Source of the DNA: Methanolobus psychrophilus R15
Lineage (GTDB): Archaea; Halobacteriota; Methanosarcinia; Methanosarcinales; Methanosarcinaceae
Length of the DNA stretch: 64,000 bases
Reading direction: 5' to 3'
Assembly (NCBI GenBank): GCA_000306725.1
Contig: CP003083.1
Location: forward strand, 2,654,042 to 2,718,041
A program made the position numbers and the translations under genes. Of this stretch, positions 1 to 64,000 are shown piece by piece; position 1 is the stretch's first letter, and every line of letters begins with the position of its first letter. Under the pieces are notes generated by a model. It did no database searches. It had not been told where the DNA came from and worked only from the letters and a program-made list of their open reading frames with translations.

Positions 1-117
1 CATCTGTCCCTCTGCGAACTCCTGGATAGCCTTGCTAACAGGGGAAATTCCTCTTTCTCTTACACTCTTTTTGAGTTTGTAACGTGTACAGCATTTTTCA
101 CCGTGTGATGTTGGCAT
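1..117 (-). CDS. rpl21e: 50S ribosomal protein L21e (5' part only)
   Basis: The first 39 codons of L21e are read on the minus strand from the ATG at 117; the rest lies beyond the left edge. The N-terminus MPTSHG, followed by the basic stretch RYKLKKS and then [14 protein letters not shown], is the family signature. L21e is a structural protein of the archaeal and eukaryotic large ribosomal subunit. It lies 72 bases downstream of pus10 in the same direction, so it probably ends a helicase-trmY-pus10-rpl21e transcription unit or has its own promoter in that gap. Identification is secure; the gene is partial only because of the window edge. Confidence 0.95.
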
Positions 118-189
118 GATATTCCTCCATTGATTAACTTGATACGATCAGTTCTATTCTAGTGATAAACTTTAACCCGGAAAACGCAT

Positions 190-1482
190 TTATATATCCA
201 CTTTGATTACATCGAGCTCAGTGACCCTGGCCTGTATTCCCAGCAGCCCTGTGAGGCTTGGCTGTGTCCTGCCTTCGTCACCGGATACCAGTTCTTTGAC
301 ATATAGTCCGCCGCCACAATGCACCTGCATGATAGCGTACTCATCCGTCAATTCTGTAAGCTGCATATCGTGCACGTTTCTCTTGCGCACCAGGTCCGCT
401 CTTCTGTGGGACACGCGCTGTGGTGTCCTCTGTGATATCTCAGCTCCGACTAGACTGTCAATGGCAGATATAAGCATTTCCTTGGAAACTGGCTCTTTGA
501 ATGTAACTTTAAGGTTATAAACCTTATCCGCCTTTGATGCTTTAAGAGCCTCTATGACTTCCTTCTGCACCATCTGCAACCCCTGAACCTCTACCTTGCC
601 CTGCGCAAAGGCATTGATCCTATTTTCAAGCTTAGCCACATCAAAGGAGCGTATTGGAGAGTTAAGCACTTCAACCACAAAGGGTCGTCCGGTGCCGCCC
701 ATAAGCGCATCTATGTCTTCCCTTCCGGCGCCATGGAACGTCGTGTCACTGGCGCCTGTGACCTTTAGGATTTCCTCCCGAATAAGCTCATCCACCGATT
801 CCGGGTACTGCTTGCCTGTAAAAGAGCACTTCTCGCATCCTCTGCCTCCGCAGTTCCTGCAGGGCCACCGAGTCTGTGGAATGCCTCTTACAAGTTTCCG
901 GTATCTCCCCTGTATGTATATAGAACGCACCTGCAATCTGACCGTGTCTTCCGCAAGGTCAAGGGTCACAAGCACATCCGGCCTGTTGAACTCAACCTCT
1001 TTGCCGGTGCGTGCTGCTATGAGCTTCCCTACTTCCCGGTTAAGCTCGGTCTTGAGCTGCTCTGCATAGGATATCCCACACTCGCTCCAGAGTATCTCTT
1101 CGTTCTCACCCAGCAGCCCGCTGACCTTTGTCCCGACAAGGAATGTAGAATACTCGATCGTTCCTATAGCTTCTACGGCCCTGTCAGCCCAGGTGTCGAG
1201 ATTACCATACAGTCCCAGACACACCCAGCATTTACTGTCATCCTCCTTGATTCCCAGTGTCTTCCTTGCGAAAGCGCTGCTTGGGGCAAGCTGCTTGAGG
1301 AGGGTCTCATCACCCGAAGCTTTATGCAGCAGGTCCCCTTCCATGGCAAGGGCAAGCTTTACAGCCTTCCCTCTCTCTATGTTGGTAAGTCCTGTGGATA
1401 GTTTTGCGAATTGCCTGCCCATGCAGTTATCACAAATAGGTCCTTCATTGACAATTCGTTTAGCAGTTTCAAGTATGCTCAT
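190..1482 (-). CDS. pus10: tRNA pseudouridine synthase Pus10
   Basis: Archaeal Pus10 (430 residues, usual length) converts U54, and in many archaea also U55, of the tRNA T-loop to pseudouridine. The N-terminal half has the paired zinc cysteines CDNC (17-20) and CWVC (about 85-88) and the region corresponding to the THUMP-like RNA-binding domain. A second cysteine cluster CRNCGGRGCEKC lies near residue 210. The motif GREDID (253-258), which holds the catalytic aspartate, is followed by GGTGRPFVVEV. It starts 24 bases downstream of trmY, whose product methylates the pseudouridine made here, so co-expression is very likely. Its loss of function would be expected to remove the TrmY substrate. Confidence 0.95.
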   Translation of the reverse strand: MSILETAKRIVNEGPICDNCMGRQFAKLSTGLTNIERGKAVKLALAMEGDLLHKASGDETLLKQLAPSSAFARKTLGIKEDDSKCWVCLGLYGNLDTWADRAVEAIGTIEYSTFLVGTKVSGLLGENEEILWSECGISYAEQLKTELNREVGKLIAARTGKEVEFNRPDVLVTLDLAEDTVRLQVRSIYIQGRYRKLVRGIPQTRWPCRNCGGRGCEKCSFTGKQYPESVDELIREEILKVTGASDTTFHGAGREDIDALMGGTGRPFVVEVLNSPIRSFDVAKLENRINAFAQGKVEVQGLQMVQKEVIEALKASKADKVYNLKVTFKEPVSKEMLISAIDSLVGAEISQRTPQRVSHRRADLVRKRNVHDMQLTELTDEYAIMQVHCGGGLYVKELVSGDEGRTQPSLTGLLGIQARVTELDVIKVDI

Positions 1483-1506
1483 CCGATCACTCTCATTTTT
1501 TGTAAG

Positions 1507-2118
1507 TTATGCTTCCGTCTGGCTTTGTCCGATCCTATCCAGCTCATTGAGGATAATGATTATGCAATGATCTGAATGCAGTGACAGGGGTCCGATGGAC
1601 AAAGTCCCGGAAGATATCGTTTTGATCGCTATTTCTTCCTCTTCTGTGACTCCCATATGGTCGCCCAGTATAAATACAGCATCATCAGGAAAACTGCTGA
1701 CACTTCTCATGTCGTCTCCGGTCTCATGCAGGTAATATATGCGCCTGTCATTCTCTGCAAACTCAGCCAGCAGTTTCTCAAGCCCTCCGCGGCGTATCCA
1801 TACTCCTGGCGTGGATTGTGACTCGAATTCTGTGGCATCCTTCTCAAGTGCTTTTTTGATAAGGGAGCCGCTGCTCCTCTCATCAGGGCTGAGATACCTG
1901 AGCTGCTCACCATTGAAGCGTACGATCTTACCGGGGTCGGGATCGCCAAGCAGCACCAGATGTATGTTGACATCCCTTCTCATTCCGTGGGACAGGAAAA
2001 GTGCTGAGTTGATACATCTGCAGAGTATGTCCATGCGTCCTGCCGCACCAGGCAGGTCGTTCAATGAGAAATCACCTGTAGTGAGCGCCTTGTGCCCTAT
2101 TATCACAAAATCCTTCAT
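1507..2118 (-). CDS. trmY: tRNA (pseudouridine(54)-N1)-methyltransferase TrmY
   Basis: A SPOUT-class methyltransferase of 203 residues, the normal size for the family. It methylates N1 of pseudouridine 54 in the tRNA T-loop to give m1-psi54, the archaeal counterpart of bacterial m5U54. Family marks are the N-terminus MKDFVIIGHKA, the segment ILGDHMGVT in the knotted SAM-binding half, and SIGPLSLHSDHCI near the C-terminus. It sits between a DEAD-box helicase gene (36 bases upstream) and pus10 (24 bases downstream), all on the minus strand. This places two consecutive steps of one modification pathway side by side. Confidence 0.95.
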   Translation of the reverse strand: MKDFVIIGHKALTTGDFSLNDLPGAAGRMDILCRCINSALFLSHGMRRDVNIHLVLLGDPDPGKIVRFNGEQLRYLSPDERSSGSLIKKALEKDATEFESQSTPGVWIRRGGLEKLLAEFAENDRRIYYLHETGDDMRSVSSFPDDAVFILGDHMGVTEEEEIAIKTISSGTLSIGPLSLHSDHCIIIILNELDRIGQSQTEA

Positions 2119-2154
2119 GTTTGTACCTCTTTAGCCAGCTTTTCATGTCCATGA

Positions 2155-3459
2155 TCAGTTCTTTCCTTCCTTCAGCACGATCTTTGCAAGGGCGGCAGCT
2201 ATCTTCCTGTAATCGGCACCCTCTCCGGCCAGTTTCCCGACCCACTCGTCATATCTTTCCAGATTTCCTGTGCGGATGCTCGTTCTTACTTTTTCAGCGA
2301 CCTGTGCTTCCCTTGCCTTTTCAGCATCCTTTATTGTGGGAAGTTCCTTCCTTATAATTTCAGTCTTCGTGTATCTCTGAATTGCTGTGATCTTACCAAT
2401 CTCGTTCTTTGTGACAAAAGAGTATGCCAGCCCGGGTCTTCCGGCCCTTGCTGTCCTGCCTATCCTGTGAACATAGGTCTCTATCTCCAGGGGCAGGTCA
2501 TAATTGAAGACCACTTCGATGTTCTCAATATCGAGTCCTCTTGCAGCCACATCCGTGGCGACGAGTATACTGATGTCTTCGTCCCGCAGTTTATCGACAG
2601 TACGTTCCCTGAGGTTCTGCCTGATGTCTCCATGCAGGGCTTCCACCGAATGGCCATGTGACCTAAGCTTCACGAGTACTTTGTCGACATCCTTCTTGGT
2701 ATTACAGAACACAAGAGCTGACTGGATATTCTCCACATCTATCATGCGGTGAAGCACTTCTATTTTTGAACTTTCCTTGATCTCAAAGTAGAACTGTTCC
2801 ACGCCGGGCACGGTCATCTCTTTTTTGGCCACTTTTATGTGTTCGGGTTCGCGCATGTACTCGTCGGTCAGTTTCAGTATGGTCTTTGGCATGGTTGCTG
2901 AAAAGAGCAGTGTCTGCCTTTCCCCAGGGGTGAGTTCAAGCACCTTCTCGATATCTTCCCTGAATCCCATATTAAGCATCTCGTCTGCCTCGTCAAGGAC
3001 CATGATCCTGATACTATCCATATTGATGGCTCCACGCTGGATGTGGTCTATTACTCTTCCAGGTGTCCCGACAACTATCTGTGTGCCGCTTTCAAGTTCC
3101 TGCGTCTGCTGGCCCATGGCCCGCCCGCCGTAAATCGCTGTTATGCTCAGTCCCTCTGTCAGCAGGGCTATCTTCTTAAGTTCGTCAGCTATCTGGACGG
3201 CCAGTTCCCTGGTAGGGCAGAGGACCATAGCTTGCAGGGCCCTCTTTTTTTGATCTACCATCTCCACAAGAGGTATTCCAAATGCTGCAGTCTTCCCTGT
3301 ACCGGTCCGTGCCTGCCCGATGATGTCCTTTCCCTGCATTATCAGGGGGATGGCCTGTACCTGTATCTCTGTAGGCTCAATATAGCCCATCACTTTGATG
3401 CTTTTTAGCACCCCTTTGGTAAGGTTAAGGTCTTTGAATGTTGTTGGTTCTGAATCCAT
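2155..3459 (-). CDS. DEAD-box ATP-dependent RNA helicase
   Basis: A complete two-RecA-domain DEAD-box helicase of 434 residues. The motifs run in order: the Q-motif region, Walker A ARTGTGKT (50-57), PTRELAVQ, TPGR, DEAD, SAT, ARGLD, and HRIGRTARAG (motif VI). The short basic C-terminal tail is ordinary for archaeal CsdA/DeaD-like proteins, which unwind short RNA duplexes in ribosome assembly or RNA decay. I place the start at ATG 3459 because a GAGTG ribosome-binding site ends a few bases upstream; a GTG at 3468 is a weaker alternative. Its place ahead of two tRNA modification genes suggests a stable-RNA maturation unit, which is inference. Confidence 0.93.
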   Translation of the reverse strand: MDSEPTTFKDLNLTKGVLKSIKVMGYIEPTEIQVQAIPLIMQGKDIIGQARTGTGKTAAFGIPLVEMVDQKKRALQAMVLCPTRELAVQIADELKKIALLTEGLSITAIYGGRAMGQQTQELESGTQIVVGTPGRVIDHIQRGAINMDSIRIMVLDEADEMLNMGFREDIEKVLELTPGERQTLLFSATMPKTILKLTDEYMREPEHIKVAKKEMTVPGVEQFYFEIKESSKIEVLHRMIDVENIQSALVFCNTKKDVDKVLVKLRSHGHSVEALHGDIRQNLRERTVDKLRDEDISILVATDVAARGLDIENIEVVFNYDLPLEIETYVHRIGRTARAGRPGLAYSFVTKNEIGKITAIQRYTKTEIIRKELPTIKDAEKAREAQVAEKVRTSIRTGNLERYDEWVGKLAGEGADYRKIAAALAKIVLKEGKN

Positions 3460-3545
3460 GATTGTCACTCTTGATTACAATATTATTACAATGATATTAC
3501 AATTATCGATTATGTATTGATGCTGCTCTTGTAAGCAGTCTGATG

Positions 3546-4898
3546 TTAATTTTTGGACCTGGCCGCATAATTTGCGGCTATGCTGTCTGCAGTCCTGGCA
3601 ACTTCTGTCGCGCTCCTGCCCAGTATCCTGATCATGGGCTCCTTTCCCACGGCGCCTCTGTCAAAGATGATATCTGGCACGCATCCATACTTCTTTATCG
3701 CATCTGAAGTGCCCCATTCGCCAGTATGTGTGATAATGGCATTCTCAGGCTCTTGCGCACGCTCAAAGGATGCAACCTTCAGTCCCATTCCTTTGCAGAT
3801 GCTGATGATTTTGTCAGAGTACTTCATGTTCATGGCGGCTCTGAGATTTCCGTCATGTTCCATTGCTGCAAGGACTATGCGGGCAACGTGGCCACTTACA
3901 CCAAAACCGATGTCTCCGACGGCTCTGGGCGAATCTTTGAGCTTTACTATCCTTCCGGCAACTGCTGCAACATCCTCTGTTCCCTTTGCATCGGGCAGGG
4001 CCATGGCTATGTTACATCCCACCTGCGGGATCATTCTTGCAAAATACCCGGAGCGGGAGATGATATTGACTGCTTCCTTCAAGTCTCCCATAACTTCGTA
4101 TGCTGTTGCATCTCTGCGGATCCCTGCAAGAGGATCTACCGGCCCGGTACCTTTGCCGACCGTCCGGCTGGCTATGATGGCCCTCACCACAAAATCCTTA
4201 GCTTTGCTGGCTGCTTCCACTATTGTCATTCCCTGTGCAAGGCCGCAGGTAAGAGCAGCGGCATAGGTGCATCCTGAACCATGAGTGCCACCCTTTACAA
4301 ATTTTCCGGGGATGACTGTGAACCTGTCCTCTTTATCCTCATAGATTACATCGGATGCGTCCAGGTGTCCACCAGTGATTATCACTACTTTGACCCCTGT
4401 CCCGGCAATGATCCTGGCTGCCTGCTTTGCTTCCTCCACTGTCGTTATGGTCGTGCCTGAAAGGGCCACTGCCTCATTGATGTTTGGAGTAACGACCTGG
4501 CTTATGGGCAGGAGTTCTTCTTTCAGTGTCCTGATAGCATCTTTCCTTAGAAGATCACCTCCGGCTTCGGCCGCCATTACGGGATCCACCACCAGCTTAA
4601 GCCCATACTTGAGGACCCTGTCAGAAACAGTGGAAATAATGCCTGATGAGGACAACATGCCGGACTTGGCCCATTCTACATGCATATCGGTGCATACTGC
4701 ATCCACCTGGCTGGCAACCACTTCTGCGGGCAGGTCAAAGGCACTCAGTACGCCGGTAGTGTTCTGTGAGGTCACTGATGTAATGGCGCATGTTCCGTGC
4801 AGCCCCAAGGCTGCGATGGTCTTTATGTCCGCTTCTATCCCTGCCCCTCCTCCGGAATCCGATCCTGCAATGGTCATTACAACAGTTGCCCTTCTCAT
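3546..4898 (-). CDS. thiDN: Bifunctional HMP/HMP-P kinase and thiamine-phosphate synthase (ThiD-ThiN fusion)
   Basis: The first 260 residues are a ribokinase-fold ThiD that phosphorylates hydroxymethylpyrimidine and its monophosphate ([13 protein letters not shown] near the N-terminus, [13 protein letters not shown] for the anion hole). Residues from about 270 to 450 form ThiN, which joins HMP-PP to the thiazole phosphate. This ThiD-ThiN fusion replaces the ThiE route in many archaea. Length (450) fits the family. The gene is monocistronic or first in its unit; 78 bases and a T-rich stretch separate it from the downstream helicase gene. No TPP riboswitch is visible upstream. Confidence 0.95.
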
Positions 4899-5078
4899 TG
4901 GTATGTTCTCCTTATATATGTTGTATTACATTTACTTGTGTGCGGAGGTCATAAAGTCTTGTAAGTTAAATAGTAGTTGGTCATCTGGAATGGGCTGATG
5001 TTGCTATTTAATTGCTGACACGATCTCCTTACGATACATTTATATATTCCACTTGCAACAATGGGTCATCACAAGACC

Positions 5079-5086
5079 TATATATG
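5079..5086 (+). promoter_or_regulatory. Candidate TATA box for the LSm gene
   Basis: The sequence TATATATG lies in an AT-rich gap 70 bases before the LSm start. A second TATA-like run (TTTATATATT) lies near 5038-5047. With TATA 25-30 bases before the transcript start, a 40-base leader is predicted. This is inferred from position and composition only. Confidence 0.4.
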
Positions 5087-5093
5087 TACGTAA

Positions 5094-5372
<279 letters not shown>

Positions 5373-5463
5373 AACGAACGTAAGATATAAGAACTAATAA
5401 CCGTATCAGGGTAATCCACACGATTTGCGATTATTTCCAACTTCAATTAAAAGGTGATTATAA

Positions 5464-5634
5464 ATGTCAAAAGGTACGCCCTCAATGGGTAAAAGGCAAA
5501 AGCGCACACATGCAAAGTGCAGACGCTGCGGTAGTGTTTCACTCAACATCCATACAAAACAATGTACTTGCTGTGGTTTCGGCAAGACCTCTCGCATGAG
5601 AAGTTATCAGTGGCAGGCAAAGTGCAAATACTAA
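5464..5634 (+). CDS. rpl37e: 50S ribosomal protein L37e
   Basis: A 56-residue basic zinc-ribbon ribosomal protein. It begins [19 protein letters not shown] and has CRRC (19-22) and CTCC (34-37) as the zinc ligands, then a basic tail ending in QWQAKCKY. A ribosome-binding site AAGGTGAT ends a few bases before the ATG. It is too short for a length-filtered gene list and could easily be missed. It forms the usual archaeal pair with the preceding LSm gene and is followed 33 bases later by purF. Confidence 0.97.
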
Positions 5635-5667
5635 GCCTGACTTTTTTCTCTACCCGCCGGGGATAAA

Positions 5668-7086
5668 ATGCGTGAGGAATGCGGTGTTGTGGGTGTGGTC
5701 AAACACATGGTGGAATCACACCCGGTACCTGCTTCGCTTCAGATCTACTATGGTTTGTATGCATTGCAACATCGCGGACAGGAATCCTCGGGCATAACCG
5801 TTCATAACGGCAAGGACCCCATGACCATCAAGGGCATGGGGCTTGTTCCGGAAGTTTTTGATAAGAATGCCCTTCTTGAGCTTAAAGGCAGGGTAGGCAT
5901 AGGCCATGTGCGCTATTCTACTTGTGGCGATTCTATGTTAGAGAACTGCCAGCCATTCATTGTGAAATACAAAAGCGGTACTGTTGCTATAGCTCATAAT
6001 GGCAATCTTGTCAATAGTAATGAACTGCGCAGGAAGCTTGAGTCTGAAGGGCATCTCTTCGTAGCAAGTTCGGATACCGAGGTCATAGCACATCTTCTCG
6101 TTAAAGAGCTTTTGAAATATGGCATTACTGAAGCTATTGGCAACGTAATGAAACAACTTAACGGCTCTTATTCTCTGGCTATTATGATCGACGACCTGCT
6201 GATGGCTGTGAGGGATCCCTATGGTTTCAAGCCATTATGCATTGGATCGATCGATTCCGGGTACGCCGTTGCATCGGAAAGTGTGGCTATTGATACGCTT
6301 AACGGCAAGCTCATCAGGGATGTTAATCCGGGCGAGCTGGTCATTTTCCGGGACGGTGAAATCGAATCCCATCAGCTTTTCCGTGAAACAACTTCTGCTC
6401 ATTGTGTTTTCGAATACGTTTATTTTGCGCGCCCTGATTCTATTATCGACGGGAAACTCGTTTACAAGGTAAGGGAGCGCATCGGCGAGAGGCTGGCAAA
6501 AGAGCATCCTGTGGATGCTGATATGGTATCTCCTGTGCCTGACTCCGGTATCACTTCAGCTATAGGTTATTCCCGTCATTCCAATATCATCTATGAAGAG
6601 AGTCTGATGAAGAACCGTTATATCGGAAGGACTTTCATCCTGCCTGGCCAGGCAATGCGCGAAACTGCCGTGAGGCTCAAGATGAACACCATTGCAGAGA
6701 ACATACGGGGCAGAAAGATAATCCTTGTAGATGACAGTATTGTCAGGGGCACTACCTCACGTCGTATCATCGATATGATAAAGAATGCAGGTGCTGCGGA
6801 AGTTCATGCACGCATAGGGAGCCCTCCGATAGTTGCGCCCTGTTATCTTGGCATAGACATGGCTTCAAGAGATGAGCTTATAGCTGCCCATAAAACAATA
6901 AAAGGCGTGGAAGCTGTCATTAATGCAGATTCTCTGGGCTACCTGAGCATTGAGGGTCTTGTGGAGTCTATAGGGATAGATCGGGATGACCTCTGTCTGG
7001 GTTGTCTTACAGGTGCCTATCCGGTTGATATTCCTGGAGAGAGGACCTGCCAACGCAGGCAGCTAAAGCTGCATGAGTTCTCTTGA
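5668..7086 (+). CDS. purF: Amidophosphoribosyltransferase
   Basis: PurF makes 5-phosphoribosylamine from PRPP and glutamine, the first committed step of purine synthesis. The N-terminal glutaminase domain begins MREECGVVG; Cys5 becomes the catalytic nucleophile after removal of a short propeptide. The phosphoribosyltransferase domain has the PRPP loop ILVDDSIVRGTTS near residue 355. Four cysteines match the [4Fe-4S] ligands of the Bacillus subtilis-type enzyme (HCVFEY, PCYLGID, and CLGC near the C-terminus), so this is probably the oxygen-sensitive iron-sulfur form. Length 472 is normal. Confidence 0.96.
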   Translation: MREECGVVGVVKHMVESHPVPASLQIYYGLYALQHRGQESSGITVHNGKDPMTIKGMGLVPEVFDKNALLELKGRVGIGHVRYSTCGDSMLENCQPFIVKYKSGTVAIAHNGNLVNSNELRRKLESEGHLFVASSDTEVIAHLLVKELLKYGITEAIGNVMKQLNGSYSLAIMIDDLLMAVRDPYGFKPLCIGSIDSGYAVASESVAIDTLNGKLIRDVNPGELVIFRDGEIESHQLFRETTSAHCVFEYVYFARPDSIIDGKLVYKVRERIGERLAKEHPVDADMVSPVPDSGITSAIGYSRHSNIIYEESLMKNRYIGRTFILPGQAMRETAVRLKMNTIAENIRGRKIILVDDSIVRGTTSRRIIDMIKNAGAAEVHARIGSPPIVAPCYLGIDMASRDELIAAHKTIKGVEAVINADSLGYLSIEGLVESIGIDRDDLCLGCLTGAYPVDIPGERTCQRRQLKLHEFS

Positions 7087-7137
7087 AAGGGTTGACAGAG
7101 CGTACTTCTTCAGCACTTTTTCATGTCTGGTTTTGTA

Positions 7138-7198
7138 GGCAGTAACACTCTTTTATTTTAATGAGCCAGAGGGCAAATAGTGCTGCCTTCCTTTTTTT
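7138..7198 (+). terminator. Stem-loop plus T-run after purF
   Basis: GGCAG (7138-7142) and CACT (7146-7149) pair with AGTGCTGCC (7179-7187), and a TTTTTTT run follows at 7192-7198. It lies 50-110 bases after the purF stop. Archaea usually terminate at T-runs, so the T-run may be the operative part. Confidence 0.5.
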
Positions 7199-7321
7199 GC
7201 AAACTGGTAGTTCAGAAACCAATTTGGGTTTGCATCATAATGAATGTAAAACATGTACGTTCAGGCCCAAAGAGTGCTATAAGTATTCTGATAACTATAA
7301 AATTTATATGGAAAAGTAATA

Positions 7322-7396
7322 TGGGGCCGGGATCGAGAATCGAACTCGAATCGTAGCCTCCACAGGGCCACAGGATAACCGCTACCCTACCCCGGC
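7322..7396 (-). tRNA. tRNA-His (GTG anticodon)
   Basis: The minus strand folds into a full cloverleaf: acceptor GCCGGGG/TCCCGGC, D-arm with AGCGGTTA, anticodon loop CTGTGGA with GTG at 34-36, T-arm TCGAG-TTCGATT-CTCGA. Discriminator C73 is followed by an encoded CCA (7324-7322). C73 is the histidine identity base. The base at position -1 (7397) is T in the tRNA sense, so the G-1 typical of tRNA-His is not encoded and would have to be added after transcription, presumably by a Thg1-type enzyme. Confidence 0.97.
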
Positions 7397-7495
7397 ACAA
7401 GTAAGGTCTTTTGATTGAAAGCACCCCTTAGACGTCCTTTTCTTAGATAAAGGTTTCCTTTGTAAGGGCCTTTCTTGCAGCAAAAAAAGGAATAG

Positions 7496-9778
7496 TTAGT
7501 GAACTAAGAGTTTCCTTTTTGCAGGCAGGTCTGAAACACACTCCCCCTCGTCGTCACTGATGGATAATGATGTCTCCATATAATGGTCACATTTCCTGAA
7601 CTTTGCCCAGAATACACTGCCGTTACCTGCAGGATTATCTTCCACGCCGACCTCTCCTTCCATGATCTCCGCTATCCTTTTAACTATTGCAAGTCCAAGG
7701 CCGGTCCCTTTAACACCTTTCTTATGCACCCGCTTGAAGCGTTCGAACACCTGCGCCTTGAGTTCATCAGGTATGCCTTCTCCCTGATCAGTGACCTCTA
7801 CTTTCCACTGGTAATTAGAATCAATTACATCTATAATGATACCTGTGTTTTCAGGGCTATACTTTATAGCATTTGAGATGAAATTGGCAAATATTTCCTC
7901 AACTATCGGATTAACGAGCGAATGATAAGTCCCTGAAGCTCTCATCTCCACGTTCATCTGTTTATCAACGAGTTTTTGGTCGAACTGCTCAACAACATTC
8001 CTCAAAATAGTTCCTATGTCCATAATTTCAAGCTGTATGTTCTCTACGGATTCCAGTTTTGCGAATTTGGCTGCTGTCTCTATCATTTCTATGAGCTTAT
8101 CGTTGTTGCGTTTTATCCCGTCCACGAGTACTTTCTGCTTGTCGCTGGCCTCTGTCTCAAATAACAGGTCGGAATATCCTTTGATGTTGCCTGCCGGATT
8201 CAGCAGGTCATGTCTCATGATATCCGTAAACAGGTCCTTGAGTTCGTTGGATTTGCGAAGTTCCTCCTCGAACTGCTTCCTCTCGCTGATATCCATGGTT
8301 GTGCCTGCAAGTCTTAACGGCTCACCGGAACCATTACGTTCGACCAGTTTTCCACGGGCGAGTATCCACCTCCATGAAGCGTTCCTCTTGTCATGCATCC
8401 TGAATTCAGATTCAAAGAAAAAGATCTCGTTCCTGAGGTGGAGCCCGATGTTCTCCATAAAAGAGGGCAGGTCGTCAGGATGCATTAGTTTTTTCCAAGA
8501 ATCAAAGCTTGGCTTTATATCCCTGGGCTCATAGCCCAGCATCTCAGCCCACCTGTCATTATAGATTAGCTCGTTGTTTTTGATGTTCCAGTCCCACATG
8601 CCAAGGTCTGCACCCTTAAGGGCAAGTTCTACCCTCTCCTGGGTTCTGCGGAGTATTTCCTCAACTTCTTTGCGCTTTGTGATATCGCGTACTATTGCCA
8701 GTGCGTAGTTGTTACTTTCGTGGGTCGTGAATGTGACATTCATTTCCACAGGGGCAACTGTGTTGTTCTTTCTGATTATGGTCCTGTCAATATCGAGGAA
8801 GCGGTTCCCGCATATGTCTCGTATGTCCTGTTCCCAGAAGCGGCCGCAGAATATGCGTTCAAGTTTTTCTTTCTCCATACCAAGGAACTCATCTCTTGAA
8901 TATCCTAATTGGCTGCAGGCTGTTTCATTGACGTCGATGATAACTTCCAGGCAGGGATCTATCACAAATATAAAGTCGTTAGATTCATTGATAAGATTCT
9001 TAAAAAGGCTGAGATTCTCAAGGAATAACTTGTGTTGCAGGACCATTCCCGTGAGCTCTGAGAGAATCTTCAGAGCCGGTAGCTGTTTCTTGTAGCCCGT
9101 ACCATCGAATGCCGGATTCTCGATAGCTATAAACCCGACAACATTCCTGTCTATTTCAGTCGGGACTATTATCAGGGAACTCACGCCTCTTGAATGCATT
9201 ATTTCCATTTCCCTTGATGCGTCCTTAGGCAATGATGTGCTCTCCAGTAGCAGCGGGTATACGTTGTTCCTTATCTGCTCCATAAGCCATGGAAAATTTG
9301 ACTCGCTGAGATTCTCGAACACAGCTTTTCTTTCCTGCAGGTTTGGAGCTGCCCATTCGTGGTGGATATGCAATGAGTTCCTGTTCTTACCGAGCATGAC
9401 CAGATAGTTGTATTCGGAACCGCAGAACATGCCCGTTCTCTGCAGTGTCTCATCAATAGCCCTGTCTACATCTTTGGGAGCGATGAACAGCGATATCAGG
9501 GAGGTGAGCGAACTCTCCATCTCAGAGTTCTGTTCCATCAGTTCCTCAACTCTCTTTTTCTCCTCATTCAAGTTACTTATCTTATTCTCCAGTTCCTTGT
9601 TCATTTTATCTATACGCGCACTTGCATAGATAATAGCCCCAAATGTTGTAACAATGAGTGCGGAACTGAAGACCATGACCGTTCTTTCTCCGGGCATTAT
9701 AAAAGGAGACAGCATGATGGCTCCCAGCACGCATACTATCAAAAGGAACACACTATTCACAAGATTTGGTATTTTCAT
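7496..9778 (-). CDS. Membrane-anchored GAF/PAS sensor histidine kinase
   Basis: 760 residues. Two hydrophobic helices at about 8-28 and 35-55 anchor it, with hardly any external loop between them, so sensing is probably internal. A coiled coil (about 58-85) follows, then a GAF-like domain (about 90-245), a PAS domain (about 255-370, with FVIDPCLEVIIDVNE), and a PAS_3-type domain (about 380-505, with GMWDWNIKNNEL). HisKA has the phospho-acceptor H523 in MRHDLLNP, and HATPase has N, G1 and G2 boxes ([15 protein letters not shown]). No receiver domain or adjacent response regulator is present. Stimulus unknown. The mobile island is inserted just upstream of this gene. Confidence 0.9.
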   Translation of the reverse strand: MKIPNLVNSVFLLIVCVLGAIMLSPFIMPGERTVMVFSSALIVTTFGAIIYASARIDKMNKELENKISNLNEEKKRVEELMEQNSEMESSLTSLISLFIAPKDVDRAIDETLQRTGMFCGSEYNYLVMLGKNRNSLHIHHEWAAPNLQERKAVFENLSESNFPWLMEQIRNNVYPLLLESTSLPKDASREMEIMHSRGVSSLIIVPTEIDRNVVGFIAIENPAFDGTGYKKQLPALKILSELTGMVLQHKLFLENLSLFKNLINESNDFIFVIDPCLEVIIDVNETACSQLGYSRDEFLGMEKEKLERIFCGRFWEQDIRDICGNRFLDIDRTIIRKNNTVAPVEMNVTFTTHESNNYALAIVRDITKRKEVEEILRRTQERVELALKGADLGMWDWNIKNNELIYNDRWAEMLGYEPRDIKPSFDSWKKLMHPDDLPSFMENIGLHLRNEIFFFESEFRMHDKRNASWRWILARGKLVERNGSGEPLRLAGTTMDISERKQFEEELRKSNELKDLFTDIMRHDLLNPAGNIKGYSDLLFETEASDKQKVLVDGIKRNNDKLIEMIETAAKFAKLESVENIQLEIMDIGTILRNVVEQFDQKLVDKQMNVEMRASGTYHSLVNPIVEEIFANFISNAIKYSPENTGIIIDVIDSNYQWKVEVTDQGEGIPDELKAQVFERFKRVHKKGVKGTGLGLAIVKRIAEIMEGEVGVEDNPAGNGSVFWAKFRKCDHYMETSLSISDDEGECVSDLPAKRKLLVH

Positions 9779-9887
9779 GTCCTGTTGCTCCGGAGGATAT
9801 GCTGAAGAAAACTATTGCATATAGTATTCTCTTTTATTATATTTAGTTATTAGTAATATGTATTTTGTATATTCCGCATGGTCGAAA

Positions 9888-9901
9888 GGTTTAAGGGTTA
9901 A
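9888..9901 (+). repeat. Left attachment-site candidate (attL)
   Basis: GGTTTAAGGGTTAA, identical to 28460-28473. Here it continues into a near-perfect dyad, GGTTTAA-GGG-TTAAACC (9888-9904): 7-bp arms around a 3-bp centre, as expected for a tyrosine-recombinase core site. It lies 72 bases before the integrase start. Confidence 0.55.
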
Positions 9902-9972
9902 ACCTAAGAAAAAACCAAAAGTTTATATCGTTTCAACTGTATAATAAATTATGCGAGGTAATAATTTTACGG

Positions 9973-11184
9973 ATGTGTTCGCCTATGTATGATTACAAGT
10001 TGAAGATAGAAAAACTAATGATTGTCCTGACAGACCCTGATGAAGCAAAGAGACGCGGATATAAGCACTATAAAAACATCTACTATCCCACAGAAAAGAA
10101 CAAGGAAGTCATCATATCCTACCAACAAACACTGACAATCAACGCATTCAAGGAAAGCACGATTCATAATAAGTTGTCTATCCTACGCTTTTTTGCAGAG
10201 CATTATCATAAGGATTTTGAACTTATGACTAAGCAGGATGTTAAGCAACTGCTGTTTAAGATCGAAACAGAGAAGACCTCCAGGGACAAAGAGCGCACTG
10301 CCGCAAGTAAGGCCATAAAGAAGCAGTTGGTCAAAGACTTCCTGAAATTCCTGTTTGAGGAAGAGATTGTAAAAGAGAAGTTCTTCGAGTCAATACATGT
10401 CAAGATACCCAACACAACAGTAACAGCCGATGATATATACACGGAAGAAGAAGTCAATGCAATGATTGGCAAGGCAATTAACTCGAGAGATAAAGCCTTC
10501 ATTGCCTTGCTCTATGATGTGGGTGGGCGTATTGGCGAAATATTGCCCATGAAACTTAGAAGCATTGAGCAATTGGATAAGGCCATTAGGATTACAATAT
10601 CAGGCAAGACTGGTACACGCTCAATGCTACTGGAATCCTCGATATTTTATGTGCGGCAATGGCTTAACGCGCATCCTGACAGAAACAACCCTGAGGCATA
10701 TCTGTGGTGTACACTTAATGAATGTGGCACTAAAGAGCATGTGAACTACATTACGATGCTTAAAAATGTGAAGGATATAGCAAAGAAGGCAGGCATTACT
10801 AAGAGGATATATAATCATGCTTTTAGGCATTCCAGTGTCACCCGTGATGCAGAGCATTATAGTGAAGCCCTTAACAAGACCAAACATGGCTGGTCACCCA
10901 GCAGCAATATGCTTTCAAATTACAGTCACCTCAATTCTGCCAATCTTGAAAAGGCGCAACTAGAGAAGATGGGACTAGCGCCTATCAAAATAAACAGAGA
11001 ACTTAACCGATGTCAAAACTGCGATGAGATTAATCCGTATGATTTTAAGTGGTGCGGTAAGTGTGGTTACGGACTAAATGCAGAAGTCAGAAAGGAGAAG
11101 GATTCATTGATAACTGATATTTTGTCCCAGTTGCAAAAGAACCCAGAGATATTTGCAGAGGCATTAACAAGAATGAAAGCGTAA
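9973..11184 (+). CDS. Tyrosine recombinase/integrase with C-terminal zinc ribbon
   Basis: 403 residues. An N-terminal SAM-like core-binding domain (about 40-135) precedes the catalytic domain. The catalytic set is visible: R186 in GGRIGE, H282 and R285 in HAFRH, a H/W position in KHGW, and Y317 in NYSHL. After the nucleophile comes an added zinc ribbon, CQNC and CGKC (about residues 345-362), which is uncommon in bacterial integrases but seen in archaeal ones. It is probably the enzyme that integrates and excises the island. A TATA-like TTTATAT lies at 9921-9927. Start is the ATG at 9973, with GAGGT upstream; an in-frame ATG at 9985 is possible. A T-run follows the stop. Confidence 0.92.
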   Translation: MCSPMYDYKLKIEKLMIVLTDPDEAKRRGYKHYKNIYYPTEKNKEVIISYQQTLTINAFKESTIHNKLSILRFFAEHYHKDFELMTKQDVKQLLFKIETEKTSRDKERTAASKAIKKQLVKDFLKFLFEEEIVKEKFFESIHVKIPNTTVTADDIYTEEEVNAMIGKAINSRDKAFIALLYDVGGRIGEILPMKLRSIEQLDKAIRITISGKTGTRSMLLESSIFYVRQWLNAHPDRNNPEAYLWCTLNECGTKEHVNYITMLKNVKDIAKKAGITKRIYNHAFRHSSVTRDAEHYSEALNKTKHGWSPSSNMLSNYSHLNSANLEKAQLEKMGLAPIKINRELNRCQNCDEINPYDFKWCGKCGYGLNAEVRKEKDSLITDILSQLQKNPEIFAEALTRMKA

Positions 11185-11203
11185 TTTTTTTTTCGCCCTC
11201 ATG

Positions 11204-11251
11204 TACATCTCATACATTAAACTCTATTCTATCTCCCTATACAATGATATA
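11204..11251 (+). repeat. Dispersed repeat copy 1 (TACATCTCATACA family)
   Basis: It begins TACATCTCATACATTAA and shares 37 of 48 ungapped positions with 27621-27668, in direct orientation, including CTCCCTATA at the same offset. A third, inverted copy of the first 17 bases is at 14271-14288. It lies just after the integrase in the 413-base gap 11185-11597, which otherwise holds a T-run, promoter and operator sequences and no gene. Confidence 0.6.
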
Positions 11252-11428
11252 AGTCAGAATTTATGCCTCGCTACAAGGGCTTTACATCAATATCATTCAA
11301 ATAGCAGGTTTCAAGTACTCTTCGGGTTCTCCTCAGGTACGAAAACCCCTATTAAGGCTTCATTTGATAAATAACGGCCTAAAAACACTTACAACCTCAA
11401 CATATATATAAGAATAAAATAGTATATT

Positions 11429-11467
11429 ATTGTACAATATCAGTGATATTATAGTTTGGTATTGTAC
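11429..11467 (+). promoter_or_regulatory. Palindromic operator candidate for the RHH operon
   Basis: Two overlapping palindromes, ATTGTACAAT (11429-11438) and AATATCAGTGATATT (11436-11450), are followed by a further half-site ATTGTAC (11461-11467). They sit 25-30 bases after a TATA-like CATATATATAAG (11401-11412), that is at the predicted transcript start. Binding here would block transcription. The obvious candidate ligand is the ribbon-helix-helix protein encoded at 11738, which would make the operon self-repressed. Confidence 0.45.
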
Positions 11468-11597
11468 GAACAAAATAGAGTCAAATCGGTGACAGCTCTC
11501 CGGCGGCGCAACTAACACTTGCCCGATGTGTACGCTCCAAGTTAGCCTTTTTTGATCATGTACAGAAGCGGAACATGAATAAACCGGAGTAAAAAAA

Positions 11598-11741
11598 ATG
11601 AAACTTGAAGAGTTTAAAGACTGGTCAGTGGAACTTGTCAATGAAAAGCGTGATGTGTTAGAAGCAATACAGAAATCAGGCAGCCCCATAGAAAAGGCGC
11701 TTGTTGAAACAGTCTTAAAACATGCAGGGGTGCAGGCATGA
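11598..11741 (+). CDS. Small acidic island protein (47 aa), first gene of the RHH operon
   Basis: Reads MKLEEFKDWSVELVNEKRD and ends in TVLKHAGVQA; mostly helical and acidic, with no family I recognise. A ribosome-binding site CGGAGT ends 7 bases before the ATG. Its stop overlaps the start of the next gene (ATGA at 11738-11741), so the two are translationally coupled. Its size and place upstream of an RHH protein resemble accessory or antitoxin-type small proteins of archaeal plasmids, but nothing in it shows a function. Confidence 0.65.
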   Translation: MKLEEFKDWSVELVNEKRDVLEAIQKSGSPIEKALVETVLKHAGVQA

Positions 11742-11896
11742 GCAGGTATACAAGTATAAAGAAGCGGAGCTGCTGCCTGACAATCGATGAAGACCTCTTC
11801 AGTGGGATTGACTCAGAAAGAGGCAGAATACCACGCAGTACCTACGTCAATTCAATCTTGGAAAAACATCTGGAAGCCAAGACGAGGAGGCTCTAA
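11738..11896 (+). CDS. Ribbon-helix-helix DNA-binding protein
   Basis: 52 residues. A basic strand KKRSCCLTIDEDLF is followed by two helices, FSGIDSERGR and SRSTYVNSILEKHL-like (PRSTYVNSILEKH), the pattern of Arc/CopG-fold repressors. The start is coupled to the preceding gene (ATGA). Such proteins bind as dimers to short palindromes; the palindromes at 11429-11450 are the natural candidate target. Probably controls integrase/replication copy control or its own operon (inference). It could alternatively be an antitoxin, but no toxin gene is adjacent. Confidence 0.75.
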   Translation: MSRYTSIKKRSCCLTIDEDLFSGIDSERGRIPRSTYVNSILEKHLEAKTRRL

Positions 11897-11897
11897 G

Positions 11898-12014
11898 ATG
11901 ACATTTGAGATAGGACCGCTAGATTATCCACTTCCCAGTGGTGTAGAGAATGCTGATGCTGCTTTGAACTGCTTGAAGGAATTTTGTGCGAAGGAAGGGC
12001 AGATCGAGGAGTAA
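11898..12014 (+). CDS. Small island protein (38 aa), third gene of the RHH operon
   Basis: Starts at ATG 11898, one base after the RHH stop; the upstream stop and the preceding TAAG make this the sensible start although the frame is open further back to 11787 in the overlap with the RHH gene. Sequence begins MTFEIGPLDYPLP and ends EFCAKEGQIEE. No recognised domain. Tight spacing argues that it is a real third member of the operon. Confidence 0.55.
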   Translation: MTFEIGPLDYPLPSGVENADAALNCLKEFCAKEGQIEE

Positions 12015-12022
12015 ACATCTGA

Positions 12023-12134
12023 CAGAAAAAAGGGCAGGTAGAATCCAAAGGACTCAACCCTTCATTTATCACTAGCCGATAAATTATTCAGTTGAATCCT
12101 TTTGTAATTTATGGTTCACACGTCCCTTTTTCTG
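12023..12134. repeat. Three nested inverted repeats upstream of the replication protein
   Basis: Outer arms CAGAAAAAAGGG (12023-12034) and CCCTTTTTCTG (12124-12134); middle arms CAAAGGACTCAAC (12046-12058) and GTTGAATCCTTTTG (12091-12104); central hairpin TTTATC-ACTAGCC-GATAAA (12065-12083). The whole element ends 28 bases before the DUF3987-like gene. It may be a replication origin of the ancestral plasmid, or a structured leader controlling that gene. Confidence 0.6.
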
Positions 12135-12161
12135 TTTGATTAACTACATGGAGTAGTCACT

Positions 12162-13775
12162 ATGACAGAAAATAATAATATATCAGTTTACAACTCTCCA
12201 GATGAGATTCCTCTCTATGAGAAGCAGCACGTTAAGCCAATTGACTTTGACGGATTGCCTAATTTCAATGTGATCCGGCTGTTTATAAATTACATTATGT
12301 GCGTGAAAGACTCCTATCCAGAATTCGCATGGCAAAATGGTCTCTCTATGCTATCGACTCTGGTAAGAAGAAGACTGTTCACTAAAATGAATGGGGAACT
12401 CATTTACCTGAACTTATGGACATTATCACTGGGTCTTTCCGGTTATGCAAGGAAATCAGGTGCAATAGGAATTGGAAAGCGAATTGTGGGTAATGCAATC
12501 GACCATACATTCTTGCCAGAGGATACAACTCCTGAGGGCCTTATTGAAGCGATGGCATCAAGGTTACTAATATCTAGAGTCCGTAAGGATGGGACCAGTA
12601 CCGTCGAACGTATTGACAGAGACCTCGAAGGAAAGATCCCATCCTCACAGATGGCTTTATGGAAAGACGAAGCTGGGCAAATGTATGCAGCGATGGGAAA
12701 GGCGCACATGCAAGGAATGGGTGAATTACTCTGCAAGCTTCATGGGTGCCCTTCTGAGTATAAGAAAAAGCTGACCTCTAAGAGCATTATAATAGAAAAT
12801 GCTTACTTTACAATGAATTTAGCCACAACACCTGCCTCTTTCCTAAAACATGCAAATAGCGGTGATATTGATACTGGCTTTATTGCAAGGCACTTGATAG
12901 TGGCTCCTTCATATATAAAAGACCGTAAACCCTTGAAGGAGGACTCTGAAAGAGATAACGAAGTAGAACAAGTAATTACAAAGGCACTCAAAACTATTGA
13001 TGGCATACTGCCTGATAATGAACTAAAAATTCAATTCCAGGAAGGTGTTCTTGATTTAATTGACAAGTGGGCAGCGGAACATGAAGAGTCCTTTGCACTA
13101 ACCAAGGATGAAAAAATGTCCGGCTTCTTTGCCAAGTATCAAATGGATACTGTCAGGATAGCCGCGCTTATCGAGCTTGGAAATATCCCATACTACCTTG
13201 CAATGACTAAGAGGGATTCTGAAGAGGTACATATCCAAGGCAAGTTCAAAGATGAAAGTGCTGACTATTTGAATCTCATTAAGGGTTTGCCTGAAGATAT
13301 AAATTATGAACTCACAGAACTGCACATATCCTTAGCAAGCATGAACTTTGCACTAAAAATCATGGATTCAGTATACTTGCCCCACGTAGCAAATCTAGAT
13401 TTCATTGATGGTAAGGCTAGCTTTCAGAATGATGTGCAGAAGTTTTATGCGTTAATGGAAAAGGTGAAAAAAATGAATCGCTCAAGTCTGGTCAAGAAAT
13501 TTTCTCAAAGCAGACTGGAGGAAATAACTTACGATGCTCTTGCAGAAGGACATATTGAAGTCTGTCAAGTTGCCACTGCAACAAAGTTCCAATTATGGTA
13601 TGCGTATAAGCCAATGGATACTACAAATTTCAAATTGAAAGCCGATTACTCGAATGTAGTCATTGATGAGTTTGAGCCCGATATGAAACTGAAATTCAAA
13701 GCTCCAAAGGAAGTTATGGAGAGTATTATAATAAATATTGGCAAAACATTTCCCGACGACTTACCCAAATGGTAA
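12162..13775 (+). CDS. DUF3987-like replication/primase-helicase-type protein
   Basis: 537 residues, resembling the DUF3987 group of plasmid and virus proteins. A degenerate P-loop region LGLSGYARKSGAIG (about 88-101) is followed by WKDEAGQMY (about 167-175), in the place of a Walker B, and by MNLATTPASFL and DTGFIARHLIVAP, which are typical of the family. The glycine-lysine pattern is not a textbook Walker A, so ATPase activity is uncertain. The C-terminal third (wHTH-like, KVKKMNRSSLVKKFSQSRLEEIT) may bind DNA. The inverted repeats just upstream support a replication-initiator role (inference). A strong terminator follows. Confidence 0.7.
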   Translation: MTENNNISVYNSPDEIPLYEKQHVKPIDFDGLPNFNVIRLFINYIMCVKDSYPEFAWQNGLSMLSTLVRRRLFTKMNGELIYLNLWTLSLGLSGYARKSGAIGIGKRIVGNAIDHTFLPEDTTPEGLIEAMASRLLISRVRKDGTSTVERIDRDLEGKIPSSQMALWKDEAGQMYAAMGKAHMQGMGELLCKLHGCPSEYKKKLTSKSIIIENAYFTMNLATTPASFLKHANSGDIDTGFIARHLIVAPSYIKDRKPLKEDSERDNEVEQVITKALKTIDGILPDNELKIQFQEGVLDLIDKWAAEHEESFALTKDEKMSGFFAKYQMDTVRIAALIELGNIPYYLAMTKRDSEEVHIQGKFKDESADYLNLIKGLPEDINYELTELHISLASMNFALKIMDSVYLPHVANLDFIDGKASFQNDVQKFYALMEKVKKMNRSSLVKKFSQSRLEEITYDALAEGHIEVCQVATATKFQLWYAYKPMDTTNFKLKADYSNVVIDEFEPDMKLKFKAPKEVMESIIINIGKTFPDDLPKW

Positions 13776-13786
13776 ATTGGCATGAT

Positions 13787-13814
13787 GAGCCTTTAAAGGC
13801 TCCTCTTTTTTTTT
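13787..13814 (+). terminator. Intrinsic terminator after the replication protein
   Basis: The perfect 16-bp palindrome GAGCCTTTAAAGGCTC (13787-13802) is followed by CTC and nine T residues (13806-13814), starting 12 bases after the stop codon. Confidence 0.8.
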
Positions 13815-14488
13815 AAATAAAATTGAAGCAATTATATAAAATACGGATAAATAATTCCCGTTTTTCTTTAACCGGTCACATACAGACTCATTAAAATTAA
13901 GCTTTATTAAAATGATATAGTTATAAGTAAAGTTATAAAGTTGAAAAGCATGATTGGGTGCTAACTATATTATAATATATAATAATAAATAAAATACATA
14001 TTTTATTATGTTTTACGTGTGTGACCAGTTGGCTTGGAATGGGAATTATTTATGAGATATTTATATAAGTGCTTAATTAAAAATAAGGCACTTTGTTTTC
14101 TAGCAAATAATTCATGCTTTGAGAAAATGTAGGAATTCTCTAGGGAATTTAATACAATATACCATCCTGCATATATTATAAAAATTCAGCATCATTCAAT
14201 TTTTATCACACATATCATTAACTATCATAAATTCTGCACCCATCTTAATATATTAGGTAATAGGTTTCCGTTAATTGTATGAGATGTATGAGAGGTACAA
14301 AAACGAGCCCTCGAACTATGGATAGGGGTAACATGTATCCTAGAAAATATAATCAAAATTTTTAAATGTTTCTTTCTACAGATTTTAATTGAATAGTTTA
14401 ATCTCGCATCATATATTTATAATGACAATGTGTATTTGTTCAAATTAAAAGTATTCCATACTTACTCTAATTAAAAGAAGGAATCAAA
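13815..14488. other. AT-rich gene-free stretch of the island
   Basis: About 670 bases with no convincing gene. It is very AT-rich, with runs such as ATAATATATAATAATAAATAAAATAC near 13972-13996. It contains the inverted repeat-family copy at 14271-14288, and a direct repeat GTATGA-GAT-GTATGA (14277-14291). Likely promoter sequence for the gene at 14489 lies at the right end (CATATATTTATAATG, 14409-14423). Confidence 0.5.
14271..14288 (-). repeat. Dispersed repeat copy 2 (inverted)
   Basis: On the minus strand this reads TACATCTCATACAATTAA, matching copies 1 (11204) and 3 (27621) in the first 13 bases and then in the TAA. Further minus-strand similarity (CCTATTACC..AATATAT) resembles the CTCCCTATA..ATTATAT tail of the other two. 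Confidence 0.55.
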
Positions 14489-15205
14489 ATGCATATTATT
14501 GCAGAAGAAATACGTAAGTGTAAAAAGGCATGTTTTATAAATTTGTACGATGAGGTTGAGTACAACAATAAAAAATGGTCTAAAGATGAAGTAGATTCTA
14601 TTAAACCATTAATTCATGGTCCTGAAAATCCAAAAATACTTCTCATCAGTCAAGCACCTTCATTACAAGCTTGGTTAAACGGGAAAACTAGCAATTCTCC
14701 TGATGGAGGGCTTGTAACAATTGAAAATAACTTTTTGATAGATTCCTTATTGCCAGCTTTTGGTTTGTCTGCAAAAGATCTTGATACTTTTAAAGAACAT
14801 GTTTTTTGGATTCATGCATGTAATTGCTACCCTTGGTATAGGATATCTCAAAGCAAAAAAACAGGTATATTTACAAGACAAGATAGGCTTCCCAGTAATA
14901 AACAAAGTGAAAAATGTTTAGGGCAATGGTTGGATAGACTACTAAAAATTGATAGTATAAATGCAATTATTCTAATGGGAGGAGCTGCCACAAGCTTATT
15001 CCCACAGCTATATGAAAAATCAGAAAACTTTACCGATTTAGTCCGTGAAGTAAAAATTAGAAGTGACATAATTGATGGTATCGATATATTGCCAATTTAT
15101 CATCAGTCAAGAAAAAATCGCGTATTTAACGATCCAATTGACAATTCTAAAAACGAAAAAATAAAATCCGTATTAAAAGACAATTTCATTAAGTGGATTC
15201 AGTAA
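14489..15205 (+). CDS. Uracil-DNA glycosylase superfamily protein
   Basis: 238 residues with the UDG-fold marks: ILLISQAPS (50-58) in the position of the GEAPG-type motif 1, and YHQSRKN (204-210) in the position of the HPS motif 2. Both depart from the canonical sequences, so substrate or even catalysis may differ from housekeeping uracil removal. An AAGGA ribosome-binding site lies 6 bases before the ATG. The next gene, a GIY-YIG protein, starts 25 bases after the stop, so the two look like a two-gene unit: base recognition/excision plus strand cleavage. Role in defence against DNA with unusual bases is inference from the setting. Confidence 0.7.
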   Translation: MHIIAEEIRKCKKACFINLYDEVEYNNKKWSKDEVDSIKPLIHGPENPKILLISQAPSLQAWLNGKTSNSPDGGLVTIENNFLIDSLLPAFGLSAKDLDTFKEHVFWIHACNCYPWYRISQSKKTGIFTRQDRLPSNKQSEKCLGQWLDRLLKIDSINAIILMGGAATSLFPQLYEKSENFTDLVREVKIRSDIIDGIDILPIYHQSRKNRVFNDPIDNSKNEKIKSVLKDNFIKWIQ

Positions 15206-15230
15206 ACGAGGTATAAGAGAGGCAAAAGTG

Positions 15231-16091
15231 ATGACAATAGGAAGAACAATTTCAATTTACCTGCCAGATGCCAATCCACAAGGAATTAAAATATGTGAGT
15301 TCTTTGATTCTATTGTCAAAGCTGTTTCCATTCCTAGAGCTAAATTAGATGAGGCTTCAAGCAGATCAGAACTTGAACAACCAGGTATTTATTTTCTGAT
15401 AGGTGAAAAAGATGAAGTTGGGAAGCCTCAGGTGTATATTGGCGAATCTGAAGTACTTTTAACCAGACTTAACAAGCACAACAAAGAGAAAGATTTCTGG
15501 AATCAGGCCATATGTTTTGTATCAGAAAAGAATAATCTGAACAAAGCACATATTAAGTATCTTGAAAATCACGCATGTGAGCAGGCTAAATTAATCAATA
15601 AATGTGCTCTAGAAAACTGTAATACACCTACCAGATCTTCTTTAACAGATCAAGATAGAGACTTTGTTTTACGTTTCTTTGATGAATTGAAGATTATAAT
15701 GGCTACTCTTGGTTATCCTATTTTCGAGCAGGTAAAACGTAGCAAGAGAGACATGTACTTTTGCAAAAGCAAGGATGCTGATGCAGTAGGTGAATATACA
15801 GAAGAAGGATTCATTGTCAATAAAGGATCAAAGTCAAATGTAAAAGAGACTCCCTCTATTCAACAAAGTATCAAAACCTTTAGAGCTAACCTTGCAGACA
15901 AAGGGATACTTAAAGAAGAAAATGGTGTTTATGTTTTTCAGGAAGACTTTACTTTTTCTTCACCTTCTATGGCTGCTTCAGTTGTACTAGCCAGAACTGC
16001 TAATGGGTGGGCGGAATGGAAAATTCAAGATGGTGGGGATATCAAAACACTTGATGATGTTATAAGGAAGAAGCAAGATGTTAATAGATAA
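15231..16091 (+). CDS. GIY-YIG nuclease-like protein with C-terminal DUF4357 domain
   Basis: 286 residues. The N-terminal part (about 45-140) has GIYFLIGE followed by VYIGES, the two strands that name the GIY-YIG nuclease fold, and LENHACEQA in the region of the catalytic glutamate. The C-terminal 70 residues (NPSMAASVVLARTANGWAEW-type segment) match the DUF4357 domain that often accompanies GIY-YIG or restriction-type proteins. ATG at 15231 is preferred over GTG 15228 because GAGAGG lies 9 bases before it. Likely coupled with the preceding glycosylase-like gene. Confidence 0.75.
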   Translation: MTIGRTISIYLPDANPQGIKICEFFDSIVKAVSIPRAKLDEASSRSELEQPGIYFLIGEKDEVGKPQVYIGESEVLLTRLNKHNKEKDFWNQAICFVSEKNNLNKAHIKYLENHACEQAKLINKCALENCNTPTRSSLTDQDRDFVLRFFDELKIIMATLGYPIFEQVKRSKRDMYFCKSKDADAVGEYTEEGFIVNKGSKSNVKETPSIQQSIKTFRANLADKGILKEENGVYVFQEDFTFSSPSMAASVVLARTANGWAEWKIQDGGDIKTLDDVIRKKQDVNR

Positions 16092-16147
16092 ATTTGCTAA
16101 GTGTAGAAAATGGGTAAATAGAGAAAGACATGTAAGAGGGAATATTA

Positions 16148-16279
16148 ATGGCTGAAGAAATAGAATGTCCTGAATGTAAAGACCTGAACGTAAAAGAACT
16201 CGCTGATATAGTTGATCCGGGATACAGAACAAAAATATTATACCAATGCTGTGAATGTAAAAACGTATGGACAGTATAA
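16148..16279 (+). CDS. Small zinc-ribbon protein (43 aa)
   Basis: Begins MAEEIECPECKDLNV and ends CCECKNVWTV; CPEC (7-10) and CCEC (34-37, effectively CxxC) form a two-knuckle zinc ribbon. AGAGGG lies about 10 bases before the ATG. It follows the GIY-YIG gene by 56 bases and could belong to the same unit. Such tiny zinc ribbons are common in archaeal mobile elements as nucleic-acid or protein-binding adaptors; no specific job is shown. Confidence 0.65.
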   Translation: MAEEIECPECKDLNVKELADIVDPGYRTKILYQCCECKNVWTV

Positions 16280-16354
16280 CCTGACCATATGAGTAATTAA
16301 TTCAACTTAGAATGTGATGAAATACTCGGTGAATTTGCAAGACAAAAAGAAAAA

Positions 16355-16395
16355 GAGGAATAAGCTCTCACATGAGCTTATCCGCAAGTTTCCTC
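16355..16395 (+). repeat. GAGGAA-armed hairpin upstream of the hairpin array
   Basis: Outer arms GAGGAA (16355-16360) and TTCCTC (16390-16395); inner arms TAAGCTC (16361-16367) and GAGCTTA (16374-16380) around the loop TCACAT. A 9-base bulge, TCCGCAAGT, lies on the 3' side. It shares the GAGGAA/TTCCTC arms with the array 270 bases downstream. No convincing gene covers it. Confidence 0.55.
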
Positions 16396-16660
16396 CTGCT
16401 ATAACCATAATATATTCACTGGAACTCTTATATGTGAATAACAAATCTAAGTGATGCTCATTAACGCAAACAATATTATGAGACTCCAAGCGCATGAGCA
16501 ACTCAAAAGACGTAAAGGGTGGTTTATTCAGCACAATTGGTTATTTAAGTCTTGATAGTGGTGCATTTGTCGAATTAAGGGTTCTTTATCTTGTGTAACC
16601 AAAATTACATGTAGGAAGAGATATATTTTTTAATTGTAATGAGATGCCTTAGGAAATTGT

Positions 16661-16840
16661 GGAAAGTAAGTCTATAGCTTCCTTGCTTTCCGCCCATTGT
16701 CAAAAACGAAAAGTGAGGAAAGGTTGTATGCTTCCCCTTTCCTCGTGAACCCCTAAAAAAAAGATGAGGAAGGTTTCCAATCTTTCCCTTCCTCTCCCTT
16801 AAAACAAAATCGAGGAGAATTGATTGACTTCTTTTTCTCG
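16661..16840 (+). repeat. Array of four similar stem-loops (possible non-coding RNA)
   Basis: Four hairpins in 180 bases. Stem 1: GGAAAGTAAG (16661-16670) with CTTGCTTTCC (16682-16691), 11-base loop. Stem 2: GAGGAAAGG (16715-16723) with CCTTTCCTC (16736-16744), 12-base loop. Stem 3: GAGGAAGG (16766-16773) with CCTTCCTC (16787-16794), 13-base loop. Stem 4: CGAGGAGAA (16811-16819) with TTTTTCTCG (16832-16840), 12-base loop. The 5' arms are purine-rich; loops are unrelated; A-rich spacers separate them. Stems 1 and 4 pair fully only with G-U pairs on a plus-strand transcript, which points to RNA. It lies in the gene-free stretch 16280-17174. Confidence 0.65.
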
Positions 16841-17174
16841 GTCACCTCTCAGTTTCTTGGATTTTAATTGCAACCGATCATACATCTCTTGTAAGCCGAG
16901 ATAATTTAAAACTAATATCAATGTATAGGGTGGCTTAAAATAATTTGTCTAAAGCCCTTATAGAGAGATCAAAAAGGCAAGTTTGATGGAAATTCTTAAT
17001 TTTAGTAAAATTACCAATTATACTAAATATAAGAAGTGTTTTCAGGTGTTCTGATAGGTAAAAGTAGGTCTTATATTTAGTAGAATATCCTTTAAATTTG
17101 GTGCTATTTATTCCTACCAAATATAAGCAAAACTATCATAACCATTATGTCCTCCCTCACTGATATTTTATATC

Positions 17175-17555
17175 ATGGCAAGCGGGACATATCATAAACA
17201 CAACTATCTAAAGTTCAAAATATTCAAAGCCCTCTATGATGTATATCCAAAAAGTATGACTTATAACGAGATCTCCAAGGTCACAGGAGTAGAAGGAGAG
17301 AAAATTGCTGATCGGTTAAAGAGCTACCATCATTATGGATATGTCGGCAGAAGAAAAGGTCATGAGCCTGAGACAAATAGGTTGATGTATCGATATAAGC
17401 TGAACATCCTGGGAATAGCGACATATATGAACCTTTTAGGATTATTCAATCAGGGAAGAGAGCTTAACCTTAGAAAAATGCAAAGGGGTAAGCTCCTACA
17501 AAAGATTGACTCTTATGAGGGTAAGACAAGAGTTTTTGTTGAAGAAGTGCCATAA
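17175..17555 (+). CDS. Winged-helix protein of the island (126 aa)
   Basis: Residues 10-80 form a winged helix: FKIFKALYDVYPKSMTYNEISKVTG as the first helices, EGEKIADRLKSYHHYGYVGRRKG as recognition helix and wing start. The rest is basic and helical (NLRKMQRGKLLQKI). Plausible DNA-binding regulator of the element. TATA-like TATTTTATATC lies immediately upstream (17162-17173), which suggests that either the transcript is leaderless from further upstream or the true start is slightly downstream. No partner gene is close: 300 gene-free bases follow. Confidence 0.65.
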   Translation: MASGTYHKHNYLKFKIFKALYDVYPKSMTYNEISKVTGVEGEKIADRLKSYHHYGYVGRRKGHEPETNRLMYRYKLNILGIATYMNLLGLFNQGRELNLRKMQRGKLLQKIDSYEGKTRVFVEEVP

Positions 17556-17860
17556 TTCTTAGTTTATTTATTTCCTCTTATTTTCCTTCTTTCTACTTTT
17601 ATCGAATAGTAAAATTGTTTATTAGATATAATATTATTGATACACATATTATGATGCCACCATCATATAATAGTTATAGACTTATAATCCAAATTAAATT
17701 TATATCATCTGAATTATCTTCTTCTCCTCTCAGATTAATCGTTCTGTGGATGAATGATATATTGGGAGATCGTAAAGATAAATACAGAGCATAAATAGAG
17801 TAATTAGCCATAATTCAAAAAATTAGATAATTTTATATTTTAGAAGGGTGATGAATACTT
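17556..17860. other. Gene-free AT-rich gap
   Basis: 305 bases between the winged-helix gene and the DUF5343-like gene. No ORF with support, tRNA or clear repeat. A ribosome-binding site AAGGGTGATG (17843-17852) near its right end serves the next gene. Confidence 0.5.
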
Positions 17861-18754
17861 GTGATTATTATGGTTGATGAGAAGGATTTTTCCGAGGATG
17901 AAGATGGTTTAGATAGTGATGATAATCTGAAAAGAAGAACACGAGATGTACCTACTTTAAAGCACAATCTACCAAATGGAAAATTAGAACCTAATCACAT
18001 TAAAATTTTAGTTATGTCATATGCACTTCAGAAAAATGGTAAAAGTAACTTTAAATATGATGAATTTTCATCAAATGCTTTGGGATTCTCAAATAAATCA
18101 ATTAGTTCTACTTTCAAGTTTTTTGTTGATATTGGGTTAATGGAAAAATTAAGAGATTCTCGCTATAAACTAACAGACAAAGGATTCTTAGTTGCTAAAA
18201 ACTTGAAATTTGATCGATTCGAAGACGCAAAAAAAGATTTGAAAGATTTGATTTTGGAATCTTGGTTTTATAAAATAATTAATACGCACTTTTCTACAAA
18301 TGACAGCGCATCTATAGAAGGACTGATGCATGATTTAGCATATGAATTGGACATAGATAGTTCAAAATATAAACGGAAATTGAAAGTTTTAGTTGATTAT
18401 TTAGAATTTTTAGAAATACTAACAATCAATGATGGCATAGCTGTTTTAAACTACGACCATTCGGAGTCAATAAATACTGAAGTAACAGAAGACCCGGTTT
18501 CAGAATTACCTATTGACAATTTGGAATCAACTTTTTCAGAATTTACTAACCAATCTCCTAATAATGAACAAACTTTTACTGAAACAGTAAATAAACCAAT
18601 AACAACAAACTTTAAAGTCACTAATCCAACTTCATTTACTAACATTACTGTAGACATTTCAATTAGCCTTGAAATAACTCCAGAGATGACGCCAGACGAT
18701 ATCAAAAGCAAATTGGATGCAATCATAACTTCATTTAAAGATAAGAATGAGTGA
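17861..18754 (+). CDS. DUF5343-like protein, first gene of a two-gene module
   Basis: 297 residues. An acidic start is followed by a pair of helical/winged-helix-like segments (about 35-105 and 120-190: SNKSISSTFKFFVDIGLM, KLTDKGFLVAKNL), then a Ser/Thr/Asn-rich linker (about 205-255) and a C-terminal segment VDISISLEITPEMTPDDIKSKLD. This arrangement, two helical DNA-binding-like modules, a linker and an ISIQL-type terminal strand-helix, recalls the DUF5343 family found in bacterial and archaeal defence islands. GTG 17861 is preferred because AAGGGTGATG lies 9 bases upstream; ATG 17870 is possible. Its end overlaps the next start by 8 bases, so expression is coupled. Confidence 0.65.
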   Translation: MIIMVDEKDFSEDEDGLDSDDNLKRRTRDVPTLKHNLPNGKLEPNHIKILVMSYALQKNGKSNFKYDEFSSNALGFSNKSISSTFKFFVDIGLMEKLRDSRYKLTDKGFLVAKNLKFDRFEDAKKDLKDLILESWFYKIINTHFSTNDSASIEGLMHDLAYELDIDSSKYKRKLKVLVDYLEFLEILTINDGIAVLNYDHSESINTEVTEDPVSELPIDNLESTFSEFTNQSPNNEQTFTETVNKPITTNFKVTNPTSFTNITVDISISLEITPEMTPDDIKSKLDAIITSFKDKNE

Positions 18755-19703
18755 CATACTAACATACCCCTGGAAAAAAGTAGAAATGGTTTTTTTTGAT
18801 ATTGCATCAAATAAAACCCTTTCATATAAACAATCTGAATTAGATGCTTCACTATCATTTCTAAAATCTATTTCTTTCATTGACCAAGACTGCAACATTA
18901 CAGATATTGGTAGGGCATACTATAAAGAAAAATTTGTGTTGGCAGATGAAGAACAATCATTAGAGATTTTATCGCGTACTTTAAAAAAGACAAAAGCTGT
19001 TCAGATGATTTGTCAGGTCATGTGGGGAAAGACTAAGGTTACCAAAAGAAATATCCAAAATTTATTTCACGTTGAAGAAATTATTGCCCCATCAAATAAT
19101 GTTGATTTAGGACCTTTCTTGTCTATATTAAATAAATGCAAGGTTATAAATTATGACAAGAAATCAGGATTTGTCAAAATACACTATAATCCTCAGATGG
19201 AAGACATTTCTTCAAAATCACTTTTCATTGCTCCTGATAAACCATTTACAAATATCATGCATCTTCGCAAAACATTAGCCGAATGTGAGGAGTATATTTG
19301 GTGGCTTGACAGGCACTTTGGTGCAAAAGGTTTTGAGCCATTGATAGAATCAGTTGATGCAAACAAAGTACAAGATATTAAAATATTGTGTGGCAATTCC
19401 CATATAGACGAAAAAATGAAAAGTGATTTTAAGCGATTTAAAGAAGAGATGAAAAGTCGTGGGATTAATACTGAATGTCGGGTTATCTTGGACAAGACTA
19501 CTTTTCATGACATACATGATAGATGGATTATTTCCAAGAGCGCCATATACAATGTTCCTCCAATTAATTCTATTTATAAGGGCCAATATGCTGAAATTAA
19601 AACTACTGATAAAAAGCCTCCATTTGAAGAGTGGTGGAAAAAAGCAACCGAACTACTTTCGGGATGGAGTATTATTCAGAATTCAATAACCAACTCTCAA
19701 TAG
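18747..19703 (+). CDS. PLD-like (HKD-type) protein with N-terminal winged helices
   Basis: 318 residues. The first 150 look like two winged-helix units (SYKQSELDASLSFLKSI; TKRNIQNLFHVEEII). The C-terminal half has the alternating strands of a phospholipase-D-like fold, with DRHFGAKGFEPLI, VQDIKILCG, and then FHDIHDRWIISKSAIYN near residue 255. The last is the IHDR-type motif found in PLD-like proteins linked to prokaryotic defence. Only one such motif is present, so a dimer would be needed for a complete site. Overlap with the preceding gene (ATGAGTGA) shows strict coupling. Nuclease activity is inference. Confidence 0.65.
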   Translation: MSDILTYPWKKVEMVFFDIASNKTLSYKQSELDASLSFLKSISFIDQDCNITDIGRAYYKEKFVLADEEQSLEILSRTLKKTKAVQMICQVMWGKTKVTKRNIQNLFHVEEIIAPSNNVDLGPFLSILNKCKVINYDKKSGFVKIHYNPQMEDISSKSLFIAPDKPFTNIMHLRKTLAECEEYIWWLDRHFGAKGFEPLIESVDANKVQDIKILCGNSHIDEKMKSDFKRFKEEMKSRGINTECRVILDKTTFHDIHDRWIISKSAIYNVPPINSIYKGQYAEIKTTDKKPPFEEWWKKATELLSGWSIIQNSITNSQ

Positions 19704-19768
19704 TGTTCTCTTGGCCGCTATCTCATCTAATCATCATAAGTATTCGTTTTCTCGATAAAGAGTCTAAT

Positions 19769-19864
19769 ATGAAAAACGATACTAAAGCAGATAAGCCTTT
19801 TACACTTAATGCTCATGTAAGAGAACGTTTGGAGATGTGGGGGAAACTTATTGCAACTACCTAA
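19769..19864 (+). CDS. Very small ORF or gene remnant (31 aa)
   Basis: Reads MKNDTKADKPFTLNAHVRERLEMWGKL then IATT and stops. No ribosome-binding site is obvious. The composition is protein-like, and it may be the start of a larger gene truncated by the adjoining repeat region at 19870. Low confidence as an expressed gene. Confidence 0.25.
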   Translation: MKNDTKADKPFTLNAHVRERLEMWGKLIATT

Positions 19865-19869
19865 TTTTG

Positions 19870-19994
19870 CTGTCGTTTAGCTGTCTCCTTTGTCGTTTGT
19901 CATGGAAGTCAGGAGACAACTCTAGGAGACAGAAGAGACAATTACTTGGAGACAACTCCAAGAGGCATAAACGACAGACTAGAAGACAGACAAA
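19870..19994. repeat. GAGACA/TGTCTC repeat cluster with long inverted arms
   Basis: Outer arms CTGTCGTTT (19870-19878) and AAACGACAG (19969-19977) face each other. In between, GGAGACAA, GGAGACAG, GAGACAAT and GGAGACAA occur within 45 bases, TGTCTCC occurs once inverted at 19882-19888, and GTCGTTTGTC follows. It separates the plus-strand PLD-like gene from the convergent hsdM gene, so it may act as a two-way terminator or be a recombination scar. Confidence 0.55.
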
Positions 19995-20006
19995 AATGAT
20001 TGTAAT

Positions 20007-21560
20007 TCAAGTTAATTCCTTGAGTTTTTGTAAGCTTTCATTAATCTTTGCCTGAGATTCTTCAATTATCTTTATCAATTCAGCCGGTTTTGGTATTTCC
20101 TTTTCAATGGTATTAGGATTGACTGCCTTGATATCATAGTCTTTTTTCTTGATGGTATTAATATCCATATACCAGCTTTTCTCACTGATCTTATCTTCTT
20201 CCTTGTCTGAATGAAGTCTCATTAGAAAATCATCAAACTTATCAAGTGTCAGAGGACTTTTCTTGAGTATTTTGATATCCGACATATCATAATACCAAAT
20301 CTTCTCAGTGCTCTTGCCCTTCGTGAAGAACAAGAGATTTGTCTTAACTCCTGCTCCTGCATTTAAGAATACATTTTGTGAAAGGCTCAGAATACACCAG
20401 AGATTACATTCATCAAGGAGTTTTCTTTTTGTTTGTACAAAGGCGGTCTCATTAGTTCTGAACAATACACCTTCATCAATGACCATTGCACAGGTTCCAT
20501 CATCAGCTAAATGATCAATGATGTGTTGTATGAACAGAATCTGAGTATTGCCTGTCTTGAAGGCAAAGTTAGCCTTTGCATCTTCTCCTTCTTTTCCTCC
20601 AAAAGGTGGATTGGTGAAAATATAATTGAATTTGTATGGTGCGCCTTCAAAAAGATCCATGTATGTAACTCTACCACTGAGAGTATTTTTTAGTCCAATA
20701 TGTGGTTGGTCAATCCCATGTAACACAAGGTTTGCAAGGGCTATAGGGAAGGCTGTAAAGCTGCTATCCAGACCCCAGAAAGCATCATGCTTGAGATGGT
20801 TGTAATCTGAAGCCGTGAGTTTTAAGCCGGATATTTCAGGATTGGTTAAGTAAGTGTAATTTTCAGCCAGAAAACCACCTGTACCACAGCCGGGATCATA
20901 GAAGGTTGCATACTCACCATTGTGCTTGACATCAGGCTTAACAGCTCTTATCATTGCCCTGATAACTTCTCTTGGTGTAAAGAATTGTCCTCCATCATTG
21001 TTCTTTTCACCCATTTTGAGAAGCAGACCTTCATAGATTTGTGATAGAGGGAACTGGTGTGTAGCATCTATATTTTCAGATGTTAGGTGTTCAACTTTGT
21101 CCAGAACATCCAGTAAATTCTTTTCACTACCCAATCTTGTATGATTGAGATTCCTGAATATTTGGGAGATTATTTTCTGTCTCTTAGTAGCGTTTGGATT
21201 CTCTTCACGATCATCGAAAGCTTTCAGGTGAGGAATTAAATCTTCATTGACAAAATCAAGAAACGCATTCATTTGTCCTTCTTGAAGTTCTTTTCTCTTT
21301 TTCCCTTCAGGACTTCCCCAATCTCTCCACCTATAAGGATAGTCTAAAGAAGGTTCAAAGTTGTCACCAACTGCTTCACTTTGAAGCTGTTCCTCCTCCT
21401 CTTTCTCATCCAGAATCCTCAAAAACATCATCCAAGTAAGCTCAGGAATATATTCCATTGCACCTTTGGTGTTATCTCTACGCATTATATCGCAGATGGA
21501 TTTTATATAAGCATTCATACTAGATTGATCGGAAACGGTTCTTCCGTTAGTAGTAACCAT
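20007..21560 (-). CDS. hsdM: Type I restriction-modification system, modification subunit HsdM
   Basis: 517 residues, normal size. The N-terminal helical HsdM_N domain (about 10-150) precedes an N6-adenine methyltransferase domain with SAM motif I DPGCGTGGF and catalytic motif IV NPPF (N317). With HsdS it methylates the recognition sequence and, with HsdR, forms the restriction complex. It starts 3 bases after the hsdS stop and ends a minus-strand hsdR-hsdS-hsdM unit. The C-terminal coiled segment (PAELIKIIEESQAKINESLQKL) is the usual contact with HsdS. Confidence 0.94.
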   Translation of the reverse strand: MVTTNGRTVSDQSSMNAYIKSICDIMRRDNTKGAMEYIPELTWMMFLRILDEKEEEEQLQSEAVGDNFEPSLDYPYRWRDWGSPEGKKRKELQEGQMNAFLDFVNEDLIPHLKAFDDREENPNATKRQKIISQIFRNLNHTRLGSEKNLLDVLDKVEHLTSENIDATHQFPLSQIYEGLLLKMGEKNNDGGQFFTPREVIRAMIRAVKPDVKHNGEYATFYDPGCGTGGFLAENYTYLTNPEISGLKLTASDYNHLKHDAFWGLDSSFTAFPIALANLVLHGIDQPHIGLKNTLSGRVTYMDLFEGAPYKFNYIFTNPPFGGKEGEDAKANFAFKTGNTQILFIQHIIDHLADDGTCAMVIDEGVLFRTNETAFVQTKRKLLDECNLWCILSLSQNVFLNAGAGVKTNLLFFTKGKSTEKIWYYDMSDIKILKKSPLTLDKFDDFLMRLHSDKEEDKISEKSWYMDINTIKKKDYDIKAVNPNTIEKEIPKPAELIKIIEESQAKINESLQKLKELT

Positions 21561-21563
21561 GAT

Positions 21564-22172
21564 TTACACCTTTTCTGTAGTATCATATTTTCCGAATGCT
21601 TCATCTAGGATTGATTTAGGAAGTTGATTGATTGCATTAAGTTGTTTTTCAATTTCAGCTTTCAACAATTCAATTTGACTTATATTTTTATCTATTTTTG
21701 TGACAATTTCTCGTTGAATATCAAGAGGAGGAATGGGTATTATTACATTTGACAACACATCTTTCGATATTGATTTAAAAGTTGAGCCAGTACTTTTGTG
21801 TTCAAGTTCTTCTTTTAAGTGAATCAATAAATAATAAAGAAACTTATTGTCTCCACCTATAAAGTTTATTGAAGCTAAACCTCTGCCTATACAATATTCT
21901 TTATTGGCAATATTAACATCTCCTACGGGGGCCCTTACAGATATAAGAATACTGTCTTTTAGAGCTATTTTTTTAGGATCTGTCGTGTATTTGATATTAG
22001 ATGGGAATAATTTACCAAATTCGGCTTTACCTTGCAAAAAAGGCATTCCTTCGCCATTTTCATTATAGGATGAACCTGGAGGAGACTGACCCATTATAAT
22101 TTCAGCTACATCATTCAATTTCTTAAAATTCCAATTATCTGGCATTCTTTCTTTTTCCATTTTCTGAATCAT
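21564..22172 (-). CDS. hsdS: Type I restriction-modification specificity subunit HsdS, half-size
   Basis: 202 residues: one target-recognition domain (start WNFKKLNDVAEIIMGQSPPG, which is the usual TRD entry) and one conserved coiled helix (PPLDIQREIVTKIDKNISQIELLKAEIE). Standard HsdS proteins have two TRDs and two helices in about 400 residues. Nothing suggests that the second half was lost by frameshift: the protein ends cleanly and hsdM begins 3 bases later. Half-size S subunits can work as dimers that read a symmetric bipartite site. Start at 22172, or at the in-frame ATG 22160. Confidence 0.88.
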   Translation of the reverse strand: MIQKMEKERMPDNWNFKKLNDVAEIIMGQSPPGSSYNENGEGMPFLQGKAEFGKLFPSNIKYTTDPKKIALKDSILISVRAPVGDVNIANKEYCIGRGLASINFIGGDNKFLYYLLIHLKEELEHKSTGSTFKSISKDVLSNVIIPIPPLDIQREIVTKIDKNISQIELLKAEIEKQLNAINQLPKSILDEAFGKYDTTEKV

Positions 22173-22253
22173 CCGGTTTATTCATATGTCAATTACAAAT
22201 TGAATCTAATATATCAAATAGCAATAAAATAGTTTCTAGTTAGTTATAATTAT

Positions 22254-24623
22254 TCAAGCCGCCAATAAACGTGCCTTTATATCAGTCATCAAATTATTGA
22301 CCTTGGTACTAATTCTACCAAGTGCTTTTACACCTCCTAATTTCTTAATTTCAGCTACATTAAAAACATCTCTGCTTTCTAACTCTTCAATACCATTTTC
22401 TCTGAATTGATCAACCAATGCTTTGATCACTTCTGAAGAATCAGAGGGCAAACTCATAAGCCATTCTTTGTTTTTGTAATCAAAGGCTTCAACTCTTTCA
22501 TCTCTTGTCTTGGCAGGAACACCAAACCCTATCTCAGAGAATATGTCGAAAAGGTCACAATCATCAAGTTCAAGCAAATCCCTTAATAAATATGCGCCTT
22601 GATTACCACCTGGTAGGGCTGAAACCAGATGTTTTCTATCCTCAGGATTAATCCACATTTCCCTTAGAAGATCTATATCCTTTGCTTGATCTACAAGAGA
22701 AGCTGCTAACTGTTCCTTATATTCCTCTATAGTTACAGGCTTTTCTTTTCCTGTGGCATCATCACGCATCAAGATAAAAGTTCCTTCATCCTTGATCTCT
22801 ACTTCATAGCCCTGAACTTTTGCTATCTTTCTTTTCTCACTTGTGCTTTTCTTTGAAGGGTTAGAAGGAGTAGATCTTGGACTTGAAATGAAATCTTCAC
22901 CAAATAGTCTTGTAACATTAGTGTAATCATAAATTCTGAACATATACTTGTTAAAGCCTTCATCAATTCTTGTTCCACGGCCTACCATCTGGTAGAATTG
23001 GATAGGTGAATTCACGTAATTGAAGAAAACAATATTTTGAACACAAGGAATGTCAACGCCTGTTGTTAATAAGTCAACAGTTGTTGCAATGAAATGCGAG
23101 TTTTGGCTTCCTCTCATGTTTGCTATAAGCACTTCCTGAGATTCACCAAGAATTCCTGCTGAGATTCCCTTTTGAGTGCATTTGAAAGCAAATTTATCAC
23201 ATTCCGGTAATCCTCTTTCGACATAGAGATTGTTGAATGTGTTGGCCACATCACCAGCATGCTTGTCGTTTACACAGAAAATTATTGTTTTCTGCTTGAG
23301 ACCACCAGTCTCTTCAAACATATTCATCAGATCTTCACACATGGCTTTAACTCTATCAGGAAGGATGAGATCTCTTTCATAGCTTTTCTTGCCATAAGCT
23401 TCTCTTGTATCATGAATTGTTAGTAGATTACCTGTCTTTGCATCCCTGGCACCCATATTAACTATCTCTTGTCCACTAAGTAATCTATCATCAATATCAG
23501 GATGCCTTTTTACAATCTCACAAGCTGCCAGATAACCGTCTTCCCATCCCTTATAGTATGGATATTCATAAACCGGCTCACCAAAGTACTCTATGTTATT
23601 CCGGTTGATTTCCTTATCCATTCCTCTCTCATCGGCACTGCCTCCGCTAATCTGCCTTGGTGTAGCCGTTAAGCCTATCTGAACTGCATCGGGATTGTTC
23701 TTCAGAACAACGCTCCACTTGTTCCAAGCACTCCTGTGACACTCATCAATAATAATGTGGCTAAAGTAGTTCTTCGGAAAATGCTCAAGGAAAAATGATT
23801 CATCTCCATCTTCGTCAATACCAAGAGCCTGATAAGTAGAAACAATAATACGAGCATTCTTCTTTGGGTCTTTATTTTCAACAAAATCAGCATTATCTCC
23901 AAATACAGCAAACATCCGACCAAAGCCTTGTTTTCTCAGTTCATTTCTGTCGCAGACAAACAAAGCCTTCCTGAGTTGTCCGGTTTCAGCAAGCTTGTAA
24001 AGTATCTGAGAGGCTATTCTTGTTTTTCCAGATCCAGTAGCAAGAGATAACAAAACTCTGTTCCATTTCTCCTGTTTTGCAGCTATTTTTTCAAATGTGG
24101 CTCTAATAGCCGCATCCTGATAATAGCGCCTTTCTGATTGACCACCTTTATAGGGCACAAGTAAGGGTTTTGCCATTTCATCTTCAAGGCACAAGCCCTT
24201 TCCCGTTTCATAATGAGATTTTAATATATCAGGCGTAGGAAACTGATTTAGAGGAAACTCATCACTAAAGCGTTTATTAAAAGCATCATAGGATACAAAG
24301 GAATGCCCATTGGTTGAAAAGACATAAGGAACATTGAGATATTTTGCATATTCCTTGGCCTGATCAATACCAAAGCCAGCAAACTCATCTTCCTTTTTAG
24401 CCTCAATAACTGCTACAGGCAACGGATTTTGGCCTTTAGAGGTTGGTAAACATAAAAGGTAATCTGCTTTACCGCTTTTCCTTTTTGTTTTGCCGTTTAT
24501 AATTTCAACAGCACCAGCAGTAGTTTCACGTCTTATTAGATCTTCTTTCCAACCGATTGAATGAAGTTTTGGATCAATAAGTTTTGCTCTGGTATCTGCT
24601 TCGTTATAGCCCATTTTTACCAT
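22254..24623 (-). CDS. hsdR: Type I restriction enzyme, R subunit (EcoEI-type)
   Basis: 789 residues. The N-terminal nuclease domain has KADYLL and AVIEAKKE (PD-(D/E)xK). The SF2 translocase follows with Walker A ATGSGKT, DECHRS (DExH box) and GRGTRIDEG (motif VI), and the C-terminal EcoEI_R_C-like domain includes REMWINPEDRKHL. It translocates DNA and cuts unmodified DNA at a distance from the HsdS site. ATG 24623 or ATG 24614 is the likely start; a TTG three bases earlier is also in frame. Order R-S-M on the minus strand, with 81 bases before hsdS. All motifs are intact. Confidence 0.93.
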   Translation of the reverse strand: MVKMGYNEADTRAKLIDPKLHSIGWKEDLIRRETTAGAVEIINGKTKRKSGKADYLLCLPTSKGQNPLPVAVIEAKKEDEFAGFGIDQAKEYAKYLNVPYVFSTNGHSFVSYDAFNKRFSDEFPLNQFPTPDILKSHYETGKGLCLEDEMAKPLLVPYKGGQSERRYYQDAAIRATFEKIAAKQEKWNRVLLSLATGSGKTRIASQILYKLAETGQLRKALFVCDRNELRKQGFGRMFAVFGDNADFVENKDPKKNARIIVSTYQALGIDEDGDESFFLEHFPKNYFSHIIIDECHRSAWNKWSVVLKNNPDAVQIGLTATPRQISGGSADERGMDKEINRNNIEYFGEPVYEYPYYKGWEDGYLAACEIVKRHPDIDDRLLSGQEIVNMGARDAKTGNLLTIHDTREAYGKKSYERDLILPDRVKAMCEDLMNMFEETGGLKQKTIIFCVNDKHAGDVANTFNNLYVERGLPECDKFAFKCTQKGISAGILGESQEVLIANMRGSQNSHFIATTVDLLTTGVDIPCVQNIVFFNYVNSPIQFYQMVGRGTRIDEGFNKYMFRIYDYTNVTRLFGEDFISSPRSTPSNPSKKSTSEKRKIAKVQGYEVEIKDEGTFILMRDDATGKEKPVTIEEYKEQLAASLVDQAKDIDLLREMWINPEDRKHLVSALPGGNQGAYLLRDLLELDDCDLFDIFSEIGFGVPAKTRDERVEAFDYKNKEWLMSLPSDSSEVIKALVDQFRENGIEELESRDVFNVAEIKKLGGVKALGRISTKVNNLMTDIKARLLAA

Positions 24624-24762
24624 CAAGAAATAATTGAGTAGTAAGAATTGTGCAATAAGTTATAAATGTGTTATGTCTTTTGATTAGGAAAAAAGATGAA
24701 TGTATGTTAAGTTTTAATCTAACAAGAAACCAGTAGGATGATATCCTACGGTTATAATTACA

Positions 24763-27372
24763 TTATTTAAAGACATCAATATTTAACAGCAATTCGTCTA
24801 AATCATTTTTCTTAGACATCACTTTTGATTTTAATGTATTAATTTTTTCATAGCTTCTTGCAACTTCAATTTGTTTATTAAGATCAATGCCACCGTTTTC
24901 ATCAGTTGGTATCCTTACAAAAAAATTCTTTACTTTCCCAACGTGCGCTTCATTCAATCTTGAAAACTTCCCATCATTCTTGAGATGTTCTCTTAAGTAA
25001 TAAAGTACATATTCGAGGCATATATTGTCATTAACTATCTCAATTAGACCACGATTTTCTGTAACATAAAAAGGTGTTTCGTGTAATCTTATGTCTTCAC
25101 ATGGGTCGCCTTTTATATTCCAGCTTATAAGCATATTATTTTCTTGGTTTGTTTCATTCTCTATAAGTAATGGAGGATTTGTTTCATCATACATTAAATG
25201 AATAGGACCATCCGTTTTTGAAGAATATAACGGATATGAACCGAGATTTAATCGAGCATGTCTTACTGTAACATAATTGTCATGTTGCCTTGTAGTAAAA
25301 TAATCCTGATTATCTAATTTCACTTCAATATAATCTTCAAGCGAAAATATATCACCTAACTCTTTGTCACCTTGGTTAATTATTTGATTTAAATCCTCTA
25401 TAATAACATGTGACTGTTCAAGGAATTCTTGGAATGAGATCTTGTCATCATTTGTTTTTTCCCTGCACCAATCAAATAACTCTGACCATCTACCACATTT
25501 ATCGAATTCATCCCTGCTAACTAACTTGCATTTAGAATCAGCATTAGTTCCAGATAAACGTTTTTCCCAAGCAATTTTCATGTTTGGAATGTCGTTTTCA
25601 TCTATAGGGGTTCTGTAAGAATCTAGAGACAAACCTATATTTTCGATATCATAGAGGAACACAGGAGAATATTCTTTCATTTCACTTTTAGTTTTAAATA
25701 TTAGTATGGAGGTTTTCCAGTTATTATTTTGGAAACATCCTACCGGCAAAGATATTATTCCCATAACATCGGCATGTTCTTTAATTACATCTCTAATTTT
25801 ATCCTTATGTCTGTATAATATCCCATCTGTGACAATTACATATGCCCAACCAGGATTCCCATTTTTTATTTGATATAAAATATATTTAATAAACCGGCTT
25901 TCTACTCCTAATCCACATGATTTATAGAAAGAGAATAAATTAGCTTCAATCAAGCTGTCATCAATTTGCTTTACACCATTTACATAATATGGAATGTTTG
26001 TTAATACATAATCAGCACTATGTATAGGGTATAATAGTTCTATTGAATTGTCAGAGTTGCCATTAGAGGCTGTTTCCTCTTCTGAACTAGCTTTATTAAT
26101 GAGTTCCATCTCTCCCAAAGTGCCAGTTCCATTATGAGTTGCATGAAGAAAAGTAGAGTTTATTTTTTCAACTAATTTTTTGTTATCATAGGAAGGATCT
26201 ACAAATTTATCTAATAAATGCAAAATCATATTTGCTTTTGCAGTAATAATCATTTGTTCATCTCTATCTATTCCAAAACAATTGTACGAAAGGGGATTAA
26301 ATTCATATGGATAATTCAATCCTTCTAATACAAAACCACCCACACCACACGCAGGATCTATTACTTTTTTTCCTGCAGATGGTGAAGCCATTTCCCATAT
26401 TGCTTGAATAATTGATCTTGGCGTCAAATGTTTGCCATTTTTTATAGTCCCTTCACTATGGGCAGAGCCTAAAAAGGCTTCAATTACTCTCCTTTTAAAA
26501 TCAGGATCTATTTGCCTGTTAGCCAAATTACCAAGTTCACATAAATCGCTCAATACATTTTTAAAAACAGTTTCCTGCTTGTCGAATGCAAACCCATTAA
26601 TGACCCCTGGTTGGTTTGCTATCGTGGGAAATACATTAACTTTAATATATGAACGTATTACATTTTTATAAGTATCCAAAGAATTAGTTTTTGCAGGGTT
26701 AGCTAGTTCTGTGATTAAATAATCTTGCGGTAAAAGTTTTGCATCAGATATTCCTTTGTATAATAGCAGCTCAATAAATGTTGCTAAACAAGTATGTGCA
26801 TTTTCCCCAGTTGCAACGAAAATTTTTTGCCAAAGTCCATATATAGTTGGCTCTTTGACTATGAGTGGATTATAGTATTCTTTTGGTGGCAATATTTCTA
26901 ATGAATTATTTACTGGTTTTTTTCCTAAAAGGATTTGTTCAGACAATAATAAAAGATGATTTTGCGCAACAGCATTTTGTTTTGAAATGACTTTTTTACC
27001 AAAACAAGAAACTTCTTTCCCTTTGTATGTGGTACCTATCTCTGTTATATTATCATTACCAATTCGAAAAAAAGTTTTTACTTGGTCTCCAACACGAGCA
27101 ATAAAATAATTTGTATTAGGCAATACACTTAAGTAATTATCTTTGATTTGATTTATTGCCTTTTCCATATCACTCGCGTTGTCTTTATCTTCTATACCAA
27201 TCAAAATCTGGTTGTTATGTGCAACAATTTGATCGGGTTTTTTTCGACTGGATAAACAATCAAATCCCTCTCTTCTTAAATGCGTAAAGGAAATATCGTT
27301 ACATTTAAAGAGTCTTAAACCTGATTCATTCAGTTCTAAAAAAGGGATTCCTTGAGATGTACTTTCAGACAT
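24763..27372 (-). CDS. Single-chain Type IIG-like restriction-modification enzyme
   Basis: 869 residues. N-terminal nuclease-like domain: D47 then, after a strand, E61-D-K63 (PD-(D/E)xK spacing). Methyltransferase core: helical region, motif I DPACGVGGF (from D339) and, at the motif IV position, N459-I-P-Y462 instead of the usual NPPY/F. C-terminal part (about 655-869): TRD-like segment with GSYPLYSSKTDGP and a terminal coiled helix, as in HsdS. This is restriction, modification and specificity in one chain, or a Type I M-S fusion with a degenerate nuclease. AGGAGAT lies 7 bases before the ATG, the strongest ribosome-binding site in this island. 139 bases separate it from hsdR downstream. Confidence 0.8.
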   Translation of the reverse strand: MSESTSQGIPFLELNESGLRLFKCNDISFTHLRREGFDCLSSRKKPDQIVAHNNQILIGIEDKDNASDMEKAINQIKDNYLSVLPNTNYFIARVGDQVKTFFRIGNDNITEIGTTYKGKEVSCFGKKVISKQNAVAQNHLLLLSEQILLGKKPVNNSLEILPPKEYYNPLIVKEPTIYGLWQKIFVATGENAHTCLATFIELLLYKGISDAKLLPQDYLITELANPAKTNSLDTYKNVIRSYIKVNVFPTIANQPGVINGFAFDKQETVFKNVLSDLCELGNLANRQIDPDFKRRVIEAFLGSAHSEGTIKNGKHLTPRSIIQAIWEMASPSAGKKVIDPACGVGGFVLEGLNYPYEFNPLSYNCFGIDRDEQMIITAKANMILHLLDKFVDPSYDNKKLVEKINSTFLHATHNGTGTLGEMELINKASSEEETASNGNSDNSIELLYPIHSADYVLTNIPYYVNGVKQIDDSLIEANLFSFYKSCGLGVESRFIKYILYQIKNGNPGWAYVIVTDGILYRHKDKIRDVIKEHADVMGIISLPVGCFQNNNWKTSILIFKTKSEMKEYSPVFLYDIENIGLSLDSYRTPIDENDIPNMKIAWEKRLSGTNADSKCKLVSRDEFDKCGRWSELFDWCREKTNDDKISFQEFLEQSHVIIEDLNQIINQGDKELGDIFSLEDYIEVKLDNQDYFTTRQHDNYVTVRHARLNLGSYPLYSSKTDGPIHLMYDETNPPLLIENETNQENNMLISWNIKGDPCEDIRLHETPFYVTENRGLIEIVNDNICLEYVLYYLREHLKNDGKFSRLNEAHVGKVKNFFVRIPTDENGGIDLNKQIEVARSYEKINTLKSKVMSKKNDLDELLLNIDVFK

Positions 27373-27620
27373 TATATTTTTATCTCCTAAGGGGGAATAA
27401 AATTAATTAGCTTCAACTGATTTTAGTGGTTTAATATAGATGAATATATAAATAATTTGCATTGCCCAATAAAATTCAATTAATGAACAAGTCTAAAAAA
27501 ATCGCTCAACTAAATACAATAAAAATTAAAACAAAAATACTTCATAAAACATTGAGTATCTATTTTTCAGGATACCTATTACCCCCCACTATGTACGAGG
27601 AATCAGATTAGAACTTCCTA

Positions 27621-27668
27621 TACATCTCATACACTAATCGCTCTACCTTCTCCCTATATCATTATATC
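27621..27668 (+). repeat. Dispersed repeat copy 3
   Basis: Begins TACATCTCATACACTAA and matches copy 1 at 37 of 48 positions in the same orientation. It lies in the gene-free stretch 27373-27751 between the divergent Type IIG-like gene and the small genes at 27752. That stretch is otherwise AT-rich promoter DNA with no gene. Confidence 0.6.
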
Positions 27669-27751
27669 CTTCCCTCTTTCCCAACAGTGTAATTAATCAA
27701 ACAGAGTTTACATAAGGAATGTCTTTATTAATATTGTTTCGGTGATGTTCA

Positions 27752-27955
27752 ATGACAAATGAATTGGATTTCCAGACATTTCTTGAAAAAGCAATATGGG
27801 CTAAGACTTGGGAAGAGAATGATGAGGACGGAGAAGTTCTGTCTCATGAAGTTATGACTTTTGATGAAGCAGGATTGCTAACTAATGATAAAGGTCTTGT
27901 TATCATTGCTCCTGACAGGTCAGCCTTTGTAGTGACAATCCAACGGAAGATGTGA
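27752..27955 (+). CDS. Small acidic hypothetical protein of the island (67 aa)
   Basis: Reads MTNELDFQTFLEKAIWAKTW, then an acidic EENDEDGEVLSHEVMTFDEAG and a strand-rich end (GLVIIAPDRSAFVVTIQ). Ribosome-binding site GGTGATG immediately upstream. It ends 4 bases before the start of the next gene, so the two are probably co-translated. I do not recognise a family; small acidic proteins of this kind are usual cargo of archaeal plasmids. Confidence 0.6.
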   Translation: MTNELDFQTFLEKAIWAKTWEENDEDGEVLSHEVMTFDEAGLLTNDKGLVIIAPDRSAFVVTIQRKM

Positions 27956-27959
27956 TAGC

Positions 27960-28319
27960 ATGGATGATATGTTTGGCGAAGTTATCTACTGCTATACATC
28001 GGAGCAAGCAGTTAAAGATGGCATCCTTTTTGACATCACCCAAATCAATCCTAAATGGGAGAAGGGCATCTTCAGATATGTCACAACAAATCTGATGGGC
28101 CATGGTTACCTTCAAGATGATAGGGTCAATATTCCTAACCTTCTGGACTTAATACATCAATCATTGAATATTGTATGGAAGGCTTCAAATGGGTTTCAGG
28201 ATAGACCTGATTCGTTTTATTCGGGTGATATTGAGTTGCCCAGTGGCATGAAGCAGCAGATATTTATTGAGCTTAACGAGCTAGGAAAGTACACAATTTT
28301 GCTACCTGAAGACCACTAA
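27960..28319 (+). CDS. DUF6573-like plasmid protein (119 aa)
   Basis: The N-terminus FGEVIYCYTSEQAVKDGILFDIT matches the pattern of the DUF6573 family (FGxVI..YTRAQAxxDGxLxDV) that is common on plasmids and conjugative elements. The remainder contains a helical middle and ends with IFIELNELGKYTILLPEDH. Function of the family is not known. It is the last island gene before the right boundary; an eight-T run follows the stop codon as a terminator. Confidence 0.65.
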   Translation: MDDMFGEVIYCYTSEQAVKDGILFDITQINPKWEKGIFRYVTTNLMGHGYLQDDRVNIPNLLDLIHQSLNIVWKASNGFQDRPDSFYSGDIELPSGMKQQIFIELNELGKYTILLPEDH

Positions 28320-28459
28320 TTTTTTTTCAGTTTTTTCCTGCCAAGCGAGTGCTTATATACCAATAGCTTGTAGGAAAAATTAACTGTACTGAAATTAAGT
28401 GTGGCAACGCGACACACATCCTAAAAACTATAATACAATAAATTTATAGTTCTATAATG

Positions 28460-28473
28460 GGTTTAAGGGTTAA
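28460..28473 (+). repeat. Right attachment-site candidate (attR)
   Basis: GGTTTAAGGGTTAA, identical to 9888-9901. The right half of the dyad is not kept here (TTAATTT instead of TTAAACC). It lies 48 bases before the AMA start. A TATA-like ACATATATAG (28500-28509) lies between it and that gene, so the chromosomal promoter appears undisturbed. Confidence 0.55.
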
Positions 28474-28520
28474 TTTTAACTATTTAGCAAATTCAAATTA
28501 CATATATAGCGCAGAAAGAG

Positions 28521-29648
28521 ATGGTATTCATAGTACGGACTGTTCAGAAAACCAACCCTATAGTAAACAGGGACATTGTAGCGGAACCTGTGGAAAGCAC
28601 AGCGGAGTACCTGGTGCTTGAGCCTGCGGGCTATCCGATGACCAGCATTCTGGAAGAGTATCCTGAAATAGAGGATTCCGGGCTATTCGAGCATTATGCC
28701 AGGGATCAATGGAAAGGTGTCACGGCTACCAAAGGTGATTATCTATTTGATAAGCGCATGTATCCTGATTTTGCATACAGGGTGAAGGAAGTTGAACCGC
28801 CGGAGTCTGTCATTGGCCCTGATACCAGCATTATCGTGCGTGATATGGTGGATAATACTGTCCCGAAGATCGAATTCAGAAGCAAGGTCAGTTTTGATGA
28901 TGTAATAGGACAGTTTAGCGCACGCCAGAAGTGCAGGCTCATCGAGCGTTTTCTTGAGGAGCCGGAGAAGTTTGGTAAATGGGCGCCCCGGAACATACTT
29001 TTCTATGGTCCGTCAGGGACCGGCAAGACCATGTTCGCCAAGGCCATTGCAAATAAGGCACAGGTCCCCATAATCCCTGTGAAGGCAACCGAGCTTATAG
29101 GGGAATTTGTAGGTGAGGGGGCCCGCCAGATACACCAGCTCTATGAGCGGGCGCAGGAAATGGCACCATGCATAATCTTTATCGATGAACTGGATGCCAT
29201 CGCCCTTGACCGGAGAAATCAGGAGTTGCGTGGCGATGTGGCAGAGATAGTAAACGCCTTGCTTACTGAAATGGATGGTATCGTGGAGCGCCCGGGCATC
29301 TGCACCATAGGGGCCACTAACAGGACAGATACGCTTGACCCTGCTGTGCGCAGCAGGTTTGAGGAAGAGATAGAATTTATACTGCCCAATGAGCAGGAGC
29401 GTTATCAGATACTGGAATCCAACATAAGCACCTTCCCTCTTGAAGTTGCCGACGTCGATCTGAGCTCCCTTGCTAAAATGACGGAAGGTCTTTCAGGGCG
29501 TGACCTTGTTGAGAAGGTTCTCAAAACAGCACTGCATCGAGCTATTATCGATGACAGGGACAGTGTTACCCAGGAAGATTTCGAGAATTCTATCAAGAGG
29601 ATCAGGAGAGTTAATGAGGCCCTGAACCCTGAGAAGATGTACATTTAG
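28521..29648 (+). CDS. AAA ATPase of the AMA group
   Basis: 375 residues. An N-terminal beta-rich domain (about 1-115) precedes one AAA module with Walker A GPSGTGKT (163-170), Walker B with IDELDA (221-226), a sensor-1 segment GATNRTD and an arginine-finger region RSRFEEEIEF, then the helical lid. The single AAA module behind a beta-rich N-domain, without a coiled coil, matches the AMA proteins of methanogens and Archaeoglobus, which form hexamers related to the proteasome-activating nucleotidase and are thought to unfold proteins. Its stop is TAG. It is the first host gene to the right of the island. Confidence 0.85.
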   Translation: MVFIVRTVQKTNPIVNRDIVAEPVESTAEYLVLEPAGYPMTSILEEYPEIEDSGLFEHYARDQWKGVTATKGDYLFDKRMYPDFAYRVKEVEPPESVIGPDTSIIVRDMVDNTVPKIEFRSKVSFDDVIGQFSARQKCRLIERFLEEPEKFGKWAPRNILFYGPSGTGKTMFAKAIANKAQVPIIPVKATELIGEFVGEGARQIHQLYERAQEMAPCIIFIDELDAIALDRRNQELRGDVAEIVNALLTEMDGIVERPGICTIGATNRTDTLDPAVRSRFEEEIEFILPNEQERYQILESNISTFPLEVADVDLSSLAKMTEGLSGRDLVEKVLKTALHRAIIDDRDSVTQEDFENSIKRIRRVNEALNPEKMYI

Positions 29649-29686
29649 GGTCATCTTTTTAAATTTAGCTTCTATATCGTGTTTCC

Positions 29687-29953
29687 ATGACAGAGGTAAA
29701 TGAATCCGACAGGTTTGAATGCGTTATCGTAAACGTCTTTGACAAGGGCACATGGAAGGGCGTGGTCGTAGAAGAAGTTAGGTCCGGTGGGCGCGTATAT
29801 TTTGGCAGGACAAAATCAGAGGGCTTTGATTACCAGCCTGGTGATAGTTTGTATCTTGGCATTAAGCCCCTGACAAATCCGGTCGAGGACCGCACCATGG
29901 AAATCATCCTGTATGATGCCGATGACAGGAAGCTGGACTGGACCTATCTCTGA
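29687..29953 (+). CDS. Conserved-type small hypothetical protein (88 aa)
   Basis: A compact strand-rich protein: FECVIVNVFDKGTWKGVVVEE, VYFGRTKSEGFDYQPGD, and a terminal IILYDADDRKLDWTYL. It reads like a small beta-barrel (OB or PRC-like), but I cannot name a family. TTTTTAAATTT lies 25-30 bases before the ATG and there is no ribosome-binding site, so a leaderless transcript is likely. It may be transcribed separately from the AMA gene 38 bases upstream. Confidence 0.65.
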   Translation: MTEVNESDRFECVIVNVFDKGTWKGVVVEEVRSGGRVYFGRTKSEGFDYQPGDSLYLGIKPLTNPVEDRTMEIILYDADDRKLDWTYL

Positions 29954-30016
29954 GTCCCTCCTCTTTTCATCTTCCTTTTTCTTTAACCGAACAGGGCCCT
30001 CACTTAATACCTATCG

Positions 30017-30934
30017 TTATATTTCCCTGAGCAACACTTCGGTTTCCATAAGGTCCTCTGCTACGGTGACATTCTCAAAGACCATTTTTGCCTCTTTAAG
30101 CAGGGGCTCCGTATTATCGGAATACCTGGAACTGATGTGCGTCAATATGAGCTTTGATACATTTGCTTCTTTCGCGAGGAGTGCTGCTTCTTCAGCGGTT
30201 GAATGCATTGATTCCTTTGCCCATTCCTGCTGGTCATTTGCAAGTGTGGAATCATGGATAAGCAGGTCTGCACCGCGGCTTGCTTCCAGTATTGACTGGC
30301 ATGGCCTTGTATCTCCGCTGTATACGATCTTCCTGCCAGGGCGTGGATCTCCGACAACTTCTTGTGATGTGATTATCTTTCCGTTGATCTCAACCGTCTC
30401 CCCCTTGTGGAGTTTTGAGAACAGGGGTCCGGGCGGGACTCCAAGCTCAATGGCTTTATAGCGATTGAACCTGCCGATACGCTCGTCCTCTATGAGGGCG
30501 TATCCTATGCTGGGAACACTGTGCTGTGTCCTGATGGCATGGATGGAATAGCCGTCCCTCTTAATGATATCTCCTGGCTCCAGGTCAACTGCATCTATCT
30601 CAAAGCGTAGCTTGTAATAACCCAGAGCGCTGAGTATCCTTGCGAACTCATGCACATGGTGGGGCCCGTATATCCTGAGGGGCTCTGTCCTCCCGTGAAA
30701 GGACATTGTCTGTATCAGTCCCGGTATCCCAAGTATATGGTCTGCATGGAAGTGAGTGATGAAAATAGAGCTCAGTGCTTTCATGCCTGTCTTTGCCCGC
30801 ATCATCTGCTGCTGAGCTCCCTCTCCGCAGTCAAACAGCATGAGCTCGCCTTCACGGTTTATCATGATGGCTGAGGGGTTACGTTCGGGTGTTGGCAGGG
30901 AGCCACCGGTGCCAAGGAAAGTTACACGAAGCAT
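30017..30934 (-). CDS. rnz: Ribonuclease Z (tRNA 3' endonuclease)
   Basis: 305 residues, a metallo-beta-lactamase-fold tRNA 3'-processing endonuclease. The signature THFHADH (60-66) carries the zinc-binding histidines; further ligands are in KIVYSGDTRPC and LILTHISSRY. The substrate-handling (flexible-arm) segment lies around residues 150-180. It removes the 3' trailer of pre-tRNA so that CCA can be added, which fits the presence here of tRNA genes without encoded CCA (Ile, Ala). It is convergent with the preceding gene. Confidence 0.95.
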   Translation of the reverse strand: MLRVTFLGTGGSLPTPERNPSAIMINREGELMLFDCGEGAQQQMMRAKTGMKALSSIFITHFHADHILGIPGLIQTMSFHGRTEPLRIYGPHHVHEFARILSALGYYKLRFEIDAVDLEPGDIIKRDGYSIHAIRTQHSVPSIGYALIEDERIGRFNRYKAIELGVPPGPLFSKLHKGETVEINGKIITSQEVVGDPRPGRKIVYSGDTRPCQSILEASRGADLLIHDSTLANDQQEWAKESMHSTAEEAALLAKEANVSKLILTHISSRYSDNTEPLLKEAKMVFENVTVAEDLMETEVLLREI

Positions 30935-31160
30935 GAGCTTTATTAAGTGCTATAGTTATTTATGAATTGCTTCTCATGATCATCAAACTGAACTGAGCAC
31001 GATTCTCCGTTGTTCTGTTCCTTAAGTACTATTCCTTGCGGATGTTCCTCGCCATTCGAAAAGTTCATATAGAATCTTATTATTAATGATACGTCCATAA
31101 GTCATATTTTGACTATTGAATCACAATCAATTTCTCATACATTTATCCAGAGGATATATC

Positions 31161-31535
31161 ATGAAATGGCAAGGCAGATCCAGAAGAAGCTATACAGGTG
31201 CCAAGATCAAGGCATTCCGCAGCAAGAGAAAGCACGAATTAGGACGCGAATCAGCTGACACCCGCATAGCTGTGACCAAGAGAAAGAACGTTTCAACTAC
31301 CGGCGGTAACAGAAAGGTAAGACTCATGCAGTGCGATGTCGTGAATGTCACCGACGCACAGGGCAGGACCCAGAAGACAACCATGACCACTGTGATCGGA
31401 AATACCGCAAACGAGCACTACGTCAGACGTAACATCCTCACAAGAGGCTCAGTCGTTAAGACCGCTCTTGGTAATGCAAAGGTCACAAGCCGCCCCGGAC
31501 AGGACGGAGTTGTCAACGCAGTACTGATCGAATAA
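31161..31535 (+). CDS. rps8e: 30S ribosomal protein S8e
   Basis: 124 residues beginning [21 protein letters not shown], the family N-terminus, and ending in [16 protein letters not shown] basic structural protein of the archaeal small subunit. An AGAGGATAT ribosome-binding site lies 6-13 bases before the ATG at 31161; a further 15 codons are open upstream but are not conserved in the family, so I reject them. Confidence 0.96.
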
Positions 31536-31566
31536 ACATAAACCTTTATTTTTTTGTTCTGTTGCG

Positions 31567-32073
31567 ATGGGGTTTTTCCATATGGATGAAAATACACGTC
31601 ATATACTCGAATGCCTCGAAGAGGATGCAAGGATGACATCTGAGCAGATAGCAGCCCTTACGGATCTTTCTGCCGAAGAGGTACGCAACAGAATTATCGA
31701 AATGGAAAATAACGGTGTCATCCGCAAGTACAAAACAGTAGTTGACTGGGATCTTGCGGGTGATGAGAACGTGTACGCAATCATCGAGCTCAAGGTAAGC
31801 CTGGAGCGCAGGCTTGGTTATCAGGCACTCGTGGAACGTCTCTACAAGTTCCCGGAAGTGCGCTCGGTCAGGCTGCTTTCAGGGCAGTATGACCTGTCTC
31901 TTACAGTGGGTGGGCGTTCTATGAAAGAAGTCGCTTTCTTTGTAGCGGAGAAGATATCCACTCTTGACCAGGTACAGCACACTACGACTCATTTCGTGCT
32001 CAAGACCTACAAGGAGGACGGGATTATCCTCTATGAAGAGGATCGTGTCGCACGTTTGCCTGTAACGCCTTAA
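31567..32073 (+). CDS. Lrp/AsnC-family transcription regulator
   Basis: 168 residues from ATG 31567, or 163 from ATG 31582. The helix-turn-helix occupies about 10-60 (MTSEQIAALTDLSAEEVRNRI). The C-terminal RAM-type alpha-beta domain (about 75-150, ELKVSLERRLGYQ, VRLLSGQYDLSLTV) binds amino-acid effectors and makes the octamer. It lies 42 bases upstream of an aminotransferase gene; this Lrp-aminotransferase pair recurs in methanogens, so control of, or by, amino-acid supply is likely. Confidence 0.9.
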   Translation: MGFFHMDENTRHILECLEEDARMTSEQIAALTDLSAEEVRNRIIEMENNGVIRKYKTVVDWDLAGDENVYAIIELKVSLERRLGYQALVERLYKFPEVRSVRLLSGQYDLSLTVGGRSMKEVAFFVAEKISTLDQVQHTTTHFVLKTYKEDGIILYEEDRVARLPVTP

Positions 32074-32115
32074 AACTTATTTTAATTATACTATAGTCTG
32101 CAGGAAGTAATCCTA

Positions 32116-33291
32116 ATGAGAAAAGCATGCCGTCCATCCAGGTTTGTTGCGGATGTAATGAAGAAGGTTCCTCCCTCCGGTATACGCCGCTATTTTGATC
32201 TTGCATCAGAGATAGATGACGTTATATCGCTTGGTGTGGGTGAGCCGGATTTCGTAACTCCGTGGCATATCAGGGAAGCATGCATCCATTCTCTCGAGTG
32301 CGGGGAGACTTCCTATACTTCCAATTACGGCCTCCTGGAACTTCGTGAAGAATTATCCCGGTTCTTTTCTGATAAATATGGTACTTCGTATAATCCTAAT
32401 TCGGAGATCCTTGTAACTTCAGGCGTAAGCGAGGCACTGGATCTGGCCATACGCGCAATCACTAATCCAGGCGACGAGATATTGATCCCTCAGCCCTCCT
32501 ATGTTGCATATACTCCCTCAGTGATGTTTGCAGGAGGAGTGCCTTCTCCGGTGGACACCTGCCTGGAGAACGAGTTCAAGCTGCATGCTGAAGATCTTGA
32601 GGCTGCTATCACTGATAAGACAAAGGCTTTGATCCTCAATTACCCGAACAACCCCACGGGTGCTACCATGGGCAGAAAAGACTTTGAGGCCATTGCCGAT
32701 GTTGTGTCAGAGCATGACATCATGGTGATTTCCGATGAGGTCTATGACTGCCTCACCTACCATGGAAAGCATACTTGTTTTACTTCACTTGATGGTATGC
32801 GTGACAGGACGATCCTTCTCAATGGCTTTTCAAAGGCCTATGCAATGACTGGTTTCAGGATGGCCTATGCCATGGCGCCCCGTGAAGTGATCTCTTCCAT
32901 GATGCTTATACATCAGTACTCCATGTTGTGCGCCCCTATCATGGGCCAGATAGGCGCTATAGAAGCCCTGCGCAACGGCACACATGAAATGGAGCGCATG
33001 GTGCGTGATTACGACCGCCGCCGCCACCTTATCGTAAATGGCCTCAACAAGATTGGTCTTGAGTGCTTCGAGCCAAGCGGAGCATTCTATGCTTTCCCGT
33101 CCGTGCAGAACACCGGGCTGACCTCAGAAGAGTTTGCTGAAAAGCTCCTCTTTGAGCAGAAAGTGGTCACAATCCCTGGCAATGTCTTTGGTAAGGCAGG
33201 TGATGGCTTTTTGCGCTGTTCCTATGCAACTTCCAGGGAAGAGATAGAGGAAGCCCTGGCAAGGATAGAATCATTTGTGGATGGACTGTGA
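32116..33291 (+). CDS. Class I/II PLP-dependent aminotransferase (AspC-like)
   Basis: 391 residues, fold type I. The PLP-binding lysine is K240 in GFSKAYAMTGFR. Other marks are NYPNNPTG (substrate/PLP contact), SDEVYD, and the C-terminal arginine region FLRCSYATSREEI. Close to aspartate or aromatic aminotransferases of the archaeal Iγ type; exact amino-acid preference cannot be told from sequence. It follows an Lrp-type regulator and is likely co-transcribed with it. Confidence 0.9.
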   Translation: MRKACRPSRFVADVMKKVPPSGIRRYFDLASEIDDVISLGVGEPDFVTPWHIREACIHSLECGETSYTSNYGLLELREELSRFFSDKYGTSYNPNSEILVTSGVSEALDLAIRAITNPGDEILIPQPSYVAYTPSVMFAGGVPSPVDTCLENEFKLHAEDLEAAITDKTKALILNYPNNPTGATMGRKDFEAIADVVSEHDIMVISDEVYDCLTYHGKHTCFTSLDGMRDRTILLNGFSKAYAMTGFRMAYAMAPREVISSMMLIHQYSMLCAPIMGQIGAIEALRNGTHEMERMVRDYDRRRHLIVNGLNKIGLECFEPSGAFYAFPSVQNTGLTSEEFAEKLLFEQKVVTIPGNVFGKAGDGFLRCSYATSREEIEEALARIESFVDGL

Positions 33292-33563
33292 TTTTCCACT
33301 CAATGTAGTTCAATAGCAAGTGTTGGACGTATTCTAAAAAACGCATTTCTGTCTCAATTAGTGAAGATTTTGTCATATATTGGCGCACAAGAACTTTCTA
33401 TTTTTTGCAACAATATATTTTTATATGATGCCACTCACCTTAAAAAGGTCAAATGTGTAACTCATTGTCTTGCATGAATATACATATGATTATATTCTAT
33501 ATCCGCATAATTACAAAAATCAATATGCAGCTAATTATTTAGCGCGGTTTGGCTGAAAAACAA

Positions 33564-35984
33564 ATGGTTGATATACTATTCCTTAATTGTGGTCCGGAAC
33601 GTCCTACTGAAATCATGGGAATGCTTGTTGATAATGGTTATTCTGCATCCCTGCTGCCTCTGGCCAGCACAGATGCATCAAAAGCAATTGCCACACAAAA
33701 AACCGATATTATAATTTGTTCCTGTATAAATGGAACTTCAGATGCTGTCTTAGGTCGTATCGAAGAGGTTCTCCATGAAATCCCTGCTCCTGTGCTGTTT
33801 ATTATTGCAGGATCCGATGAACTTTTTTTTGCATGGCTTGGCACGAAGCGTCTCACAAATTACATTAAAGAGCCATTTACAGGCAGTGAATTATCCCATG
33901 CGATCAATCTGCTTATAAGATCTCATAATGCAGAACTTGCTTTAAGGGTGCAGGAGAGCAATTATCAGGGCACGGTCGATAACCCCGCAAGCAGGTTCGT
34001 CCGGCATGAGGGCGTAGCTCACAATGCAATACTCAAGAGTGTTACAGAGGAATCCCTGAAGGAGGTTGAGGAGAGATTCCGTATGATCACAGAGAACATC
34101 GATGATGTCATCTGGACAATGGATAGGGAAGGCAATTTCCTTTATGTTAGTCCTTCCCAAACAAAACTGACCGGATATTCTCCGCAAGAGGCAATGCAAA
34201 AACCGTTGAGGGATAAGTTAACTTCTCATTCTTTTCAAAAGGTAAATGACAAAATAAACGCGTTCTTTGCAGATATGCAACAGGGTATCATGTCTTATTC
34301 CACGAGTATGCTGGAGCTGGAGCAATACCGAAAAGATGGTTCTACTGTGTGGATAGATGTGACTGTGTCTCCTATTTTTGATGATGCAGGAAATTTTCAA
34401 TTCTTCCTGGGGGTTTCTCGCAATATTAGCGAGCGTAAGCAGTTTGAGGCTGAACTGAAGAAACAAAAGCATGTGCTTGGAACCATATTAGAACATGCGC
34501 CTTTCGCCATGCTGCTGGTCAATAGTGAAGGCAGGGTTGAGAGCATAAATCATGCAGGTGTTGAAGCAGCAGGAAAACAAAAGGAAGACATTCTGGGCTC
34601 ACTTGGAGGTGTCGCCTTCTCATGCGTAAATTCATTTAAGGAAGAGGGATGTGGTGCAAGCGAGGGGTGTGCCGAGTGTGCGATCAGGAATACGTTCACA
34701 GAAACCTTCAATACAGGGAGGGTTTTCCACAAGGTTGAAGGCAATCTCAATATTGCCCTGGATGGTGAGATATCCACGCGCCATCTGTTGATATCCACTG
34801 CGCGCATTGGTTTGAATGGCGACACCAATGTGATGCTAAGCCTGGATGATATTACTGAGAGCAAGAAGGCACAGATGGTCCTGCAGGAAAGTAAGGAACG
34901 CCTGGCAATATTATATGAGAACATGCCTGGCGGGACGCTTATAATCGGTCAGGATTATGTGATAGAGGATGTAAATTCCCGGACATGTGAGCTCACAGGC
35001 TATAAGCGAGAAGAACTTATAGGACAACTTTGCGATATATTATGTCCCAAGGGTTCTTCTTCAAAGAAATGTCCTATCTGGGATGAAGGCATGGAATGCT
35101 TCCAGGGAATGGACACTGCTATCAAGTGCAGTGACGGCAGAAGAAATCCTATCCTTAAGAACGCAACAAAAATATCAATCGAAGGAAAGACTTACATTCT
35201 TGAGAATTTCCAGGATATTTCCGGACAGAAAGAGGCTGAAGAAGCTCTGACCAGTGCGAAGATGGCCGCTGAAACAGCCAGCAAGATAAAAAGTGAGTTC
35301 CTTGCCAGTATGAGCCATGAGCTCAGGACTCCTCTCAATGCGGTCATCGGCTACTCTGATATGCTGCTTGAGGGGGCATTTGGGGAAATGAATAGCCAGC
35401 AAAAGCGGTCCCTTGGGCACATACTGGCCAGCGGGAAGCACCTTCTGGAAGTTATCAACGACATTCTTGACCTCTCAAAAGTAGAATCCGGAAAGATGGA
35501 GCTACATTGTGAGGATTTCTATGTCCATGATTTGCTAAAGAATGTGGGAAACATCGTCTCCTTGCTGGCAAAAAAGAAAAACATCTCTTTCTCGATCTCT
35601 GTCCAGCCGGAATCTCTCGGTGTGAATGCGGATAAAGTGCGCATGAAACAGATATTATATAATCTTGTCAGCAACGCAATAAAATTCACATCGGAAGATG
35701 GGTATGTGCGCATAGATGCATGCGAAAGGGATGGCATGCTGGAACTTTCTGTGAGTGACAATGGAATCGGCATCTCGGAAGATGACCAGAATAAGCTGTT
35801 CGTGCCTTTTTCCCAGATATATTCAGATACGTCCCGGCACTACGACGGGACAGGGCTCGGACTTTCTCTTGTAAAGAAGTTTGTTGAAATGCATGATGGC
35901 GATATTACCTTTGAGAGTGAAACTGGAAAAGGCACTACATTCACTATCACGATCCCTCTGAAAAGGCAACCTCCAGTGAACTGA
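33564..35984 (+). CDS. Multi-PAS sensor histidine kinase with N-terminal pseudo-receiver
   Basis: About 806 residues. The first 125 have a receiver-like alpha-beta fold (DILFLNCGPERP, DIIICSCINGT, ending YIKEPFTGSEL), but the acidic pocket is missing, so it is a pseudo-receiver. Three PAS domains follow (about 175-295, 305-430, 440-555); the second carries a cysteine cluster, EGCGASEGCAEC, possibly for metal or redox sensing. HisKA has H585 in MSHELRTP and HATPase has DNGIGI and GTGLGLS. No membrane segment. ATG 33564 fits a leaderless transcript; TTG 33549 is in frame. The next gene, a secreted double solute-binding lipoprotein, may be its sensory partner. Confidence 0.88.
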   Translation: MVDILFLNCGPERPTEIMGMLVDNGYSASLLPLASTDASKAIATQKTDIIICSCINGTSDAVLGRIEEVLHEIPAPVLFIIAGSDELFFAWLGTKRLTNYIKEPFTGSELSHAINLLIRSHNAELALRVQESNYQGTVDNPASRFVRHEGVAHNAILKSVTEESLKEVEERFRMITENIDDVIWTMDREGNFLYVSPSQTKLTGYSPQEAMQKPLRDKLTSHSFQKVNDKINAFFADMQQGIMSYSTSMLELEQYRKDGSTVWIDVTVSPIFDDAGNFQFFLGVSRNISERKQFEAELKKQKHVLGTILEHAPFAMLLVNSEGRVESINHAGVEAAGKQKEDILGSLGGVAFSCVNSFKEEGCGASEGCAECAIRNTFTETFNTGRVFHKVEGNLNIALDGEISTRHLLISTARIGLNGDTNVMLSLDDITESKKAQMVLQESKERLAILYENMPGGTLIIGQDYVIEDVNSRTCELTGYKREELIGQLCDILCPKGSSSKKCPIWDEGMECFQGMDTAIKCSDGRRNPILKNATKISIEGKTYILENFQDISGQKEAEEALTSAKMAAETASKIKSEFLASMSHELRTPLNAVIGYSDMLLEGAFGEMNSQQKRSLGHILASGKHLLEVINDILDLSKVESGKMELHCEDFYVHDLLKNVGNIVSLLAKKKNISFSISVQPESLGVNADKVRMKQILYNLVSNAIKFTSEDGYVRIDACERDGMLELSVSDNGIGISEDDQNKLFVPFSQIYSDTSRHYDGTGLGLSLVKKFVEMHDGDITFESETGKGTTFTITIPLKRQPPVN

Positions 35985-36088
35985 ATGTTCCTGGAGGAAC
36001 AAATATTTTTATCCCTATCTGGATTTATGCTCTTATAAATGTGGATAATAATCACTATTTATTTATATATCTATACTTAATAAGACCT

Positions 36089-38050
36089 ATGTCACCCTTT
36101 TTACGATATACATATCTGTTCCTTATTATGGCACTCACTGGAGCGCTAATCATGGCTGCAGGTTGCCTCTTTGAACGTGAAGCTCAACCACTTGATCTAA
36201 ACAGTGCACTGGAGTCGGCCGACCTGACATACTACACCGAACAGCTTCCTCCTTATAATTATCAGGAGAACGGAACCTTGCAGGGGATCTCTGTCGATCT
36301 GCTCGAGGCAGTAACTGAGAAGATGGGAAAAACGGTGTCTCGAGAGGAGATACACCTTGTCCCCTGGACAGAAGGATATCAGGCGGCTCTCACTAGGAAT
36401 GATACCGTTCTCTTCAGCATGGCAAAGACTGCAGAACGTGAGGAGTTATTCAAATGGGCAGGGCCTATCTATACGAATAGAAAGGTTCTGTTTGCCAGGC
36501 CAGACAGGGGAATTACTATCGAGAATCCTGAAGACCTGAAGGAATACCGTATCGGGGTGATTACCGACGATATCGCGATCCCGTATCTACTCGATATTGG
36601 CGTGAATCAAAGTCAGATCGTACCCGAAAGCAACGCATCCTCAATCATTGCTGCGCTTGACAACGGTGAGATCGACCTCTGGGCATGCCCTGAGACTGCC
36701 GGCAGATACTTCACCGAACAGGCAACAGGGAACTACTACAGCTACACGGTTGTGTATCAGTTACAGACCCAGGATACTTATTATGCTTTCAGTAAAGACG
36801 TCCCCGATCCAGTCGTCCAATCCTTCCAGCAGGCACTCGATGAGCTCAAAATGGAGAAAGACGCCGTGGGCATTAGTGAATATGAGCGGATACTAGGGCG
36901 TTACCTTCCATCTATCGGCCTTGCTCAACTCAACTACCTGACCGAGGAAATGGCTCCATTCAATTATCAGGAAGAGGGGAACGTTACCGGCATCTCTGTC
37001 GAGATCCTTGAGGCGGTCTTCCGGAATATCGGCGTGAACCGGACACATACGGATATACGCATTGTTCCCTGGGCCGAGGGCTACCAGGCAGCGCAGAACA
37101 ACAATAGTACCGTTCTCTTTTCCATCGTTCGCACACCAGAACGTGAGCCCCTCTACAAATGGGCCGGACCGTTCACCAAAGCCAGCTTTGCTCTCTTTGC
37201 ACCGATAAGCAAGAATATTACTATCGCATCTCCGGAAGATCTTAACCAGTATCATATCGGAGCAGTTGAAAACTCTATCGAAAATGACCTCCTCCTCGGT
37301 CAGGGAGTGAATGCTTCCCGCCTGGTCCCTGGGCAAAAACCAGAAGATCTCCTTCGGATGATGGAAGAGGGGCAGATCGACCTGTGGGCAACGGGGGATC
37401 TCGCCGGGCGACATCAGATGATACAGACTGCAGCAGATCCCAACGCCCATGAGATTGTATATATCTTAAGAGAGAACGATGTTTATTACAGCTTTAGCAA
37501 GGACGTCCCGGATACGCTGATAAGCGCTTTCCAGCAGGCTCTTGATACGGTGCGGAATCAGAAGGATGAGCAGGGAGTCAGCGATTACGAAAGGATCATC
37601 TACCGGAATCTCGGGGTCAGCTGTGCCCGGCAGACATTCACTGATGAGGCAGTTATCGCTCTTGTGGATGTGACAGCCGCTGCAATTGAGAAAAATGCCT
37701 CCGATACTTTCCGGCGTATCAACGCAGGTGAAGCACCGTATCGGGACCAGGAAGATCCGGCTCTCTACGCATTCGTGTATGATGCAAATATAACTATGGT
37801 GGCCCATGCAGACAACATCCGGCTGGTCGGTACCAATTTTAAAGGGAAGACTGATGTTACTGGTAAACCGTTCCGCGATGAAATTGTTACCGGAGCGTTG
37901 GAGAATGGCACCGGGTGGGAGGAATATGTCTACATGAATCCTGTACAGACGAATCTGTACTACAAGATCACGTACTACAGGTTGGCCACAGGGAGCGATG
38001 GCAAGTCGTACATTGTATGCAGCGGCAATTTCAAGAGGTGTGGCATATAA
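36089..38050 (+). CDS. Lipoprotein with two solute-binding (SBP_bac_3) domains and a Cache domain
   Basis: 653 residues. A signal sequence ends in the lipobox IMAAGC (Cys26). Two homologous family-3 solute-binding domains follow (about 45-270 and 280-515), sharing AxFNYQExG, SVxxLEAV, VPWxEGYQAA and YKWAGP blocks; then a single-Cache-like domain (about 535-650, with YDANITMVAHADNIRLVGTNFKGK). No kinase, HAMP or membrane segment follows, and no permease is adjacent, so this is probably an extracellular sensor rather than a transporter part. ATG 36089 is chosen because it directly precedes the signal peptide; a TATA run lies at 36055-36071. Ends 57 bases after the kinase gene's neighbour gap. 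Confidence 0.85.
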   Translation: MSPFLRYTYLFLIMALTGALIMAAGCLFEREAQPLDLNSALESADLTYYTEQLPPYNYQENGTLQGISVDLLEAVTEKMGKTVSREEIHLVPWTEGYQAALTRNDTVLFSMAKTAEREELFKWAGPIYTNRKVLFARPDRGITIENPEDLKEYRIGVITDDIAIPYLLDIGVNQSQIVPESNASSIIAALDNGEIDLWACPETAGRYFTEQATGNYYSYTVVYQLQTQDTYYAFSKDVPDPVVQSFQQALDELKMEKDAVGISEYERILGRYLPSIGLAQLNYLTEEMAPFNYQEEGNVTGISVEILEAVFRNIGVNRTHTDIRIVPWAEGYQAAQNNNSTVLFSIVRTPEREPLYKWAGPFTKASFALFAPISKNITIASPEDLNQYHIGAVENSIENDLLLGQGVNASRLVPGQKPEDLLRMMEEGQIDLWATGDLAGRHQMIQTAADPNAHEIVYILRENDVYYSFSKDVPDTLISAFQQALDTVRNQKDEQGVSDYERIIYRNLGVSCARQTFTDEAVIALVDVTAAAIEKNASDTFRRINAGEAPYRDQEDPALYAFVYDANITMVAHADNIRLVGTNFKGKTDVTGKPFRDEIVTGALENGTGWEEYVYMNPVQTNLYYKITYYRLATGSDGKSYIVCSGNFKRCGI

Positions 38051-38298
38051 TCATAAGTAATTAGCCTATATAGGATATTATACAATATTCTATAATAATT
38101 TTTAAAATATGTTTCCAAAACTCCCATCTCCTTAGGGAATGGGTTACCCATAAAGCCATAACCTTTCTTTACAGATAACTCTGTTTCAGGATTAGAATCC
38201 TCTTTACTTACAGAAGTTGTGTGCCCTTTGAGGAGCGCCTAAACGCAGGGAAGCCTGATAGACAACAATTATAGGGTTTTACGTTATATACCTTTATA

Positions 38299-38937
38299 AT
38301 GCCATCTGAAGACAATATTAATGGGCCTGCCAGTTCTGGGAAATCCGCTACTTTCTGCACACTGACAGAAGATACAGCTTCTACCCGAAAAAGGGATATT
38401 ATTATTGTCGGACTGCTAATCATATTCATTCTGGCATGGTCAATTTTCCTGATATACTATCCTCCTGAAGAGCTCGTAGCGTATTTGGGAGTGCACAACA
38501 CCTATCTGGTTGTTTTTCTGCTGGCTGCCATAGGCGGTGTATCCGCTTTCACTTCAACGTCCTTCTACACGGCATTGATTACTATATCACTGGGAGGAAT
38601 TAATCCGGTATACCTCGCACTTTTTGCAAGTGTCGGACTTACATTTGGAGATATTGTATTCTATGCTATCGGCAAAAAAGGAAAACAATGTCTTCCCTCA
38701 AAGTACGGAAAACATATAGGCCGTTTTTTTCAGTTAATAAAAGATAGTGGTGACAAGAACATAGTTTTGCTGATATTTGTTTACTCCTTGACTCCACTTC
38801 CCAGCGATGTACTGGCAGTTGCGCTGGCATTCGCAGATTTCCCCCTTAAGAAAATGGTCCCTCCGTTACTTGTGGGAAACTTTGTACTTATACTCGTACT
38901 GGCAGAACTTTCGATATATGGTTATCAGTTATTCTGA
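38299..38937 (+). CDS. VTT/DedA-like membrane protein
   Basis: 212 residues. A polar N-terminus (about 1-30) precedes four to five membrane helices, including IIVGLLIIFILAWSIFLIYY, YLVVFLLAAIGGVSAF, LGGINPVYLALFASVGLTFGDIVF and the C-terminal helix. The pattern FGDIVFYAIGKKGK and PLPSDVLAVALAF with a proline in the re-entrant region matches VTT/SNARE-associated proteins, which are linked to lipid scrambling in other organisms. Function in methanogens is unknown. The ATG is leaderless or nearly so (TTATATA just upstream). Confidence 0.7.
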   Translation: MPSEDNINGPASSGKSATFCTLTEDTASTRKRDIIIVGLLIIFILAWSIFLIYYPPEELVAYLGVHNTYLVVFLLAAIGGVSAFTSTSFYTALITISLGGINPVYLALFASVGLTFGDIVFYAIGKKGKQCLPSKYGKHIGRFFQLIKDSGDKNIVLLIFVYSLTPLPSDVLAVALAFADFPLKKMVPPLLVGNFVLILVLAELSIYGYQLF

Positions 38938-39055
38938 TGGCCCGAGAAAAAGATGCTAAATCTTATTAGGGAATCGCACAATCAATCAGTATTAGAAGGC
39001 TGTATGGATGGGAGATGGTCGGATCTCACGGTTGAGTTATCTAAAATTAGTAGTG

Positions 39056-39193
39056 GTAAGTGAGCTGGCAGCGATCCGTAGTTCCCGAAGACTCGCGTAC
39101 TTCAGTACAGTATGGAACGCTGGCGGACTTATCTTCTGTGTTCGGAAAGGGTACAGGAATTGCCCCGCCGCTATGGCCGCCAGACTCACTTAC
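39056..39193 (-). rRNA. 5S ribosomal RNA (stand-alone)
   Basis: The minus strand carries the whole archaeal 5S sequence, including GGCGGCCATAGCGG, GGGGCAATTCCTGTACCC, CCGAACACAGAAGATAAG and the CGCGAG hairpin region. Helix I is GTAAGTGAG (39193-39185) with CTCACTTAC (39064-39056), which may extend a few bases beyond the mature ends. No 16S or 23S gene is near, so this copy is transcribed on its own. Mature ends are approximate by about 5 bases. Confidence 0.95.
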
Positions 39194-39602
39194 AACAACG
39201 ATAAAGTGGTAAAGCTAAGGTCCGGATTCGAACCGGATGGGATGTTTCGCCAGCTTGAATGGTGCACCATTGAAATCATTGGTTAAATACTTTGCCTTGA
39301 TGCTCTTTATCACATTATATCTACTGCTAGATAATTGTAATGCTTTTATTATTATTGCCGCTCGGGTATGGTTATAGCACTTGGAAGTTACAAATCATAT
39401 AGTATTATTGTGTATATTAATATATTATTGCAGTGGAACTAAGGGGGTTACTGCTTGCTAAATGAATCCTGTTTTTGAATAAATTCCCTGTTTAACTCGA
39501 TTGAATAGAAGTGCTGATAAATTTATAGAAAGCTTATTAATTTTTCACATTTTGTTCTGTATCATCTATTATCTGTTTTCTAGAAAGACGATATTCCCTG
39601 AA
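39194..39602. other. 5S upstream region with tRNA-like hairpin and palindrome
   Basis: Upstream of 5S on the minus strand are TCCGG-TTCGAAT-CCGGA (39237-39221), which has exactly the form of a tRNA T-arm, and the perfect 14-bp palindrome AATGGTGCACCATT (39258-39271). No full cloverleaf can be built. A TATA-like GTATTTAACC (39290-39281) could drive a 5S precursor of about 200 bases. The rest, to 39602, is AT-rich and has no gene. Confidence 0.5.
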
Positions 39603-40691
39603 TTACAAATATTCCTCATGAAACATCCTGGCCATAAGCAATGCATAGGATAGCAGTAGAGGCCCCATTATGATGCCCAGCAGTCCGAACAGGTTGAGGC
39701 CGATTATAACTCCGATGATGGACACCAGAGGATGCAGCTGGCCAACTTTCTTGTTTATGGCAGGGCGTATGAGGTTATCCGCCGAGCTCAGGATCATGCC
39801 TCCTGCAAACACTCCTGCCGCACTGATATAGTCCTGCTGCAACAATTGGATGATGGTTGCAGGAACCCAGATAATGGGAGGGCCCAGTGCCGGGATGAAT
39901 GACAGTATTAAAGTAACAAATCCCCAGAGGAAGGCACCTTCCAGTCCAAAGATCAAAAATGTAATAGTGAGAAGTCCCCCCTGAATCACTGCAATAACGC
40001 CGGAACTTACAAGGATGGTCCTTACTATGGACCTGAATTCACTTAAGAGTTCCATGGTATTCTTTTCATTGAAGGGCACTGCGTTATGCAGGCTACGGAC
40101 GAAATGTGACTTTTCGCCAATAAACATATAGAATAGTACAAAGTACATTATAATGAATTCGATAAGCCTTTTGCCTGCACTCTGGACCGCACTTATAATC
40201 ATCTCACTTAGCAAGCTGGCAGCGCTTGACGCCAGCTCTATTATTCTTTCCTGTATGCTGATGTCCGATGGCACCATATCTCGGATGAGATGTATAGCAA
40301 TAATACTGTTAGTTCCCAGCAAGGACAGAATGCTTGATATGTCCCCTACATTCGCCATTATATCCTGTATCTCTAGGATCATGATTGTGAAGAGGATATA
40401 TAGTGGTACGAGGACTACTAAGGCAGTGATGATAATTACTAGTACTGCCGCCAGGCTGGATCTTATTCCAAACCTGCTAATAAAGAAAATGTATATGGGC
40501 CTGAAAACAACATATAATATGAATGCGCCGAAAAAAGCGTTAATATAAGGATATAATGCATAGGCGAGCACTACTGCCAGTATTACCAGGAAAATAGCTG
40601 ACAGTGTTCTCTCATAAGAGTGTCCTATCTGTTCTCTGGAATCCTCTCTATTAACTAATTCCTTCATAGAACCTTTGTGGATTTTGTTCAC
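39603..40691 (-). CDS. AI-2E family (PerM/YdiK-like) transporter, copy B
   Basis: 362 residues with about seven or eight membrane helices and the long amphipathic central region typical of the family (pattern VxPFNxKN, then RTILVSSG, EGAFLWGFVTLILSFIPALGPPIIWVP). Members in other organisms export small molecules or exchange Na+/H+; substrate here is unknown. The GTG start overlaps the stop of the upstream paralogue by 4 bases (GTGA), so the two are coupled. ATG 40667 is an alternative start. Confidence 0.85.
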   Translation of the reverse strand: MNKIHKGSMKELVNREDSREQIGHSYERTLSAIFLVILAVVLAYALYPYINAFFGAFILYVVFRPIYIFFISRFGIRSSLAAVLVIIITALVVLVPLYILFTIMILEIQDIMANVGDISSILSLLGTNSIIAIHLIRDMVPSDISIQERIIELASSAASLLSEMIISAVQSAGKRLIEFIIMYFVLFYMFIGEKSHFVRSLHNAVPFNEKNTMELLSEFRSIVRTILVSSGVIAVIQGGLLTITFLIFGLEGAFLWGFVTLILSFIPALGPPIIWVPATIIQLLQQDYISAAGVFAGGMILSSADNLIRPAINKKVGQLHPLVSIIGVIIGLNLFGLLGIIMGPLLLSYALLMARMFHEEYL

Positions 40692-41758
40692 TTTTCTTGA
40701 ATGGTCGCGTTTTTGACTTGCTCATAGTGTCCATTCTCCTGCCGGAAAAGATATTCTTCATGGAACATCGCCGTCACAAGCAGTACGTATGAAATAAGGA
40801 GAGGTCCGATGATGATCCCCAGCAGCCCGAAAAGCTTCAGACCAGTAATGACTCCTATGAGAGTTACTAGGGGATGAATCTTTCCTACTCTCTTCTGGAC
40901 AAAGGGCCTGAGAACTTCATCTACAAGGGTGTGGAGAATTCCTCCTATTAGCACTCCGACTGCAGTGAACGTGTCACCCTGCATTATTTGTAATGCCAGT
41001 GTGGGCACCCATATGATTGGTGGCCCTACAACCGGAAGGAAAGCGAGTAACATTGTCACGAATCCCCAGAGAAAAGCACCTTCAATGCCAAGGAGAAGGA
41101 ATGTTACCGTAAGTATGGTTCCCTGTAGGATGGCAATTATTCCAGTGCTTATAAGAATGGTCCTCACAAGGGAAGTGAATTGTTCCAGTAATCTATTTGT
41201 GTTCTTTTTGTTAAAAGGTATGGCGTTTCGAAGGTTCTGTGCAAATGCAGACCTGTCTCCCACTAGCAGATAGAAGAGTACAAAGTACATTATGATGAAT
41301 TCAACAAGCCTTTGGCTAATAGTGGATATGGCTCCCACAGCCATGATACTAATTGAATTGGCCAGACTTGATATGATTCCCATCAATCTCTCCATCAGGT
41401 CTAGTTCCACGGGCAGTATATTGTTGCTGATGTGACCTATATAATGTATCATCGACTCAATGGAAGAATATATTCCGTTGATGTCTTCAAGCATGACCTG
41501 TATCTGCAAAAAAACGATGGCCATAAGGATATAGACGGGTATCAGGATGACCAGGATAGAGATGAGGATCACTGCAAGTGCAGATACCCCTGGTTTAATG
41601 TTAATTCTGGTCAAGAACCTGTAAAGAGGTTTGAACACTGCATAAAGTATGAATGCACCGAAGAAGGCGCTGATATAGGGAAACAATGCGTAAGCAAGCA
41701 CAATTACCAACAGCACAAGTATCGTCAGTGCCTGCCACATCTTGCTAGAGTGTTCCAT
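40688..41758 (-). CDS. AI-2E family (PerM/YdiK-like) transporter, copy A
   Basis: 356 residues, clearly paralogous to the following gene: same FIIMYFVLFY, PFNKKNT, GAFLWGFVTMLLAFLPVVGPPIIWVP and KIHPLVTLIGVI blocks. First gene of a two-gene minus-strand unit made by tandem duplication. The two might form a hetero-oligomer. Upstream (41759-42030) is a gene-free stretch with 9-bp tandem repeats and promoter-like TATA runs (41769-41805). Confidence 0.85.
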   Translation of the reverse strand: MEHSSKMWQALTILVLLVIVLAYALFPYISAFFGAFILYAVFKPLYRFLTRINIKPGVSALAVILISILVILIPVYILMAIVFLQIQVMLEDINGIYSSIESMIHYIGHISNNILPVELDLMERLMGIISSLANSISIMAVGAISTISQRLVEFIIMYFVLFYLLVGDRSAFAQNLRNAIPFNKKNTNRLLEQFTSLVRTILISTGIIAILQGTILTVTFLLLGIEGAFLWGFVTMLLAFLPVVGPPIIWVPTLALQIMQGDTFTAVGVLIGGILHTLVDEVLRPFVQKRVGKIHPLVTLIGVITGLKLFGLLGIIIGPLLISYVLLVTAMFHEEYLFRQENGHYEQVKNATIQEK

Positions 41759-41865
41759 TATATCTCAGATTCTTGCTGATGATATATAATATATATGTTA
41801 TATCTGTGAGGTCTTCATAGTTCCTTAGGCCGTAATGATACTTATAAAGTTGAATATGGGTGTCT

Positions 41866-41994
41866 ATGTATGATGTGTATGGTTGCACGGGTTTTGTGGT
41901 GTGGATGAACTGTATGAAAGATATGACTTGTATGAATCGTATGAAGGGCATGATTGCATGTTCTCATTATCATCATCATGATTATATTGCATAG
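41866..41994 (+). CDS. Possible Met/Cys/His-rich small peptide (42 aa)
   Basis: The plus-strand frame from ATG 41866 reads MYDVYGCTGFVVW, then a CMKDMTCMNRMKGMIACSH run and YHHHDYIA, ending in TAG. Met-x-x repeats, four Cys and four His in 42 residues would suit soft-metal binding. CTTATAAAGT (41841-41850) lies about 20-25 bases before the ATG, compatible with a leaderless transcript. However, the repeat period of 9 bases also produces periodic residues in any frame, so this may be a by-product of operator repeats. Low confidence. Confidence 0.3.
   Translation: MYDVYGCTGFVVWMNCMKDMTCMNRMKGMIACSHYHHHDYIA
41903..41956. repeat. Six tandem 9-bp repeats (consensus GTATGANNN)
   Basis: Units at 41903, 41912, 41921, 41930, 41939 and 41948 read GGATGAACT, GTATGAAAG, ATATGACTT, GTATGAATC, GTATGAAGG and GCATGATTG. 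Two more units, GTATGATGT and GTATGGTTG, lie at 41868-41885. They fall between the divergent AI-2E operon and the RNA candidate at 42031. Either an iteron-like operator or the repeat core of a small coding frame. Confidence 0.6.
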
Positions 41995-42030
41995 TGTAGA
42001 TATATTTATATATCTCATCTACCTATTGAA

Positions 42031-42232
42031 AATTGTACTCGCATGAGCTGAGTGTAAATATGGCGGATCACACGCCCCAATTAAGCAGAACGCGACCTCG
42101 CCGGATGGTGCATTCGGTGGTACGATATGCAATCATCAAAAAAGCTGAAAATAAATGGTTTGCTTGCAAAAGGAACGTGGGCATCTACAATCCTCTCTCA
42201 TAAACGTGTACCACGTTCCGATTCAGCTTTAC
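42031..42232 (+). ncRNA. Structured RNA candidate with three-way junction
   Basis: Closing stem AAAGCTGAA (42141-42149) with TTCAGCTTT (42222-42230); inside it a small hairpin TTTG-CTTG-CAAA (42159-42170) and a 9-bp stem GGAACGTGG (42172-42180) with CCACGTTCC (42211-42219). Two perfect 9-bp stems nested this way are unlikely by chance. TATATTTATATATC (42001-42014) is a good promoter 25-30 bases before 42035-42040. An overlapping 47-codon frame (42060-42203, MADHTPQLSRTRPRRM...) is possible, but it stops inside the hairpin loop. No known archaeal RNA class (RNase P, SRP) fits. Confidence 0.5.
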
Positions 42233-42348
42233 TGCAGAAGAAATATTAGCAGGGCCAAAAGGTTATTCCCACTCTATCTGTTTTAGCTGGCCTTCCCACT
42301 CATTTAAATAGTTCCCCTCACAGAAACTAATCCGGAGTGGAATCATAT

Positions 42349-42885
42349 ATGTACTGCGAAAAATGTGGCACCTACAATCCTGATGATACTGCAATTTGCC
42401 TCAATTGCGGTGCCTATATCCCGACAACGCCTCAATATGCAGGTTTCTGGAAAAGGTTCCTGGCAGCTATATTCGATACTTTCCTTGTAGCTGTGATCGG
42501 AGGTCCCATATCTATTATCCTGGGTATCATTCTTGGAAGTGTCGCCGGAAGCTTTGTGGGTATTCTGGGAAACGATTATTTCTTCCAGGCACTCTTCTCT
42601 ACAGTGTTCTTTTTCATAGCAGGCATCTTCCTTGTTTTGAGGTGGCTTTACTTTGCTATCATGGAAAGCTCATCACATCAGGCAACCTTTGGAAAGGAGC
42701 TTATGGGTATAAGGGTCACTGACATGAATGGAAGAAGAATCTCTTTCTGGAGGGCTACCCTCAGGCATTTCGCAAAGATACTCTCTGCCATGGTCTATTA
42801 TCTGGGTTATCTTATGATAGCCTTCACCCGAAAAAAGCAGGGATTACATGACCTGATAGCTGGTTGTCTTGTAATGAATAAGTGA
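42349..42885 (+). CDS. RDD family membrane protein with N-terminal zinc ribbon
   Basis: 178 residues. The zinc ribbon CEKC and CLNC (3-6 and 18-21) is followed by an RDD domain, with FWKRFLAAIFDTFLVAVIGG as its first helix, a long second membrane segment, then FGKELMGIRVTDMNGRRISFWRATLRHF, which is the usual RDD C-terminal block. About three membrane helices. Function unknown; RDD proteins are often accessory membrane proteins. ATG 42349 is chosen since GGAGTG (42334-42339) lies 9 bases upstream; the GTG at 42337 overlaps that site. Confidence 0.85.
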   Translation: MYCEKCGTYNPDDTAICLNCGAYIPTTPQYAGFWKRFLAAIFDTFLVAVIGGPISIILGIILGSVAGSFVGILGNDYFFQALFSTVFFFIAGIFLVLRWLYFAIMESSSHQATFGKELMGIRVTDMNGRRISFWRATLRHFAKILSAMVYYLGYLMIAFTRKKQGLHDLIAGCLVMNK

Positions 42886-42921
42886 TGCTGGTGATGGATT
42901 TAAATTGCTGGTTAAGATGTG

Positions 42922-43296
42922 TCATTTTCCAAGCAGTTCCCTGTCAAAGTTCTCTATAAGGTCGCTCATTTTCTGGTACCACTCGTCTATTGTTCCCTTG
43001 ATCATCTTCTTTACCTGCGCGGGTTCAATAGCTGCATACTCGTAATAATATCCACCAATATCTATTGATCTGGTTTCCCTGTAAACAAGGCCTGAAGCTG
43101 TGAGATTCTGCAAAGAGCGATAAGCTGTGCTACGCTCTCTTCCAAGTAGCTGGCCAAGTTGCTCTGCGGTCATAGGGCCATTTTCAAGTAGTTTTTTGTA
43201 AGTGCTGATGTCAAGTTCTTTCAGGCCAAGTACGCATTTCGCCATATCTTCGCATTTACATTCCGCTCTCATCATTTCAGGGATCGAACTTGCCAT
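42922..43296 (-). CDS. TrmB-like winged-helix transcription regulator
   Basis: 124 residues from ATG 43296 (frame open to 43392, but GAGGGC lies upstream of 43296 and the extension has no domain). Residues about 20-85 form a winged helix: LDISTYKKLLENGPMTAEQLGQLLGRERSTAYRSLQNL is the TrmB-type reading head and SGLVYRETRSIDIGGYYYEY the wing. A C-terminal coiled helix probably dimerises it. CKCEDMAKC near the N-terminus could bind a metal. Divergent from the DUF5591 gene at 43426, with which it may share a control region. Confidence 0.8.
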   Translation of the reverse strand: MASSIPEMMRAECKCEDMAKCVLGLKELDISTYKKLLENGPMTAEQLGQLLGRERSTAYRSLQNLTASGLVYRETRSIDIGGYYYEYAAIEPAQVKKMIKGTIDEWYQKMSDLIENFDRELLGK

Positions 43297-43425
43297 AATA
43301 ATATGCCCTCTTAAATAAAATCTATCTCGTGCAAGATCCTTGTTGGATCGCAAGTGTGTGTTTTGCACAAAACCGTATAGTGTTTGCGTCACTTATATAT
43401 ATAGTTTCCCTGATATTGCTATTCC

Positions 43426-44109
43426 TTGACACCAATTATACCTGAGAACGAGCGTTCGAACATACCGCTGGATACAGAGGAACTAATCTATCATCCGGAC
43501 ATGATACGCGCCAATGAATGGGTGCTCACCGAGTACACGCCTCCTGTAAGGGATATATGTATCTTCGTACCGTGTTCTAAGAAAAAGCCATATCATGAAA
43601 GTCCCTCGCATAAGATATTTGACAGGATCATATTCAGCCTCTTTGAACCTGAAGATGTTCATGTCGTCGTATTCGGAACATGTGGCATCACTCCCCGGGA
43701 AATAGATACTGAGTATCCTTTCATGGATTACCAGTTCATCATGGGCAAATGCAATGTTGCAAAGGTGAAGCGTGATTTCCTGAAAATGGAAAGTGAACGT
43801 CTTGCAGCATATCTTGAGAAAACACGTGATACCTATAAGCACCGTATTGCTTACTGTATCGGGGATTTCAGGAAAGCGATGGAGATGGCGCTTCAAATGA
43901 CTGATGTTCAGGTAACTATCGTCCCCAAGGAGGAGACTATAGCCCAAAACCTGCAACCTCAGCGTAAGTTCATATATGGAAGCCTTAACCAGAAAAAATA
44001 TCTCAAAGACTTTTATGATGCAATAGCCTCAGCAGCCGGTAAGCCATCTCTGGATATTGATCTTGATGACGGGGAATGTGCTGAGGATGATGACTGGTTC
44101 CGTCTCTGA
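43426..44109 (+). CDS. DUF5591-domain protein (related to the archaeosine synthase middle domain)
   Basis: 227 residues. The segment IFVPCSKKKPYHESPSHKIFDRII (about 45-68) is the hallmark of the DUF5591 domain, which also occurs in archaeosine synthase ArcS. The catalytic PCxxRK-like motif of ArcS has KKKPY here. No TGT barrel or PUA domain is fused, so this is a stand-alone version. An acidic tail (DIDLDDGECAEDDDWFRL) ends it. TTG 43426 is used because the sequence before the next ATG (43501) is protein-like; TATATATATAG near 43394 gives a leaderless transcript. Possible role in tRNA modification (inference). Confidence 0.7.
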   Translation: MTPIIPENERSNIPLDTEELIYHPDMIRANEWVLTEYTPPVRDICIFVPCSKKKPYHESPSHKIFDRIIFSLFEPEDVHVVVFGTCGITPREIDTEYPFMDYQFIMGKCNVAKVKRDFLKMESERLAAYLEKTRDTYKHRIAYCIGDFRKAMEMALQMTDVQVTIVPKEETIAQNLQPQRKFIYGSLNQKKYLKDFYDAIASAAGKPSLDIDLDDGECAEDDDWFRL

Positions 44110-44152
44110 GCAGGACCGGAAAAGAAATAGAATGTGGCATTAATGCCACTGT

Positions 44153-44890
44153 TCATTCAAGGTATGGGGATTGTGCAAGTACGGACATTCCATTGTCTGA
44201 TATATTGAGCACGCGAACTTCATTTATGGTGCCTGAACCTCTCATCTTCATGATATATATCGATCTCTGGAGGTTGTTGCCTGCGATTATGCGTCCAAGC
44301 TTGATAACAGAATCCGCGCCATATTCCACCATGTTGTCAAGGTTGTACATAGCTCCCACCGTTATGACTGAAGTTACCTGATGCTTGCGGAACACGCTGA
44401 ATACATCATCGATAAGTGTTCTTAACTTGTAGTTGGACTCGATAGCAAGGAAGAGCGCTTCTATGGAATCGATGAAAATACGGGTGGGTTTGATCTCCTC
44501 TATCTTGCTTTCTACAAGTTTCTTAAAGCTCTTGATAAGCTCTGATGGTGCGATCTCCACACTTTTTTGAAGGCGAAGGCTTGGATCCGTAATGTCCACA
44601 AAGGTGAGTTTTCCCTGCCTGACGTACTCTTCGAGGTTCCAGTTAAAAGAGGTCTGCATTTCCCTTACAATGGATTTTGACTCTTCGGAAGTGATAATGC
44701 ACATTACATTCTCACCCCTCTTTGCTCCTTCAACAATGAATTGTGTTCCAAAGATAGTCTTACCTGTACCGGATTCTCCCGAGACGACATTTGCAGTTCC
44801 CACGAAGTATCCTCCGCGTAGCATTTCATCCAATCCCGGTATTCCCGTCCCTATTCTCTCTGATAGATATGCCTCTGACACGTATACCAC
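44153..44890 (-). CDS. KaiC-like RecA-superfamily ATPase (RadA/RAD55 domain)
   Basis: 245 residues, one RecA-type ATPase domain: Walker A GESGTGKT (38-45), a KaiC-like catalytic Glu pair in CIITSEESK, and Walker B TRIFIDSIEAL. Starts with SERIGTGIPGLDEML, the typical KaiC/GvpD-like N-terminus. Single-domain archaeal KaiC-like proteins are thought to link ATP binding to signalling by protein contacts; partner unknown. GTG 44890 or GTG 44881, which has AGGTG a proper distance upstream, are the start options. Confidence 0.88.
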   Translation of the reverse strand: MVYVSEAYLSERIGTGIPGLDEMLRGGYFVGTANVVSGESGTGKTIFGTQFIVEGAKRGENVMCIITSEESKSIVREMQTSFNWNLEEYVRQGKLTFVDITDPSLRLQKSVEIAPSELIKSFKKLVESKIEEIKPTRIFIDSIEALFLAIESNYKLRTLIDDVFSVFRKHQVTSVITVGAMYNLDNMVEYGADSVIKLGRIIAGNNLQRSIYIMKMRGSGTINEVRVLNISDNGMSVLAQSPYLE

Positions 44891-45206
44891 CTATGATATC
44901 TAAGTAGTTTTGATCTTATTCCCAAACTCAATAAATGTACTGTTTTAATAAAAGGCTACTTATACCTTATTGAGGTGAATGGTACCCTTTGCTCTGATGC
45001 CGATGGATCGAGCATTAGTTTATTATGTTATCCTAATATAAAAAAGCGCGTATTTTATTTATAAGCACTTGCAGTCTGCTTTCCAACATGTGAAAAGACC
45101 TATCTTTAAAAGCGTGAACTATTTGTATTATCGCAGGCAATCCTCTGTGCTTACCAAAGGAACCTGCTACGGCCTATGGAACTTGCTCGTTCTTCAGGAG
45201 ATGGAC
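44891..45206. other. Promoter gap before HMG-CoA reductase
   Basis: 316 bases with the divergent promoters of the KaiC-like and hmgA genes. The frame of hmgA is open upstream to 45069 but looks non-coding. A T-rich run (TTTTATTTATAAG, 45053-45065) may be the hmgA TATA region, which would give a leader of about 120 bases. No RNA gene is seen. Confidence 0.45.
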
Positions 45207-46451
45207 ATGATATTAAGAGATGATTCAAATGAAAATGAAAGGGAGCTTCTTGCAAAGGTTATCAAAGGCGAGATTCCTTATCACCGGATAGATTCACTGA
45301 CGGACAAAGAGACAGCGGTCAGGATAAGGCGATCTGCAGTTGAAAGGTCTTATGGTGTGGAGCTTGAACACATCAGGACATGTTCCCTTAATCTTGAAGA
45401 TGCAACAAAGCGCAACATAGAGAATATGATAGGCGCTATCCAGGTGCCGCTGGGTGTTGCAGGTCCGTTAAAAGTAAAAGGAGAGTTTGCCGAAGGTTCC
45501 TATCATATCCCGTTGGCTACGACGGAAGGCGCCCTTGTTGCAAGCGTGAACAGGGGATGTTCTGTCATAACCGGATCTGGTGGCTCAAATGTGCGCATAT
45601 TCCAGGATGTTATGACAAGAGCCCCTGTATTCAAACTTGATAATGTGGTCAGGGCAAGGGAATTTGCAGACTGGGTAAAAGATCCCGAGGTATTTTCCCG
45701 GATGAAGGACAAGGCATCACAGACGACCCGCTTCGGGGAACTTGTCGGAGTTGAGTCGTACGTTACAGGGAATACTGTCTACCTCCGTTTTTCATATGAC
45801 ACTAAGGATGCCATGGGCATGAACATGGTGACCATAGCCACAGAAGCCCTGACAGCACTTATCGAGGATGAGTTTGGAGCGATTCCTATCTCACTTTCAG
45901 GTAATATGTGTACTGATAAGAAGCCGGCTTCAATAAACATCATTCTGGGCAGGGGAAAAACCGTTGCAGCGGATGTCATAATTCCGAAAGGCCTGGTCGA
46001 GGAGCGCCTGAAATGTAAGCCTGAGACAATGGTGGATGTAAATTACAGGAAGAACCTGCTTGGTTCTGCACGTGCCGGTGCGCTTGGGTATAACGCACAT
46101 GCTGCGAATATAATTGCTGCAATGTTCATCGCATGCGGGCAGGATGCAGCCCATGTGGTGGAAGGAAGTACCGCCATTACAACCATGGAACTGACAAAAT
46201 ATGGTGACCTTTATTGTTCGGTGACCATTCCGTCCCTAGCAGTGGGTACGGTCGGAGGGGGAACAGGTCTCGGACCGCAAGGCGACTGCCTGAAACTGCT
46301 TGGTGTGAAAGGTTCAGGAACCCCGCCGGGCACAAACTCAAAGAAACTGGCCGAGATTGTGGCTGTCGCTGTGCTGGCAGGAGAGATCTCCCTAATTGGC
46401 GCCCAAGCTGCCGGACATCTTGCCAGGGCACACGCGGAACTTGGACGCTGA
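45207..46451 (+). CDS. hmgA: 3-hydroxy-3-methylglutaryl-CoA reductase (NADPH)
   Basis: Class I HMG-CoA reductase of 414 residues, which makes mevalonate for archaeal isoprenoid lipids. Marks: ENMIGAIQVPLGVAGPL (substrate loop), DAMGMNMV (NADPH-binding), GTVGGGTGLGPQ and the C-terminal SLIGAQAAGHLARAHAELGR. AGGAG (45196-45200) is 6 bases before the ATG at 45207, which fixes the start; 46 further in-frame codons upstream give no family match. The next gene is convergent. Confidence 0.95.
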   Translation: MILRDDSNENERELLAKVIKGEIPYHRIDSLTDKETAVRIRRSAVERSYGVELEHIRTCSLNLEDATKRNIENMIGAIQVPLGVAGPLKVKGEFAEGSYHIPLATTEGALVASVNRGCSVITGSGGSNVRIFQDVMTRAPVFKLDNVVRAREFADWVKDPEVFSRMKDKASQTTRFGELVGVESYVTGNTVYLRFSYDTKDAMGMNMVTIATEALTALIEDEFGAIPISLSGNMCTDKKPASINIILGRGKTVAADVIIPKGLVEERLKCKPETMVDVNYRKNLLGSARAGALGYNAHAANIIAAMFIACGQDAAHVVEGSTAITTMELTKYGDLYCSVTIPSLAVGTVGGGTGLGPQGDCLKLLGVKGSGTPPGTNSKKLAEIVAVAVLAGEISLIGAQAAGHLARAHAELGR

Positions 46452-46480
46452 GGATTTTGCTGAAAATGGCATGACCATTT

Positions 46481-46687
46481 TCAACATTTATCCCTGGCTT
46501 TTCTCAGCAGGTCCGAGCATTCGCTCATTTTCTGTTCTGCCTGCAGGATATCATCCGCCAGCTCCGTATAGCCGGCATCCCGTACTTTTACCGACCATTC
46601 CTTGAAACTCTTGCTATGGCTTTCATTATGCTCGACCCAGTGTTCAAGAAGATGTGCCAGTTTTGATCTGTTTATGTCTTTTGTCAT
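46481..46687 (-). CDS. Small helical conserved-type protein (68 aa)
   Basis: Mostly helical: LAHLLEHWVEHNESHSKSFKEWSVKVRDAGYTELADDILQAEQ. The EHWVEHNESHSKSFKEW block with spaced histidines recurs in small archaeal and bacterial proteins near metal-enzyme genes, and could bind a metal through its His/Glu pattern (inference). It is encoded directly downstream of the homoaconitase/isopropylmalate isomerase gene, 51 bases away on the same strand, and may be co-transcribed. No other function can be shown. Confidence 0.75.
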   Translation of the reverse strand: MTKDINRSKLAHLLEHWVEHNESHSKSFKEWSVKVRDAGYTELADDILQAEQKMSECSDLLRKARDKC

Positions 46688-46738
46688 TTATTCGCCTCAA
46701 TGTTCTGACTTGTGATAATGTTATATGGAAATGCGGTT

Positions 46739-47980
46739 CTAAATGTCTGCCGGGCTGGTTATCTCTCCGGTTAGCGCTGATGCGGCGGCTGTAGCCGGGG
46801 AGGCAAGATAGATGAATCCTCCCGTGCCCATCCTGCCTTTGAAGTTCCGGTTGGCTGTCGATATGCATACCTCTCCCTTGGCAATGACTCCCATGTGTCC
46901 TCCAAGGCAGGGTCCACATCCGGGTGTGCCAATTGTCGCTCCGGACTCAAGGAGTGTCTCTATGATGCCTTTACGGACAGCCTTAAGGAACACCTCTCTT
47001 GATGCAGGGATGACAAGTGTCCTGACAACCACCTTTTCTCCTTTGAGGATATTCGCTGCTGCTTCAAGGTCTTCCAGCCGGCCATTGGTGCAGGTTCCGA
47101 TAAATGCCTGGTCGATCCTGGTGGCGGGCAGCTCTGAGATATTGCATACATTATCGACATTATGCGGGCATGCGACCTGCGGTTCCAAAGTACCTGCATC
47201 AAAATGGTACTCCTGTGAATAATGCGCATCCTCGTCCGCATATACGGGCTCATAGCTTCCCTGAGAACGCTCCTTAAGGTACTCAAAGGTTGTTCTATCA
47301 GGCGGGACTATCCCTGCCTTTGCTCCCATTTCTATTGCCATGTTACAAAGAGTCATCCGGCCTGAGATGGAAAGGTTTTCTATCGTGCTTCCATAGAACT
47401 CCGCGGCTTTATAGGTAGCTCCTGCCACCCCCAGGGTTCCGATTATCTTGAGTGTGAGGTCCTTTGCATGGGTGTGTTTTCCCAGTTTTCCATCTGCCGT
47501 TATCCTGATGCTCTCAGGAATCCTGAACCAGAGTTTACCTGTGGCGAATATCTCTGCCATGTCCGTAGCCCCCACTCCTGTTCCGAAGGCTCCGAACGCT
47601 CCGTAGGTGCATGAATGGGAATCGGCTCCTACTATGAGCTTTCCGGGCAGTGCAAATCCTTTCTCCGGAAGCAGCTGGTGGCAGATGCCTTCTCCTGTGT
47701 CATAGAAGTTCTTTATTTCCTGTTCCTTCACCCATTCACGGATGTCCTTCTGCAAGGCTGCGGTGGTGTCGGTGTTTGCCGGCGTAAGATGATCAAAGGG
47801 GATAACAATCTTTTCCGGATCCCATACTTTCCTGATCTCCATTTCCCTGAAAGATCTTACAGCAAGTATGCTTGTCCCATCATGAGCCATGGCACAGTCT
47901 ACATCCGCTATGACAAAATCATTCTCTTTGGCATGTTTTCCTGCTGCACGGCTGAATATCTTTTCGCTGATAGTGCTCAA
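46739..47980 (-). CDS. Homoaconitase / 3-isopropylmalate dehydratase large subunit
   Basis: 413 residues, aconitase superfamily. The [4Fe-4S] ligands are in [11 protein letters not shown] and [11 protein letters not shown]; other blocks are [23 protein letters not shown] and NRNFKGRMG. In methanogens this subfamily serves as homoaconitase (coenzyme B synthesis, HacA) or isopropylmalate isomerase (leucine, LeuC); sequence alone does not decide. The small subunit is not next to it. TTG 47980 is the start: GGAG (47992-47989) lies 8 bases upstream, and the nearest ATG runs into a stop. Confidence 0.9.
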
Positions 47981-48174
47981 AAAAATAACTCCATTTCTTG
48001 CAGTTCATCTGCTGTAGTGTATGATTATGAGACAGATTATCCCGATATAAAATCTGCGATTGAATTATCTGTCGGTGAGCAGAATAAATAGGGTTGGAAA
48101 ATTTAAAATATGTCCTGTTATTCTCTGCAGTGCCCATAGAATGTAAACAGTGAGTCTGTGATCTTGTTTATACT

Positions 48175-48549
48175 TCAGGTAAGACTTTTAAGTCTCTCGA
48201 TGTTCTCAAGCACTGATCTGCTCTCATATAGCACTTTTTCTTCGATGCTGCCAATTATTTCTTCAAGGGGTGTGATCAGCCTGTATAGCTTAACCGGCCT
48301 GCCTTTACCTTCGTTTTTCTTTTCTTCCCTAATCTCAACCCAGTTGTTGTCTCTAAGGAATCTCATGGCAATACTGACTTCAGGCTGACGCAGATCTGAA
48401 GTTGCTTCTATTTCACGGGAAGTTATTTCATCCCCGCTAGCCAGGGTCGCAATCGTCAGTGCAACAGGTCTGTTCATATCCAGTTTCCTGAGCAACTCGA
48501 CCATTTCGTACTCCTTTTCATTCATGTTGCGGGGTTTCTTTTCTCTCAT
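48175..48549 (-). CDS. Winged-helix transcription regulator
   Basis: 124 residues. KEYEMVELLRKLDMNRPVALTIATLASGDEITSREIEATSDLRQPEVSIAMRFLRDNNWV is a winged helix of the MarR/ArsR-type group (recognition helix QPEVSIAMRFL), with a basic wing EEKKNEGKGRPVKLYRL and a C-terminal coiled dimer helix. Archaeal members are often self-regulated. The perfect dyad at 48629-48648, 80-100 bases before its start, is a candidate operator. Confidence 0.8.
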   Translation of the reverse strand: MREKKPRNMNEKEYEMVELLRKLDMNRPVALTIATLASGDEITSREIEATSDLRQPEVSIAMRFLRDNNWVEIREEKKNEGKGRPVKLYRLITPLEEIIGSIEEKVLYESRSVLENIERLKSLT

Positions 48550-48628
48550 GCAATATCACCAAATAACTTTCAGTTTCGTTTTATCTTTAATTCTGAATGG
48601 TCACCAGAACATTTTCCTTTACTGTGTG

Positions 48629-48648
48629 GATCAGACAACTGTCTGATC
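48629..48648. promoter_or_regulatory. Dyad operator candidate GATCAGAC-N4-GTCTGATC
   Basis: Perfect 8-bp arms around AACT, within the 415-base gene-free stretch 48550-48964 upstream of the winged-helix gene. The arms and spacing fit a homodimeric wHTH regulator. The rest of the stretch is AT-rich (GTATTTATTATATATT near 48707) and holds no RNA or protein gene that I can support. Confidence 0.45.
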
Positions 48649-48964
48649 AGCAGTTTACACATCATTTAATACCTGATCTTGATGCGTTGCAAGTTCACAA
48701 CTATTATAAGTATTTATTATATATTAATCCATATTACAACAAAATAGTGAGTCTGCAACGTATATTTCATACAATAGATAATTTGGTATAGTAATGGCTA
48801 TATAAAGAACATATAGTCAACTCTAAAAATTGATTATTCAAACCATTATTCAAAATAGAAGTGCCCATTATCAATACAGCATCGGAATAAAATAGTGGGA
48901 GCTATGTATCAGTTCGAGATATGGTGGCTGGCGCAATAGGTAGCAAAAGCCCTAAAAATTAGAA

Positions 48965-49038
48965 TGGGCCCGCTGAGATTCGAACTCAGGACCTCACGGT
49001 TATCAGCCGTGCGCTCCACCGAGCTAAGCTACGGGCCC
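48965..49038 (-). tRNA. tRNA-Ile (GAT anticodon)
   Basis: Cloverleaf: acceptor GGGCCCG/CGGGCCC, D-arm with AGCTCGGTGGAGC, anticodon loop CTGATAA with GAT, T-arm ending CTCAG; discriminator A73 at 48965. CCA is not encoded (TT follows). Confidence 0.97.
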
Positions 49039-49224
49039 ACTTGCATATTTTATTGCTCCTGAATAATTGTGTTATTCAAGCGACACTCCAAATACGCATA
49101 CAGGTACTTTAATATTTCGCTCTGCCCCATCCCTTACTACTATATTATTTTACGATGTATAGCTTTGCGGGTCACTCCCAGCGATAACTTTATTTGGTAT
49201 AATACCTGTATGAGGTCAATTACT

Positions 49225-49296
49225 GGGCTGGTAGATCAGGGGAAGATCGCTACCTTGGCATGGTAGAGGCCTCGGGTTCAATTCCCGACCAGTCCA
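49225..49296 (+). tRNA. tRNA-Ala (GGC anticodon)
   Basis: Cloverleaf with acceptor GGGCTGG/CCAGTCC, which contains the G3-U70 pair that defines alanine identity; anticodon loop TTGGCAT (GGC); T-arm TCGGG-TTCAATT-CCCGA; A73 at 49296. CCA is not encoded. Confidence 0.97.
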
Positions 49297-49389
49297 CTCA
49301 AATATCTCCAATAGTCTTTAAAATGTGCTATTGGCCGTTTCATATTTTTCTCATTTCCTGTGTAAGTTGCATAATATTTTTCTGAGCTC

Positions 49390-52300
49390 CTACACATCTT
49401 GAAGTTGTTCTGCCAGCAGATCATACTGTTTTTCCAGTTCAGGCATAATAGCTGTAATATCTTCCAATTTACCTATGTTGCCCGCTTTCTCCATCCGGGA
49501 AGCGACATCGCTCAGGGCCATGCCGCCAAGGTTTGCCGAAGCACCTTTGATCTTATGTGCATACGCGCTGACGCCGGATATTTCTCCCTTTTCAATTGTT
49601 TTTCTTAGTTCATAGACATGCTTTGGCATATCTTTCAGGAAAATTGCAATCAATCTTCTGGCAAGATCTTCATCGCCCATTATCCTTTCAAAGAGGGCTT
49701 CCCTGTCAAATACCAGTGGTTTTGCAGGCGCATCCTTGTCAGTATGGGATAATGTGCCTTCATGTCCCTCTCTCTGTATCGTTGCAAGCCATTTATCCAG
49801 TACCCTTTTCAGAGCCTCCATAGAAACTGGCTTTGAAATATAATCATCCATGCCTGATTCTATAAACCGCTCCCTGTCTCCCTTCATGGCATGTGCTGTC
49901 ATTGCAATTATCGGGACGTCCTTATTGAGGACTGCAGAACCAGAATAACGAATAAGTCTTGTAGCTGCCAGTCCGTCCATTTCAGGCATCTGCACATCCA
50001 TGAGCACAAGATCATAAGGAATCATTTCTAGGGCTTTTAATGCTTCTGCACCATTGGCCACAGTATCTGTACGGAATCCCAGCTTCTTTAACATGCTCTG
50101 GGCTACCTTCTGATTGACTATGTTGTCCTCAGCCAGCAGGATCCTTACATTATTAGTGTGCCTCTGCGGGACAACATTTTCGTTAACATTAGAGCTTTGT
50201 TCCTGTATCTTCCGGTCTATGGGCAGAAGGGATGACAGCTTATCGAATAGCTCCGACTGTCTGAGTGGCTTGGTAAGGTAAGCTTCAAAATAGCTCCTTT
50301 CGAGCTGCTCCATGACAGGCCACTGTCCCAGGGATGTCAGCATTATCAGGAATGTGTCTTTTATTTTGTCATCAGACTTTATGATCCTTGCAAGGGTCAG
50401 TCCATCCATTCCCGGCATATGCATGTCCAGGATTGTCACATGGAATGGCTTGTGGTCTTCATGTGCTCTGTAAAGAGTCTGCAGTGCCGTGGGACCATCG
50501 ACAGCTTCCACTGGATTTGTACCCCACGAAGAGAGCTGAGAGATAAGTATCTCCCGGTTTGTGGCGTTATCGTCTACAACGAGTATGCGCGCACTTTGGA
50601 TATCCGCTGGCAGAAGTTTCTTTATTGCACCGTCTGGCCTCTTGGCAAAGCGGAGCGTGAACCAGAACTCTGAGCCTTTTCCCTCATTGCTTTTAACACC
50701 TATGTTCCCTCCCATCATTTTCACAAGCTGCTTTGAGATGGCAAGACCAAGGCCTGTCCCACTATATTGTCGTGTTGTGGAGGCATCTATCTGGTAGAAC
50801 TGGTTAAAAAGAAGGCCTATCTTATCTTCTGCAATACCTATTCCTGTATCCTTTACAGAAAACCGCAAGAGGACCTCTGTGTTTGTTTCGGATTCCCGGG
50901 TCACCCTTACGACCACTTCACCCAGATGGGTGAACTTAACCGCATTACCGGCAAGGTTGGTCAATATCTGTTGCAGACGTCCTGGATCGCCGCTGATATA
51001 AGCAGGCACATCCGGATCTGCTGCGCAAATAAATTCCAGCCCCTTATCGTGTGCTTTTATGGATAGCATAGCAGCAAAGCTATCCAATACATTGTGCAGA
51101 TCAAAATCCAGCATTTCCAGCTCTAGCTTACCTGCCTCTATCTTTGAGAAGTCCAGTATATCATTGATTATCTCTAGCAGCGCCTCTCCACTTGCCTGCA
51201 CCGTTTCAACATAATGTCGTTGCTCTTCATTGAGCTCTGTGTCAAGAAGCAGACCTGTCATGCCGATCACACCATTCATTGGTGTGCGTATCTCATGGGA
51301 CATGTTGGCCAGGAACTCACTCTTGGCTTTGGTGGCCTCTTCTGCCCTTGCCAAAGCCCTGTCAAGTTCCTTATTCTTTATTTCCACCTCATCTGCATAT
51401 GTTTGCAGTTTTTCTTCAGCAAGTTTGCGTTCGGTGATGTCCACCAGCATTCCAATAAGTCCTCCTTGTCTGCCATTGGCCAGGCGGACCCCATCAACTG
51501 AGTACAGGGTTATATGCATATTCCCGTCCGCATACATAATCGGCAGCTCATAGCTCCTTTGACTTGCCTCGCTAATAACCTCCATGTCCTCGGCGTGGAA
51601 ACTCTTACGCTCTTCCATAGGCAGGTAATCTAAGTCCAGGACGGTTTTCGTGAGCATGTACTCCCGTGTTGTATTAAAAACCCTTTCATATGCGCGGTTA
51701 CACCCTGCAAACCTTCCTGTGGCATCTTTGATGAAGATGGGGTGGGGAATGCTGTCAATGAGTGACTGTTGGAAAATTACCTGGTCTGCCAGCGCTTCCT
51801 CGGCACGTCTGCGTTCTGTGATGTCGCGGAATGACCACACGCGTCCAACAATATCCTCGCCGATCTTTTGGGGCTGGGAGTATCTTTCAAAGATACGCCC
51901 ATCTGAAAAATCAATATGGTCAAAACTGGATGCTTCCGGTCGTGCATATAAGTCCATTACCTTGGACACGAACATATCCGGATCAGAAAGCTGTGACAGA
52001 ATTGCTTTTAGTACAGTGGTATCATCATGGTTGGAAAGAAGTTCTTCAGAAAGCTGCCACATCTCGGCAAACTTTCGATTCCAGTGTGTTATCCTTCCTT
52101 CCCGGTTCACTATCAGGATGCCATCTGCTGTTGATTCCAGTGATGCGTTGAGCAGGGATATCGAATATTTAAGTTCATCGTCAGCACGTTTGCGTTCGGT
52201 GATGTCCCGGCTAACTCCCAGAATGCCAACAAATGCACCTTGTTCATTATAGATGCCTGAGATCGTAGCTTCTGTCCAGACAGTTGAACCGTCCCTGCAA

Positions 52301-54705
52301 GGCTGTTCAAGCTCAATACGATTTGCGGGGAAGCTTTTTCCTTTGTGGATCGCTTCCTTTACTAATCTTATTCCTTCCAGGTAGTGTTTTAGGGAAACAG
52401 GAGTTAACAACTCCGAAGGTCGTTGTTTTAGTACCTCTTCCGGTGTATATCCACGGAGCTTCTGGACAGACGGACTGATATATGTGAACCTGCCATCTAT
52501 GTCCATTGTCCATATGACGTCCGTGGAATTATCCGCCAGAAGACGGTGTCTTTCTTCGCTTTCTTTTAATAGCTGCTCGGAACGCTTGCGTTCGGTGATG
52601 TCCCTGGCTATCCCTTCCAGGGCTGTCAGATTTCCTTCTTCATCATAGAGCAATATGTTTTTTTGCTCTGCCCATATAACCTGTCCATCTTTTCTTACCC
52701 AGCGAAGTGTGACAGTAGTTCTATCATTGTCTCTTCCTTTTGATAGGCGCTCCAGAATTTGGCGGTCGTCAGGATGTACAAGCTTAAAGCCCAGATCAGG
52801 GTCTTCATAGTGCTCTTCAGGGGTGTAGCCTGTGATCTTAGTAGCTGCGGGACTAACGTAAGTGAATCCTCTTTTTGGTTCAAATTCATAACGATATATT
52901 ATATCATCGGCATTTTCCGCTAACCTTCTAAAACGTTGCTCGCTTTCCCTTAACTTCCGATCTACATTTTTACGCTCCGTGATGTCCTGGAACACGGTAG
53001 CAAAGATATCCTTGTCTATCCGATATGCATTGATGCTATAGTATCGCTGCAATGGTTCAGAGAACTCCTCAAAGCTAACAGGGGTCCCGGTGAGTGTGAC
53101 TTTCCCATATTTCTCTATAATAGATTCTTTTTCAATACCAGGAAGAACTTCGGTTGCCCGCCTTCCCAGGATATCGGCAACTTTCAGTCCGGTCTGCTTC
53201 TCAAATGCATCATTTGCTTCAAGGAATACATAGTCTATCGGGTTGCCTTCTTCATCCTGGACTATCTCATGGATAGCCACGCCACTAAGAGAATTCTCAA
53301 AGAGGCCGCGATACTTTACTTCACTTTCACACATTGCTTCTTCAGCAGCTATCTGACTCATGATATTCCATACAGAGTCCATAAGCAGCGTCAGCTGGAG
53401 GGTATCATTTCCTGTATATTCGGATCCCTTGTTGGCAACTCCGGCCACAGCGACTATTTTATCATTTCTGAAAATTGGTATGGTCATGAACCTGTGAAGT
53501 TCGACATGTCCCTGCGGATATCCTTTCTTTAGTGGATCTGGAGCATGAAAGTCATTGACTGTTATTGTCTTGCGCTGCCTGACGGCTTCTCCCCATATGC
53601 CTGTATCTTCCAGTCTATATATTGTCTGAGGCTGGACGATCGAACACTCTTTCATCACATCTTTGGACCAGGTATTAAGAGCAAACTCTTTTCGGGTCTC
53701 ATTGTAATGATATATGTAACCGATTTTGCTCTCTGTAAGCTTTATGGCCTCATTAAGTGCAAGATCAAGGAATTCCTGGACCGAATCATGTCTGGACTGC
53801 AGGATATCCACGAGGCTTTTTAGCCGTTCTTCCCTTAGGCGCAACTCCTCCACAGCCTTTTTGATTTCGGTTATATCTGAATGAGAGCCCGCCATTCTGT
53901 AAGGGACGCCATCTTTATCCCGAAGTGCTTCTCCCCTTGCCAGTATCCAGATGTATGAGCCATTTTTATGCAGAAATCGGAATTCAATGCTATATGCAGG
54001 AATTTCGCCAGTAAAGTATCTGCGTATATATTCCTGTACACGTGTTATATCATCAGGATGCAGCTTGTCTTTAAAGGTAGAAAACATGTTTGGCAGCTCA
54101 TGATCCTCGTACCCTATCATCTGTTTCCATTTGGCTGACAGGTAAAGGGTGTTGTTGCGCAGGTCCCAGTCCCATATGCCATCATTGGAACCGTTGACTG
54201 CCAGCATGAATTGTTCGCGGCTCTTTTCTAACTCATCAATTACTTGTTTACGCTCAGTAATGTCTATAGAATATTCTATGATGCTGTCAAGATCTCCATT
54301 ATCATCGAAGATGGGGTATGCATTGACCTCCACATATACCTGCCTTCCCTCCGAGTCTATATGGATGTGTTCTGCCTTTGCAGGTTTTCCTGTCTTCCTT
54401 ATCTCTTCCATTGGGCATGGATGTTCTGAGCCACAACAAGGTTCACAAAGTCCGTGGCTTGCCTCGTAGCACTTGCTATTGAGGGTGATGTTGTAATGGG
54501 AAGTGGCAAAAGAGTTTGCAAGTCTTATGTTATGGTCGCTGGCATCAATGACCATAAAAGGATGGGTAAGTGAATCCAGAAGTGTGGTAAGAAATCCTGA
54601 TTGACTGCTTGGGAAGTCTTCAGTGCCTGATTCCTCTGATCGCTCCTCGTCTTTTGCTATTATATTGGAGTCTTTTTGACCATGTGGGTGTAGGCTTTTT
54701 TTCAT
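49390..54705 (-). CDS. Giant hybrid sensor kinase with complete internal phosphorelay
   Basis: 1771 residues, no membrane segment. Order: PAS1 (about 40-160, with the cysteine cluster [12 protein letters not shown]), PAS_3 (about 165-290), GAF (about 300-465), then PAS domains at about 470-590, 600-720, 725-850, 850-970 and 975-1100, a coiled linker, HisKA with H1137 ([11 protein letters not shown]), HATPase (DTGIGI, GTGLGLA), receiver 1 with D1427, receiver 2 with D1570, and an HPt domain with H1717 ([12 protein letters not shown]). All phosphorelay residues are present, as in BarA-type kinases. Output regulator not in the window. Several PAS repeats look recently duplicated (the SITER-K/ITERK linkers are nearly the same). 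Confidence 0.9.
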
Positions 54706-55024
54706 ATGCTTCCTTCCTGACCATTTAATTCATGAACTGAGTTTTTTGATGAATAGGTATGACATTTGCACACTTTCACAATCCTGATTGTATTTATTAT
54801 ATGGGCCGTTATATATAATTTCTCAGTGCCTTTTATGTTCAAATATTGCTATAATGCTATTGGCATGTAGGCTCTTGCATATATCTGATTAATATTTTGT
54901 AGAATCAATTGAATTAATTTATATGTATGTACAGTTTTGAGAGATGTGTTAATGGTAAGTTAATATTGCAACTGGAGGGTATAGCAATATAGTGGATGTT
55001 TCAATAATATGTTCAGGTGATTCG
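54706..55024. other. Divergent promoter region
   Basis: 319 bases between the divergent hybrid kinase and the FKBP gene. AT-rich, with TATATAATTT (54810-54819) and TTTATATG (54919-54926) as TATA candidates for either side. No RNA gene or clear repeat seen. Confidence 0.4.
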
Positions 55025-55546
55025 ATGAAGAAGTACACATTATTCATTTTGTTGTGTCTGGTATTTGCAAGCGGATGCGTGTCCCAGGACACTGTGGAGC
55101 AGGGTGATCATGTTGCAGTCGATTATATTGGAAGGTTTGAGAATGGAAGTGTCTTTGACACTTCTCTTGAGCAGATAGCGGTCGACTCAGGGTTATATAG
55201 CCCTTCAAGGAACTATGAGCCTTTGAATTTTGTTGCAGGCCAAGGCCAGATGATCGAAGGATTTGACGAGGCTGTAATTGGCATGGCTGTGAGCGAGGAA
55301 AAAACAGTTACCATTCCACCGGAGAAAGCCTACGGGAACTATTCTCAGGACCGATTGTTCCAGTTCCCTTCGGAGGAATTCACAAATGCCAATATCACTC
55401 CTGTGGTAGGGGCAAAAGTTCCTACGATGCTGGGTACATGCACAATAGTGGATGTTGCTGAAGGGAATGTCACTCTTGACTGTAATCATCAGCTTGCAGG
55501 GGAGACGCTCGTCTTTACGATACAAATTGTTTCCATAGGTGAGTGA
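55025..55546 (+). CDS. FKBP-type peptidyl-prolyl isomerase, lipoprotein form
   Basis: 173 residues. A signal peptide ends with lipobox FASGC (Cys18). The FKBP core begins VAVDYIGRFENGSVFDTS; GQGQMIEGFDEAVIGM and EKTVTIPPEKAYGNY are the conserved blocks. A short insert follows EEFTNANITPVVGAKV, as in the archaeal SlyD-like IF-domain type. It probably assists folding outside the membrane. ATG 55025 is chosen because AGGTGA lies 6 bases before it; an in-frame start at 54992 is less likely. The OB-fold gene follows at 55567 and may be co-transcribed. Confidence 0.9.
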   Translation: MKKYTLFILLCLVFASGCVSQDTVEQGDHVAVDYIGRFENGSVFDTSLEQIAVDSGLYSPSRNYEPLNFVAGQGQMIEGFDEAVIGMAVSEEKTVTIPPEKAYGNYSQDRLFQFPSEEFTNANITPVVGAKVPTMLGTCTIVDVAEGNVTLDCNHQLAGETLVFTIQIVSIGE

Positions 55547-55566
55547 TTTTCAGGCAGGGATCGTAC

Positions 55567-55953
55567 ATGGAAAAGGAAGAGAAGGTCGTAGTTATCCTGC
55601 TTGCAATGGTATTCCTTTCCCTTTCGATAGTGTATGTAACATTCTTCACAGGTGATAGTCCGGATGTGGCTGAATTCTCAGCCATGTCCGGGGCAGGTGA
55701 AAGGGTTTTCCTGGAAGGTAGTATCGTTACTAAACGCTTTACTTATACTGGTAATCATCTTCTGATGACAGTTGATTCAGGTTCCGGGCCTGTTAAGGTT
55801 TTCATTCCGTCTGGAAATGGTGCAAAGGATATCGGTGCAATGATAAATGAAGATGATGTTGTGCGTATTTTCGGGACTGTTGAAGAGTATGAGGGTGAGG
55901 TTGAGATAGTCGTCCAGCATAAAAATGATGTTGTTCTGGTCAAAAACGCCTGA
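55567..55953 (+). CDS. Membrane-anchored OB-fold protein
   Basis: 128 residues. One N-terminal membrane helix (VVILLAMVFLSLSIVYVTFF) anchors a single small OB-like barrel: RVFLEGSIVTKRFTYTGNHLLMTVDSG, KVFIPSGNGAKD, DVVRIFGTVEEYEGEVEIVVQ. Looks like the archaeal OB-nucleic-acid-binding group, but with the barrel outside. ATG 55567 follows AGGCAGGGA; a GTG at 55543, which would overlap the FKBP stop, is the alternative. Substrate or ligand unknown. Confidence 0.75.
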   Translation: MEKEEKVVVILLAMVFLSLSIVYVTFFTGDSPDVAEFSAMSGAGERVFLEGSIVTKRFTYTGNHLLMTVDSGSGPVKVFIPSGNGAKDIGAMINEDDVVRIFGTVEEYEGEVEIVVQHKNDVVLVKNA

Positions 55954-56015
55954 CCGCTTCAAACAAAATGAACTAATCGCTAAAGATTTAAACGAACACT
56001 GCGTCATAAACAAGC

Positions 56016-57176
56016 ATGAAGGCCTGTATAATGTGTGGAGGCGAGGGGACAAGGCTGCGCCCTTTGACATTTGAAAGACCAAAGCCGAGTATACCAATAC
56101 TCAACAAACCCTCTGTTGTACATCTAATTGAGCATCTCTCCAAAGAGGGCTTCAATACCATTGTCATTACTCTCGGGTACATGGCGGAGAACATAGAAGA
56201 GCAGTTAGGCGACGGACGTATCTTCGGAGTACATATCGATTATGTATATGAGAAAGATAAACTGGGCACCGCAGGCGGGGTAAAGAACGCTGAGAAGTAT
56301 CTCAAAGATGAGCCTTTCCTCGTGCTTGGCGGGGATCACGTATTGAACCTTAATCTCAGGGAGATGTACCGTTTTCATGAAACCAACGATTCCCTTGTGA
56401 CCATTGGGCTCCTTTCCATAGACGATCCCCGGGAATTCGGTATCGCAGACATGGATGTGAATAACAGGATACGAAGATTCCTGGAGAAACCCGGGCCCGG
56501 GGAGATATTCAGTAATCTTGCAAGCACTGGTATATACATGTGCGACCCGGAAATATTTGACTGGATACCTGCAAACACAAAATATGACTTTGCCAAGGAC
56601 CTTTTCCCAGCAATGCTTACAAAGAACTACAAAATTAATGGTATACTCGCGCGCGGTAAATGGACTGATGTGGGAAATGCCTCCGCTTACAGGCAGGCTC
56701 AGAGGTGGATGCTGGAAGCTTTGCCGGGTACTACTATTGTCGGGCATTTCAGCAGCAAGGACGCCCGTCTGACAGGGCCGCTCCAGTTAGGGAATAATGT
56801 CTCGGTTGGCTCCAACTCTGCCATTGTAGGCCCTGTGGTGATAGGCGAGAACACAAGGATTGGTGATAATGTGCTCATAGGGCCTTATACTACCATCGGG
56901 TCCAACTGCGTTATTAATGACGGATCAAGGATATTGTCCTCATATATCTTCAACAATATTACTATTGGCAGTAACTGTAATGTATCGGGCTCTATCATTG
57001 ATAACGGGGCACAAGTGTCTGAAAATTCCTGTCTTGAGAATGGTACCGTCATCGGGCCGAATGTTGTCATAGGGAACAACACGACCGTGCATTCCAATAC
57101 AAAGATATGGCCTGACATAGTGATACCTGATGGCACAAGTGTAAAAAATGATATGATCAATGAATCCTATATTTAA
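56016..57176 (+). CDS. Sugar-phosphate nucleotidyltransferase with left-handed beta-helix
   Basis: 386 residues. The N-terminal nucleotidyltransferase domain has GGEGTRLRPLTFERPKP (7-23), LGGDHVLNL (metal-binding) and FLEKPG. From about residue 250, hexapeptide repeats (VGSNSAIVGPVVIGENTRIGDN) form a left-handed beta-helix, so the fold is GlmU/GMPP-like. Substrate (glucose-, mannose- or N-acetylglucosamine-1-phosphate) cannot be decided from sequence. It is followed by a UPF0104 membrane protein, suggesting a cell-surface glycan or lipid role. Confidence 0.85.
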   Translation: MKACIMCGGEGTRLRPLTFERPKPSIPILNKPSVVHLIEHLSKEGFNTIVITLGYMAENIEEQLGDGRIFGVHIDYVYEKDKLGTAGGVKNAEKYLKDEPFLVLGGDHVLNLNLREMYRFHETNDSLVTIGLLSIDDPREFGIADMDVNNRIRRFLEKPGPGEIFSNLASTGIYMCDPEIFDWIPANTKYDFAKDLFPAMLTKNYKINGILARGKWTDVGNASAYRQAQRWMLEALPGTTIVGHFSSKDARLTGPLQLGNNVSVGSNSAIVGPVVIGENTRIGDNVLIGPYTTIGSNCVINDGSRILSSYIFNNITIGSNCNVSGSIIDNGAQVSENSCLENGTVIGPNVVIGNNTTVHSNTKIWPDIVIPDGTSVKNDMINESYI

Positions 57177-57218
57177 GCACACCTTGTTTGCCTCATTTTT
57201 CATTTCAGGTCTGATCGC

Positions 57219-58250
57219 ATGAACAAGCTGAAGAAATGGCTTATAGTCTCATTACTCATAAGCCTTGTATCGGGAATTATTGTCTTAATTCTTACATTTG
57301 ACACCGGTACCATTCATGGCTTATTGAGCATAAGGCCTGAGTATATCATCGCAGCAGCCTGCATACATTTTTTGTCGTATCTTGTATGGGGTATGCGGCT
57401 TCGTGGTATGTGCAAGACCCTTGGTTACAAAGTAAGCAATGCAAGGTCTTTTCAGATAGTTACCTCAAGTACCTTTGCAGCATCGGTCACTCCCTCCTCC
57501 ATGGGCGGGGAGCCTGTCAGGATACACCTTCTTCATATTGATAGGATGCCTCTTGGAAAAGCATCTGCAGTAGTGCTTGGTGAAAGACTGCTTGATGGAA
57601 TCGTCATACTGTCCCTTGCGCCTCTTTCACTCTATGTGCTTAGGGGTGTAATGGAAGATCCGGGTATTGATGCACTGCTCATTACAGCAGCATTCTTTTT
57701 AATGGGGGTTCTCGTGCTGGTGCTATATGCAGTATGGAAACCGGAGGCTACAAGGAGAATGACAATGTTCTTTGTAAAACGGATAGCTCCTTTTGTTGGT
57801 GCCGGGACTGATGCGCGGCTTGAGCATATTATCTCAAAAGTGGACTATGAGCTTGAAAATTTCCATGACAGCATCTTCTTATTTATGAAAAAGGAAAAGC
57901 GCAAAGGTCTTTTGTATGGCGTGTTGAATACTTTCCTCTTCTGGGGTGTAGAATTCTCCATGCTGTATGTCATACTCATCGGCCTGAATCAATATCCAAA
58001 TCCCCTGGTTGTGATTGCCGCCCAGGTGCTTATGGTGCTCCTTATGGCAATACCTGCAACTCCCGGGGCAAGTGGTATTGCAGAGTTTGGCGCGACCACG
58101 ATATTTTCGGTTTTTGTGAGCTCCTCCCTCCTAGGCATAACTGTTGTCGTATGGAGGGCGCTGACCTTTTACATGAATCTCTTAGTTGGCGGTTTTGTCA
58201 GCTTCCGGATACTCAAGGACACGGAAATGATGAAGAAACTCCTGCGATGA
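57219..58250 (+). CDS. UPF0104 / YbhN-like membrane protein (flippase-like)
   Basis: 343 residues with seven to eight membrane helices. Family blocks: ASSTFAASVTPSSMGGEPVRIHLL-type segment (TPSSMGGEPVR), GERLLDGIVILSL and IPATPGASGIAEFGATTIF near the C-terminus. Members include the membrane part of lysyl-PG synthase and archaeal lipid-translocation candidates. It probably acts with the preceding nucleotidyltransferase in surface glycan or lipid handling (inference). It ends 4 bases before the convergent radical SAM gene. Confidence 0.85.
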   Translation: MNKLKKWLIVSLLISLVSGIIVLILTFDTGTIHGLLSIRPEYIIAAACIHFLSYLVWGMRLRGMCKTLGYKVSNARSFQIVTSSTFAASVTPSSMGGEPVRIHLLHIDRMPLGKASAVVLGERLLDGIVILSLAPLSLYVLRGVMEDPGIDALLITAAFFLMGVLVLVLYAVWKPEATRRMTMFFVKRIAPFVGAGTDARLEHIISKVDYELENFHDSIFLFMKKEKRKGLLYGVLNTFLFWGVEFSMLYVILIGLNQYPNPLVVIAAQVLMVLLMAIPATPGASGIAEFGATTIFSVFVSSSLLGITVVVWRALTFYMNLLVGGFVSFRILKDTEMMKKLLR

Positions 58251-58254
58251 AGCC

Positions 58255-59973
58255 TTACTTCTGGCTGAATGTAAGATAGTCCTTTAAAACCTCTGCATTA
58301 TTCAGTCTCATATGGTCTGTCCTTTTCAGAAAATCCTCTATGCCTGAGAAAGGCGTCATGCTTTTTATTGCCACGGCCTGATTCTTTCCAAGCCCCGGTA
58401 ATTCCCTGATCAGTGAAGCGGGCGCTGTATTGACGTCAAGGGGGAAAGGCACTCCTGTTATCGAGCGGTGTCCGTGTCCGGTTACAATCACATCGATGAA
58501 CTCCCCAAGTGGCATCTGTGCAGGGATACCTGCAAGCAGCGGGTATGAGCCCATCTGTCTTGCAAAACATATATTCCCGTCATTGACCTCACACAGGACT
58601 TCTTTCAGAACAGTCCCCAAGGGTACGAGTTTCCTGAGCATGGGCAGATCTATGTCTTTTCTTATATTTTCCTTGTAATTCAGGAACACTCGCTTGTTCT
58701 TTGTAACAAGCTCGTCATTGCCGTACATTTCGGTTCCCGGGAAGGCCATGACCTGCCTGATATTTATCCTTCTTAAAAGAAGGTCTGCATCAAGCACTTT
58801 CCTGAGGAAATCATGATTTAACTGGAATGTCTTTTTGGTTTCGCCTTTAAGGCCATGCACAAAGTTGAGTCCCGGAAGCAGTTCAGGCATCCCGTTAACC
58901 CCTCGTGCTCTTCCGATTTCATTGATCATGCGTATAGCTTCGAATACTTCTTCAGGCATGGCCTTAAGGTCATTGGCCCGGATAACTGCCGGGTCGGCAC
59001 TTTCCATCCCCAGAGCGGCAACGTCTCCTGGGGTATGGTATTGTACGATGGTTTTGAATATCTCCCTACACTGTTCCGTATATGAGGATATGGTGGCAGG
59101 GTTGGCGTTGTCCATGTGCAGGACCCGTAGTTCAGGAGCTACTATGCGAATGCCTCTGTAGAGCGATAGCAGCACTTCGGGGTCCGGTTGCAGGATATCG
59201 CCTCCCGTATCCTTTGCGTGGTAGCTGAGTATGTCCGGCTGGCGTCCTATTCTGAAAAACCGGGCTCCATGGTCGTATAGTCTCGCAACTTCCTGGATAA
59301 CCTCATCCACAGGCCTGTAGTCCGAGGCCCCGTAGAACGGCTCCGTGCAAAAAGAACAATGTACTTTGCGCCCGCATCCTCTGTATGTCTCCAGCTCGCA
59401 AACTACGTTGGGATAATCCGGATGCTTCTTTATTATGAAAGCACCTTTTGTACTCCATCTTCCTATCTCTTTGACACTCCTGAACCGATGGGTACAGTTC
59501 TCCAAGTCTCTCATAGTGCTGCTGTTCTCAAGAATGTCGAACACAAATGCTTCTATATCTGCCTGTGAGGCATGGACGTTCTCTGCCTGTATGCCAAGTG
59601 AGCGGGCAGTTTTCCCTCCTTCGTAACTAAATCCAAGTCTTATGGGCCCCCCCAGGACTTTCAGCCCAGGAGCTGCGCTGAAAATGCTTTCGATCTCTCC
59701 CGGGCTGATGGGTGTTGACCGGAGATATTTACCTGGAACTGTCATCCCGGCTACGATGATAACAATATCAGCTTTTTTGATCAATTCTTCTGCAGTATGA
59801 GGGTCTGCCCTAACAGAATCGATAGTTAAGTAATGGATCGCTTCCTCTTCGAACTTTCTTTCCCTTAATGCTCCTGCTATGTATCTAATATATGGGGAGA
59901 TGTAGGGAGGAACTCCGAAGCATGCAGGCTCGTCCACATACCCGTCAATGATCATTGCGTGGTTAATCGTCAT
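58255..59973 (-). CDS. Radical SAM protein with C-terminal helix-hairpin-helix (COG1031-type)
   Basis: 572 residues. An N-terminal B12-binding-like alpha-beta region (about 1-140) precedes the radical SAM core. The cluster cysteines read C200-x5-C206-x2-C209 (CGRKVHCSFC), not the usual CX3CX2C. The C-terminus has two HhH motifs (NTAPASLIRELPGLG, FSGIEDFLKR), so it may bind nucleic acid, for instance in RNA modification. ATG 59973 is chosen because AGGGA lies just before it; a TTG at 60003 is also in frame. Exact reaction unknown. Confidence 0.85.
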   Translation of the reverse strand: MTINHAMIIDGYVDEPACFGVPPYISPYIRYIAGALRERKFEEEAIHYLTIDSVRADPHTAEELIKKADIVIIVAGMTVPGKYLRSTPISPGEIESIFSAAPGLKVLGGPIRLGFSYEGGKTARSLGIQAENVHASQADIEAFVFDILENSSTMRDLENCTHRFRSVKEIGRWSTKGAFIIKKHPDYPNVVCELETYRGCGRKVHCSFCTEPFYGASDYRPVDEVIQEVARLYDHGARFFRIGRQPDILSYHAKDTGGDILQPDPEVLLSLYRGIRIVAPELRVLHMDNANPATISSYTEQCREIFKTIVQYHTPGDVAALGMESADPAVIRANDLKAMPEEVFEAIRMINEIGRARGVNGMPELLPGLNFVHGLKGETKKTFQLNHDFLRKVLDADLLLRRINIRQVMAFPGTEMYGNDELVTKNKRVFLNYKENIRKDIDLPMLRKLVPLGTVLKEVLCEVNDGNICFARQMGSYPLLAGIPAQMPLGEFIDVIVTGHGHRSITGVPFPLDVNTAPASLIRELPGLGKNQAVAIKSMTPFSGIEDFLKRTDHMRLNNAEVLKDYLTFSQK

Positions 59974-60182
59974 AATTCCCTGCGGATAATTGAATAGGCT
60001 CAAAAAGTACTGTTGATTATCTATATTATCAGATATATTCTCTGCAATAGTGCATTGTAAAGGCTTTTACCCTGCTAGGTGAGCATTTGATTCTATTTCT
60101 CGCTCCTGCTCTTATTTCCCTTTTGCGCCCGAACAGCATGAGTATGGTCAATTTCTTACACCGTATGCCCTGTATGCTTCTT

Positions 60183-60304
60183 TCATACTTGGTATGATCA
60201 CTTCATACAGCATTATTATGTGATTAAATTTATGTATATTTCTTAACAAGCTTACATTAAGGAAGTTATGATGTGTATGATTTTATCTGATGGAACGTGT
60301 ATGA
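60183..60304. promoter_or_regulatory. Cluster of TCATAC/GTATGA motifs upstream of ilvD
   Basis: TCATAC-TTG-GTATGA (60183-60197) is a perfect dyad; further TCATAC at 60203 and GTATGA at 60275 and 60299 bring the count to five in 122 bases. A nearby GTATGCCCTGTATGC (60163-60177) has the same 9-base spacing as the repeats at 41903. They lie in the 422-base divergent gap (59974-60395) between the radical SAM gene and ilvD, otherwise without a gene. TTTATATGG (60366-60374) is the likely ilvD TATA box. Confidence 0.4.
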
Positions 60305-60395
60305 ACTATTATGGCCCTCAAGGGCGCACACTTGTTATATATCCCCTTTTCTATTACTATAGTAGTTTATATGGCATGCAAACAGAGGTTTTCCA

Positions 60396-62057
60396 ATGAG
60401 AAGTGACAAGACCAAAAAAGGATTTGAGCGTGCGCCAAACCGCTCGCTTTTGAAAGCTACCGGGCTGACAGATTCTGAAATGGAAAAACCGTTCATAGCG
60501 GTTGTCAACTCCTGGAATGAGCTGATCCCAGGGCACATCCACCTAGATAAGGTCGCTGAGGCTGTAAAAGCTGGCATAAGGACTGCAGGTGGCGTTCCTT
60601 TTGAGTTCCATACTATTGGTATATGCGACGGGATAGCCATGGGTCATGAAGGAATGAGGTATTCCCTCCCAAGCCGCGAAGCTATCGAAGATTCTATTGA
60701 GCTTGTTCTTCAGGGACACCAGCTTGACGGCATGGTCATGATAACCGCATGTGACAAGATAACCCCTGGCCATCTTATGGCATCAGGCAACCTGGACATC
60801 CCTACTATAGTTGTGACAGGCGGGCCCATGATGCCGGGTTACGTTGACGATGAATACCGGGACCTTATTTCCGTCTTTGAAGGGGTGGGCGAGTGCCAGG
60901 CATCAAAAGTTTCTGAGAAGCAGTTGAAACTTCTGGAGGATTGCTCCTGTTCCGGTGCCGGCTCCTGTGCGGGCATGTACACGGCCAATACAATGGCCTG
61001 CATGACCGAGGCTCTTGGGCTGAGTCTGCCAGGATGCGCCACAACTCATGCTGTTGATGCCAAGAAGATACGCATTGCAAAAGAATCCGGCGAGCGCATT
61101 GTTTCCATGGTTCACGAAAACCTCACGTCGCGGAAGATGGTTACCATCGAATCCTTCGAGAATGCTATCATGGTGGACCTGGCAATAGGCGGCAGCACAA
61201 ACACTACTCTGCATCTGCCTGCTATTGCACATGCCTTTGGTCTGAACCTGACGCTTGATACCTTTGACAGGCTGAGCAGGACCACACCACACATAATATC
61301 TCTCAAGCCGGGTGGAGTACACTATATGATCGATTTCGAGCGTGCAGGGGGCATACAGGCTATCATGCAGCGCCTTAAGTCAAAACTGCATCTTGGCCAG
61401 ATGACGGTCAACGGCAAAACGATCGGCCAGAATCTTGATGAGTTCCCGATAATAAATCCCAAGCTCAACGCACAGGTCATAAGTACGCTTGAAGCTCCCA
61501 TTCATAAGGAAGGCGGTATTGCAGTTCTCAAAGGCAGTCTTGCTCCGGATGGTTCCGTTGTCAAGCAGGCAGCAGTGAGTCCCAAGATGCTCCGGCACAG
61601 CGGCCCTGCACGTGTCTTTAACAGCGAGGAGGATGCAATGCAGGCTATCCTCAAGGGTAAGATCGTATCAGGTGATGTTGTCATCATCAGATACGAAGGT
61701 CCTAAGGGTGGTCCCGGGATGCGCGAGATGCTTTCCCCCACATCGGCCATAGCAGGCATGGGCCTGATCGAGTCTGTTGCCCTGATAACTGATGGCAGGT
61801 TCTCGGGAGGCACAAGGGGACCATGTATAGGGCATGTTTCCCCTGAGGCGCAGGAAGGGGGGCCCATAGGTCTTGTAGAAGAGGGAGACATCATCGAGAT
61901 TGACATCCCTGGAAGGAAACTGGATCTTAAGGTAACTCCGGAGGAACTTGCCAAGCGTAAAACCACCTTCGTCTCTCTGGAAAAGCCCGTGACCGGCTAC
62001 CTTGCAAGATACAGGAAATTTGTAAGTTCCGCAAGTAAAGGCGCTATAATAGAATGA
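60396..62057 (+). CDS. ilvD: Dihydroxy-acid dehydratase
   Basis: 553 residues, normal length. Converts dihydroxy-acids to 2-keto acids in valine, isoleucine and leucine synthesis. Iron-sulfur cluster cysteines lie in [10 protein letters not shown] and [19 protein letters not shown]; the C-terminal [10 protein letters not shown] block is conserved. The transcript is probably leaderless: a TATA box at 60366 and no ribosome-binding site before the ATG. Upstream GTATGA motifs may regulate it. Confidence 0.96.
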
Positions 62058-62189
62058 GCATGAAGGGCAGAATGGCCCTTTTGTTCATCATCCTGTCACT
62101 TTTTAAAGAACATTAAAACCCTTTTGTTTCTGCATCGTCTGCGACCGTGTGCAACAACTATTTTAAAGTATGTCGACAAAATCAGCTTT

Positions 62190-62363
62190 ATGGAAAGAAC
62201 AGGTTTATGTTCTATTTGCGGCAGGCCGTCTGGTATGCATACGTGCATGCTTTGCGGACGGCTTGTTTGCGCTAAATGTTATGACCGCTCCCGAAGCGTG
62301 TGTGTGAGGTGCCTGATGATGCCAACATCCTCTCAGAGCTTCACAGAACAGACTCACTTCTGA
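62190..62363 (+). CDS. Small zinc-finger protein (57 aa)
   Basis: CSICGRPSGMHTCMLCGRLVC, then KCYDRSRSVCVRCL: at least eight cysteines in two interleaved zinc-binding clusters, like a HIT-type or B-box-like finger found in many archaea. ATG 62190 chosen because the sequence before it is not protein-like; TTTTAAAG (62161-62168) is a TATA candidate for a leaderless transcript. It ends 4 bases before the convergent repeat-protein gene. Partner unknown. Confidence 0.7.
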   Translation: MERTGLCSICGRPSGMHTCMLCGRLVCAKCYDRSRSVCVRCLMMPTSSQSFTEQTHF

Positions 62364-62367
62364 AAAC

Positions 62368-64000
62368 TCAAGGGCGTATGAGGTACTGGTTCCCGCTATC
62401 TGCATTGATCCTCAATACTCCTGCTGAAACAAGTTCACTTATCTTTGCTTCGATCTCACCTTCGGAGAACTGCTTTGAGATCAGGCTTTTTATGATCTCT
62501 TTTTTCACCTTTGCACCACGTGGCATGTACATTAGTATATTGCCCTCGAGCTTGCCAGGTTTCGCAGTGTTTTGTGCGGACTGCCTGGATTGCTGCTGCA
62601 CTTGTGGCATCGCAGCAGGCTGAGTTTCCATGAACGGCAAAGACTGTACATTTTCCTGCACATCCAGTATGGGAGGTGCAATGAATGGGGGCATCTTCTC
62701 GGTTTTAAGGGGCTCAGCTATCTCATGCAGCCTGAACAGAGGCTGTCTTAAGTCTCCATGGGGTGCTGTCTCGCTTTTGGTATCAAAGGATGGCATGGCT
62801 GGTACTATCTGTCCCATATCCCCTGGCATTTTGAACTCCTGCATCACTATCTGAGTCCCCTGTTCTTCCATAGCTTGAGGTTTGAATTCCGGCATAACGA
62901 GGGATGGTTCACTTACTGACTTTGTCTGTTGCTCGAAAACTGGCATTATCGGGGCTGGTTCGCTTACCGGGATAACCTGCTGGTTGAAAGCTGGGATTAC
63001 CGGAGCTGGCTCGCCTGCCGGAACGGAATGCTGATTGAAAGTTGGCACTATAGGTGCTGATTCGCTTACCGGAAGAGCATTCTGATTGAAAATGGGCATT
63101 GTTGGTTTTGGCTCACTTACCGGAATAAGATGTTGATTGAAAGCCGGCATTACTGGAACTTGTTCTCTTGTCGGAATAATATGTTGTTCGAAAGCTGGCG
63201 TTACCGGGACTGGCTCACTTATCGGAATAGCTTGCTGTTCAAAAGCCGGCATTACCGGAGCCGGCTTACTTATCGGAATAACTTGCTTTTCAAAAGTCGG
63301 CATAATAGGAGTTGTGTCGCTGGCAGGAGTAACTTGTTGCGTTAGCTCCGGCATCATTGGAATTGATCCGTTTGCATTAATGTCCTTTTGCTTGAATTCT
63401 GATATTATCGGGGGTACTTCAGGCTCTGTGTTTTCAAGTGGTGCCTGCGCAAAAGTATATTCTGGCTGATTTGAATCCGCGAAAACTTCCGGCTGGTCAA
63501 ATACAGGCTCCTCGGGAGGATTTTGTACGATATCATGGATCATCGCTCCATTAAATGCCTTCCCGGGTGTTGTTTCAGAAATCCGGAAGTGTATTTCCTT
63601 TTTCTCAAACTCTGGAATCTCTGCCGGGGCATCCGGTATAACAGTGCACGGCAGGGCAATGCTTTTCTCGCTTATGGGAATTATTATTGGCTCAATATCG
63701 TCACCAATGTTGCTTGCAAGGGGCCTGTCTTTGTATGAGATTAATGAACCCGATGGCAGAATGTCTGAAGATGGTTCAGAATCCGGGCTAAGGGTGATTT
63801 TTCCTGTCAGGTGTTTCTCAAATTCAGTAAGTTTTAAGAATATCTCATCTACGTTTTCCTTAAGAATTGTGAAATCATGCACCCATGGTTTATTGCTGGT
63901 CTCAGGTGTATCTTCAAGCGTTTCAAGCTCTCTTTCCACCAGTTTTCTGATGAACAGGCTTTTGTTCTCTATCCTGTCCAGCTTTTTGAAAAGCTCATCA
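62368..64000 (-). CDS. 17-residue-repeat protein with C-terminal winged helix (cut at right edge)
   Basis: The frame is open from the stop at 62368 through the right edge; a GTG at 63939 is available, but the upstream codons (DELFKKLDRIENKSLFIRKLVEREL) look coding and recall a ribbon-helix-helix, so the start is probably outside. The middle (62880-63360) is nine or ten copies of a 17-residue unit, consensus PVMPAFxQQxIPVSEPA, at a 51-base DNA period. The last 60 residues (about ILMYMPRGAKVKKEIIKSLI to YLIRP) form a winged-helix domain. So: N-terminal possible DNA-binding, Pro-rich spacer, C-terminal wHTH. Function not known. Confidence 0.75.
   Translation of the reverse strand, partial: DELFKKLDRIENKSLFIRKLVERELETLEDTPETSNKPWVHDFTILKENVDEIFLKLTEFEKHLTGKITLSPDSEPSSDILPSGSLISYKDRPLASNIGDDIEPIIIPISEKSIALPCTVIPDAPAEIPEFEKKEIHFRISETTPGKAFNGAMIHDIVQNPPEEPVFDQPEVFADSNQPEYTFAQAPLENTEPEVPPIISEFKQKDINANGSIPMMPELTQQVTPASDTTPIMPTFEKQVIPISKPAPVMPAFEQQAIPISEPVPVTPAFEQHIIPTREQVPVMPAFNQHLIPVSEPKPTMPIFNQNALPVSESAPIVPTFNQHSVPAGEPAPVIPAFNQQVIPVSEPAPIMPVFEQQTKSVSEPSLVMPEFKPQAMEEQGTQIVMQEFKMPGDMGQIVPAMPSFDTKSETAPHGDLRQPLFRLHEIAEPLKTEKMPPFIAPPILDVQENVQSLPFMETQPAAMPQVQQQSRQSAQNTAKPGKLEGNILMYMPRGAKVKKEIIKSLISKQFSEGEIEAKISELVSAGVLRINADSGNQYLIRP

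Follow-up and report, generated by a model that had tools for sequence, protein, structure and literature searches.

The window, i.e., the whole 64,000-nt stretch of DNA analyzed here, is part of a 3,072,769-base Methanolobus genome and contains an island with a phage-type integrase gene, a nearby tRNA-His (Table 1), a DUF3987 primase-like protein and a gene for a wHTH regulator that gave a weak TrmB/wHTH profile match. Since the island carries integrase, primase-like and wHTH genes, we conclude that it is a decayed provirus. The related loci L031 and L032 carry other replication-type proteins. In relatives, a small coat-like gene (coat-like gene 2) comes after a second small membrane protein gene (coat gene 1), and it is intact in L031 and L032, where it forms ORFs of 76-93 aa. 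In the window it is reduced to a remnant, and the stretch at 16537-16637 matches two congeneric genomes in which the matched part is the 3' end of a membrane protein gene. A relative of coat gene 1 in genome G014 (homology E 1e-9) matched a PHROG virion structural family (E 8e-4). Of the genes that mark the Methanosarcinaceae coat-like/wHTH provirus group (integrase, coat-like membrane genes and wHTH gene in conserved order), the window has the integrase, the coat-gene remnant and the wHTH gene; coat gene 1 was not found in the window's own genome.

Between the coat-gene remnant and the wHTH gene lies an array of four hairpins, followed by a conserved noncoding stretch. The original prediction had placed the hairpins in a gene-free part of the island; indeed, no ORF of at least 60 aa occurs within 16535-16934, although the setting proved to be more specific, the array following a decayed coat-like gene and preceding the wHTH gene of the provirus.

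Table 1. Coordinates of the provirus features surrounding and composing the hairpin array.
Feature	Window position	Strand	Details
tRNA-His near integrase	7322-7396		
Phage-type integrase gene, same island	9973..11184	+	Pfam PF00589, E 9e-15
Coat-like gene 2 remnant	16539..16598	+	Last 20 codons, GYLSLDSGAFVELRVLYLV, then stop; DNA identity to gene 3' end in L011/L013, 75%/69%
Promoter-like motif	16600..16636	+	AAAATTACATGTAGG..ATTTTTTAATTG; degenerate copy of wHTH-gene motif; PWM rank 5 of 28,918
Predicted RNA start	16637 (genome 2,670,678)	+	From promoter-like motif
Hairpin 1	16659..16693	+	GTGGAAAGTAAG/CTTGCTTTCCGC; 12 bp (2 G-U), loop 11
Hairpin 2	16713..16746	+	GTGAGGAAAGG/CCTTTCCTCGT; 11 bp (2 outer G-U), loop 12
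Hairpin 3	16766..16794	+	GAGGAAGG/CCTTCCTC; 8 bp (0 G-U), loop 13
Hairpin 4	16809..16842	+	ATCGAGGAGAA/TTTTTCTCGGT; 11 bp (3 G-U), loop 12
T-rich stretch, possible RNA 3' end	16848..16872	+	From sequence; in relatives CATTTTCCTATTTTCC, two T4 runs
Conserved noncoding stretch before wHTH gene	16873..17174	+	Alignment with L031/L032; TTTAGTA/TACTAAA-type repeats
wHTH regulator gene of provirus, 126 aa	17175..17555	+	58%/53% identical to same-place gene in G024/G007

Within the conserved noncoding stretch, TTTAGTA/TACTAAA-type repeats lie at 16994-17011, 17017-17034 and 17069-17086 (18-bp, 94% complementary inverted pair). Sites of this type also precede the wHTH gene in L031, L032, L034 and L066, and those at 16994-17086 are likely operators of the wHTH regulator. 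The same stretch includes a TATA-like (minus strand) block at 16918-16934 (AATATCAATRTAT..) that is kept in L031 and L032 and recurs in isolation in G013 (L047). The closest relative of the wHTH gene is apparently split by an insertion element into L066 (G122:C110) and L033 (G122:C121): one G122 contig stops in the start of the wHTH gene and the other opens with the remainder, and both bear the same CACTCGATGTT end.

Uracil-DNA-glycosylase-like and GIY-YIG/DUF4357 genes (14489-16091), possibly cargo or defense genes of the provirus, lie between the primase-like gene and the coat remnant. A gene-end relic (..LADKLM stop) with a hairpin-plus-T terminator is found on the minus strand at 16341-16398, and this end recurs at 84-98% identity elsewhere in the same genome and in other Methanolobus genomes (L006-L010, L012, L014-L016). 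Beside the provirus, on the minus strand at 20007-27372, is a cluster that, judged from ORF sequence only, is restriction-modification-like (methyltransferases, a specificity subunit and a helicase-type subunit). Finally, a tandem array at 62935-63287 holds 6.9 copies of a 51-bp unit, a period that is a multiple of three and suggests a repetitive protein.

Structure of the hairpin array

Refolding recovered the four stem-loops where they had been predicted, with cores starting at 16661, 16715, 16766 and 16811 and thus spaced by the 54, 51 and 45 nt originally described. Loops of 11-13 bases had been reported, and we measured 11, 12, 13 and 12; the stems, reported as 8-10 bp, reach 12, 11, 8 and 11 bp in full once G-U pairs are counted. 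Hairpin 2 is preceded by an A-rich linker, AAAAACGAAAAG, which is also present in G007. When the plus strand was folded, all four hairpins were recovered (z -2.4 in one run), and a second run gave z -3.1 with equally good folds in 2 of 300 shuffles, whereas minus-strand folding produced clean stems for hairpins 2 and 3 only. Four such hairpins within 190 nt arose in one of 200 composition-preserving 64-kb shuffles under one setting and in none of 200 under a tighter loop range; a third setting (stem of at least 9 bp) counts three of the four window hairpins and makes the array less unusual. Seven G-U pairs occur on the plus strand in the window stems and one in the relatives' stems, with no A-C pairs, although these counts are somewhat biased toward the plus strand by a stem extension that allowed plus-strand G-U. 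Since a minus-strand reading would turn each G-U pair into A-C, this asymmetry favors a plus-strand reading.

The array matched no Rfam family even at E<5, in keeping with the earlier statement that it resembles no known RNA or CRISPR. Its arms are merely similar to one another, the best direct repeat being 17 nt at 76%, and there was no match to a CRISPR-DR family in Rfam at the array; a CRISPR array or mimic was therefore rejected, as the arms are not near-identical direct repeats. We also rejected a Type III toxin-antitoxin RNA, with no TRF tandem array at the locus and no toxin family among the neighbors, and a plus-strand intrinsic terminator, as no plus-strand site was called and the hairpins are followed by A-rich linkers rather than a T run. 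A loop motif, RCTTC, near the 3' end was striking by eye, but it did not rise above shuffled loops (four window loops, 23 vs. 23.5 expected; all seven loops, 110 of 3000) and was dropped.

Conservation of pairing in related proviruses

Proviruses of Methanolobus vulcani PL 12/M and G007 contain a ~575-nt intergenic region (about 570-585 nt) homologous to that of the array and flanked by a small virion-protein-like membrane gene on one side and the wHTH gene on the other. The entire interval between the coat-like and wHTH genes aligns among the window and these relatives and is of similar length. Each relative has three hairpins, ATTGGATTGTGG/CCACAATCCAAT, AGGTGAAGG/CCTTCATCT and AAGGGTAAGGG/CCCTTACCCTT, whose arm sequences differ from those of the window while pairing is intact, and their arrays fold at z -4.5 and -4.7 with equally good folds in none of 300 shuffles. 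Sequence alignment sets window hairpin 3 against the relatives' hairpin 2, with all eight pairs kept and one changed on both sides, and window hairpin 4 against their hairpin 3, with 11 of 11 pairs kept and six changed on both sides. Thus, the compensatory changes that were proposed as a test of the prediction do occur in homologous islands and amount to seven pairs in total.

The covariance search suggested at the same time also singled out the array. A model built from the two relatives alone, with the window left out, ranked it first in the window, at 28.8 bits and E 4e-4 (next match, E 3), and returned it as the sole match in its own genome (E 0.02), E-values from this model being rough. 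The register of the hairpins is ambiguous, because sequence alignment matches window hairpins 3 and 4 to the relatives' 2 and 3 and the covariance model matches 2 and 3 to 2 and 3; both registers would be accounted for if the window line had gained an extra hairpin. For a combined model of the single hairpins, loop lengths put the stems out of register.

The relatives found with an intact array number two and are close to each other in the hairpin block. Beyond the array, covariance matches in G114 and G125 were at chance level (112 genomes), and G125 lacks the array fold (z -0.1) and has lost the promoter motif. In G122, the coat-like/wHTH interval retains a single hairpin plus T7. Plasmids, phages, IMG/VR and viral contigs searched with the array and with the coat-like and wHTH proteins yielded no relatives, and one GTDB scan revealed no intact-array relative beyond M. 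vulcani. A 17-mer pattern scan hit nine contigs, all of which lack the coat-like and wHTH proteins and were rejected. Searching the window's own genome and the genus for the purine-arm hairpin pattern gave one other match in the same genome, which is not a paired hairpin array.

Selection on the hairpin block

Comparison of M. vulcani with G007 showed that third codon positions are identical at 66% in coat gene 1, 55% in coat gene 2 and 77% in the wHTH gene, while identity reaches 100% across the 91 nt of the block of hairpins 2 and 3 and 91% in the following ~170 nt. In hairpin 1, both 12-nt arms are unchanged whereas the long loop has diverged. Local gene conversion or recent recombination could account for part of the 100% block; however, it does not mimic the contrast between arms and loop in hairpin 1. 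The array is therefore under purifying selection in the relatives, and the view that it is RNA kept by selection gains support from the compensatory changes, the independent covariance match and a block conserved above the neighboring genes.

Promoter-like motif and predicted RNA ends

In five genomes, an ATGTCC(T/C) motif occurs 27-29 nt upstream of the wHTH start codon. Using a PWM derived from the wHTH promoter sites in leave-genome-out fashion, we found that in both relatives the sequence leading from the coat stop codon to hairpin 1 ranked second of 37,920 positions, next after the wHTH site itself. Most of the motif signal resides in the heptamer, as masking it dropped these ranks to 46 and 10. 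The window's copy reads ATGTAGG instead of ATGTCCT and scores about 0, and because the motif is degenerate, the window copy of the array may be silent. ATGTCCT is also present 28 nt before a coiled-coil gene that is divergent from the coat genes (L031 6911 and L032 8128; minus strand, reverse-complement coordinates), and in L031 this site shares TTACATGTCCT with the array site. Archaeal terminators are U-tracts, and two U4 runs are efficient (PMC8716108). From the promoter-like motif and the T-rich stretch beyond hairpin 4, we predict where the RNA would begin and end if the array is transcribed.

Discussion

The explanation that we prefer, with about even chances of being correct, is that the array is a gene for a structured noncoding RNA, belongs to an archaeal virus integrated in Methanolobus and forms a complete small transcription unit. 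A complete small unit, with a promoter-like motif, selected hairpins and a T-rich end, is also the simplest reading, and we hold it with moderate confidence; as related viruses conserve this stretch better than their own protein genes, the RNA is probably virus-encoded. Transcription would proceed along the plus strand, driven by a promoter of the type used by the viral wHTH gene; the RNA would start near 16637 and end in the T-rich stretch near 16850-16870, for a length of about 220 nt, with four hairpins joined by A-rich single-stranded linkers. As the provirus decayed and its coat-like gene was reduced to the last 20 codons, the RNA fold would have persisted. Such a multivalent RNA might offer its repeated stem-loops to a protein, as a decoy or scaffold, within a wHTH-controlled program.

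A serious rival, albeit one that we consider unlikely, is that the hairpins are a structured 3' UTR, or a 3'-end processing or stability element, of the coat-gene mRNA. The hairpins of the relatives lie directly behind a coat-like gene, the G122 interval combines its one hairpin with a T run, and distant relatives of the coat gene carry one hairpin and a T run after the gene (G014, TAATGGGGAGCAATCCCCGTTA; G111, CAGCGGAGATT..AGTCTCCGCTG). These terminator-like hairpins of the G014 and G111 proviruses, from Methanosarcinaceae, resemble the array in their position behind a homologous coat-like gene, but each stands alone, is GC-rich and is followed by a T tail on the plus strand, whereas the Methanolobus arrays have three to four hairpins, no such tail and a promoter-like motif of their own. 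Moreover, hairpin 1 is set apart from the coat stop codon by a conserved T-rich stretch and the wHTH-type promoter motif, and the array has outlasted the coat gene in the window.

Also serious, but clearly less probable, is the possibility that the array comprises tandem minus-strand terminators for leftward transcription from the wHTH operator region, shielding the coat genes from antisense. Owing to the A-rich linkers of the plus strand, T runs follow hairpins 2-4 on the minus strand (TTTTCGTTTTT, T8, TTTTGTTTT), as they do in the relatives (TTTTCGTTTTT, TTTATTTTTT); two U4 runs suffice for efficient termination in archaea (PMC8716108), and one terminator-like minus-strand site was called in the array. 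However, archaeal terminators do not strictly need a hairpin (PMC8716108), so selection on pairing would go unexplained. In addition, the plus-strand wobbles become A-C mismatches that break hairpins 1 and 4, and no minus-strand gene or clear promoter was identified to the right.

It is more improbable still that the hairpins act as DNA, whether extruded or single-stranded, in a replication origin, packaging site or recombination site. The relatives show strong pairing on both strands, and hairpin origins are known in archaeal pleolipoviruses, e.g., the betapleolipovirus SNJ2 (Rep-Arvir), which has one conserved hairpin plus an inverted repeat behind rep that act as DNA (PMC13107129). Like the SNJ2 origin, the array is a noncoding element of an integrated archaeal virus that forms hairpin structure and lies downstream of a gene. 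It differs in having three to four hairpins that contain G-U pairs and are RNA-like, and in lying between coat-like and wHTH genes rather than beside a rep gene; no Rep-Arvir gene was recognized, and an SNJ2-type rolling-circle origin was rejected, as the array is not directly behind a rep endonuclease gene. A role as DNA is thus made less likely by the neighboring genes and by several G-U-only pairs, which point to RNA, and the replication-type proteins differ among the three proviruses. Lastly, although the provirus in the window shows visible degeneration and purine/pyrimidine-rich DNA readily folds, the view that purine-rich hairpins clustered by chance in a decaying provirus is disfavored and highly improbable in view of the shuffles, the homologous hairpins with compensatory changes, the blind covariance match and selection in the relatives.

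How might a structured proviral RNA act? Bacterial sRNAs of the CsrB/RsmZ type are short, contain several similar stem-loops with single-stranded linkers, and serve as multivalent, protein-sequestering decoys. The array shares the similar stem-loops and single-stranded linkers, but a shared loop motif is not statistically supported and there is no homology; we know of no Csr protein in this archaeon. Given its architecture, a decoy or scaffold is the most likely mode of action, with the protein partner and the effect put forward tentatively. More speculatively, the RNA could be co-regulated with the wHTH gene, bind a host or viral protein and help decide between lysogeny and virus production, with the number of hairpins varying among viruses (one, three or four). 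The original prediction listed a guide, decoy or antitoxin-like RNA and plasmid copy control as roles; none drew specific evidence from our analysis, no CRISPR-repeat family matched in Rfam, and no toxin or rep gene was recognized next to the array.

To our knowledge, few noncoding RNA genes have been described in archaeal viruses, and the array would be an unnamed RNA family with unusually clear comparative support. dRNA-seq of Methanolobus psychrophilus R15 identified 195 noncoding TSSs in intergenic regions (PMC5378194). Those intergenic sRNAs come from the same genus and probably the same strain as the array, and the predicted start site can be checked in existing transcriptome data of the host genus. 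The locus also indicates that, as a provirus decays, a noncoding element can outlive the coat gene and show stronger conservation than the surrounding proteins.
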